A DNA stretch of 45,341 bases from assembly GCA_031286285.1 (NCBI GenBank), contig JAITUN010000083.1, positions 1 to 45,341 of the forward strand, given 5' to 3'. This DNA comes from Bacteroidales bacterium (GTDB lineage Bacteria > Bacteroidota > Bacteroidia > Bacteroidales > WCHB1-69). Position numbers and translations under genes: made by a program. Positions 1 through 45,341 of this stretch are shown here, piece by piece (positions within the stretch are counted from its first letter, which is position 1; every line of letters starts with the position of its first letter). The notes under the pieces are model-generated. The model did no database searches, was not told the origin of the DNA, and worked only from the letters and a program-made list of their open reading frames with translations.

Positions 1-212
1 CCGCTTGGAGACGTAACAATTGATCCCGCATAACCCGGGTTTTCCGGATTAATATTTTCAAAATCTTCAAATAGGGTACAACTACGGTTGTTGTCTTCTT
101 GAATATTAGTAACGGATGAAGTTTCCTTTATGCCGTCAGAATGAGCAGAATATGCTCCAAAAGAAACAAAAACAAAACTCAGGAATAAAAACAGAGAGTA
201 AAATTTTTTCAT
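1..212 (-). CDS. Secreted/surface protein of unknown function, N-terminal part only (runs off the left edge)
   Basis: Reverse-strand reading from ATG at 212: MKKFYSLFLFLSFVFVSFGAYSAHSDGIKETSSVTNIQEDNNRSCTLFEDFENINPENPGYAG..., a typical signal peptide, open to window edge. Confidence 0.7.
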   Translation of the reverse strand, partial: MKKFYSLFLFLSFVFVSFGAYSAHSDGIKETSSVTNIQEDNNRSCTLFEDFENINPENPGYAGSIVTSPS

Positions 213-494
213 ATTAATAATTTTTTTTATAAATGATTGATAATTATATAAATAGTTGATAATATTTCTGCAAAAAAAAGATTTTATTATGTTTTTTAAT
301 TGGGAACAAAAATATAAAAATTGTAATAGGAATTGTTACGTTTAAAAAAAAATGAGTTCGGTGTATTTTGTAATTTGTAATAATAGATCCAAGGTAGCTT
401 ACAAAAAAATATATCGAATTTTCTGAACAAACCAAAAAAAAGATATTTTTGCCGCCCCAAATGGGAAACGTACTTTGACTTGTTGTAAATTGTG

Positions 495-567
495 CCGGTG
501 TAGCTCAGTTGGCCAGAGCAGCTGATTTGTAATCAGCTGGTCGGCGGTTCGAATCCGTCTACCGGCT
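495..567 (+). tRNA. tRNA-Thr (anticodon TGT)
   Basis: 7-bp acceptor GCCGGTG/TACCGGC, D-arm, anticodon arm CTGATTTGTAATCAG, T-arm GGTTCGAATCC. No encoded CCA (T followed by CAA). Confidence 0.95.
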
Positions 568-577
568 CAACCATAAA

Positions 578-662
578 GGGAGGATTCCAGAGTGGCTAAA
601 TGGGGCAGACTGTAAATCTGTTGGCGACGCCTTCGGAGGTTCGAATCCTTCTCCTCCCACCA
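578..662 (+). tRNA. tRNA-Tyr (anticodon GTA), CCA encoded
   Basis: Acceptor GGGAGGA/TCCTCCC, anticodon arm CAGACTGTAAATCTG, long variable arm, T-arm GGTTCGAATCC, ends ACCA. Confidence 0.95.
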
Positions 663-696
663 AACAATTATCAATTTTTAATTGTTAATTATTCCT

Positions 697-772
697 GCGG
701 AAGTAGCTCATTTGGTAGAGCGAAAGCCTTCCAAGCTTTAGGTGGCGGGTTCGAGCCCCGTCTTCCGCTCCA
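697..772 (+). tRNA. tRNA-Gly (anticodon TCC), CCA encoded
   Basis: Acceptor GCGGAAG/CTTCCGC, anticodon arm AAAGCCTTCCAAGCTTT, T-arm GGGTTCGAGCCCC, ends TCCA. Confidence 0.95.
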
Positions 773-777
773 AAAAG

Positions 778-806
778 AACCGTTCAGTCTCTGAGCGGTT
801 TTTTTT
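778..806 (+). terminator. Rho-independent terminator of the tRNA cluster
   Basis: AACCGTTCAG-TCT-CTGAGCGGTT hairpin followed by a T run. Confidence 0.85.
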
Positions 807-875
807 ATCCACAGATTACACAGATTTACACAAATAGTTTTTCTGTGATAATCTATAAAATCTGCGGATAACCCT

Positions 876-1835
876 CTACCAATTTTCCGGAAACAGCGAA
901 TCAATAAACTCTGCACGGTTGAATACCTGGATCTGCTCAATTTTTTCACCCACGCCAATATATTTTACAGGGATGCTGAACTGATCGGAGATGCCTATAA
1001 CTACGCCGCCTTTAGCAGTACCATCCAATTTTGTGATTGCCAATGCGTTTACTTCTGTAGCTGCGGTAAATTGTCGTGCTTGTTCAATCGCATTTTGTCC
1101 AATAGAACCATCTAAAACTAACAAGATTTCGTGGGGAGCGTTGGGGATCTGTTTTTGAATCACATTTTTGATTTTTGTCAATTCTTTCATTAGCGGAATT
1201 TTATTGTGCAAACGACCTGCCGTATCAATAATTACTACATCTGAATTTCTTGAAATAGCGGAAGCGACGGTGTCAAAAGCTACGGCTGCCGGATCTGCGC
1301 CCATTTTTTGAGTGATAATAGGCACGCCGGCTCTCTCAGCCCATATCTCTAACTGGTCAACTGCGGCTGCTCTGAATGTGTCGGCAGCTCCCAACATTAC
1401 ATTATACCCTCTCTGCTTAAACTGATAGGCTAATTTTCCAATAGTCGTAGTTTTGCCAACGCCATTCACCCCAACCACCATAATTATGTAGGGCAGATCA
1501 CTCTTGGGAAGTTCAAAATCTTCCAAATTTGAAACATTATTATCTATTAGCAAATCGATGATCTCTTCCCGAAGAATAGTATTCAACTGACTCGTACTTA
1601 TGTATTTATCTTTTGAAACACGGGTCTCAATACGTTCAATAATTTTTAAAGTAGTTTCAACACCAACATCAGAGGCAATCAATATCTCCTCTAAATTATC
1701 CAACACTTCGTCATCCACCTTTGACTTACCAACAACAGTTTTGGCTAATTTTTGAAAGAAATTCTCTTTCGATTTTTCAAGAACCTGATTCAGTTCCTCT
1801 TTTTTGTCTTTTGAAAAAAATGAAAAAAAACCCAT
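876..1835 (-). CDS. ftsY: Signal recognition particle receptor FtsY
   Basis: SRP GTPase motifs GVNGVGKTTTIGKLA, DTFRAAAVDQL, DTAGRLHN, TKLDGTAKGG, GVGEKIEQIQVF. Confidence 0.97.
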   Translation of the reverse strand: MGFFSFFSKDKKEELNQVLEKSKENFFQKLAKTVVGKSKVDDEVLDNLEEILIASDVGVETTLKIIERIETRVSKDKYISTSQLNTILREEIIDLLIDNNVSNLEDFELPKSDLPYIIMVVGVNGVGKTTTIGKLAYQFKQRGYNVMLGAADTFRAAAVDQLEIWAERAGVPIITQKMGADPAAVAFDTVASAISRNSDVVIIDTAGRLHNKIPLMKELTKIKNVIQKQIPNAPHEILLVLDGSIGQNAIEQARQFTAATEVNALAITKLDGTAKGGVVIGISDQFSIPVKYIGVGEKIEQIQVFNRAEFIDSLFPENW

Positions 1836-1870
1836 AGATAAAATTTATTACTTAATAAAAAAAATGTTTG

Positions 1871-1878
1871 CAAAAATA
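1871..1878 (-). promoter_or_regulatory. Bacteroidetes -7 box TATTTTTG upstream of ftsY
   Basis: Reverse complement of CAAAAATA matches TAnnTTTG. Confidence 0.5.
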
Positions 1879-1928
1879 TGGTTTTTTGTTTTGATTTGCT
1901 ATTTTCGCGAAAGATAAAAAAAAGAAAA

Positions 1929-2348
1929 ATGGCACACTGCTTCCTTGATTATGACCCCAAAATATTGATGGCTTTAAACGAGAGTTTGAAAGGCGACACT
2001 AAATTTACCGATTTCCTGTTTCACAACGGCTATCCTGAGTTGGCCGCATTTTCTGCTGCAGTCCATTCAAATACAGAAGCGTTGAACTGGCTTTTAAAAA
2101 GCAATTCCCCTGAGTTTGGAGTATTAAGCAATGCCATTGATGGTGAAGAAAACGCAATAAAATGGCTGATTGATAACGAATTTCACTTCTTGTCCATTTT
2201 TGCCGCTGCATGCAGAAAAGAGGATAAAGCGATTCGCTGGCTTGCAGACAACAAATTAGATATTTTTCTGATGATGATTCGAACAATTCATAATGAGTTG
2301 CTGCATCAAGCATGGGATTCTTCTGATGTGCATCGGAGAAGAGGTTAA
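1929..2348 (+). CDS. Hypothetical helical-repeat protein (about five 25-aa repeats)
   Basis: ORF start reassigned to ATG 1929 (MAHCFLDYDPK...). Internal repeats PELAAFSAAVHSNTEALNWLLKSNS / PEFGVLSNAIDGEENAIKWLIDNEF / HFLSIFAAACRKEDKAIRWLADNKL. Confidence 0.7.
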   Translation: MAHCFLDYDPKILMALNESLKGDTKFTDFLFHNGYPELAAFSAAVHSNTEALNWLLKSNSPEFGVLSNAIDGEENAIKWLIDNEFHFLSIFAAACRKEDKAIRWLADNKLDIFLMMIRTIHNELLHQAWDSSDVHRRRG

Positions 2349-2479
2349 CCATTGTTTTTGTCTGTTAGTATCGTACATTCCTCATGATAAATAAGGAAAA
2401 TTTAATACCTCTTTAAGTGATAGGATAAAGTAGGAAATTAACTATTTTTACTAAATAATTTTCGGAATAATAATTTTAC

Positions 2480-2487
2480 TAATTTTG
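2480..2487 (+). promoter_or_regulatory. -7 box TAATTTTG upstream of the Yip1-like gene
   Basis: Matches TAnnTTTG, about 77 nt upstream of ATG 2564. Confidence 0.45.
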
Positions 2488-2563
2488 CATCCTCAAAATG
2501 GGAAAAAATATTTTAACCAAAATCAATAATTATCATCACTTATATTAATTAATTTTTATTTCT

Positions 2564-3184
2564 ATGGAACAGATAGACAAAAACCAAAATGACTTAGGCA
2601 CATTTTTTAAAGAAGATTTATTTAAAATTTTTTTAGGAATCTTCAAAAATCCAGTTAATGGATTGGCAGATTATTATCAAGGAAAAACAAAAAAAGGGTA
2701 TTTAGGTTCTCTTTTCTTAATAGTTGCTGCAGTAACTTTATTTACTTTTATTCCATTAATTGTTGGAGACTTTTACAAACATTATATTCCAATTGCTTTC
2801 AAAATAGGACTTGCGCCTATTTTTATAGTGGGCTTTATAGCACTTTTCACTTTTTTGATCAAATCGTTTCTTTCAAAAGCAGATTTTTTGAAAGAATTTG
2901 AGATGGCTTCTTCTCATGCAATAATATTGTCAATATTGATACTGTCCGTTTCGTTTTTGAGTGTTATTTCAAGTGAATTTGATTTCTGGTCGTTTAACCA
3001 ATTGAGTTTTATTAGCGTAATCTACTTATTATTTATTTTTTATATTTTGCTTTTGATGATTAGCATTGTTAAGCAAACGTTATCTTTAGATATTAAAAAC
3101 CCAATGTTAATTTGGTATCTTTCTCCTATTACTGTATTGTTGTCGATCTATTTGTCCGTATTAGTTATAAAGGCTTTAATGTAA
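2564..3184 (+). CDS. Multi-pass membrane protein, Yip1-domain-like
   Basis: About five hydrophobic segments; N-terminal 'IFLGIFKNPVNGLADYYQGKTKKGYLG' resembles YIP1-family openings. Confidence 0.6.
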   Translation: MEQIDKNQNDLGTFFKEDLFKIFLGIFKNPVNGLADYYQGKTKKGYLGSLFLIVAAVTLFTFIPLIVGDFYKHYIPIAFKIGLAPIFIVGFIALFTFLIKSFLSKADFLKEFEMASSHAIILSILILSVSFLSVISSEFDFWSFNQLSFISVIYLLFIFYILLLMISIVKQTLSLDIKNPMLIWYLSPITVLLSIYLSVLVIKALM

Positions 3185-3202
3185 GATTAAGTACCTCAAT
3201 TT

Positions 3203-5515
3203 TCACTTTTTAATACTTGTTACAGGATTAGCATTTGCCGCTTTCACACATTCATGAAAAACAATCAAAAATGCGATGAGTAGCGCTGTTAATCCGCCTG
3301 CAAGGAAAATCCAAATATTCAATGAAATGCGGAGCGGGTAATCTTTGAGCCAGCCGGTCATGAAATAATAGATGATAGGGATAGCAATGAAAAAAGCAAG
3401 AACTACCAATGTTAAATAGCCTCTTAATAGTTTTACATTGATCTGTTTATTGCTTGATCCGAACACTTTACGAATGGCAATCTCTTTTTTTCTTTGGCGA
3501 ATAAAATAGATTGCCATGGCATACAAGCCGAGCGAGGAGATGATTACCGCCATAATGGTAAAAACCGTTAATATGGTGGAGGTGTTTCTTTCACTTTCAC
3601 ACATCCCTTTTAGAATATCTTCAATATATTCTCCTTCAAACACCTCTCCTTCAGAAACTTTTTCATAAACAGCTTTTACATCACTCATCGCCTGCACAGG
3701 GTCTCCTTTAATTTTAACCAAGAATGACCATACCCACGAGTTATCGTCATTAAAATTACTATAATAGAGCATTGTTGGACCTATTTTTTCGGAAAAACCT
3801 CTGTATTTGAAATCTTTAATTATGCCTGAAATATTTCTTCTATTATTCCAAAAGTCAACACCCAGCGTATCATAAGGCAGTTCCAATTCTTTCATGGCAG
3901 TTTCGTTCAACCAAACTCCCCAGCCTGAAACTTGATTATCTTGGATCACTTTAAAACCCATCATTTTAAAATAGGCAGAATCGCCTGCAAAAACTTGAAA
4001 ACTAAGCGTTTTATCATTATATTTTCCGGTATTGTTGTTACCGCCATCTACAGGGTACCCTTGGCAAAACGCTACATCTTCCACATTAGCAAGATTCAAC
4101 AATTCATTCTTGAAAGTTCTGGCTTGCGGCATATCAAAAACATTATTATCTATGTTGATAATGTTTTCGGTATTGTACCCTAAATCGGCTTTTAGCAGAT
4201 AGCGTATTTGAAGAAACATGATTAAAGTACAAGTAATTAGTGCAATGGTAATTATGTTTTGCGTAGTAATAAAAACTTTACTGAATACCATTTTCGTTTT
4301 TTGCACAAAAGCACCTTTCACTACTTCAATCGGTTTGAATTTAGAGATAATTAAAGCAGGAATTAACCCCGAAATAATACCAATTGAAACTACTACTAAA
4401 ACACTGATTATTAAAAAACTGTATGTTAAATTTTCTGAGAATAAGAGATCGGTATTCAGCAAGTTTCCGGCTGGCTTTTCGAGCAGGCGGGCAAAAAAAA
4501 GCGCAAATAGATAGGCTATAAAGGTAACGATGACCGATTCGGAGATTAGTTTTGAAAATATGGAAAATCGCGATGCGCCGAGCAATCTCCGCGACGCCAT
4601 CTCTTTTGCCCTAAAACTTGATTGTGCCACAGTTAAATTTATGTAGTTGAAGATAGCAAATATCAAAATCAAAATACTTACCGATATGAGAATCTGTACC
4701 AATGTTTTATTTCCTTCATTAAAATTGCAGAACTTCATCGTAATATCCGAAAAATAAACATCTCGTAAAGGAGTAAGCGTTACTTGTGTCCAATGTCCTA
4801 TTTTGTATGGCCAATAAAATTCAGTAAAAAAAGTAGTCATATCAGGTATTTGAGTGGAAATATCAGCATTCTCTTTACATAAAATAAACATGATACTGCT
4901 GCCGGCATTTCCCAATTCGGGATCTGCCATACTTGGATTAAAATAGGCAATCTGCTCCATTCTAAGTAACACTTCGCTATTTGGGAAAATTGACCTCTCA
5001 ATATTCTTTAATACTCCGGTAACCTGCACTTCCAAACCGTTTAGATTTATTGATTTGCCCATTGGGTCTTGATCACCGAAAGCGGTATTTGCAAATTTTT
5101 CCGAAATCAAAGCGCTGTTCATCGCTGCGAGCGATGTTTGCTTGTCGCCGAGTATCAGTTCAAAATCAAACAGTTCAAAAAAAGTGGTGTCTGCAAAACT
5201 GATATTTACATTAAACTTATTTTCTCCGATTTCAGCAGGACCTGATTGATTGGCAGTGCAAACGCAAATTTTTTCAATTTCAGGGTATCTGTCTATAAGA
5301 TGGTCTGCTAATTTGTATGCACATCCGTGATAATTTTCATTTCCAAGCACATAAATTCTATTAGCTTTGGAATGATAATTATCTGTCGACAATTCGTTTT
5401 TTGTATAATTGGCAATAATGATAATGAAAATCAGGGAGACGATGAGTCCGAAAAGGCAGATGAAACTGTAGGTTTTATTTCGGCTCCAAAAAACTAAGGA
5501 TGATTTTAGGGACAT
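3203..5515 (-). CDS. ABC transporter permease, FtsX/MacB-like (duplicated MacB periplasmic domain plus FtsX domains)
   Basis: N-terminal TM then periplasmic domain; FtsX-like segments 'AKEMASRRLLGASRFSIFSKLISES' and 'RKKEIAIRKVFGSSNKQINVKLL'. Confidence 0.9.
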   Translation of the reverse strand: MSLKSSLVFWSRNKTYSFICLFGLIVSLIFIIIIANYTKNELSTDNYHSKANRIYVLGNENYHGCAYKLADHLIDRYPEIEKICVCTANQSGPAEIGENKFNVNISFADTTFFELFDFELILGDKQTSLAAMNSALISEKFANTAFGDQDPMGKSINLNGLEVQVTGVLKNIERSIFPNSEVLLRMEQIAYFNPSMADPELGNAGSSIMFILCKENADISTQIPDMTTFFTEFYWPYKIGHWTQVTLTPLRDVYFSDITMKFCNFNEGNKTLVQILISVSILILIFAIFNYINLTVAQSSFRAKEMASRRLLGASRFSIFSKLISESVIVTFIAYLFALFFARLLEKPAGNLLNTDLLFSENLTYSFLIISVLVVVSIGIISGLIPALIISKFKPIEVVKGAFVQKTKMVFSKVFITTQNIITIALITCTLIMFLQIRYLLKADLGYNTENIINIDNNVFDMPQARTFKNELLNLANVEDVAFCQGYPVDGGNNNTGKYNDKTLSFQVFAGDSAYFKMMGFKVIQDNQVSGWGVWLNETAMKELELPYDTLGVDFWNNRRNISGIIKDFKYRGFSEKIGPTMLYYSNFNDDNSWVWSFLVKIKGDPVQAMSDVKAVYEKVSEGEVFEGEYIEDILKGMCESERNTSTILTVFTIMAVIISSLGLYAMAIYFIRQRKKEIAIRKVFGSSNKQINVKLLRGYLTLVVLAFFIAIPIIYYFMTGWLKDYPLRISLNIWIFLAGGLTALLIAFLIVFHECVKAANANPVTSIKK

Positions 5516-5559
5516 GGGGTTTAGTGGTTAATATATTACAATATCTTATCACTGCCAAT

Positions 5560-7605
5560 CTACCAAATCTGCGCACGTTTTTCTGGAGCTAACCACATTG
5601 GATCTCCCTCTTTTACATTAAAAGCATCAATAAAGTTTTCACAATGCGGGAGGATTCCGTTTACGCGCCACTTTCCGAGCGAATGAGGATCATCTTTTGT
5701 TCTGAGTACAATCTCTTCATCGCGAATGTTTCCAGCCCAAACATTCGCGTATGCTATAAAAAAGCGTTGTTCGGGATTAAATCCATCCATTATGTCTTGA
5801 ATTTTTCCTTCAGCTTTTGCTTTTTGGAGTGCATCATACGAGATGTTTATTCCTCCATTGTCGGCAATATTTTCTCCTAAAGTAAATTCTCCATTAGCAA
5901 ACAAATTGGGAAGTACTTCAATTTTGTTGTAATGTTCTACTAATTTTGTTGAGCGCTCCTCAAAATTTATTGTATCTTCATCAGTCCACCAGTTGCAAAG
6001 ATTTCCAGTTTTATCGAATTTTCTTCCCTGATCATCAAATCCATGTGTCATTTCGTGTCCAATAACTACTCCGATAGCTCCGTAATTCACGGCATCGTCT
6101 GCTTTTAAGTTAAAAAATGGTGGTTGTAAAATACCGGCCGGGAAGCAAATTTCGTTGGTAGAAGGGTTATAATAAGCATTCACAGTTTGCGGCGTCATTA
6201 GCCATATGGTTTGGTCAACAGGCTTTCCGATTTTACCTAATTGGTATTCAATTTCAAAACGCGAGGCACGCACTACATTTTCATAATAACTTAAAGAAGC
6301 GTCAATTTCCAAATCAGAGTACTCTCTCCATTTATCAGGATACCCAATTTTAACAATCATGGCATTCAGTTTGTCAATCGCTTTTTCTTTTGTTTCATTC
6401 GACATCCATGTTAATTTATCAATTCTATCAGCCATAGCCAACCGAAGATTTTTAACCAAATGCAACATCCGTTCTTTGGCATCTGCGGGAAAATATTTCT
6501 CCACATACATTTGTCCAACTGCTTCACCGAGCGAGCCATCTACTACACTCACTACACGTTTCCAGCGGGGTTGGTTTTCTGTTTTCCCAGATAGTATTTT
6601 GCCGTAAAAATCAAAATCTGCACTCACAAACTCATCACTTAAAAAAGAAGCTGCACGATTTATAATTGTCCATGCTAAATAAGCTTTTATCGTCTCTAAA
6701 TTGGTAGAAATGAGAATATCGTTTAATCCTTTCAAATAATCGGGTTGTTCTACATTTACTTTTTTCAAATTAGATAAATGTAATTGTGAAAAATAATTTT
6801 CTATAGAAAAATCCGGGATTATTTTTTGAAGTTCAACTACTGTTTTTGGGTTATAAGTTATAAATGGGTCGCGCATCTCTTCTTTAGTCATAAATATTTT
6901 TGCCATCTCAGTCTCTAGATTTAACACATTTTGAGCCAACTGTTTCTCATTGCCTTTCATTCCTGCCATTTCAGAATATTCTGAAAGAGAAAACAACTTT
7001 TCCATTAAGACAGAATAAGCATCACGGATAGACTGAGAAGATTCTTCCAAATAATAATCCCTGTTTCCAATTCCTAACCCTGTTTGCTCAATCCACGCTA
7101 TATTTATACTGCTATTTTTTGGGTCAGCTTCCCCGAAAGTATAAAAAAATGGATAAACGCCTTTTAATCCCATTTCTGCCATAATTTCTGGAAGTTGTTC
7201 TATTGAAGTCATCTCTACAATTGTTTTCAGTTCTGCTTGAAGAGGTTTTGCTTTCTGACTTTCAATAGTTTCAATATCCATCCCCAAATTGTAGAGATCT
7301 CCAATTTTTTGTTTTATCGAATTTTTTTCATGTTTTTCTGCAGAAATAGCAGAAATTAATTCTTTAAGTTGTTCTACGTTGTTTTCTGCTAATTTGTCGA
7401 AACTTCCAAAGCGTGAATGTTCTCCTAAAAGAGGATTATTATCTATCCAGCCGCCACAAGCGTACCGATAAAAATCTACAACAGGGCTAACTGTTGTGTC
7501 TAAGTTAGAATAATCAATTCCTGAAGTCAATTCTGTTTTTTTTAAAGAACAGGAGGTTGTGGTAATAATAAGTGCTACAAGCACCCAAAAAAGACGATTT
7601 TTCAT
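5560..7605 (-). CDS. M13 family (neprilysin/PepO-like) zinc metallopeptidase, lipoprotein
   Basis: HExxH motif VIGHEMTHGFDDQGRKFD, ENIADNGG motif, NAYYNPSTNEICFPAGILQPPFF, lipobox-like TTSCS at N-terminus. Confidence 0.95.
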   Translation of the reverse strand: MKNRLFWVLVALIITTTSCSLKKTELTSGIDYSNLDTTVSPVVDFYRYACGGWIDNNPLLGEHSRFGSFDKLAENNVEQLKELISAISAEKHEKNSIKQKIGDLYNLGMDIETIESQKAKPLQAELKTIVEMTSIEQLPEIMAEMGLKGVYPFFYTFGEADPKNSSINIAWIEQTGLGIGNRDYYLEESSQSIRDAYSVLMEKLFSLSEYSEMAGMKGNEKQLAQNVLNLETEMAKIFMTKEEMRDPFITYNPKTVVELQKIIPDFSIENYFSQLHLSNLKKVNVEQPDYLKGLNDILISTNLETIKAYLAWTIINRAASFLSDEFVSADFDFYGKILSGKTENQPRWKRVVSVVDGSLGEAVGQMYVEKYFPADAKERMLHLVKNLRLAMADRIDKLTWMSNETKEKAIDKLNAMIVKIGYPDKWREYSDLEIDASLSYYENVVRASRFEIEYQLGKIGKPVDQTIWLMTPQTVNAYYNPSTNEICFPAGILQPPFFNLKADDAVNYGAIGVVIGHEMTHGFDDQGRKFDKTGNLCNWWTDEDTINFEERSTKLVEHYNKIEVLPNLFANGEFTLGENIADNGGINISYDALQKAKAEGKIQDIMDGFNPEQRFFIAYANVWAGNIRDEEIVLRTKDDPHSLGKWRVNGILPHCENFIDAFNVKEGDPMWLAPEKRAQIW

Positions 7606-7805
7606 ACGTATAAGTATTTTAATATTAATAGATTAGAATGATGCAACTGTTATAAATTAATAGATGCGAATATATTTAAATTAACGGGATTATACCCTAT
7701 GTTATTATAAATTCCTAATTCGCCCGTTAGCAGCATCTATGTTATCTATGAAAATTGTATCTATATCCAATTAGGCGAATATAGAAAATAAGTAATCATT
7801 TTTTT

Positions 7806-7813
7806 TATTTTTG
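7806..7813 (+). promoter_or_regulatory. -7 box TATTTTTG upstream of the DsbD-like gene
   Basis: Matches TAnnTTTG. It overlaps the ORF-track start at 7811, which is why ATG 7841 is preferred. Confidence 0.55.
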
Positions 7814-7840
7814 CGCCCCTATTTGAAATTATTCTTAATT

Positions 7841-9868
7841 ATGAAAAAAAACCTGCTCGTTTTAGCTCTATTTATTTTAGTATCAACAACTACCGTCTTC
7901 TCCCAAAGCGGGATGGAAAACCCTGTGAAATGGGAATTTAAAACAGAAAAAATCAACGATTCAATTGCGGAACTGCATTTTATTGCCGTAATTCAAGACA
8001 AATGGCATCTCTATGCACAGCAACACAACAACGGAATGGAGCTCCCTTTGAAGTTTATCTTCAACTCCTCGCCCAATTTTAAAAAGATCGGCAAAGTTTG
8101 GGAACCAAAACCCATAGTGTATTACGACCCTGTGTATAAAGATACTTCACTCTATTTTGACAAAAAAGTTATCTTTAAGCAAATAATACAAGTGCTAAAT
8201 AATGAGCCGTTTAATGTAAAAGGTGAACTTACAGGACAGGCTTGTATTGAAGGGCGGTGTGTAGCAATTGACCAATCCTTTGCTTTTTCGGTTTCAGGGT
8301 TTGAAAAGATAAATATTGGTTCTTCCCATGAAGATATTGTTGATAATGAAGAAATTACTGAAGACAATAAATCACAATTAGAAAGTGTTTCAGCAGATGG
8401 CGATGCGCATGCCTCAGAAGATTCTATCCTTCTCTTTTTCCTGTTTGCCTTTTTGGGCGGTTTGGCGGGCTTGCTCATGCCTTGCGTATTTCCGATGATA
8501 CCGATGACTATTTCCTATTTCTTAAAAATGGAAAAAAGAGTTAAAAGTTATGCGCTTTTTTTCGGAATCTCTATTGTAATCATTTTCTTGCTGTTGGGTA
8601 TCTTGTTGTCGATCATTTTTGGTCCCGATTTTGCGAATATTGTGAGTACGCACTGGCTTCCCAATATTATCTTTGCCGCTATTTTTGTGATTTTTGCCAT
8701 TTCACTGTTCGGTTATTTCGAGATTGCCTTGCCAAGCAGTTGGATCAACAAATCAGCGAAAATGGAAAATACCGGCGGACTTATCGGTGTGTTTTTTATG
8801 GCATTAACATTAGTGTTAGTCTCTTTTTCCTGCACGTTGCCCATTGCCGGTGCAGTGGCGCTAAACTCTGTTGATGGTTCGTTTTTTAAACCCATTATCG
8901 GAATGTTGGGATTTTCACTCGGGATTGCCGTTCCGTTCACGCTGTTTGCCTTTTTCCCCGGGATGTTAAAAACGATGCCCAAATCGGGCGGCTGGATGAA
9001 CACCATGAAAGTGATGTTGGCGTTTGTAGAGTTGGCGTTTGCACTGAAGTTTTTAAATGTACCCGACCAAACTTACGGTTGGCGTATTTTAGATCGTGAA
9101 ATCTACTTGGCATTTTGGATTGTGATTTTTGCCATGATGGGTTTTTATTTGCTTGGAAAAATCCGTTTCCCCCACGACGAGGCCGCCCCGGTGCAAAAAA
9201 GTTGGTTCCGCTACATATTATCCATTTTTACTTTTTCCTTTGTCGTTTACTTAATTCCAGGTATGTTTGGAGCTCCTTTAAAAGCCATTTCAGGCTGGCT
9301 ACCACCCATGACAACTCAGGATTTTGACATCAGCAAAATAGTGCGCGAAGAAACGGCCACATTGTCAAGAGCTTTTACAGATGAAGACCAATGGGAAAAA
9401 CCGCGCTATGCAGATAAATTGCACCTACCTCACGGCATTTTTGGATATTTCGACCTAGATCAGGCGTTGCAAGTTGCAAAAAAAGTAAATCGTCCAGTGT
9501 TTATTGACTTTACAGGACACGGCTGCGTGAACTGCAGAAATGTGGAGAGTGCTATTTGGGCTGACTCCCGCGTGCGTTCTAAATTTGCACAAGAATTTGT
9601 AGTTGTGGCGCAATATGTAGATGATAAAGTGATAAAACTGCATCCTGAAGACCAAATTTTGGATAATAACGGAGACACTATTACCATGTTAGGGAAAAAA
9701 GCTATGTTTTACGAACAAAACAGATATAAGGAAAATTCGCAGCCGTGCTACATTATTGCAGATGTGGATGGAACTGTATTAACCGGACCTATTTATTACG
9801 AGTTAAATGTAGAGAACTATTTAAAGTTTTTGGATGAAGGAGTAAGGTTGTTTAGAAAGAAAAACTAG
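7841..9868 (+). CDS. DsbD-like thiol:disulfide interchange protein (cytochrome c biogenesis TM domain plus C-terminal thioredoxin-like domain)
   Basis: Signal peptide MKKNLLVLALFILVSTTTVFSQ, N-terminal DsbD-type domain, TM motifs GLLMPCVFPMIP and VSFSCTLPIAG, C-terminal FIDFTGHGCVNCRNVE. Start moved from 7811 to ATG 7841. Confidence 0.92.
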   Translation: MKKNLLVLALFILVSTTTVFSQSGMENPVKWEFKTEKINDSIAELHFIAVIQDKWHLYAQQHNNGMELPLKFIFNSSPNFKKIGKVWEPKPIVYYDPVYKDTSLYFDKKVIFKQIIQVLNNEPFNVKGELTGQACIEGRCVAIDQSFAFSVSGFEKINIGSSHEDIVDNEEITEDNKSQLESVSADGDAHASEDSILLFFLFAFLGGLAGLLMPCVFPMIPMTISYFLKMEKRVKSYALFFGISIVIIFLLLGILLSIIFGPDFANIVSTHWLPNIIFAAIFVIFAISLFGYFEIALPSSWINKSAKMENTGGLIGVFFMALTLVLVSFSCTLPIAGAVALNSVDGSFFKPIIGMLGFSLGIAVPFTLFAFFPGMLKTMPKSGGWMNTMKVMLAFVELAFALKFLNVPDQTYGWRILDREIYLAFWIVIFAMMGFYLLGKIRFPHDEAAPVQKSWFRYILSIFTFSFVVYLIPGMFGAPLKAISGWLPPMTTQDFDISKIVREETATLSRAFTDEDQWEKPRYADKLHLPHGIFGYFDLDQALQVAKKVNRPVFIDFTGHGCVNCRNVESAIWADSRVRSKFAQEFVVVAQYVDDKVIKLHPEDQILDNNGDTITMLGKKAMFYEQNRYKENSQPCYIIADVDGTVLTGPIYYELNVENYLKFLDEGVRLFRKKN

Positions 9869-9875
9869 GTTGATT

Positions 9876-10739
9876 CTACAAAATATTTACTAATTGCTCT
9901 TTAATTTTTTCTGCTTCGTCTTTCATTAATACAACAATCTGTTGAATATTAAAATCATTTGCTTTTGAACCGATTGTATTGATCTCTCTACCGATTTCTT
10001 GAACTATAAAGCCCAATTTTTTCCCTGCATTGGTTTCTTTTAAGGTGTCTAAAAAATATTCGCAATGCTTGCACAATCGAATTTTCTCCTCAGTAATATC
10101 TAATTTTTCTATGTAAAAAATCAACTCTTGTTCCAAGCGATTCGGATCATATTTTAGAGGCAGATTTTCAAGACTTTCAATCAGTTTTTTCTTCAATTCT
10201 ACTTTACGATTGTTTTCAAACGGCGTAATTTCTTTAATCATACTTGATATAAGTTGAATACGATATGTAAAATCTGCCGACAGGGTGTCGCCCTCTTCCT
10301 CTCTAAAACGATTTACTGCATCGCAGGTGGTCATTATTCCGGCAAAAACAACGTTCCAAAGATTTTCAGAAACTTCCTCTTTTGGGGTAGAGATCACATC
10401 AGGCAGATGGAGAGTTTGTGCAAAAATATCTGTGTTTACAGGATTATTCACATATTTTGACAACTTTGTTAACTCATTGAAATATGCTTTCGCCAAATTA
10501 TCATCAATGGCCACTGTTGGGCTGTCTGTTTTTTCAATATAGATATTCATTTCAATCTTTCCACGCTCCAACTCTTTAACTATCAACGCCCTCATCTCGT
10601 TTTCTTTTTCTCTTAGCAAAGGCGAAATTCTGACGCTTAAATCCAATTGTTTGCTGTTCAATGCTCTTATTTCAATTACTATCGTTTTTCCTTCACAGTT
10701 TAAAGTGGATTTACCAAAGCCTGTCATTGATTTTATCAT
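9876..10739 (-). CDS. YicC family protein (YicC/YloC-type endoribonuclease)
   Basis: N-terminal MIKSMTGFGKS, RALNSKQLDLSVRISP, C-terminal GKKLGFIVQEIGREINTIGSKAND. Confidence 0.95.
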   Translation of the reverse strand: MIKSMTGFGKSTLNCEGKTIVIEIRALNSKQLDLSVRISPLLREKENEMRALIVKELERGKIEMNIYIEKTDSPTVAIDDNLAKAYFNELTKLSKYVNNPVNTDIFAQTLHLPDVISTPKEEVSENLWNVVFAGIMTTCDAVNRFREEEGDTLSADFTYRIQLISSMIKEITPFENNRKVELKKKLIESLENLPLKYDPNRLEQELIFYIEKLDITEEKIRLCKHCEYFLDTLKETNAGKKLGFIVQEIGREINTIGSKANDFNIQQIVVLMKDEAEKIKEQLVNIL

Positions 10740-10917
10740 AATAAAGATTTATAGATTAAAAATTGTAAGAATATAGATATGGTTTTTACTTTTGTTCAAG
10801 GTTTGAAAATAATGCCGCAAACATATATTTTTTTTAAAGATTTTAGCTAGTATTAATACTTTTCACTTTCATGTAAAAAAAAAAATGGATATTTGCAGCC
10901 TATCATAAAAAAAACCG

Positions 10918-12666
10918 ATGTTACGAAATTTTACTTGCGGAGAACTCTCAATCAGTAATATAAATCAACAAGTTACGCTTTGTGGTTGGGTGCAAAAAAA
11001 TAGAAAATTAGGAGGAATGACGTTTATAGATTTGCGTGATAGATACGGCATTACACAATTAGTTTTTAATAGCGAACAAAATGCCGAGCTGTGTAAAACC
11101 GCCGAACAGATCGGAAGAGAATGGGTAATTCAAGCTAAAGGAATTGTTGCAGAACGGTATAACAAAAACAAAAATATTCCAACCGGTGAGATTGAAATTT
11201 TAGTAGCTGAGCTAACCGTTTTAAACAGATCAGAAATCCCTCCTTTTACTATTGAAGATGAATCGGATGGCGGCGACGAACTGCGAATGAAATACCGCTA
11301 TTTGGATTTGCGTAGAAATCCGGTGAAGAAAAATATCATTTTTCGCCATCATCTTGCAATAGAAGTCAGAAACTATATGAACAGTATAGGTTTTTTAGAA
11401 ATTGAAACCCCTTTTCTGATCAAATCTACTCCCGAGGGCGCCCGCGATTTTATTGTCCCTTCACGTATGAATCAAGGAGAATTTTACGCGCTGCCGCAAT
11501 CCCCGCAAAATTTTAAACAATTGCTGATGATTTCGGGCTACGACAGATATTTTCAAATTGTACGCTGCTTCAGAGATGAAGATTTACGCGCCGACCGCCA
11601 GCCCGAATTTACTCAAATTGACTGCGAAATGTCGTTTGTGGAACAGGATGATATTTTACAAACTTTCGAGGGATTAGTTAAGCATGTTTTTAAGAAAGTT
11701 AAAAATATTGAAATTGAAGCAATTCCGCGCATGACTTTTGAGGAGGCGATGCGACTTTACGGTTGCGACAAACCCGACACCCGGTTCGATATGCAATTTG
11801 TGGAATTAAATGATACGTTGAAACATCGCGAGTTCTCTGTTTTTAATCATGCAGAACTGATTGTGGGCATTGTAGCCAAAGGGTGCGCAAACTATTCGCG
11901 CAAACAATTAGATGCTTTGACCGAGTTTGTGAAGCGCCCGCAAATTGGCGCAGGCGGATTAGTGTATGTAGTTTGTCAACAAGAGGATACATATAAATCT
12001 TCCGTAGATAAGTTTTACAACCAAGAAGATTTAAAAAGATTAGCAACAAAATGCAATGCAGAATCCGGCGATCTCATCCTTATCATGTCGGGAGATACTG
12101 ATAAAGTGCGTAAACAACTTTGCGAATTGCGTTTGGAGATGGGTAAACAATTAGATTTGCGTAAAGCAGGCGTATATAAACCCCTTTGGGTAACTGATTT
12201 TCCTTTGTTAGAGTGGGATGATGAAACCCTACGCTATTATGCAAAACATCACCCGTTTACTTCACCAAAACCGGAACATATCCCATTGTTAGAAACCAAT
12301 CCCGGCGCGGTAAATGCTAATGCTTACGACTTGGTAATTAACGGAACGGAGATTGGCGGCGGCTCTATCCGTATCTATAATAAAGAATTACAACAAAAAA
12401 TGTTCTCCATTTTGGGATTTACACCCGAAGAAGCCCAACAACAATTCGGATTTTTGATGAATGCTTTTCAATACGGATCTCCTCCACATGGCGGAATCGC
12501 TTTTGGATTAGACAGAATGTGTGCCATTTTGTGTGACTCAGAATCTATTCGCGATTTTATTGCATTCCCTAAAAACAATTCCGGACGAGACACTATGCTC
12601 GATGCTCCTGCTAAAATTTCCAAAACCCAACTTGATGAATTGGGAATCAAATCTTTAAATTATTAA
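10918..12666 (+). CDS. aspS: Aspartyl-tRNA synthetase
   Basis: [84 protein letters not shown]. Confidence 0.98.
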
Positions 12667-12686
12667 ATCATTAAATCAATATTTAT

Positions 12687-13694
12687 ATGAACAAACAAAA
12701 CGAACTTAACTCATTCAGTGTCATCGATTTTTCATGGAAATGGCGCAAACCCTTATTAATCGTTACTATCTTATCAGGTGTATTAGCTTTTATAATAGCA
12801 TTGTTTATTAACCCAATGTATCAATCAACGGCTGTTGTATTCGCACCTCAATATAATTCATTTTTGATTGAGAATTATAATATGATATCCGACCTGAAAA
12901 GCTATGGACAAGAACACGAAACTGAACAATTGCTTCAAATTCTAAATTCAAGAGATTTAAAAGATACTCTTGTAAGTAGATTTAATTTAATCGAATATTA
13001 TAATATTGATACTACGCAAAAGCATTGGAAATATTTACTTTATAAAGAATTGGATGGAAATATTAAAGTAAGAAGAACTCAATATGGAGGTATTCTCATT
13101 TCTGTGTATGATGTAGATCCTGACCATGCCGCAAAACTTGCAAATGCTATGGTAAACGAATCAGATAATTTTAAAAACAACATTGAAAAAGAACGCTCTT
13201 TAGCTGCTTGTGAAATACTAAAAAATCAAATAGAAGATGTGAATCTACAAATGATTGTTATCAATGATTCTGTTCAAAAACTTGCTAATGAGGGGCTTTT
13301 TATTTACGACTTGCAAGTAGAACGTGTCATGCAGCAATATGCGGTTGCTTTGGGACAAGGAAACTCATCGGGTGTACAACGCCTCCAAAAAGAGATCGAT
13401 AAAATTTCTAAATGGGGACCCACAAGCGTCATATTACGCGAAAACCTGATCTATCTTATCCGTCGTGAAACACAACTAAAATCTATGCTTTGGAATGCCG
13501 AAATGAATTTAAGCGAACTGATGCCTACAAAGTTTGTTGTAGAAAAAGCAATTCCAAATGATAAGAAAGTGTATCCAAAAAAATTACTTATCGCATTTTT
13601 CTCTTCTGTGGGCGCTTTTATTACAACATTTTTTGTATTATTATTTATGGAAAAAATCAAAGCTAATATCTTGATGAACAAAAAAGAAGAATAA
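12687..13694 (+). CDS. Wzz/chain-length-determinant-like polysaccharide copolymerase
   Basis: N- and C-terminal TM helices; 'MYQSTAVVFAPQYNSF' Wzz-like opening, central coiled region, C-terminal 'VVEKAIPNDKKVYPKKLLIAFFSSVGAF'. Confidence 0.75.
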   Translation: MNKQNELNSFSVIDFSWKWRKPLLIVTILSGVLAFIIALFINPMYQSTAVVFAPQYNSFLIENYNMISDLKSYGQEHETEQLLQILNSRDLKDTLVSRFNLIEYYNIDTTQKHWKYLLYKELDGNIKVRRTQYGGILISVYDVDPDHAAKLANAMVNESDNFKNNIEKERSLAACEILKNQIEDVNLQMIVINDSVQKLANEGLFIYDLQVERVMQQYAVALGQGNSSGVQRLQKEIDKISKWGPTSVILRENLIYLIRRETQLKSMLWNAEMNLSELMPTKFVVEKAIPNDKKVYPKKLLIAFFSSVGAFITTFFVLLFMEKIKANILMNKKEE

Positions 13695-15127
13695 TGATGA
13701 ATAGCGTTCAAAAATGGGTAGGAATATCATCTGGAGCGATTTTTATAATCATTAACTGTTGTGCATTATTTTTAGGATTTGAATATATTCCATTTATCTC
13801 ATTTGCTCTTATTGGTTTATATTTATTATTCTTCAAATTAGATTTATTAATTTATTTGTTGGCATTTGTAACTCCTTTGTCTATTCCTTTTGAAAATGAA
13901 AAGGTTAATTTAGGAATATCTATTCCAAGCGAAATCATTATGGTATTGATTACAATACTATTTTTTGTACGTATCTTTATTGACCTAAAATTAGAAAAAA
14001 AGATAATATTCCATCCGATTACAATTGCTATTTTAGCTTATCTGTGTTGGATATTTCTTACTTCCATTACGAGTGAATTACCAATCGTATCATTCAAATT
14101 TCTACTTTCTAAAACTTGGTTCATTGTTTCTTGTTATTTTCTCATATTGTGGTTTTTGAAAAAAGATATTTCCAAATGGGTTAAATTCATGAATTGTTAT
14201 ATGGCGGGATTGGCTATTGTGATTTGCATCGCTACGGTTAAGTTGGCGCAAGCGGGATTATTTTCGAAAGGATTACATTGGATTATGAGTCCATACTACA
14301 ATGACCATACTGCCTACGGCGCTGCAATTGCACTATTTATACCTTTGCAAATAGGATTTTTCTTTTTACCCGATAGACCAAATTACTCTAAACTGGGCTA
14401 TGTGCTGTCTCTCTGTTTTCTACTGGTAGGACTCTATTTCTCGTATTGCAGGGCAGCGTGGCTAAGTATTATTATTATTATGATACTATTTTTTATCTTA
14501 AAACTAAGAATTAAATTAAGCTGGGTTCTTGTTGGTGTAGGGTTGCTTGCATTTATTTTCTATAGCTTTTCTGACGAAATTATTTATCGTATGGGACGTA
14601 ACTCTCAAGATTCTTCAAAAAATATTGATGAACATATCCAATCTATCAGCAATATCTCTACAGATGCCTCTAATGTGGAACGATTAAATCGCTGGGTTTC
14701 CGCTTTCGGAATGATTGAAGAGCGCCCTATTGTGGGTTGGGGACCAGGAACCTATCAATTTGTTTATGCTTCTTTTCAAAAACCTCAATATAAAACGATT
14801 ATCACTACAAATTTTGGCGATGGCGGAAATGCGCATAGCGAATTTATCGGTCCTACCGCTGAAACCGGATTTATTGGATTGGCAACAGTTTTAGCTATAA
14901 TGACTGCAACTCTTTACACCGGTATTAGAACATATATTTCATCACGACGAAAAGAGATAAAGATAATTTCACTATCTGCAACATTAGCCCTCATCTCATA
15001 TTACATACACGGTACAATGAACAACTTTTTGGATACCGACAAACTCTCGCTCCCTTTTTGGGCATGCGTAGCAATTATTGTGGCAATGGACATTATGAGG
15101 AAAGAAGAGGAAGAAATAAAGAATTAA
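13694..15127 (+). CDS. O-antigen ligase/polymerase (WaaL/Wzy_C) family membrane protein
   Basis: Polytopic; 'YCRAAWLSIIIIMILFF' and 'RPIVGWGPGTYQFVY...AHSEFIGPTAETGFIGLATVL' typical of the Wzy_C domain. Confidence 0.85.
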   Translation: MMNSVQKWVGISSGAIFIIINCCALFLGFEYIPFISFALIGLYLLFFKLDLLIYLLAFVTPLSIPFENEKVNLGISIPSEIIMVLITILFFVRIFIDLKLEKKIIFHPITIAILAYLCWIFLTSITSELPIVSFKFLLSKTWFIVSCYFLILWFLKKDISKWVKFMNCYMAGLAIVICIATVKLAQAGLFSKGLHWIMSPYYNDHTAYGAAIALFIPLQIGFFFLPDRPNYSKLGYVLSLCFLLVGLYFSYCRAAWLSIIIIMILFFILKLRIKLSWVLVGVGLLAFIFYSFSDEIIYRMGRNSQDSSKNIDEHIQSISNISTDASNVERLNRWVSAFGMIEERPIVGWGPGTYQFVYASFQKPQYKTIITTNFGDGGNAHSEFIGPTAETGFIGLATVLAIMTATLYTGIRTYISSRRKEIKIISLSATLALISYYIHGTMNNFLDTDKLSLPFWACVAIIVAMDIMRKEEEEIKN

Positions 15128-15144
15128 ACGAAACGATTCAAATA

Positions 15145-15184
15145 AAAAAGTACGGCGGAATGGTAAATTCCGCCGTACTTTTTA
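15145..15184. terminator. Bidirectional Rho-independent terminator between convergent genes
   Basis: AAAAAGTACGGCGGAA-TGGTAAA-TTCCGCCGTACTTTTT; A tract and T tract on both sides. Confidence 0.88.
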
Positions 15185-15202
15185 CTCATTACTCACTAAT
15201 TA

Positions 15203-18200
15203 CTACTTAATAATTACCAATCGTTTCACTACAACATCACTGTTGTCGGAATAGAGTCTTACAAAGTAGATACCATCTTCATATTTGTTTACATTGATTT
15301 CTAATTTTTCATTAATAACTTTATGCTCAGCTAATTTGCGCCCTTGTAAATCGTAGATCTCTACACGGTTAAGTTCTTTACCTTCTATGGTTACTTCTCC
15401 GTTGGTAGGGTTCGGGAAGATGCTGTAAGAAAGCGCTTTGAAATCATTAATACTGACAGTGATTATTTTTACAATTTTTTCCGATTCGCAATGCCCATAA
15501 ACCGCAGAGACTTGATACGTATATTTTCCATCATCAAGGTCTTCATCTGTATATTCAGTCTCTATTATGGGATCTTCATTGATTTGTTCTTCATCACGAT
15601 AAACATTATAACCCAGCAATTCACCATCTATCTCTTCGGGTTCATCCCAAGTGAGAGTAACTGTGTAATCGTCGGTTATTAAATAGGAAAGATTAGCAGG
15701 CGGTTCGCAAAACTCAGGATCTATGGTAACAAGAACCGGATCCGACAATTCCGAAATGCAATTTTGGTTCACTACACTAATTTGGTAGGAGTAGGTTCCT
15801 GCCGCAAGGTTTTCATCAACATATTCTCTTTCTGTTAAAAACTCTCCATTAATTTTGGTGCCGTTACGATAGATATTATATACTAATCCTTCAATTTCTT
15901 CAGAAACGCCCCAGGTAATAATAGCATTTTTTCCTTCTGCAAAACCGGCTACATTAGTAGGTTGAATACAAGGAGTAAAGTTGCAAATTACATTCGACAT
16001 TTCGGCGTAAGATTCTTTATTTCCGGAATAAACGGCAGTAACATTATACACATACACTCCTTCTTCAATATTTTCTTCTGTATAAGTAGTTGTTGTAAGA
16101 AGCGTACTATTCAATTTAGTTCCACTACGGTAAATGTTGTAGCCGTCGGGCGTTCCATCTGCGGGGGCTTCCCATGTAGTTGTAATGGTTTCGCCGTTTA
16201 ATACAGCTACCACATTTTGAGGACGGGCATATATTTCGGGAATCACAAAAGTATAGTCGTGGGTTTGTCCGTATGTATATGCATCGCATGCATTTGGCGG
16301 GTAAGTATTCCAATTAACGCGAAGTCTGAAACGGTGTTCTCCCGGTGTCGCTTCTTGTGGAACAGAAAAAGTAGTGGTGTACTCTGCATTAGCCACAGGA
16401 CATGAAACCTGAATTAGTTGTTCGTTAGAATCAAAAATGTTATTCCCGTTCAAATCAAACCATCCTCTAACATAATCACTACCGTAAGCACATTTCACTT
16501 TAATCGTATATTGCTGTCCGGGTTCCAATGTAAAACTCATGTTTGTAAAATTTTGGTACCCACCGGTTGTACAAGTTGTACTTGGGTTATTCAACAACTC
16601 CGTTTGATCTGAATTTTTGATAATAACAACAGAAGTGAATTTATCGCCTGCGCCGGATGCACAATTCGTACTACCGGGTGTGCAGTAGCTATCTGAACCT
16701 GCATTGGAAACGGTGAAATCTTCGGTTTCAGCGCGTCCATATTGCGCAGTTATCAGCAGGTCCATATTAGCCGTATGCCCGAAAGGCATACCGGCGTCAG
16801 TAATTACTGTAAACGGGAATTCAATGGTTTCTCCGGCAATTAAGTTTTGTCCGGCACGGTTTTTCTCTTCACAAGCTAAGGTCACATATGGGCTGTTAAC
16901 TGTGAGATTTCCTTTAACGCCGAAAGCTTCGGCATGGCCTGTATTTTTCACCACTGTAGTAATGGTAGCCACTGTTCCTTTTGTTAATGAGCCGTTTTCA
17001 ACACCATCCACAAGCACTTTATCCAAAGTAAACACAGGGGCGTAGGCTTTCAGGTTCATTTTGCTTTCCCATAAAGTTTTAGCTCCGGAAACCGCTATGT
17101 TTACGGGAAAAGTTTTATTATCAGGAATGGAGTTATCAACAGTTACATTGAAAGTAACGGTTGCCGTACCTCCTGCTGCAATAGGTACCGTTATTTGTCC
17201 GGTAGGATTGTTAATGGTAAGTAAGGGGTCTTCGCAAGCAAGGGTAACCGTAATTGTTCCGGTAGTTGGGTCAGTACCTACATTTTTCAAGGTTACTGTA
17301 ATGTCAGCATTAGTAGAAATGTAAGTTAAAGCGTTTCCATCGGCAGGCAGGTAGCTGTCATAAATTATGTACGCGCCATCGGCTGGGATACAGTCAATAT
17401 TTTCATAAATTGTGTTGGTATTAAATGCGGTAACCACAAGCAGAACATCTCCGGGTAGGAAATCGTTATCAATAGTTACATTTCCGTCTTCATCGGTAAT
17501 GGCAGAATAATAGACTCCGTTTTGAGAGATACAAACCAACGCATCTTTCACCGGATTGCCATTAGCGGTAATGGTTGTTGAGTAAGGCATTCCCACTAAA
17601 ATGGTAGGCATGGAAGAGGCAAGCACAGCCGGCGGCATGGTTCTTAATTGCAAAGAAGCGTCTCCGAAAGTAGTCCAGGTATGAAGGGTATTAACATCAC
17701 CAGAACCTTGACTTTCTGTTAACATTAAGTTTCCGGCATTTACCACAATGGAGCCCCAAGTTGTGCGTAATTCAGTAGTACTGATTCCATTTTGTCCGGG
17801 ATAATTGGCATAATTAAAACCGCCACATAAAACATCGTAAAAATAGTCTTGTCCTCTCATAGGCTCTGCCCAAGGCTGGTTAATTGTTGACATCCACGTA
17901 ACCACAGCGCCGCCATTTTGTTTTTTCAACCATGCTTCTGCAAAGCAATCAGAACTATTATGAAATGCGCCATTAACACAAGCAACAGAAACAATAAAGG
18001 GTAGTTTTTCTCCATTAGTTAAGTTCGTAATATGTGAATTACTAAATCCTGTTGTAACAAAAGAGGTTGCACTGCCATGTCCGCAATAAGCAATAGTAGA
18101 AGCGCCCGTATTGATATAATTACTTAAATTAGCTGCGGTGCACCCGGTTTCATTTTCATAAAGCCGATAATGGGTATTATAGTTATAAGTGGGTTCAAGC

Positions 18201-19357
18201 CGTTGGCTGTAAATTCTTTGAATATGAAGCCAGTCTTTTTCTCCATCATCTGCAGGACCTGTATCATTTGATCCCATACCAATAAAAGAGGAGTACCATC
18301 CTTCCATACTTGGGTTCTTTTCATATTGAATAGCTTTATTAATTTGAATGTTAAGTTGATCTGCGTTAGAGCAGGAAAAACGGCCTACTGATATATCGGG
18401 AAAATTATCTGTACCCACTACACAACCCATTTTAGGATCTGTTGGAGCGCTTTCGCCGCCGCCCAGGTCGGATTTAATATCTGCCCAGTCGCCCACCAAT
18501 TGCACATAGAGAATGTTATTGTTTTCATTATATTTTTGTTGGATAAGCGATTTAACATTGGTGCCGGTAGCTACAATCTCTTTATGAACAATAAACCCTT
18601 TTTCTTTCTTCCATTGAATATAGCTATCTATGGTTTCTTGGTCACGCGGAGTTGTAATCACCAAAATTTCGCCATATTGCGCCATTGGAAGATCATATCT
18701 TGTAACATCAAAATTTAAGAAAAGAGATTGATACATACCTATCATCTCTTTTACCGGTGAAAGATTTTCTTTCATTAAAGGGTTGGTGGCGGGTTGGTTG
18801 TTTTCAGTTAAAAGCACATCCATTTTGTTATAAACGCGCAAGGTATTGGTAACCGCATTATACTGGAATGGGAAAACTCTCACGGAAGTACCTCTCACAT
18901 CGCGAATAATGTAAGGTTCATCTGCGGTAGCCAAATTGCCCGGATAAAATTTATCTATCATAGATTCCGGAGCAATTTCATAAGGGATTGTGGTTGGATC
19001 TTGATTTCTGATGATCGTTCCTCTGGAAGGCACTAACGGAAAAGAGAGTGTGTAATCGGTGTAGTCGGAATAAACTACCTCTACGTCCACATTTTTCTTT
19101 GCGGGCAATTGGATCGCTGCGCTGATGAACGGCAATTCTGCCCACCCTTTTTCTTGAGTAACCGTTGAACTGCTAAAAACGATTTGTTGAAAATTGACAC
19201 CATCAAATTGAACAGTCTCAATATTCCAGTTGGTTACTGAAAAAGACACCTGATACTCAGTGCTACTTGGTTGTGAAAATTTTGCTTCAAAGCCTTTTTG
19301 TGCGAAAGAAAGTGTACAAATTAAGGCAAAAATTACAGAAAGGATAATTTTTTTCAT
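15203..19357 (-). CDS. Gingipain-like C25 family cysteine peptidase, secreted, with GEVED-like and fibronectin-III domains and a T9SS C-terminal sorting domain
   Basis: Signal peptide MKKIILSVIFALICTLSFAQ; catalytic-type motifs IAYCGHGSATSF and VSVACVNGAF; GEVED-like VRGWFDLNGNNIFDSNEQLIQ...GEHRFRLRVNW; FN3 repeats 'GYNVYRDEEQI...TYQVSAVYG'; C-terminal SIFPNPTNGEVTIEG...DGIYFVRLYSDNSDVVVKRLVIIK. Confidence 0.93.
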   Translation of the reverse strand: MKKIILSVIFALICTLSFAQKGFEAKFSQPSSTEYQVSFSVTNWNIETVQFDGVNFQQIVFSSSTVTQEKGWAELPFISAAIQLPAKKNVDVEVVYSDYTDYTLSFPLVPSRGTIIRNQDPTTIPYEIAPESMIDKFYPGNLATADEPYIIRDVRGTSVRVFPFQYNAVTNTLRVYNKMDVLLTENNQPATNPLMKENLSPVKEMIGMYQSLFLNFDVTRYDLPMAQYGEILVITTPRDQETIDSYIQWKKEKGFIVHKEIVATGTNVKSLIQQKYNENNNILYVQLVGDWADIKSDLGGGESAPTDPKMGCVVGTDNFPDISVGRFSCSNADQLNIQINKAIQYEKNPSMEGWYSSFIGMGSNDTGPADDGEKDWLHIQRIYSQRLEPTYNYNTHYRLYENETGCTAANLSNYINTGASTIAYCGHGSATSFVTTGFSNSHITNLTNGEKLPFIVSVACVNGAFHNSSDCFAEAWLKKQNGGAVVTWMSTINQPWAEPMRGQDYFYDVLCGGFNYANYPGQNGISTTELRTTWGSIVVNAGNLMLTESQGSGDVNTLHTWTTFGDASLQLRTMPPAVLASSMPTILVGMPYSTTITANGNPVKDALVCISQNGVYYSAITDEDGNVTIDNDFLPGDVLLVVTAFNTNTIYENIDCIPADGAYIIYDSYLPADGNALTYISTNADITVTLKNVGTDPTTGTITVTLACEDPLLTINNPTGQITVPIAAGGTATVTFNVTVDNSIPDNKTFPVNIAVSGAKTLWESKMNLKAYAPVFTLDKVLVDGVENGSLTKGTVATITTVVKNTGHAEAFGVKGNLTVNSPYVTLACEEKNRAGQNLIAGETIEFPFTVITDAGMPFGHTANMDLLITAQYGRAETEDFTVSNAGSDSYCTPGSTNCASGAGDKFTSVVIIKNSDQTELLNNPSTTCTTGGYQNFTNMSFTLEPGQQYTIKVKCAYGSDYVRGWFDLNGNNIFDSNEQLIQVSCPVANAEYTTTFSVPQEATPGEHRFRLRVNWNTYPPNACDAYTYGQTHDYTFVIPEIYARPQNVVAVLNGETITTTWEAPADGTPDGYNIYRSGTKLNSTLLTTTTYTEENIEEGVYVYNVTAVYSGNKESYAEMSNVICNFTPCIQPTNVAGFAEGKNAIITWGVSEEIEGLVYNIYRNGTKINGEFLTEREYVDENLAAGTYSYQISVVNQNCISELSDPVLVTIDPEFCEPPANLSYLITDDYTVTLTWDEPEEIDGELLGYNVYRDEEQINEDPIIETEYTDEDLDDGKYTYQVSAVYGHCESEKIVKIITVSINDFKALSYSIFPNPTNGEVTIEGKELNRVEIYDLQGRKLAEHKVINEKLEINVNKYEDGIYFVRLYSDNSDVVVKRLVIIK

Positions 19358-19401
19358 AAATAATGTTTTATAGATTTAATTAATATTTAAGATTAAGCGT
19401 G

Positions 19402-19409
19402 CAAAAATA
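19402..19409 (-). promoter_or_regulatory. -7 box TATTTTTG upstream of the C25 peptidase gene
   Basis: Reverse complement of CAAAAATA, 45 nt upstream of the start codon. Confidence 0.5.
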
Positions 19410-19546
19410 GGAAAAAAGTTGTGGGGGTGGAGTTTTTGTGTAAAAAAATGTAGTTTTTTGAACAAAAAACGGAAAAAAGAGCAGAAAAATGATATTACTA
19501 TTTATTCGTGGCTATATCTAACAATTTTCATATAACCTAAAAAATA

Positions 19547-19554
19547 TATTTTTG
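19547..19554 (+). promoter_or_regulatory. -7 box TATTTTTG upstream of the class V aminotransferase gene
   Basis: Matches TAnnTTTG, about 21 nt upstream of ATG 19575. Confidence 0.55.
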
Positions 19555-19574
19555 CGCTCGAAAAAAAAGCACTT

Positions 19575-20732
19575 ATGATTTATTTAGACAACTCAGCTAC
19601 CACTTTTCCAAAACCCGATTGTATGTACGATTTTATGAGCGGGTTTTACAAAAACCATGGTGTAAACCCGGGCAGATCGGGATTTGATGCTGCCATTGAA
19701 ACCGAAGAGATCGTACAAAAAACACGTAAATTGATGACAGACCTTTTGAATGGCGGTAGCGATTATAACAGGCTCACATTCAGTTATAACGCAAGTGATT
19801 CTTTGAATCTCATCATTCAAGGATTAGCAGAGCCTAATGCGCACGTCATCACTACTATGCTGGAACACAATTCGGTACTTCGTCCTTTGTATTGTCTAAA
19901 AGAGGATGGAAAACTGCAAGAGGTTACCTATCTCCCTTTTGACAAAGATGGCTATGTAAATCCCGATGATTTTCGTAAAGCGATACGTCCTAATACTAAA
20001 TTTGTAGTTTGTACACACTGTTCCAATGTGCTGGGAACTTTTCAGCCATTGCATGAGATCGGGAAAATTTGCAAAGAACACGGATTGATTTTTGTTGTGG
20101 ATGGCAGTCAGGGGGCTGGCGCAGCTCGCGTAGATATGCAAGCTGACAATATTGATGTGTATATTTTTACGGGACATAAATGTTTGATGGGTCCAACCGG
20201 CATTGGAGGCTCTTACGTGCGCGAGGGAGTGGAGATTAAGCACACGCGCTATGCAGGCACCGGAGTGCGCTCTGCCTATCCCAAGCATTTGGATGAATAT
20301 CCGTATCGTTTGGAGTATGGCACTCTAAATTTGGTAGGAGTTGCCGGCTTATATGCCGGAGTATCCTGGGTGTTAGAACAAGGGATTGAAAATATCCACA
20401 AACGTGAAATGGAATTGTGGGAGAAACTTCGCCAAGGGATGCAAGCAGTGAAAGGGGTAATCACCTATTGCGCCAACTTTCCGGAAAGAAAAAACCCGGT
20501 GTTGAGTTTTAATATCCAAGGTTTTGAAGCCGCCGACGTAGGGATGATGCTTGATGTGGACTACGAGATTGCGTGCCGTACCGGTTTGCAATGCGCTCCG
20601 AAAGTTCACGAACTCATTGGCACACTGCCTATTCATGGTACCGCTCGGTTCAGTATAGGCGCTTTCAACACAGAAGCAGATATTGATGCGGCAATTTTAG
20701 CCATAAAGGAGATTTCGGCGATTAGGAACTAG
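19575..20732 (+). CDS. Aminotransferase class V / cysteine desulfurase family protein
   Basis: MIYLDNSATTFPKP, VVDGSQGAGAARVDM, PLP lysine motif YIFTGHKCLMGPTGIGG, C-terminal CRTGLQCAPKVHELIGT...RFSIGAFNTEADID. Confidence 0.93.
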   Translation: MIYLDNSATTFPKPDCMYDFMSGFYKNHGVNPGRSGFDAAIETEEIVQKTRKLMTDLLNGGSDYNRLTFSYNASDSLNLIIQGLAEPNAHVITTMLEHNSVLRPLYCLKEDGKLQEVTYLPFDKDGYVNPDDFRKAIRPNTKFVVCTHCSNVLGTFQPLHEIGKICKEHGLIFVVDGSQGAGAARVDMQADNIDVYIFTGHKCLMGPTGIGGSYVREGVEIKHTRYAGTGVRSAYPKHLDEYPYRLEYGTLNLVGVAGLYAGVSWVLEQGIENIHKREMELWEKLRQGMQAVKGVITYCANFPERKNPVLSFNIQGFEAADVGMMLDVDYEIACRTGLQCAPKVHELIGTLPIHGTARFSIGAFNTEADIDAAILAIKEISAIRN

Positions 20733-22078
20733 AGGTGTATTCCGATGTAGTTTTGCGGAGTAATCCTTCGCAACTCTTTTTTTATATCTTCTGTAACATT
20801 CAAACATTCAATAAAATCAAGAATAACTTTTTTGGTTATCTCTTTGCCTCTTGTGGCAAATTTTAGTGCTTCGTAGGGTTCAGGATAACCTTCTCTTCGT
20901 AAAATAGTTTGAATTCCTTCGGCAACCACCGCCCAATTGTTTTCCAAATCCTCATTAAGTTTTTCATTATTTAGAATGAGTTTATTGATGCCGTGCTGCA
21001 ACGCTAATAGCGCTATCATACTATGGGCAAGGGGTACACCGATATTGCGGGTTACCGTGCTGTCTGATAAATCGCGTTGCAACCGAGAAACGGGCAGTTT
21101 GGCGGAGAGCCCCTCAAACAGAGCGTTAGCAATACAGATATTGCCCTCTGCATTTTCAAAATCAATGGGATTCACTTTATGCGGCATTGCCGAAGAACCA
21201 ACCTCTTTTTCGCTTACTTTCTGCTTGAAGTAGTTCATGGAGATGTAGCTCCACACATCGCGGGCGAAGTCAAGCAGAATGGTGTTGATCCTTTTTAGGG
21301 TGTCAAAATAGGCTGCCATCATGTCGTAGTGTTCTATTTGTGTGGTGGTTCGCAAACGTTTTAATCCTAATTTATCTTCCAAGAATTTGTTTCCGAAAGT
21401 TACCCAGTCAATTTCGGGGAAAGCAACATGGTGGGCATTGAAATTGCCGATGGCGCCGCCGAATTTTCCACAAAACGGAATACTTTCAAACAATGCCAAC
21501 TGATTTTCAATTCTTTCATAAAACACAAACCATTCCTTTCCCATGGTAGTGGGAGAAGCAGGCTGTCCGTGTGTACGCGACAACATAGGAATTTGCATCC
21601 ATTCCATTGCGTATTTCCGTAAAAGTTGCTGTATATTTTCTATCTCCTCAAACCAAACATCCTGATGAAATGCTTTCATCAAATAGGGAATTGCAGTATT
21701 GTTAATATCTTGCGAGGTTAACCCGAAATGAATAAACTCTTTATATTCTGACAGATGCAAAGTGTCAAATCTCTCTTTTAGGAAATACTCAACTGCTTTC
21801 ACATCGTGGTTTGTAACGCTTTCAATTTGGATGATCTGGCGCGCATCCTCTTCGGAAAAGTGTTGATAAATAGCACGCAGTTCTTCAAAAACATTGTGAT
21901 TAATTTTTTTCAATTGGGGCAGTGGAATTTCGCACAACGCAATAAAGTACTCAATTTCTACGAATGTTCGTGTCCGAATCAGGGCAAACTCGGAAAAATA
22001 ATCGGATAGTGCAGAAATTTTTTTATAATACCTTCCATCTAAGGGTGAGATCGCTGTTAATCTGTTTACGGAGGACAT
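20729..22078 (-). CDS. purB: Adenylosuccinate lyase
   Basis: LTAISPLDGRYYKKI, FIHFGLTSQDINNTA, LSRTHGQPASPTTMGKE, signature GSSAMPHKVNPIDFENAEGN. Confidence 0.97.
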   Translation of the reverse strand: MSSVNRLTAISPLDGRYYKKISALSDYFSEFALIRTRTFVEIEYFIALCEIPLPQLKKINHNVFEELRAIYQHFSEEDARQIIQIESVTNHDVKAVEYFLKERFDTLHLSEYKEFIHFGLTSQDINNTAIPYLMKAFHQDVWFEEIENIQQLLRKYAMEWMQIPMLSRTHGQPASPTTMGKEWFVFYERIENQLALFESIPFCGKFGGAIGNFNAHHVAFPEIDWVTFGNKFLEDKLGLKRLRTTTQIEHYDMMAAYFDTLKRINTILLDFARDVWSYISMNYFKQKVSEKEVGSSAMPHKVNPIDFENAEGNICIANALFEGLSAKLPVSRLQRDLSDSTVTRNIGVPLAHSMIALLALQHGINKLILNNEKLNEDLENNWAVVAEGIQTILRREGYPEPYEALKFATRGKEITKKVILDFIECLNVTEDIKKELRRITPQNYIGIHL

Positions 22079-22120
22079 AGTTTATGATTTTGGATTGACA
22101 AAGAAACATTTTTTCAAATG

Positions 22121-22158
22121 AAAAAAGGCTGTTTCTATTTTAGAAAAACAGCCCTTTT
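22121..22158 (-). terminator. Rho-independent terminator downstream of tRNA-Arg
   Basis: Inverted repeat AAAAGGCTGTTTCTA...TAGAAAAACAGCCCTTTT with flanking A/T tracts. Confidence 0.75.
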
Positions 22159-22159
22159 G

Positions 22160-22233
22160 TGATTCCGGCAGGATTCAAACCTGCAACCTTCTGATCCGTA
22201 GTCAGATACTCTATTCAGTTGAGCTACGGAACC
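22160..22233 (-). tRNA. tRNA-Arg (anticodon ACG)
   Basis: Reverse complement GGTTCCG...CGGAATC-A; anticodon arm TCTGACTACGGATCAGA; T-arm GCAGGTTTGAATCCTGC. Confidence 0.95.
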
Positions 22234-22326
22234 GTTTTGGGACGGCGAAAATAGGATTTTTTTTGAATATTATCTTGTTTATAAAAAAATCATTTACGCT
22301 TGAGGGGAGATTTATTCTTAATCATT

Positions 22327-23964
22327 CTAGTACATTCCGGGCATTCCTCCTCCCATTCCTCCTCCCATTGGGGCAGGTGGAGTTTCTTCCTTAATTTCAG
22401 AAAGGACACACTCTGTAGTGAGTAACATTCCGGCTATTGAAGCGGCATTTTCTAATGCAACGCGGGCTACTTTGGTTGGATCGATTACGCCGGCTAAGAT
22501 CATATCTTCATACACATCAGTGCGGGCATTGTAGCCAATTTTTCCTTTAGCATCTTTCACGGCATTAACTACCACCGATCCTTCTTTTCCTGCATTTTCA
22601 ACAATTTGGCGAAGCGGCTCTTCTAAAGCGCGTTTAATAATTTCTATTCCAATTTGTTGATCTTCGTTTTCAGTTTTCAGCTTCGAGAGGGCATCAATAG
22701 CGCACAGATAGGCAACGCCGCCGCCGGGGATGATTCCTTCTTCAATGGCAGCACGAGTAGCATGCAATGCATCGTCGAAGCGGTCTTTTTTCTCTTTCAT
22801 TTCCACTTCCGAAGCGGCGCCCACATAAATAACTGCAACCCCACCGGCTAATTTTGCCAAACGTTCCTGCAATTTTTCCCGATCATAATCCGATTTTGTT
22901 TTTTCAATTTGTGATTTAATCTGCATAACACGGTCGGCAATATCTTTTTTTGCTCCTTTACCACTTACAATGGTGGTGTTTTCTTTGTCCACTGTAATTT
23001 TTTCGGCAGAACCAAGCATATCTAACTGCGCATCTTCCAACTTGAATCCTTTTTCTTCGGTAATTACCAAACCGCCGGTTAAGATGGCAATATCTTCCAA
23101 CATCTCTTTTCTTCTGTCGCCAAAGCCGGGAGCTTTCACGGCAACAATTTTCAATCCGGCACGAAGTCTATTTACTACTAAGGTAGCTAATGCTTCACTT
23201 TCCAAGTCTTCCGCAATAATTAACAAAGGACGGCCTGTTTGTACTACTTTTTCCAAAATAGGCAGAAACTCTTTCATGTTGCTCATTTTTTTGTCGTAGA
23301 TCAAGATGAAAGGATTTTCATACACAGCTTCCATTTTTTCAGCATCGGTAACAAAATAGGGAGAGATGTAGCCTCTATCAAATTGCATACCTTCCACTAC
23401 TTTCACTTCGGTTTCGGTACCTTTTGCCTCTTCGATAGTTATAACGCCTTCTTTTTTAACTTTTTGCATAGCTTCGGCTATCACTTTACCAACGAAAGCA
23501 TCGTTATTTGCAGAAACAGAAGCAACCTGTTCAATTTTTTCGTGGTTGTCGCCAATAGTTTGGGATTGTTTTTTCAGATGTTGTACTACTGCATTCACTG
23601 CGATGTCAATACCGCGTTTTAGATCCATAGGATTAGCGCCTGCGGTAACATTTTTCAATCCGGTATTAAAAATAGCTTGTGCTAATAATGTGGCTGTAGT
23701 TGTGCCATCGCCGGCTTGGTCGTTGGTTTTAGAAGCCACTTCTTTCACCATTTGTGCGCCCATATTTTCGATAGGCTCGCTCAGTTCAATTTCTTTGGCT
23801 ACGGTAACGCCATCTTTCGTAATTTGCGGCGCACCGAATTTTTTGTCAATAATTACATTTCTACCTTTGGGGCCTAAGGTAACTTTCACTGCATTGGTTA
23901 ATGCATCCACGCCTTTTTTTAATCCTTCGCGTGCTTCCCATTCATATACAATTTTCTTTGCCAT
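22327..23964 (-). CDS. groL: 60 kDa chaperonin GroEL
   Basis: [59 protein letters not shown]-terminal tail. Confidence 0.99.
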
Positions 23965-23977
23965 AACAATTTTTTTA

Positions 23978-24072
23978 TTTAAAGATTTAATTTTTTAAAG
24001 ATTTGATTTAGTTACAAGTTACAAGTTACAAGTTACTTTTCTTCTAACTTCTAGCTTCTAACTTCTAACTTC
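23978..24072. repeat. Short tandem/direct repeats filling the groES-groEL spacer (TTTAAAGATTT x2, AAGTTAC x4, CTTCTAA x4-5)
   Basis: AGTTAC-AAGTTAC-AAGTTAC-AAGTTAC (24011-24037), then CTTCTAA-CTTCTAG-CTTCTAA-CTTCTAA-CTTCTT (24042-24074). Confidence 0.9.
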
Positions 24073-24348
24073 TTAAACAATAGCATAAATATCACTTTCT
24101 TTCATAATCAGATAGTTTTCACCATCTAGTTGAAGTTCTGTGCCTGAGTATTTTCCGTAGAGTACGGTGTCGCCGGCTTTTACGGTCATGGGTTCATCTT
24201 TTTTTCCGGGGCCCACGGCGATAACGGTTCCTTTTTGAGGTTTCTCTTTAGCGGTGTCGGGGATAATGATTCCTCCGGCTGTTTTTTGTTCAGCTTCTGC
24301 GGGCGAAACTAAAACTCTGTCTGATAGCGGTTTAATTTGTACTTTCAT
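24073..24348 (-). CDS. groS: 10 kDa co-chaperonin GroES
   Basis: [55 protein letters not shown]. Confidence 0.99.
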
Positions 24349-24401
24349 AAGAATAATTTATTAATAGATTTAATATAAAAACGATTAAACAAAAATTTTG
24401 C

Positions 24402-24425
24402 GCAAATATTGTGCAAATAGTGTGC
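24402..24425 (-). promoter_or_regulatory. 11-bp direct repeat in the groESL upstream region carrying two TATTTGC cores
   Basis: GCAAATATTGT-GCAAATAGTGT-GC; the reverse strand reads ACTATTTGCACAATATTTGCGC. Confidence 0.4.
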
Positions 24426-24433
24426 CAAAAAAA

Positions 24434-27400
24434 CTATTCTATCAATTTCTCTAATTTTTCTTTTGCAACTTTTATTAAATCCTCTCCATCATAGTTATCA
24501 ATAATACTTTGATAAGTATTTCGAGCTTGAAAAATTTTACCATTGGCGACATACCAGTCACCGTATAAAATGTAAGTGGACGCTATCCAATATTCACCGA
24601 AAAAGTTTCCATTGATAATTTTCAGAATTATTCTTTCAGCTTCCTGGAAGTTGTTTTGTTTTAGTTCAATATATGCAAGGTTGTAGGCAGCTTCTGTGCT
24701 GTTTTCATTTGCTGGTGTATCAGCTAAGACAGAAAAATGTTTTTTGGCTGTAGAGAGGTCGTTCAAAGCCATCGCAGCGCGACCTGCAAAAACATAGGCA
24801 TCATTTTTCACTTCGCGCTGAGCTTGTGATGCCCCTATAATATATTCAGCGCTGTTTTTTGCTTCACTAAATTTCTGCAATGCGTAACCGGAGCGCATTA
24901 TTCCGTTGTTTGCTAAAATCCGGTTATTTTCATTAGAAGCAATTTCCAATAGTTGCGAAAAATAGCTAAAGGCTTTTTGATTATTATTTCTGTTATAATG
25001 AATAAGTCCTGCTTTTCGTAGTGCAGTTTCGTTGTTTTCAGTTAAATAGTTTGCAATAAGCATTTCGTAACCAACCAGCGCCTCATCCATACGATTTTTC
25101 TCATAATCATATTCAGCCTTGTAAAAGAGTGCATTTGGAACAAACATTCCTTTTGGGAACTGGTGAAGATAATCGGAAAAACCTTTATAAGCAGCATCCA
25201 ATTCTCCTCTTAAGAATTTGTTTTCAGCAGATTTATAGCTTACAGAGTCTTGACGAGAGGTCGCAAATGTAATATTTTTTGATTTTGCATACTCATAAAA
25301 AACGGCTGGAGTTCCCAGCTCAGCATAAATTGTTTCGAGATTCACTAAAGCATCTTTTGCTTCCTGTGATTCAGAATAATTATCCAACACATACTTGAAT
25401 GTATTGATAGCAATATCAATCTCATTATTATTCCAATAGGCTTGTGCCAATTTGTTTCGGGCTTGCCGAACCAGTCCGTTTTTAGGATATGAATTGATAA
25501 AGTTCTGATAGGCATCTATTGCTCTTTTATATTGATTTAGTGCATGATAAGTTGACGCTAATTCAAATTCGGCTTCCATTTTGAATCCTGTGTTAGGATA
25601 CTTTAGGAGCAGGTTGCATAAAGTTGTTTCTTTTTTTGTTAATTCTTTTTGATAGCCTTGTAACACAGCTATTTGAAATAACGCATAATCGGAGTTGGGT
25701 TGCTCCAATTTAGCACATTTATCATAATTTGAAATAGCCTGAGTAAGTTTTTTTTGCATAAACTGACAATCTGCCAAGCGTAGGTATGTATCAGAGATTA
25801 ATTCACTATCATTCAATTTAAATGCAAGAAAATCTGTAAAAGCTTTTTCAGCTTCTCCATATTTTTGATTTCGCATCAAAGCATAACCTAATCCGTAAAA
25901 AGAAAGTCGGTAATTATCATCTTTACGGGTTTCATTATTTTTTTGGAAAAACTTGTAAGCTTGAGCAGCTTCAGCAAATTGAAGATTTTTAAATAGCGCT
26001 TCAGCTTTCCAAAACATAGCCAATCCTTCTGTCTCATTATCCAAATTGTATTGTAAAGACTTATCAAAACTCTTTACAGCTGCGCCATAATCTTTGTTAT
26101 TTATCAACTCTAAACCTCTAAGGAAAGTACACCGCTGATAAGATTTTAAAAGTGCAGGACTTTTATGTTGAATCTTTTCTAAAGAATTTATCGCTCCCTG
26201 GTAATTTTTTGTAGACATATAGATCTTTGAAAGATAATCTTGTACTTCGTCACTATGCAATGAGTTTGGGTATTCATTCATATATTGTTCCAAGGCTTTT
26301 ATTGCCTGATTAAAAGGGGAAGATGATTTTTCAAATTGCAATTTGGCATAGTTAAAGAGAGCATCTTCTTTTATATTAGGAAGGAAATCCATTTTATATG
26401 CTTCATAAAAGGCTTGAGAAGCCAAGTTCCATTCTTCCATTTTAATATAACAATCTCCTATAATGTAGTAGGCATTTTGTGCAATATCTTCTTGAATTGC
26501 TGTAGATTTTGAGAGATAATCTACTGTATTTCGGTAGTTGTTGATATAATAATTTGCCAATCCGGCAGCATAGAAATCTGTGCGATCAATTTTATCTTTT
26601 GTTTTGGTAAAAAAAAGTTGAAAATATTGGTCAGCATTTTCATATTCTTTTTGTTCAAAATAGGCCAGCGCCAAGCAGCGTGAAATATCGACTTTATTTT
26701 TTTCTTTTGCTTTCTCATACAATGGTAATCCTTTATTAATCACCTCGGAATAGTTCTTTTGCAAGAGATAGATTTGAACCATGTAATAAGCAATAACATC
26801 TTGAAATTCAGGATCATTTTGTACAACCTGAAACCCTTCCAATGCATTCTGATACTCTTTCTCTTGAAAGGCGATGAATGCCAAATAATAAGTTGCCCTA
26901 TTTTTGTAGGGGTTCTCCATTTCACTTGCTATTTTTAACAACTGACGGGCTTCATTAAATTTATTAAGTTCAAAATAGGAATATCCTTTTTTGTAGGAGT
27001 ATTCTGCACGAATCTCTTTATTAATGTTTTTTTCTTCAACAAGATCCAAACTCTCAATTACTTTTTTGTAATTTTTTTTAATAAAATAAAACTTTCCTAA
27101 AGCGAAATATGCTTGCGGAACTTGTGCGCTTACAGGAAACTTTACTATGAAATTATTCAGCAAAAAAATGGCATCATCATTGAAAAGATTTGAGGCACAT
27201 AGTGCCATGTAGAAATAGGAATCAGTTTTTAAATCTTGTTGTTTATCTGTAGTATTCTCAAACACCCACTTAAAATATTGTTGAGCAGACCCATATTTCT
27301 CTTTTTGATACAATTCCATAGCATTATCAAATTCGAATTTTGGAGAATCAAAGACTACTGCCTTTTGCGCTAGTAGCTTTGTTGTAAACAAAAATAGAAC

Positions 27401-27442
27401 AATACAAAATCCTATTTTCTTTCTATAAACACCTATTTTCAT
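24434..27442 (-). CDS. Large tetratricopeptide-repeat protein, secreted/periplasmic
   Basis: Signal-peptide-like N-terminus; many TPR helix pairs (e.g. 'PQAYFALGKFYFIKKNYKKVIESLD', 'KMEAEFELASTYHALNQYKRAIDAYQNFINSYP'). Confidence 0.9.
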   Translation of the reverse strand: MKIGVYRKKIGFCIVLFLFTTKLLAQKAVVFDSPKFEFDNAMELYQKEKYGSAQQYFKWVFENTTDKQQDLKTDSYFYMALCASNLFNDDAIFLLNNFIVKFPVSAQVPQAYFALGKFYFIKKNYKKVIESLDLVEEKNINKEIRAEYSYKKGYSYFELNKFNEARQLLKIASEMENPYKNRATYYLAFIAFQEKEYQNALEGFQVVQNDPEFQDVIAYYMVQIYLLQKNYSEVINKGLPLYEKAKEKNKVDISRCLALAYFEQKEYENADQYFQLFFTKTKDKIDRTDFYAAGLANYYINNYRNTVDYLSKSTAIQEDIAQNAYYIIGDCYIKMEEWNLASQAFYEAYKMDFLPNIKEDALFNYAKLQFEKSSSPFNQAIKALEQYMNEYPNSLHSDEVQDYLSKIYMSTKNYQGAINSLEKIQHKSPALLKSYQRCTFLRGLELINNKDYGAAVKSFDKSLQYNLDNETEGLAMFWKAEALFKNLQFAEAAQAYKFFQKNNETRKDDNYRLSFYGLGYALMRNQKYGEAEKAFTDFLAFKLNDSELISDTYLRLADCQFMQKKLTQAISNYDKCAKLEQPNSDYALFQIAVLQGYQKELTKKETTLCNLLLKYPNTGFKMEAEFELASTYHALNQYKRAIDAYQNFINSYPKNGLVRQARNKLAQAYWNNNEIDIAINTFKYVLDNYSESQEAKDALVNLETIYAELGTPAVFYEYAKSKNITFATSRQDSVSYKSAENKFLRGELDAAYKGFSDYLHQFPKGMFVPNALFYKAEYDYEKNRMDEALVGYEMLIANYLTENNETALRKAGLIHYNRNNNQKAFSYFSQLLEIASNENNRILANNGIMRSGYALQKFSEAKNSAEYIIGASQAQREVKNDAYVFAGRAAMALNDLSTAKKHFSVLADTPANENSTEAAYNLAYIELKQNNFQEAERIILKIINGNFFGEYWIASTYILYGDWYVANGKIFQARNTYQSIIDNYDGEDLIKVAKEKLEKLIE

Positions 27443-27562
27443 TTAAAAAATTTTTACGATACAAATAACGAAGAAAAGAGAGTTTTTCTTGTATGAACCA
27501 CTAATAAAAGTTTGAGCCTACAGTTTCGTATATTATGATAATTCCTTTTTGTGAAAAAAAAC

Positions 27563-28435
27563 TTATTGATAGAATAATTTGATAACTTGTTCAGAATATG
27601 TTTTAGAGATTGGCAAATCAGGCAAATCCATATAATCTAAATCTAAAAAGATACCCTCTTTATCTTTGCGTAATACTTTCACTTTGTTAATATTCACAAT
27701 ATAAGAGCGGTGACATCTTGCTAAAGGATAATCTATATAGCTTTCTTCAATACTTTTCAAACTTCTTCTGAGTAGGAAACGCGCAATTTTACCTTTATTT
27801 TCGTAATAAATATTCACATAATTATCTGAAGACTCAATATAGTAAAGATTATTAAATTTGATGGACAAACGTAATGTACCTTTGTCATCATTAAAATGTA
27901 TCAGATTAAGTTTGTCTGGTTGGATAGCAAAATAATTTTCTTCCTCAATGTACTTTGACATTTGCACCAACCGAGCCAAGTGTAGTTTTTTGTCTTGCAA
28001 TGACAGATATAGCCACGAAACTGTGTAAGGCAAGAAAAGGATGAGTGAAACATAGAGCATTATGATGGGAGCAATTGAAAAAAAATCTGGAGCATCTTTC
28101 ACTTCTATTTTAACCATTAATGCATACATTACTGACATCAAAATAATCTCTCCTATGATCCAAATAGAATATGTAAAGTAGGTTAAATAAATTCTATTTT
28201 TCAACAAGAACATTATAAATCTACTCATAATCAGTATTATAATTCCACACGAGACCAAAAGTAATGTAGTAAAGAAAATTTGTGTTTGAGATAATTGTTT
28301 GCTACTTTCCAGCCATGAAATAGAATTAAAAGGATGATAGATATTCAAAAATAAAATAGTGAAGAAAAAAACGAAAATCATCCAAAGGATAGTGTTCCTT
28401 TTGCTTAATAAAAAAGGGGGGATTTTACGCTGCAT
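27563..28435 (-). CDS. Membrane-anchored LytTR-domain DNA-binding protein
   Basis: About four N-terminal TM segments, then LytTR-type 'NLYYIESSDNYVNIYYENKGKIARFLLRRSLKSIEE...LARCHRSYIVNINKVKVL'. Confidence 0.85.
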   Translation of the reverse strand: MQRKIPPFLLSKRNTILWMIFVFFFTILFLNIYHPFNSISWLESSKQLSQTQIFFTTLLLVSCGIIILIMSRFIMFLLKNRIYLTYFTYSIWIIGEIILMSVMYALMVKIEVKDAPDFFSIAPIIMLYVSLILFLPYTVSWLYLSLQDKKLHLARLVQMSKYIEEENYFAIQPDKLNLIHFNDDKGTLRLSIKFNNLYYIESSDNYVNIYYENKGKIARFLLRRSLKSIEESYIDYPLARCHRSYIVNINKVKVLRKDKEGIFLDLDYMDLPDLPISKTYSEQVIKLFYQ

Positions 28436-30092
28436 ATTTCTGCTTTTTTGAGGCGCAAATATCTTTTAATTTTTTAAATAGAAACAGCACTGCAATTCCT
28501 ATCATTATTCTTGCTAAAAAGTCTCCATATTTTACATAGAAAGTAATCTCATTGTTAGGATAAACTATTTGTGATATGGCTTTCCGTGTTTCATATTTTG
28601 TTCTTTGTGAAGCATTTCCGAGTGGGTCAAAGAAGCCGGATATTCCTGAGTTAGCAGCACGTATAATATAACGGCGCGTTTCTATGGCACGCAAAGCACT
28701 CATTTCAAAATGTTGTTTATAGCCTGGAGAATCTCCCCACCAGGAATCGTTAGTAATGACACACATCAGTTGGGCCCCGTTTTTTACAAATTTGGAAAAA
28801 AGCTCTCCAAAAATAGATTCATAGCAAATAGGGACGCCTATTTTTACAGTCCCTTGTTTTGTAATTGAATTAAATACTCTTTGTATGGAATCCGTTCCTA
28901 GCGATCCACTAATACCTCCTAAATCAATAGCTATATTTTCAAGAAATCCAAAAATTTTAGGATAAGGCATCTTCTCCACACCGGGGACCAGTCTGCTTTT
29001 CCGATACATTTGAAGCGTATCGGTTCTGTACAAACCTGATGTATTATAATATTCTGCACGATCACTTTTAGATGTTTTGTTAGAAGCAGATAAAATTTTA
29101 TTGTCAAAATTTACTGTGGACAAACCCAAAACGATGTTAAGGTTTGGATAATAATGGAGCAAGCTATCGAACAGCATAAATTCGGGGTGTGGATAAATAT
29201 CCATATTATAAAGATGCTCCTCATTTATAGTTTGCGACAAAGCCGATTCTGAACAAACAAGAAGTTCTGTATTTGAACTAAGCTTTGACAAAGCAACTTC
29301 AAGAATTAACTCCGCTAATTCTAAATTTGTCTTTACATATTGTTCATTCCAAGGGTCAATATTTTGTTGCACTACCACTGCTTCAATAGCTATTTGTTGC
29401 TTAATGGTATACGTTTTATATATTATAAATGAAATGATTATGGGTGCAGTTATTGTGATTATTAGTGTTATAAAAATTTTATTAGCGCCCAAATGGCGCA
29501 GAAATGACAAGATTGGCACAGATTTTTTTGTAAAAAAGATTTGTTTGAATTTTTGTAAAATATCATAACATAGAAAATTCACTACCAACACCCAAATAGT
29601 TCCACCAAAGGCGCCTGTGTATTCATACCATTGTACTATTTTGGGATGAGTGGCAAACACATTTCCAATATTGAGCCAAGGCCAATTGATTTGCCAGTTT
29701 AGATGTAGAAATTCCCAAGAACACCAAAACGCTATGAAAGCCAATACGGTAGAAAATTTTGGAAGCCGTGAGTTTTTAACCCAATGCCATACACCGAACA
29801 CACAACTCATAAAAAAAGAGTTTAACCCAATGGCTGCTATAGCGCCAGCAATAGTACAATTCCAAATCCACCAAGTTACTCCAATATTCCAAATCAGAAA
29901 TGCAGGAAAAGAGAACCAAATTCCTTGCCAAAAAGAAAATCCCTTATTTTTTTCAATTAATCTATCACTCAAAACGAAGAGCGGTACGAAAGCAAAAAAA
30001 ATAAGATAAGTGAAACCATAGGGATACCACGATAGCCACAATAGTACTCCTGAAATGAGAGAGAAAAAGATTTTATTTTTTTGTTGTAACAT
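28425..30092 (-). CDS. lnt: Apolipoprotein N-acyltransferase
   Basis: Polytopic N-terminus plus nitrilase domain with Glu (LLVCSESALS), Lys (YRKSRLVPGVEKMPY) and Cys (GVPICYESIFGELF) motifs. Confidence 0.93.
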   Translation of the reverse strand: MLQQKNKIFFSLISGVLLWLSWYPYGFTYLIFFAFVPLFVLSDRLIEKNKGFSFWQGIWFSFPAFLIWNIGVTWWIWNCTIAGAIAAIGLNSFFMSCVFGVWHWVKNSRLPKFSTVLAFIAFWCSWEFLHLNWQINWPWLNIGNVFATHPKIVQWYEYTGAFGGTIWVLVVNFLCYDILQKFKQIFFTKKSVPILSFLRHLGANKIFITLIITITAPIIISFIIYKTYTIKQQIAIEAVVVQQNIDPWNEQYVKTNLELAELILEVALSKLSSNTELLVCSESALSQTINEEHLYNMDIYPHPEFMLFDSLLHYYPNLNIVLGLSTVNFDNKILSASNKTSKSDRAEYYNTSGLYRTDTLQMYRKSRLVPGVEKMPYPKIFGFLENIAIDLGGISGSLGTDSIQRVFNSITKQGTVKIGVPICYESIFGELFSKFVKNGAQLMCVITNDSWWGDSPGYKQHFEMSALRAIETRRYIIRAANSGISGFFDPLGNASQRTKYETRKAISQIVYPNNEITFYVKYGDFLARIMIGIAVLFLFKKLKDICASKKQKYAA

Positions 30093-30127
30093 AAAAAACT
30101 ATTTCATTCTTTAATTATTAACATCTA

Positions 30128-32044
30128 TTAATCTCCTCGCAAATTTCTAAACCTCTTCCGTGCGTCCACAACAAAAAGGCTTCCCGGATATTCTTTCATC
30201 AACTTTTGATAACACTCCATAGCTTTTATATTATCTTTCAAGTAAAATTCATAAAGGTCTCCGAGATAAAAGAGTGCGTCGTCACCTAACAAACCTTCCG
30301 AATAGATATCGCAAATTCGCTGGTATAGTGCTGCCGCTTCCAAATATTTTTTTTGACGAGTAAATATTTTCGCTTTTACGAACATCACTACATCGTTTAG
30401 TTTCGATAATGGTGCAACTATGGCTATTGAATCCAAATATTTAAGTGCCTCTTCATCTTTGTTTTGGAACAACATAAAATCTGCTTTGGCGTAATAGAGA
30501 AGTCCAATATTCTTTTTCAAATCATTGCCAAACAATCCGTAGTACATAATATTCGTTTCTCCTCTTTCAACCTCTTCTTCCTCATCTTCATTTTCATCTT
30601 CATCTTCATCTTCATCTTCATCATCTTCATTATCCGATATTAAGAGTGAAAATTGCATGGCATCATTGGCAATCAGTTTTGAGGTTGCAGCACGCAATAT
30701 ATCCAATTGACTTTTAGCCCACTCAAACTCACCAATGTAGAAAGAGAGTTTTGCATTTTGGAATTTTGCATTTTGCCCTATAGTATCATTGGGAAAATCC
30801 TTATCCACTTGTGAATATAGCAGTGTGGCATCCCAAATATTTCCGGAAAACAACAAAATATCTGCTAAATCCACTTTATATAACGCTTTTTGTTTGGGGT
30901 CTCGGATATCAGCATTTGCAATTGCCGTATTCAACAGTTCAATGGCTTCATCGGGCTTGTTCACATAAAACGCTAATAAATGAGCATATTTTCGAATCCA
31001 TTCAGAAGTGCTTTGGTTAATACCATATTCTTCTACTAATTTCTTAAATTCTTGTTCTAGCTGCTTTGCTTCCAATATTTTTATAGGTGAAACAGAAGAA
31101 AGCTGAAGATATTTAACATCTAATAATTGAAATTTTGCTGTAGTGTAATAAGGGAAAGTCTCTCCTTTTGCTATGATAAAGGTTAATGCTTCTATTGCAG
31201 TTTCATAATCTCTGTTTTGGGCAGCATTACTTGCCAACTCTATAATAATCTCTCCTTCTCCTTTGCTTCTCTTATCCAATGACTTGGCAATAAGAAAGGC
31301 ATCTGAATATTCTTTATTCAGTTGATATGCCCAATACAACAGATAGACAAATTCTAAATTATTGGGATATTTTTGAATCTCTTTTTGTAAGGCTGTTTTA
31401 AGTAGCAAATAATTTGTTTGTTCCTCATCTTCAACAACTAAATTTTGAAGAATGGTTTGCCCTTCTGTCAGTTGTTTTTCATCTCCATCTCTTACTAAGT
31501 TGAATGTTTCTTCAATAATTTTATCTATGTTTTTTAACGAAGAATACACATAAATCAACTCTTTTGAAAATAGTTTGGGGTTCTGCAACACCTTTCGGCC
31601 TTTCAGCAAAACATCAATAGCATAATCTCTTTTTGTTTTTCCCAAAAAGGCATAATGTAAGTCTCTATAGGCTGTTTCTTGAGCAGGTATATTTTTAACA
31701 GCATCATCATATTCTTTTAATGCTTTTTTAATATCTCCTTGACGTTCATATATATATCCTAAATCAATGTCATATCTTCTCATCAATGGAAAAGCTTTTT
31801 GTTGGGCTTTCACTACTTTTTCCAATTCTTTGTAATCTTCCAAATACAACAAAACCATGTAGTAATACGAATAAATATAAGTATCTGGTTTTTTATCATA
31901 AATAGGTTTAAAAATCGCTTTTGCCTTTTCATATTCACCTTGTTGAAAGTATTGAACGGCTAACTGTTCTTCTTGGGAGCGTTGTGCAAAAACAAAAAAA
32001 ATGTTACAAAAAAGTATTAATAAAATAAAAAATCGGTTCATCAC
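30128..32044 (-). CDS. Tetratricopeptide-repeat protein with an internal Asp/Glu-rich tract
   Basis: Signal peptide MMNRFFILLILFCNIFFVFA; TPR units; acidic run DNEDDEDEDEDENEDEEEEVE; C-terminal 'YLGDLYEFYLKDNIKAMECYQKLMKEYPGSLFVVDARKRFR'. Confidence 0.88.
   Translation of the reverse strand: MMNRFFILLILFCNIFFVFAQRSQEEQLAVQYFQQGEYEKAKAIFKPIYDKKPDTYIYSYYYMVLLYLEDYKELEKVVKAQQKAFPLMRRYDIDLGYIYERQGDIKKALKEYDDAVKNIPAQETAYRDLHYAFLGKTKRDYAIDVLLKGRKVLQNPKLFSKELIYVYSSLKNIDKIIEETFNLVRDGDEKQLTEGQTILQNLVVEDEEQTNYLLLKTALQKEIQKYPNNLEFVYLLYWAYQLNKEYSDAFLIAKSLDKRSKGEGEIIIELASNAAQNRDYETAIEALTFIIAKGETFPYYTTAKFQLLDVKYLQLSSVSPIKILEAKQLEQEFKKLVEEYGINQSTSEWIRKYAHLLAFYVNKPDEAIELLNTAIANADIRDPKQKALYKVDLADILLFSGNIWDATLLYSQVDKDFPNDTIGQNAKFQNAKLSFYIGEFEWAKSQLDILRAATSKLIANDAMQFSLLISDNEDDEDEDEDEDENEDEEEEVERGETNIMYYGLFGNDLKKNIGLLYYAKADFMLFQNKDEEALKYLDSIAIVAPLSKLNDVVMFVKAKIFTRQKKYLEAAALYQRICDIYSEGLLGDDALFYLGDLYEFYLKDNIKAMECYQKLMKEYPGSLFVVDARKRFRNLRGD
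30590..30631. repeat. Hexanucleotide-type microsatellite (TCATCT)n inside a CDS
   Basis: TTCATTTTCATCTTCATCTTCATCTTCATCTTCATCATCTTCAT encodes the D/E-rich run. Confidence 0.9.
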
Positions 32045-32097
32045 ACATAATTATTATTGATTTTTAATAACGTAGTTGAAAGTGTAATATTTTAAAT

Positions 32098-32124
32098 GAA
32101 AGGAGAAAGGAGAAAGGAGAAAAA
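32098..32124. repeat. Heptamer tandem repeat (GGAGAAA)x3 next to the pta promoter
   Basis: GAAAGGAGAAAGGAGAAAGGAGAAAAA read directly. Confidence 0.85.
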
Positions 32125-32126
32125 TT

Positions 32127-32134
32127 TATTTTTG
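32127..32134 (+). promoter_or_regulatory. -7 box TATTTTTG upstream of pta
   Basis: Matches TAnnTTTG; 57 nt upstream of ATG 32191. Confidence 0.55.
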
Positions 32135-32190
32135 CCAAAAATTTTTTATAACTAAAATTTCCCAAAATATTATTAATACCGGTAAACATT

Positions 32191-33189
32191 ATGAATTTTA
32201 TTGACCAAATTAAAGAGAACGCCAAGTTGGCAAACAAAACCATTGTACTTCCCGAGGGTGAGGAAGAGAGAACCTTAAAAGCAGCTGATATTATTGTAAA
32301 AGAGGGCTTTGCAAAAATCGTGTTGCTGGGTAGTAGGGAGAGTATTGAAACCAAAGTACAAGAATGGAACTTAGTCCACATTAAGGATGCACAAATTATT
32401 GACCCAAAAAACAACCCCAAGAAAGAGTTTTATGCTAAACTGCTTTGCGATATTCGCAAAAGTAAAGGGATGCAAATGGATGAAGCTTTGCGCTTAGTAG
32501 AAGACCCCTTGTATTTAGCAACATTGCTCATCAAAAACAAAGAGGTGGATGGGGAGGTTGCCGGCGCCCAAAATGCTACTGGAGATGTGCTACGTCCTGC
32601 ATTTCAAATTGTAAAAACTTTGCCCGGCGTATCTGTTGTCTCCGGCGCTTTCATTATGATAATGAAAGAGCAGCAATGGGGAGACAACGGTGTGATGGTG
32701 TGGGCAGATTGTGCTGCACACCCAAACCCTACTGAGCGCGAATTGGCAGAAATTGCAGTGGTTACTGCTCAAACTGCAAAATCTATTGCGCAATTAGAGC
32801 CTCGTGTTGCTCTCTTGAGTTTCTCTACTAAAGGCTCAGCTAAGCATGAAATGGTTGACAAAGTGGTGAATGCCACAAAAATTGCACAAGAAATGGCACC
32901 TCACTTTCAAATTGATGGCGAACTTCAGGCCGATGCAGCAATTGTGCCTAGTGTAGGAAAATCGAAAGCCCCGGACAGCAAAATTGCAGGAAAAGCAAAC
33001 GTGTTAGTATTCCCAACTTTAGAGGTAGGAAATATTGCCTATAAGTTAGTGCAACGCATAGCAGGTGCGGAAGCTATAGGACCTGTAATGCAAGGAATGG
33101 CTGCTCCAATTAACGACCTGTCACGAGGATGTTCCGTAGAAGATATAGTAAGTTTAGTGGCAATTACCGCATGCCAGGCAAATAAATAG
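32191..33189 (+). CDS. pta: Phosphate acetyltransferase
   Basis: IVLPEGEEERTLKAADII, GEVAGAQNATGDVLRPAFQIVKTLPGVSVVSGAFIM, LSFSTKGSAKHEMVDKV, DGELQADAAIVPSVGKSKAP. Confidence 0.96.
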   Translation: MNFIDQIKENAKLANKTIVLPEGEEERTLKAADIIVKEGFAKIVLLGSRESIETKVQEWNLVHIKDAQIIDPKNNPKKEFYAKLLCDIRKSKGMQMDEALRLVEDPLYLATLLIKNKEVDGEVAGAQNATGDVLRPAFQIVKTLPGVSVVSGAFIMIMKEQQWGDNGVMVWADCAAHPNPTERELAEIAVVTAQTAKSIAQLEPRVALLSFSTKGSAKHEMVDKVVNATKIAQEMAPHFQIDGELQADAAIVPSVGKSKAPDSKIAGKANVLVFPTLEVGNIAYKLVQRIAGAEAIGPVMQGMAAPINDLSRGCSVEDIVSLVAITACQANK

Positions 33190-33266
33190 TGGCTAATGAA
33201 TGATTAGTGGTTAATAAATCGAGTGTGAAACTCTATTTTCTTTGTACCTATTTTGCTAAAAAAAAT

Positions 33267-33860
33267 ATGAATAAGTCAAAATTTCTTTTTCCTTTTCACC
33301 TTTGTACTTTTTTAACTTTTATTATTCTTTCACTGAATTGTTCTGCTCAGGAAGAGATTCCTCCGCCTCCGCAAAGCATGCAAAAAGAAGCCCCCATAGT
33401 TAAGAAACAAAGACCAAAGTTTACCGTAGGCGGCGGAATGGGTTTTCAATTCGGAACATACAGCGCCATTGATGTGATGCCACAGGCAGGAGTGTATGCT
33501 ACTCCATGGCTACTCGTTTTAGTTAACGGTGAATATTCTTATATGTGGAGTAAAAATAATTATAATTCTCATGTTTGGGGGATAGGAGCCGCAATGCAGC
33601 CTTGCATCATTAAAAGAATATTAATTCATGTTGGATATGAATTTACTCAAGTCAATTTTAAGTGGGTCGGCAAATATTCTAAGCAAGTTCAGGATTTTCA
33701 TTTTGTAGTTATTGGCGCCGGATACAAACACTATATTACAAATAGAATTTATCTACAAGCTTTGGTTCTATTAAATATTCCTATAAACCAACCCAAAATT
33801 ACAAATTATTCTTATAATTATTATCCCTATTTTAGAGTTGGAGTGGGAGTGGACTTATAG
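33267..33860 (+). CDS. Outer-membrane beta-barrel-like protein of unknown function
   Basis: Start moved to ATG 33267 (MNKSKFLFPFHLCTFLTFIILSLNCSAQ, signal peptide); alternating aromatic/glycine strands, ends with FRVGVGVDL. Confidence 0.65.
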   Translation: MNKSKFLFPFHLCTFLTFIILSLNCSAQEEIPPPPQSMQKEAPIVKKQRPKFTVGGGMGFQFGTYSAIDVMPQAGVYATPWLLVLVNGEYSYMWSKNNYNSHVWGIGAAMQPCIIKRILIHVGYEFTQVNFKWVGKYSKQVQDFHFVVIGAGYKHYITNRIYLQALVLLNIPINQPKITNYSYNYYPYFRVGVGVDL

Positions 33861-33913
33861 AATATATGATTTTATCAAAATAAACGTTTTATTGTCAAGA
33901 AAAAAGGTTTCTT

Positions 33914-35491
33914 TTGAAAAATAAATATCTTTTTACGCAAATTCTTGTTTTTTTTGTAATCCTTTCTGTGTTTCATACAGCTTTTGCACAAAAAAGTAAA
34001 AAAAATGCAGAAAAGAGGTTGCACGCAAATGATACTCTTTATAACACCTGCATTTCAATATCTCCCGAAATGCTGAAACTGTTGCAAGATGCAAGAATGT
34101 CAAAATATATTACTAATAATATTGTTACATTACAAAACTACAACCTGTTAACCCAAAAAACGCTTGCTTATTTGGAAAACCACGGTTTCCCATTTGCATC
34201 TGTGTATTTAGACAGTGTAGCTGAAAGGAACGATACGGTTTTTGCTAACTATATGATCGATAAAAATGTACTTTGTAATTTTGATTCTATTGTTGTGCGC
34301 GGAAATCTTAAAATATCTAAAAAATATCTTAATGCATATCTCAATTTTAATAAGAAAAAACTTTATAATGAATCTGTTGTGAAACAGATTCCACAATTGT
34401 TGCAGGAAATTCCTTTTGCAACCGAAACAAACTCTTCTAATATTGAGTTCACAGAGAATAAGGCTTCATTATATCTTTTTTTAGATAAAAAGCGCGTTAA
34501 CCAGTTTGATGGATATATCGGATTAGTGCCTGTGAGCGAAAGCTCCGGAAAAATTTCTATCTCAGGGGAGCTTAATTTGCATTTGATGAATCTTTTTACT
34601 ATTGGTGAAAATATTGATTTACAATGGCGTGCAAGTGAACGGTTTTCGCAGTTTTTAGAACTCAAAGTTAATTTTCCTTATCTGTTCGGTACTCCACTCG
34701 GCGTGGACGGACTCTTTATGTTGGATAAAAAAGATACAACTTATTTGAATATGAACTATATTATTGGTCTAAACTACTCATTTAGAGGCTATAATTTTGT
34801 TCGTGTTTATTTCGATTATGCTACATCAAATATTTTAGACAAAACGTTGTATGCAAATTCAAATTTTATCTCTTATTCGGATTATCATAAAACGATGTAT
34901 GGATTTGCCTTTCGTTTTAGAAATTTGGACTATATTTATAATCCTCGCAAAGGATATGATATTAATTTGAATTTTGCAGTAGGTACAAGAAAGATTATTA
35001 AGAATCACAATGCAGATAGTCATTATTATGATGATGTAGATTTGGTAACGGTTCGGTATCGCCTGCAAGGAAAAATAAAAGGATATATTCCTTTACACAA
35101 ACGTTGGGTAATGGTTCTTGGGGCTGAGGGAGGCGGTCTCTTAGGGAAACGAAATTTAGTAAATGAACTGTTTCGTTTTGGCGGAATGAACTCTTTGCAA
35201 GGCTTTGATGACCTTTCTATTCGTGCATCAAGTTATGGAATAGGAGTATGGGAATTGCGGTTTTTAATGGCTAAAATTGCCTATCTCAATGCCTTTTTTA
35301 ATGGCGCTTGGTATGAACAAAATATTTCCGGCAATTATATTCACGATTTTCCTTTCGGATTTGGGCTCGGAATTACATTTACTACCAAAGCCGGGTTATT
35401 CTATTTGAGTTATGCGCTTGGAAAACAATTTAATAATCCGATCTCTTTCAAAACAGGTAAAATTCATTTCGGATTAGCTGTACAGTTTTAA
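33914..35491 (+). CDS. BamA/TamA-like (Omp85-type) outer-membrane protein, TTG start
   Basis: Signal peptide MKNKYLFTQILVFFVILSVFHTAFAQ, POTRA-like 'FDSIVVRGNLKISKKYLNAYLNFNKKKLYNESVV', barrel 'GFAFRFRNLDYIYNPRKGYDINLNFAVGTRK' and 'FRFGGMNSLQGFDD'. Confidence 0.8.
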   Translation: MKNKYLFTQILVFFVILSVFHTAFAQKSKKNAEKRLHANDTLYNTCISISPEMLKLLQDARMSKYITNNIVTLQNYNLLTQKTLAYLENHGFPFASVYLDSVAERNDTVFANYMIDKNVLCNFDSIVVRGNLKISKKYLNAYLNFNKKKLYNESVVKQIPQLLQEIPFATETNSSNIEFTENKASLYLFLDKKRVNQFDGYIGLVPVSESSGKISISGELNLHLMNLFTIGENIDLQWRASERFSQFLELKVNFPYLFGTPLGVDGLFMLDKKDTTYLNMNYIIGLNYSFRGYNFVRVYFDYATSNILDKTLYANSNFISYSDYHKTMYGFAFRFRNLDYIYNPRKGYDINLNFAVGTRKIIKNHNADSHYYDDVDLVTVRYRLQGKIKGYIPLHKRWVMVLGAEGGGLLGKRNLVNELFRFGGMNSLQGFDDLSIRASSYGIGVWELRFLMAKIAYLNAFFNGAWYEQNISGNYIHDFPFGFGLGITFTTKAGLFYLSYALGKQFNNPISFKTGKIHFGLAVQF

Positions 35492-35499
35492 TATTTTTG
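35492..35499 (+). promoter_or_regulatory. -7 box TATTTTTG upstream of the corA-like leader
   Basis: Matches TAnnTTTG, immediately after the stop codon of the preceding gene. Confidence 0.45.
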
Positions 35500-35554
35500 T
35501 ATATTCGCGCCGCCAAAAAGCAAACCAATTAACCACTTAATAAACAAACATATC

Positions 35555-35611
35555 ATGGACGACGGATGGCCCCGTAGCAAAGTAGTGAAAAAAAGGTCGC
35601 AGCGATATTGA
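35555..35611 (+). CDS. Candidate 18-aa leader peptide MDDGWPRSKVVKKRSQRY upstream of the CorA-like gene
   Basis: ATG GAC GAC GGA TGG CCC CGT AGC AAA GTA GTG AAA AAA AGG TCG CAG CGA TAT TGA read directly; unsupported beyond position and codon content. Confidence 0.4.
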   Translation: MDDGWPRSKVVKKRSQRY

Positions 35612-35665
35612 TTCGTTTTTAAGTATTCGCTTCGACAAATTTAAAACCATTTAAAAAAAGAAGCG

Positions 35666-36595
35666 ATGATCAAGTATTTAGTATGTAATGAGGGTTTTTA
35701 TGAAGTAGAAAACTACTCATCAAAAGTTTGGGTGCGCGTAATGTGCCCTACGCCTGAAGAACAAACCTTTTTAGTTCAGGAGTTCGGTGTTCCCGAACCA
35801 TTTTTAAAAGATATTGAAGATAATGAAGAGCGCCCCCGTGTAGAATATGAAGACGGCTGGCGGTTAATCATTGTTCGATTGCCCTTTAAGTCCTTAGAGC
35901 AGGAAAACCTGTATTCTACCGTTCCGTTGGGAATACTCACATCAGGCGAAAAATTTATTACGGTCTGCCATAGCGAGGTAGAAATGATGGATGATTTTGT
36001 GAAATATACACGCCGAAAAAGCTTTGAAGAAAAAAATGCATCAGATCTTATTCTGCATTTACAACTTTCTGCCGCAGTTTGGTTTATGAAATATTTAAAA
36101 ATGATAAATTATGAGATTCAGGATGCAGAACGCCAATTACAAACTTCAATTAGAAATGAAGAGCTATTGGAGTTAATGCGTTTGGAAAGAACATTGACCT
36201 ATTTTGTAACTTCTATCCGGGGTAATGAAATTTTGTTGCAGAAATTTAATAGTATTTTAAAGCAACGACACATGAAATATGATGCCGACCTGTTTGAAGA
36301 CGTAGAGATTGAAATGCAACAGGCACGTACTACAGCCAATGTATATAGTGAAATTTTGTCAGGTATGATGGACGCATTTGCAGCAGTTATCTCTAATAAT
36401 TTAGGGGTAATAATGAAGCGGCTAACATCAATCTCCATTATTCTTATGTTACCCACTTTGATTGCAAGTTATTATGGAATGAATTTAGAAGAGGGGACTT
36501 CTATTCATAATCTGAAATTTTATGTTGTAATTATTGCTTCTTTAATTTTGTCTGTTTTTATTACATTATTTTTCAGGAAAAAGCGATGGTTATAA
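35666..36595 (+). CDS. CorA-like magnesium/divalent cation transporter
   Basis: Cytosolic N-domain, then C-terminal TM pair with YGMN motif: 'LPTLIASYYGMNLEEG...SLILSVFITLFFRKKRWL'. Confidence 0.92.
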   Translation: MIKYLVCNEGFYEVENYSSKVWVRVMCPTPEEQTFLVQEFGVPEPFLKDIEDNEERPRVEYEDGWRLIIVRLPFKSLEQENLYSTVPLGILTSGEKFITVCHSEVEMMDDFVKYTRRKSFEEKNASDLILHLQLSAAVWFMKYLKMINYEIQDAERQLQTSIRNEELLELMRLERTLTYFVTSIRGNEILLQKFNSILKQRHMKYDADLFEDVEIEMQQARTTANVYSEILSGMMDAFAAVISNNLGVIMKRLTSISIILMLPTLIASYYGMNLEEGTSIHNLKFYVVIIASLILSVFITLFFRKKRWL

Positions 36596-36620
36596 TCTAA
36601 TTTCTTAAAATTGGACAAAA

Positions 36621-36657
36621 AAAACGGCTGCCTTTTGAGCAGCCGTTTCATTTTTTC
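36621..36657. terminator. Rho-independent terminator between convergent corA-like and adhesin genes
   Basis: AAACGGCTGC-CTTTTGA-GCAGCCGTTT with flanking A and T tracts. Confidence 0.88.
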
Positions 36658-36665
36658 AGTATTTA

Positions 36666-39600
36666 TTATTTGGGTTCAATCACCAACTTACGTGTAATAA
36701 CCGCTTCGTTGGAAATGATACTTACGAAATAGAATCCGGGAGTGATTTCCGGAAGTTTAATATTAACATCTTTATTTGAAATAACGATGGGTTGGTCAAG
36801 AACTAGAGAACCGGTAAGATTTACGATACGCACTTTTCCTTCGCTTTCACCTTTTGTATTAAATCTCACAGTAATGTCATCTTTCGCAGGGTTCGGGAAT
36901 ATAACAGCATCCAAAATTTCGAATGAGCCAATAATTGGAGGCTGTGTAGAGGTTGTTGGAACAGTTACATGAATAATCATGGTTCTTTTCGCTAATACTA
37001 CTCTAATATAATCCGGTTCACCGGATTGTCCGATAGTATAGAAGTTATTACCTCCAATGGCGCCAATACTGGTACACATAGTTCCACTGATAAGATTACC
37101 GTAAGTTCCTGAGCAAGATTTTGGAAGGTGGGTTACTAAGTCAAAATCAACAGTATAAGTACCAACAGTGTCAAAGCCTGACAACGAAACTTGAATTTGT
37201 CTCTCTTCTAAGAAAGCATCTCTAAAGAAACTGTAACTATTATTTCTGAAAACCCATCCCACATTATCTTGATAGGGGAAATAAGATTTTTCAGTAATAT
37301 TATTGTAAATAACGGGTGCACCTCCTGTAGCGCAATTATTCATAGGAGTAATAAAATTCATAAATGTTCCGGAAAGAGGTTTAGTGATGTAATTATGCAT
37401 AGGAGTAGCTAAGGAGCCATCAAGATAATATTCGTAATCCACAGATAAGCGTAAATCAGGATTTTGGCATTCGGTGGGAACCACGCGGAAATAGTAGTTA
37501 ATCGGTTGTCCTGCTTCTACAGTCATTTCATTAGCATCCGGATCGTAGCTAGGATTAGAAGTGCCGTTAGGAAGGGTTTGCGAAAATTCATATACTAAAA
37601 GTTCCGGTGCGCCTTTTAAGTTAATAATGTTGGATTGTTGGGATTCAAACGTACAATCAATATCTTCAATCTTAATTTTTGCAATAAATACCAAGAAATA
37701 CACATCACAAGATAAAGTAGCGCTATTGAAATCATGGGAAACATAATCAGTTATAGAAGGATCTGTTGAATAAGTCTCTAACAAAGTTAAGTTACCGGTT
37801 CCCATATCATATATATACATCTCAATATCAATAATCCCTGCATAATTGCAATCTACCACAACCCTAACCATAGGATCGTTACAATTTTTTTCCGCAATTA
37901 TATTAAGTTCTAAATCAAGATAATAATTAATAGTGAAGTAACCTGTGACAAAGCAACCATTTTCATCGGTAACGGTAACGTAATAGGTACCTGTATCAAG
38001 ATTTTGAATGGAGGCAGTTGTTTCATCTGTACTCCACTTATAGGAGTATTCTCCGGTTCCGCCTGATGGGGTAACGGTAAGCGCACCATCTCCTGCATTA
38101 CATATTTCTGCATCTCCGGAAATTACAATTTGGAGTTGTGTAGGATTGGTTAAAACAATTTGTGCGGAGGTTACACATTCATTATCATCCTTTACTTCTA
38201 CAGTATAGGTTCCGCCTTGAACTTGAATTGTAGCAGTTTCTTCATTAGTACTCCATTTGTAGTAATAAGGAGATGTTCCCCCGGAAGGAATCACTATGAT
38301 GGAGCCCCACTCATTAAAGCATTTAATGGTGTCAACGACATCAATAATAGCTGATAGTTCTGAGTTGGGTTGTGATACAACAATCGTATCGCTGGCAAGA
38401 CAATTATTTTTATCTAAAACAGTTACATAATATGTTCCGGCAGTAACAGAAATTTGAGATGTTGTTGCGCCCGTACTCCATAAATAGGAATAGGTTGGGG
38501 TACCGCCTGTTACATTAGCTGTAAGAGGTGCACTTCCTCCATAACAGAGAATGGGTTGTCCATTATTAATACTTACAGCCAAGGTGTCTATGTCATCAGT
38601 GATGATAAAAGGAATCGTATCGGTACATCCATTTTCATCAATAACTACAAATTCATATTCGCCGGCAGGCAGAGCAATGGTTCCGTCAAATTCTTCTTCA
38701 TTATATATAAATGTATAGTCTCCGGTTCCGCCGGTTGCTTCAACGGTTACAGTAGCATTGCCACCATAACATTTAATAGAATCGTTTTCACCAATATATG
38801 CACTTATTATTAGTGGGTCAGGTTCGGTTACGGTTATTTGTACATCAACATCACAATTGTTTTCGTCAATTACAGTAAATGTATAGGTACCGGCTTCTAC
38901 TTCTTTAGTGCCGTTAAATTCTGTATCATTATACCAATATGTATAAGGTGGTGTTCCTCCGGTAGGAGTAACAGTTACAGTGGCTGTACCACCGTGACAA
39001 GTAATGCCGTTGTCTGTAATATTGGCTTCTGCTTCTAAGAGAGAAGGTTGAGTTACTACAAATACTGTAGTATCTGTACAACCGTTAGCATCGTGAACAA
39101 CAAAAGTGTGTGATCCGGCTTGCAAAGAAACGGTGCGAGTGTCACCGGTAAATGGTAACAACGATTCCATTCCAACAATTTCAAGACTATAATCAGGGGT
39201 TCCGCCTTCTGCTACAACAGTAACAAGGGCTGTTCCGTTATAGCACTTAATAGAGTCTTGTGCTCCGATAGAGATTGTTGTAGTAATGGGGTCGGGTTCG
39301 GTTACAGTGATAAATGCAGTATCTACACATCCTTTACTATCTGTAACGATGAGTTCATAATCATCGGCAAGTAGTTGTGCAGTAATGGTTGAAGTAAACT
39401 GGGTTCCTTTATAGAAATAAGGCGGGGTTCCGCCGGTAGCAGCAATGGTTACGGTGGCTTTACCGCCGTTACATAAAATAGAATCATTCTCTCCGATATA
39501 AGCGCTTGCATTTAAAGGATATTCCGGACCGGGTACATTCACATATTTCCAACTTGCGGTACAACCTAAATCATCTATTACACCTACACAAACGCCGGTA

Positions 39601-42600
39601 GTTCTTCCGAAATTTTTAGAATTTCCCGACTGCCAGGTTTCTCCACAATCAAAAGAGTATTCGAAAGGAGCATTATTACCGGTAAGAACCGTTATGGTAA
39701 TGGTTCCGTCTTCATCTCCATAACAAGTTTCAGGGGTAACTGTGGTAGAGAAAGTAGGTGATTCCATCACAATAACTGTTTTTGATTTAATATAATTACA
39801 AGAATAAACGTCATTACCGTAATGTCTTATAAGCGTAACATCTACCCAAAATTCTTGGTTGGCAGCAGTTACAGTAACATAGGGAGTAGTTATTGGATCT
39901 CCGTGTGTATCTTTTATTGACCACACATAAGTGATAGTATCAGGTGATATAAGAGATTCCGGTTTTGAAATATTCACTCTTGCAATGGTGTGTCCGCCTT
40001 CGCAAATTGAATCATCATCCAAAGTAATGTTGAATTTTAAATCCATACCTAACACATAAATTTCTTTTGGATTCAGGCAACCATATTCATTTTCAGCAAT
40101 TACAACATAATTTCCTCCATCTAAGTCTGAGATTACATTTCCAATAACAGGATGATCTGTATCTTCTAAATAATAATTATATGTAGTAGGAGATAAAGTA
40201 ATAGTACCGGGAACATAATCTTCACAATCATATTCAGCGGTTACTTCATAAGTAAAATCAGGTATCGGATTCAAAGTAATTGTTACTGTATCGGTTGCTT
40301 GACAACCGTTATCGTCGGTTACTACTACCCAATATCTGAAATATTCAATAGTATAAATATCATCAGGATCTGTAGTAGGTTTAACGGTAATTATATCTTC
40401 ATCGTCCGGAGTTTGAATACCTCCGTCGCAGGTTTGGCAATCTTCTATCCATCCCCATTCGTAGGAATATGCCGGTTTTCCGTTTGCAGGAACTGCTTCT
40501 AATTCAAATTCATTGTCACCTGAATTACATTGAGCAGTTTCATCAGGCGTAATAGCAACGGATAAAGGTTCCGGCGAATCGAAAGTAATATTAAACAATC
40601 TTGAATTTCCGCAACCATCGGTAGCTTCCACTCTATAGTGTCCATTGTCGCCGGTTATCACAGGGTCTCCATCTCCCAAAGAAATAATATGGTAGTGGTG
40701 GTGGTGTCCTCCTGATACTCTGGTAAGAAGACGTACTTGAATATTATCATAAGCCGTGCAGTTATCATAAAACTCATACCATTTTTTCAAAGAATCAATT
40801 ATGTTTTCAGGAAGAACTGTTGTGCAATCAGGTCCATACTCTGTTAGAACATGAATATCTGTTTTTTCACTATGCGGAGCATCATTATCATAAACATATA
40901 CGTAAGAAGTATCTTTAGCTATTACGCCGCATTTGGTAGTAGCAACCCAGGCACGTTCAATGGTATAAACAAGTTTATCATTACATATTCTTTCGCCATC
41001 TACGATATGGTCATCTATTTCATCGGTATAGGTAAATTCAACATCATCATAATAAGCGCTACAATTCATCTCATATCCGGGGAAACCATCAATAACTTCA
41101 GGATTTGCATTATACTCACAATTGCCTGAATTTTCTATGGTTCCTTCGTCAGAATCAATAGATATATCTCTGGGATACAACGTTATTTCTTCTTTTACAG
41201 TAATAGTAGCGCTTGCTGTTGCGGTACAACCGCTGAAGTCGTCGGTTACAATAACGCTAACATTATGTGATTCGTCACAATCGCCTAATTCCACGCAACC
41301 TTGTGCATTGGCATTTGTCCATTCATAGCTATAGGAGTCATATCCATTAGATACAGTCAGGGTTGGGCAATATTCGTATGGAGTTGGGCTGGGGCAAGCA
41401 AATTCATTTTCCATTTCGGCTCTTACTTGTTTATTTACCCAAACTACATACTGAGTAGCATCGCTTTGGCAACCATTAACGGTAGAGGTAACATACACAT
41501 AGTAGTTTTGGTCAGTATGATGATAATGGCGCGTGAATGTTTTTCCGGTATGAATTAAATTTGTAAGCGCCGGATCTGAGTACCAATTAAAAGTATAGTC
41601 AAATCCAAACCCGGTTTCGTATGGGTCTGAAGCAGTAAGAGTTGCTGACCCATGTCCGCAGATGGCTGTACTGTCTTTTACAGGGGCATCGGGTCTTGGG
41701 TTCCAAATCAAAAGTTGTGTAACAATACTATCAATAAAATCAACGGGACAACTACTTTCGCCGCTATATTTAGGGTAGTTTATTTTTTTAATGTAAGGAG
41801 GGTTAGGAATCACAAGAGAGGGGAGGTCGCTGGGATATTCAAAAACTAATGAGTCTCCTTCAGGGTCTTTTGGGTTTTGGATTTTGATTATTTCATTAGC
41901 GCAAACTGAAATATCATCTAAAGAGCCATAATCAATTTCTACAAAATCAAAGCTACCTAACTCTTCTCCAAGATATGCTCCATGTCCGCCCATATAAGTA
42001 TTTTGTTGGTTTTCAATATAATATTCTTGGAAATCGATTCCGGCAAGGCGTTCCATCACTTTAAAGTGTGCGATAACTTCAAGCGAAGAATATCTGGTAA
42101 TTTTCAGACGAAGGTAATTGTTATTACAAGCCCATTCAAGGAAGTCGGCATAAATATAATTATACCAGCGATGTTGCACTCCGTAAGGATTGAAATAACC
42201 TTGTAGCGTTCCGTAGTTTCCCCAACTGTCAATTTGTCCCGGGAAGTCAGTTACTACGGCACGTTTCACGTTATCAATAGTAACGTAAGGCGGGTCAATT
42301 TTGGATAGATTTCCCATCCCTGACAATAGAGGACCGGAACCTTGAAATTGTTTGAGATTATCAAGGGGGTTAACTAAAGGGTTAACAAGGGGCAGCCACC
42401 ATTCAAGTTCAACATTCATGTAATTAAGCATATTGCCGGGAGTTGCATTTAACGGTCTGTCCCAAGGCACAGTATCGCCATCTAAATTAACAACATAGAA
42501 TTCCCAGTCAAGAGAAACTTTGGTTGATGAATTGGCGCAATTAAAAAAGCGGAAGTAGTAGTATTCTACTTTTCCGTTGTTTACGCCCGGAATAATTGGA

Positions 42601-42779
42601 TTCAGATTGTACTTTGCATCTTCGAAACTCTCATCATCAAATCGTAGGAGAACTTGATCCGGGTCAATTTGTACAAGGTAGAGGCAGCAACTGGTAGTGC
42701 CGGGTGTTTGTGCGTTTACTGTGTTTGTGAACATAGTAAACACTAAGCAGAGAAAACTAATAAATAATAATTTTTTCAT
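36666..42779 (-). CDS. Giant secreted adhesin-like protein with SprB repeats and T9SS C-terminal sorting domain
   Basis: Signal peptide MKKLLFISFLCLVFTMFTNTVNAQ; about eight SprB-type repeats (CYGGxATVTVxxTGGTPPYTY...AGTYTFTVIDENGC); C-terminal AVIFPNPAKDDITVRFNTKGESEGKVRIVNLTGSLV...GFYFVSIISNEAVITRKLVIEPK. Confidence 0.93.
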   Translation of the reverse strand: MKKLLFISFLCLVFTMFTNTVNAQTPGTTSCCLYLVQIDPDQVLLRFDDESFEDAKYNLNPIIPGVNNGKVEYYYFRFFNCANSSTKVSLDWEFYVVNLDGDTVPWDRPLNATPGNMLNYMNVELEWWLPLVNPLVNPLDNLKQFQGSGPLLSGMGNLSKIDPPYVTIDNVKRAVVTDFPGQIDSWGNYGTLQGYFNPYGVQHRWYNYIYADFLEWACNNNYLRLKITRYSSLEVIAHFKVMERLAGIDFQEYYIENQQNTYMGGHGAYLGEELGSFDFVEIDYGSLDDISVCANEIIKIQNPKDPEGDSLVFEYPSDLPSLVIPNPPYIKKINYPKYSGESSCPVDFIDSIVTQLLIWNPRPDAPVKDSTAICGHGSATLTASDPYETGFGFDYTFNWYSDPALTNLIHTGKTFTRHYHHTDQNYYVYVTSTVNGCQSDATQYVVWVNKQVRAEMENEFACPSPTPYEYCPTLTVSNGYDSYSYEWTNANAQGCVELGDCDESHNVSVIVTDDFSGCTATASATITVKEEITLYPRDISIDSDEGTIENSGNCEYNANPEVIDGFPGYEMNCSAYYDDVEFTYTDEIDDHIVDGERICNDKLVYTIERAWVATTKCGVIAKDTSYVYVYDNDAPHSEKTDIHVLTEYGPDCTTVLPENIIDSLKKWYEFYDNCTAYDNIQVRLLTRVSGGHHHHYHIISLGDGDPVITGDNGHYRVEATDGCGNSRLFNITFDSPEPLSVAITPDETAQCNSGDNEFELEAVPANGKPAYSYEWGWIEDCQTCDGGIQTPDDEDIITVKPTTDPDDIYTIEYFRYWVVVTDDNGCQATDTVTITLNPIPDFTYEVTAEYDCEDYVPGTITLSPTTYNYYLEDTDHPVIGNVISDLDGGNYVVIAENEYGCLNPKEIYVLGMDLKFNITLDDDSICEGGHTIARVNISKPESLISPDTITYVWSIKDTHGDPITTPYVTVTAANQEFWVDVTLIRHYGNDVYSCNYIKSKTVIVMESPTFSTTVTPETCYGDEDGTITITVLTGNNAPFEYSFDCGETWQSGNSKNFGRTTGVCVGVIDDLGCTASWKYVNVPGPEYPLNASAYIGENDSILCNGGKATVTIAATGGTPPYFYKGTQFTSTITAQLLADDYELIVTDSKGCVDTAFITVTEPDPITTTISIGAQDSIKCYNGTALVTVVAEGGTPDYSLEIVGMESLLPFTGDTRTVSLQAGSHTFVVHDANGCTDTTVFVVTQPSLLEAEANITDNGITCHGGTATVTVTPTGGTPPYTYWYNDTEFNGTKEVEAGTYTFTVIDENNCDVDVQITVTEPDPLIISAYIGENDSIKCYGGNATVTVEATGGTGDYTFIYNEEEFDGTIALPAGEYEFVVIDENGCTDTIPFIITDDIDTLAVSINNGQPILCYGGSAPLTANVTGGTPTYSYLWSTGATTSQISVTAGTYYVTVLDKNNCLASDTIVVSQPNSELSAIIDVVDTIKCFNEWGSIIVIPSGGTSPYYYKWSTNEETATIQVQGGTYTVEVKDDNECVTSAQIVLTNPTQLQIVISGDAEICNAGDGALTVTPSGGTGEYSYKWSTDETTASIQNLDTGTYYVTVTDENGCFVTGYFTINYYLDLELNIIAEKNCNDPMVRVVVDCNYAGIIDIEMYIYDMGTGNLTLLETYSTDPSITDYVSHDFNSATLSCDVYFLVFIAKIKIEDIDCTFESQQSNIINLKGAPELLVYEFSQTLPNGTSNPSYDPDANEMTVEAGQPINYYFRVVPTECQNPDLRLSVDYEYYLDGSLATPMHNYITKPLSGTFMNFITPMNNCATGGAPVIYNNITEKSYFPYQDNVGWVFRNNSYSFFRDAFLEERQIQVSLSGFDTVGTYTVDFDLVTHLPKSCSGTYGNLISGTMCTSIGAIGGNNFYTIGQSGEPDYIRVVLAKRTMIIHVTVPTTSTQPPIIGSFEILDAVIFPNPAKDDITVRFNTKGESEGKVRIVNLTGSLVLDQPIVISNKDVNIKLPEITPGFYFVSIISNEAVITRKLVIEPK
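37930..39730 (-). repeat. About eight tandem SprB-type repeat units (roughly 75 aa / 225 bp each) within the adhesin CDS
   Basis: Recurring GGTxxY ... AGTYxxTVxDxNGC ... C[YNH]GG pattern; GGTPPY-equivalent codons recur at roughly 215-250 bp intervals. Confidence 0.9.
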
Positions 42780-43057
42780 AAGATAAATTGATTAAGTTAA
42801 TATTTTTTGTGGATTTTATTATTTAATTTTGGTTGAATTCAACATATTTTCGCATTAATACATATAGAAAATGGCATAAAATTCATGACATTTTTGCGTT
42901 TCATCACTCTATTACTTTCAAGAAACACGTTTTTTTTCATAGATTCACAATGCTTTTTCTGTAGCTCATCGTTCCAATTATCAGATACTTACACAACGAA
43001 AACTCGTACTACTTATGGTGTACTACAAGCCACGTTTGAGTTCTTACTATTGGCTTA

Positions 43058-43065
43058 CAAAAATA
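43058..43065 (-). promoter_or_regulatory. -7 box TATTTTTG, possible distal promoter for the adhesin gene (leader about 270 nt)
   Basis: Reverse complement of CAAAAATA; no equally good match seen closer to ATG 42779. Confidence 0.4.
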
Positions 43066-43206
43066 TATTTTTTTAAATACAAACATAGGCTAATTCTTTT
43101 TTTTAGTGCTGGGAAAAATTGGAGAGTATAAAAGAGAAAGAAGTGTACGGCTAAATCCTTTGTTTTTTTCTGGGAGTGGTACAAATGTAGGGGGATCCAA
43201 ACCCAA

Positions 43207-43247
43207 AAATCGCTAACAACCTAAAAAGATAAGTCATTAGCGATTTG
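43207..43247 (-). terminator. Terminator-like hairpin downstream of tRNA-Cys
   Basis: AAATCGCTAA...TTAGCGATTT, 10-bp stem with a loop of about 20 nt. Confidence 0.5.
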
Positions 43248-43252
43248 TATTG

Positions 43253-43323
43253 AGGTCTCTTCCGGATTCGAACCGGAGTAAACGGTTTTGCAGACCGGCG
43301 CCTAACCACTCGGCTAAGAGACC
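43253..43323 (-). tRNA. tRNA-Cys (anticodon GCA)
   Basis: Reverse complement GGTCTCT...AGAGACC-T; anticodon loop CTGCAAA; T-arm CTCCGGTTCGAATCCGGAAG. Confidence 0.95.
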
Positions 43324-43402
43324 AATGAGGCTGCAAAAATATATTTTTTCTTAAACTAATTTTGTTATTAAAATTTAATTAAGAGTGGAAAGATTTTTTT
43401 TT

Positions 43403-43410
43403 TATTTTTG
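43403..43410 (+). promoter_or_regulatory. -7 box TATTTTTG upstream of the cyclophilin gene
   Basis: Matches TAnnTTTG; 56 nt upstream of ATG 43466. Confidence 0.55.
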
Positions 43411-43465
43411 TTGCCTCAATACATTACCAGTTTATCATTTATAAATAATTAAACCTTAAATCATT

Positions 43466-44104
43466 ATGAAAAACACCATCCTCTTAGTATTATTATCTTT
43501 AATGCTTTCTGTAAGTTGCACAGCGCAAATTAAAAAACAGGATGCAAAACAAACAAATGTATCAACTACTATGGAAGAACCCAAAAAAGAAGTAGTGAAA
43601 GAGGTAGTTATTGAAACTACTTTGGGTACCATTACACTAGTTCTCTTCAATGAGACGCCTCAACATCGGGACAATTTTATCAAATTGGCCAATGAACATT
43701 TTTATGATGGCGTATTGTTTCACAGAGTAATTCAAAACTTTATGATTCAGACCGGCGATCCTGATTCAAAAACTGCTGCTAAAGGCCAGCGTTTGGGAAT
43801 GGGTGGTCCTGGCTACACCATCCCGGCAGAGATTTCACCCAATTTAACACACAAGCGCGGGTCAGTTGCTGCTGCTCGTATGGGTGACAATGTTAATCCT
43901 CAACGCGAATCATCCGGCTCACAGTTCTATATTGTAGATAATCCTAACGGAACTCCTCATTTAGATGGACAATACACTGTTTTCGGAAAAGTGATTAAGG
44001 GATTGGATGTAGTTGATATGATTGCTGCACAAAAGAAAGATCCTGCTGACCGACCATTGGAGGATATTAAAATTATTTCTATGAAAGTGGTTACAAAAGA
44101 GTAG
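43466..44104 (+). CDS. Cyclophilin-type peptidyl-prolyl cis-trans isomerase, predicted lipoprotein
   Basis: Lipobox-like LSVSCTA; VLFHRVIQNFMIQTGDPDSK, SGSQFYIVDN, LDGQYTVFGKVIKGLDVVD. Confidence 0.95.
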   Translation: MKNTILLVLLSLMLSVSCTAQIKKQDAKQTNVSTTMEEPKKEVVKEVVIETTLGTITLVLFNETPQHRDNFIKLANEHFYDGVLFHRVIQNFMIQTGDPDSKTAAKGQRLGMGGPGYTIPAEISPNLTHKRGSVAAARMGDNVNPQRESSGSQFYIVDNPNGTPHLDGQYTVFGKVIKGLDVVDMIAAQKKDPADRPLEDIKIISMKVVTKE

Positions 44105-44105
44105 A

Positions 44106-45341
44106 TTATTTCAACTTTTCTAATGCCATTTCTAAAGCAGATTGTACTTTTTGTTTTAATATCTGCACATTTTCTTCAGAATCGGGATAGATGGGCGATA
44201 AAAACTCAACAAAAATTTTTGTAAAAGGTTTAGGAAATCTATTGTTTTTAAAGGTGGCGCGCTCGGTTCCCGAAATGGCAACCGGCAGTATGGGAACATT
44301 CAACACCTGACTAATGATGGCAAACATATCTTTAAACTCTTTCATCTTTTTATCTTTAGAACGAGTTCCTTCCGGAAAAATGAGTACATTTTTGCCCTGC
44401 TGCAGCACCGCGCTCATCTGCACAATAGACTCGCGAAGGTTAGTGTTGATATTCATCAGGATAATATTGTTCCGTGAGGCTAAGAAACGGGTAATCGGGG
44501 AGTGGAAATGTTTGTCCTTTGCAAACATATAAGTGTTTTTTACTCTTTTCCAGGGGAGTCTTGAAATGACAAAAGCGCCATCCATTCCGCTCCGGTGGTT
44601 TGCCACAAAAATCAAAGGCTGATCCGGAATATTCTCTTTCCCTTTTCCTCTTAAATGAAAATAGGTATGCGCAATGAGTTTAATTAAATGTATGGTAATC
44701 CAATTTGCAAACCGATAGCGTGGCAGTTTCAGGGCAGGTTTTTCTGTTTGTAAAATCTCTTTCCACGATACTTCATTCTCATTGTACTCTGTATCTTGTT
44801 TTTCAATAAAAAGAGTAAGTTTTTCCAAACAACATAACTCATCCAACTGCGGCGCTTTTAATGGCACAGAAAAAGCGTTTTCAATAAAAGTAAGCAACGA
44901 CAGTTTACTCAACGAATCCATTGCCAAATCTATCTCAAAATGGTCATCAGAATGTGCATTGACATTCAACTCTTTATCAATAAACTGTTTCAGAATAATA
45001 AAGGTAGAAGAGAACTGTTCCAAATTTTCATCAGGTTTCTTCTCTTTTTTCTGAATAAATTCTTCTAATTTAAAACGTTGAACTTTTCCCATTCTGTTTT
45101 TTGGCAACTCTTCCGATACAATATGAAGTTGCAGAATGCGCTTGTAATTGATGGCGTTTTTGTTGTATGCTGCCACCTCATCTTTCAATAATTCTTCCAT
45201 ATCGCCATCAGAATGCAACCTAACGGCGCTCATTTCGGGATAAACTAACAGATGCAGTTGGTCAAGATGAAGAAAAACGGCAATCTCTTTCATAAAAGTG
45301 GTGTTTTTCATCAACTCCTCTTCCACTTCAATCGGATTGAT
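44106..45341 (-). CDS. Acyl-CoA synthetase (AMP-binding) C-terminus fused to acyl-carrier domain and PlsC-type acyltransferase; N-terminus beyond right edge
   Basis: Frame stays open to 45341 (INPIEVEEELMK...); adenylate-forming C-terminus 'LPKNRMGKVQRFKLEEF', ACP-like 'DLAMDSLSKLSLLTF', PlsC motifs 'NHRSGMDGAF' and 'FPEGTRSK'. Confidence 0.85.
   Translation of the reverse strand: MNPIEVEEELMKNTTFMKEIAVFLHLDQLHLLVYPEMSAVRLHSDGDMEELLKDEVAAYNKNAINYKRILQLHIVSEELPKNRMGKVQRFKLEEFIQKKEKKPDENLEQFSSTFIILKQFIDKELNVNAHSDDHFEIDLAMDSLSKLSLLTFIENAFSVPLKAPQLDELCCLEKLTLFIEKQDTEYNENEVSWKEILQTEKPALKLPRYRFANWITIHLIKLIAHTYFHLRGKGKENIPDQPLIFVANHRSGMDGAFVISRLPWKRVKNTYMFAKDKHFHSPITRFLASRNNIILMNINTNLRESIVQMSAVLQQGKNVLIFPEGTRSKDKKMKEFKDMFAIISQVLNVPILPVAISGTERATFKNNRFPKPFTKIFVEFLSPIYPDSEENVQILKQKVQSALEMALEKLK

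Follow-up and report, generated by a model that had tools for sequence, protein, structure and literature searches.

A short acidic leader ORF and a putative RNA switch upstream of magnesium transporter genes in Bacteroidia

Introduction

What is the role of a short open reading frame that stands between a promoter-like box and the start of a corA-type magnesium transporter gene in a member of the Bacteroidales, and could its translation decide whether the transporter is made? The locus lies in a 45,341-nucleotide stretch (hereafter 'the window') of GenBank assembly GCA_031286285.1, contig JAITUN010000083.1. A sequence-only reading of this locus proposed that the upstream ORF (uORF) and two alternative RNA pairings form a leader/attenuator device for corA; comparison among relatives supports that proposal and widens it. 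Acidic residues early in a nascent peptide cause ribosomes to fall off, more so in low Mg2+, in the case of MgtL (PMC11282234), and destabilization by acidic residues drives mgtB translation via the uORF mgtQ (PMC8092293).

The corA locus of the window

The features of the locus are listed in Table 1; the positions originally given for the box, the ORF, the pairing arms, and the corA ATG all proved exact to the base. The controlled gene satisfies both criteria for a CorA transporter (a CorA domain and a GMN motif): its product matches PF01544 with an E value of 8.9e-51 (Pfam), contains the motif as YYGMN, and has relatives among solved CorA proteins. Its nearest named relatives come from Bacteroidales, Lentimicrobiaceae, and Bacteroidetes metagenome-assembled genomes. 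The box TATTTTTG is one that we take to belong to the Bacteroidota-type -7 promoter class; the predicted transcription start, which has not been mapped, would then lie at ~35505, 5' of the uORF. Most relatives carry a TTTGC-type box ~25-50 nt 5' of their uORF. A phosphate acetyltransferase gene is the upstream neighbour of the gene for the POTRA-match protein.

Table 1. Features of the corA locus and its neighbours in the window
Feature	Position	Strand	Basis or remark
Gene for POTRA-match protein	33914-35491	+	PF07244; immediately 5' of the corA promoter box
Putative -7 promoter box, TATTTTTG (TAnnTTTG)	35492-35499	+	Sequence; no mapped TSS
Leader ORF, MDDGWPRSKVVKKRSQRY followed by a stop, 18 codons	35555-35611	+	Sequence; MD[D/E] family member
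Leader N-terminus, MDDGWP	35555-35572	+	Conserved acidic residues (and Pro); proposed ribosome-destabilizing sensor part
Segment 1, GTCGCAGCGATA	35596-35607	+	Within last uORF codons; pairs with segment 2
Segment 2, TATTCGCTTCGAC	35624-35636	+	Common to both exclusive helices
Segment 3, GAAGCGA	35660-35666	+	Abuts and includes first base of corA ATG; pairs with 35627-35633
corA, CorA-family Mg2+ transporter, 309 aa	35666-36595	+	PF01544; YYGMN motif
Gene for repetitive 2037-aa protein	36666-42779	-	C-terminal sorting-like end; convergent with corA

A leader family upstream of corA

CorA orthologs were gathered, with their upstream DNA, across the order and the phylum. An MD[D/E]-initial uORF of 5-40 codons is present in 83 of 104 Bacteroidia corA upstream regions and near variants of it in six more (examples of leader starts are MDDYHSEY, MDEGPYHSK, and MDDSNPR); ~15 of the 104 are without such a uORF. 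The rate in dinucleotide shuffles is 0.7%, tiles of the window give 1 in 274, and no MD[D/E] uORF was found on the reverse strand of the corA upstream regions, before the window family's 24 divergent CorA paralogs, or before 14 CorA orthologs from outside Bacteroidia (or misplaced), nearly all of them from one family that, by inference from kinship, resembles Chlorobia. The attenuator proposal would have been refuted by an absence of the mini-ORF from relatives; instead, the ORF is kept across the class Bacteroidia. Four close relatives, with CorA identities of 90, 85, 84, and 67%, have an ORF of 17-18 codons at the same place: MDVGWLCRIVLEKQSQRY, MDDGWPCSKMKNQSQRY (L003, with a 3-nt in-frame deletion), MDDGWPCWVVMKKESLRY, and MDSDGYPPSSILTKFIRV.

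Asp occupies position 2 in 87 of 89 corA leaders and an acidic residue position 3 in 85 of the 89. The third codon positions of these acids vary (GAT/GAC, GAA/GAG), and thus the peptide is more conserved than the DNA at the leader start. The conserved part is the acidic N-terminus (MD[D/E], often followed by Gly-Pro), a point absent from the sequence-only reading. A short conserved ORF upstream of an Mg2+ transporter gene and acidic residues in the first codons, with or without Pro, are the criteria for an MgtL/MgtQ-like leader class, and both are met. Relative L002 is an exception, as its leader MDVGWL has a single acid and lacks Pro; Pro is likewise missing from the 8-codon MDDYY forms, which have two acids. 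Both are weaker than MgtL in this respect and, like the upstream regions without the uORF, count against the mechanism proposed below.

Pattern ATGGAYGAYTAYCAY occurs once per genome in 16 of 20 genomes, each time at the corA leader. The class-wide pattern ATGGAYGARGGNCCNGCN, run over 295 genomes, gave four matches, all on or inside longer reading frames, and revealed no new target. A third target, mgtE, was considered and ruled out, as the leader precedes none of 15 mgtE genes drawn from comparable genomes.

Some loci have peculiarities of their own. At L095 and L096, leader MDDGPCKLKLNPSC lies >200 nt 5' of corA, and the stretch between the two contains, just past the hairpin, a small-protein reading frame (in L095, MFNRNFLKSFYWQAKGLRQQ...) that may be the true target of control. 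At L062, two tandem tRNA genes with identical scores (1154-1323) directly precede the corA leader, without an obvious promoter box between them and the leader.

A second target: MgtE_N/nrmT operons

In 18 genomes, an unbiased scan with pattern ATGGAYGANGGNCCN gave 22 matches: 14 corA leaders, seven frames of at least 50 residues, and one further short ORF, MDEGPAGILIINLI, located 56 nt 5' of an operon that encodes an MgtE_N/CBS/PRC protein followed by one of the Nramp family (nrmT type). Among relatives of the first of these two genes, a leader beginning MD[D/E/G/P]xP precedes the operon at 28 of the 29 loci with usable upstream DNA, typically with the start MD[D/E]GP (MD[D/E]GPA...). The leader family extends beyond corA, the only gene for which a leader had been proposed. 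The Bacteroidales nrmT leader of L221, MDPEPANSWNSPEE, begins MDPEP; its resemblance to the acidic/Pro start of enterobacterial MgtL is striking and likely reflects convergence.

In Clostridia, operons of the MgtE_N-nrmT type serve Mg2+ transport and are controlled by M-box RNAs, although at least one nrmT product (that of A. capsulatum) carries Mn2+ (PMC4072509); Mg2+ as the nrmT substrate in Bacteroidales is assumed here. A single type of leader thus stands before both corA and MgtE_N-nrmT, whose products are likely Mg2+ transporters of unrelated kinds.

Alternative RNA pairings

The first proposed pairing, between the end of the mini-ORF (AGCGATAT at 35601-35608) and the middle of the spacer (TATTCGCT at 35624-35631), is present in the sequence, but its extent had been drawn too short: the 1:2 helix joins GTCG-C-AGCGA-TA (35596-35607) to TA-T-TCGCT-T-CGAC (35624-35636), with one mismatch and one bulge. 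In the competing 2:3 helix, TCGCTTC (35627-35633) pairs with segment 3 at the corA ATG (35666). Segment 1 would be under a ribosome standing at the uORF stop codon.

Folding of the leader RNA, which the sequence-only reading had suggested as a check, bears out the local hairpins but not the leader as a whole. The 1:2 hairpin has a free energy of -12.9 kcal/mol (z -2.5; 5 of 200 shuffles equally good) and the 2:3 hairpin -10.7 kcal/mol (z -3.5; 1 of 200), whereas the whole 186-nt leader has no unusual stability relative to shuffles (z +0.6), for which reason its fold was excluded from the evidence and the case rests on conservation. Shuffling of the intergenic stretch gave p=0.007 for 1:2, p=0.096 for 2:3, and p=0.010 for their sum. 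These single-sequence statistics are modest, and the value for 2:3, along with the unremarkable stability of the full leader, counts against the switch.

Both pairings are kept in all four close relatives. In L002-L004, the 2:3 pairing reaches, by sequence, through the whole ATG, and in L005, the most distant of the four, both helices are made of other letters (1:2, TTTATACGA/TCGTATAAA; 2:3, TCATCGT/ACGATGA, the latter including the start codon, as judged from sequence and folds).

Across the family, 83 corA leaders were compared with dinucleotide shuffles; the helix tests excluded five leaders with a uORF-corA gap of >200 nt and one with a gap of 35 nt. At p<0.05, 78% of leaders have a significant 1:2 duplex, 58% a significant 2:3 duplex (the middle with SD/start), and 80% a significant sum of the two; because the species are related, these p-values are not independent. 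Segments pair better with their own partners than with those swapped in from other species (-15.2 vs -8.4 kcal/mol for 1:2 and -11.6 vs -7.3 kcal/mol for 2:3), and the spacer does so even with the start without SD (-6.0 vs -3.8 kcal/mol). The same test goes in the same direction for 28 nrmT leaders. Partner swapping was used in place of column-wise counting of 2:3 changes, for which the gaps in the spacer between groups made the alignment unsuitable. Three groups of relatives were examined for the 1:2 helix: the pairs changed on both sides number 3 of 12 in the first, 7 of 9 in the second, and 6 of 9 in the third, and 90.5-94.5% of cells are paired, a share that falls to 38-59% when the register is slid. 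Compensatory changes, the absence of which would also have told against the sequence-only reading, thus exist in this helix, and its claim of mutually exclusive pairings is upheld by covarying stems and by the performance of 1:2 and 2:3 against both shuffles and swapped partners.

A ribosome standing at the uORF stop would, by its presumed footprint, overlap the 5' arm of the longest helix in 82% of leaders, compared with 39% in shuffles. A translational attenuator should have a pair of mutually exclusive helices, of which one masks SD/start, and a helix arm that a ribosome translating the uORF would cover; the leaders have both. Overlap of the two segment-2 arms was also tried as a statistic and dropped, as it is not above chance owing to the shortness of the middle region.

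Proposed mechanism

We consider it probable that a translated leader controls corA at translation initiation, with Mg2+ read via ribosome drop-off. The leader ORF and the RNA switch are supported by comparison; the ribosome itself is probably the magnesium gauge, an inference made without a measured Mg2+ response, and translation of the uORF is presumed, untested by any translation data. Segment 1, i.e. the uORF end or the bases just past its stop, pairs with segment 2, which can alternatively pair with segment 3, comprising the SD and/or the transporter start codon. When Mg2+ is scarce, ribosomes starting the acidic peptide would fall off through intrinsic destabilization, as on MgtL; segment 1 would remain free, 1:2 would form, segment 3 would be open, and CorA or NrmT would be made. 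When Mg2+ is ample, ribosomes at the uORF stop would cover segment 1, allowing 2:3 to form and shut the start site. Because 2:3 hides the start and a stop-codon ribosome covers segment 1, completed uORF translation is inferred to be the OFF state and aborted translation the ON state, an assignment that the sequence-only reading did not make. An importer turned on by ribosome abortion on an acidic peptide would fit both targets.

Relation to known systems

The nearest known system in logic is Salmonella mgtQ, an 8-aa uORF before mgtB. It shares with the Bacteroidia leader a very short uORF with early acids (Asp2 and Glu5 in mgtQ) and control at the translational level, by alternative stem-loops in which the RBS of an Mg2+ transporter gene is either masked or accessible (PMC8092293). 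However, mgtQ has four segments (1:2 plus 3:4 vs 2:3) and the Bacteroidia leader three, so that a ribosome on segment 1 means ON in the former, whereas completed translation would mean OFF in the latter; moreover, mgtQ sits between mgtC and mgtB rather than in a 5' leader, and the two have no sequence kinship. MgtL of mgtA (Escherichia coli and Salmonella) has a similarly acidic/Pro N-terminus (its EPDP motif recalls the MDPEP of L221), two exclusive RNA folds, and efficient uORF translation that represses an Mg2+ transporter, but acts on (Rho-linked) transcription termination, precedes a P-type ATPase gene, and belongs to another phylum and another RNA. In corL of corA (E. coli and Salmonella), uORF translation is inverse to corA expression and follows Mg2+ (PMC11552253); there, too, control is by Rho-dependent termination, with rut sites and, in E. 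coli, a UUG start, and no similarity is evident. The M-box (ykoK) Mg2+ riboswitch stands before corA, mgtE, mgtA, and MgtE_N-nrmT operons (PMC4072509) but is a ligand-binding aptamer without a uORF.

In ermC-type attenuators, leader translation picks one of two exclusive hairpins and thereby exposes or hides the RBS. Drug-dependent stalling turns ermC ON through four segments, whereas the Bacteroidia leader has no drug link. We found no Bacteroidota Mg2+ leader in the open full-text literature, a search that most subscription papers fell outside.

Alternative explanations

The uORF and switch could be real and yet respond to an amino acid or charged tRNA (Pro, Gly, or Tyr), as in classical attenuation, instead of Mg2+. 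Pro is present within the first eight codons of 50 of 89 corA leaders and all 28 nrmT leaders, and Salmonella mgtP responds to charged tRNA-Pro (PMC8092293); nevertheless, the residues that the leaders share are the acids at positions 2 and 3, while the remainder varies (YH, GP, SN, YY), runs of a single codon are lacking, and both targets are Mg2+-type transporters, which together make this explanation unlikely. We likewise regard with considerable doubt an action on transcription, with start-codon pairing being secondary: enterobacterial Mg2+ uORFs are linked to Rho, and Salmonella corL and mgtL operate by Rho-dependent termination (PMC11552253), but here the SD/start itself makes up segment 3, and the spacer within it pairs with segment 2 better than expected by chance and better than swapped partners do.

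That the RNA itself binds Mg2+, the uORF being incidental, is very unlikely. M-box RNAs do so elsewhere before corA and nrmT (PMC4072509), but a search of Rfam at gathering and relaxed thresholds matched no family to the leader (only tRNA or noise), the hairpins are of a simple kind, and from species to species their sequence varies freely, in contrast to the conserved acidic start of the peptide. Mere loading of ribosomes, with reinitiation or coupling but no sensing, would accord with the distance from uORF stop to transporter start, mostly ~45-65 nt; it is scarcely plausible, as it leaves unexplained the conserved acids and the two exclusive, covarying helices. A chance ORF with chance stems could be entertained only on the single-sequence statistics of the window, is contradicted by all comparative results, and deserves practically no weight. 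Translational control by a leader that reads Mg2+ through ribosome drop-off remains our preferred interpretation.

Implications and related elements

Bacteroidota are a main phylum of the human gut, and the leader arrangement recurs across an extensive group of bacteria from the gut and the environment. If the proposed mechanism is true, the ribosome as an Mg2+ sensor is no enterobacterial oddity, having arisen independently with different RNA wiring, and such leaders could flag unrecognized Mg2+ genes, as M-box RNAs flagged nrmT. More speculatively, and with no more than slight confidence, the fragility of ribosomes on acidic N-termini might serve generally as an Mg2+ gauge, with more than one evolutionary origin, and in Bacteroidia might have become wired to translational switches upstream of various transporter types.

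A separate element was observed before the CorA-like genes L011-L034, divergent paralogs (23-26% identical) in the family of the window's corA. All 24 have a start-stop element, ATGTAG or ATGTAA, which is possibly a minimal uORF; the paralogs might have a peptide-free form of the gauge, with the bare initiating ribosome as the sensor. The element lies 3' of a TTTGC-type box and 5' of GGAGGTT, at a nearly fixed distance of 42-51 nt from the CorA-like start, and a stop is preserved in every case although the codon differs (21 TAG, 3 TAA).
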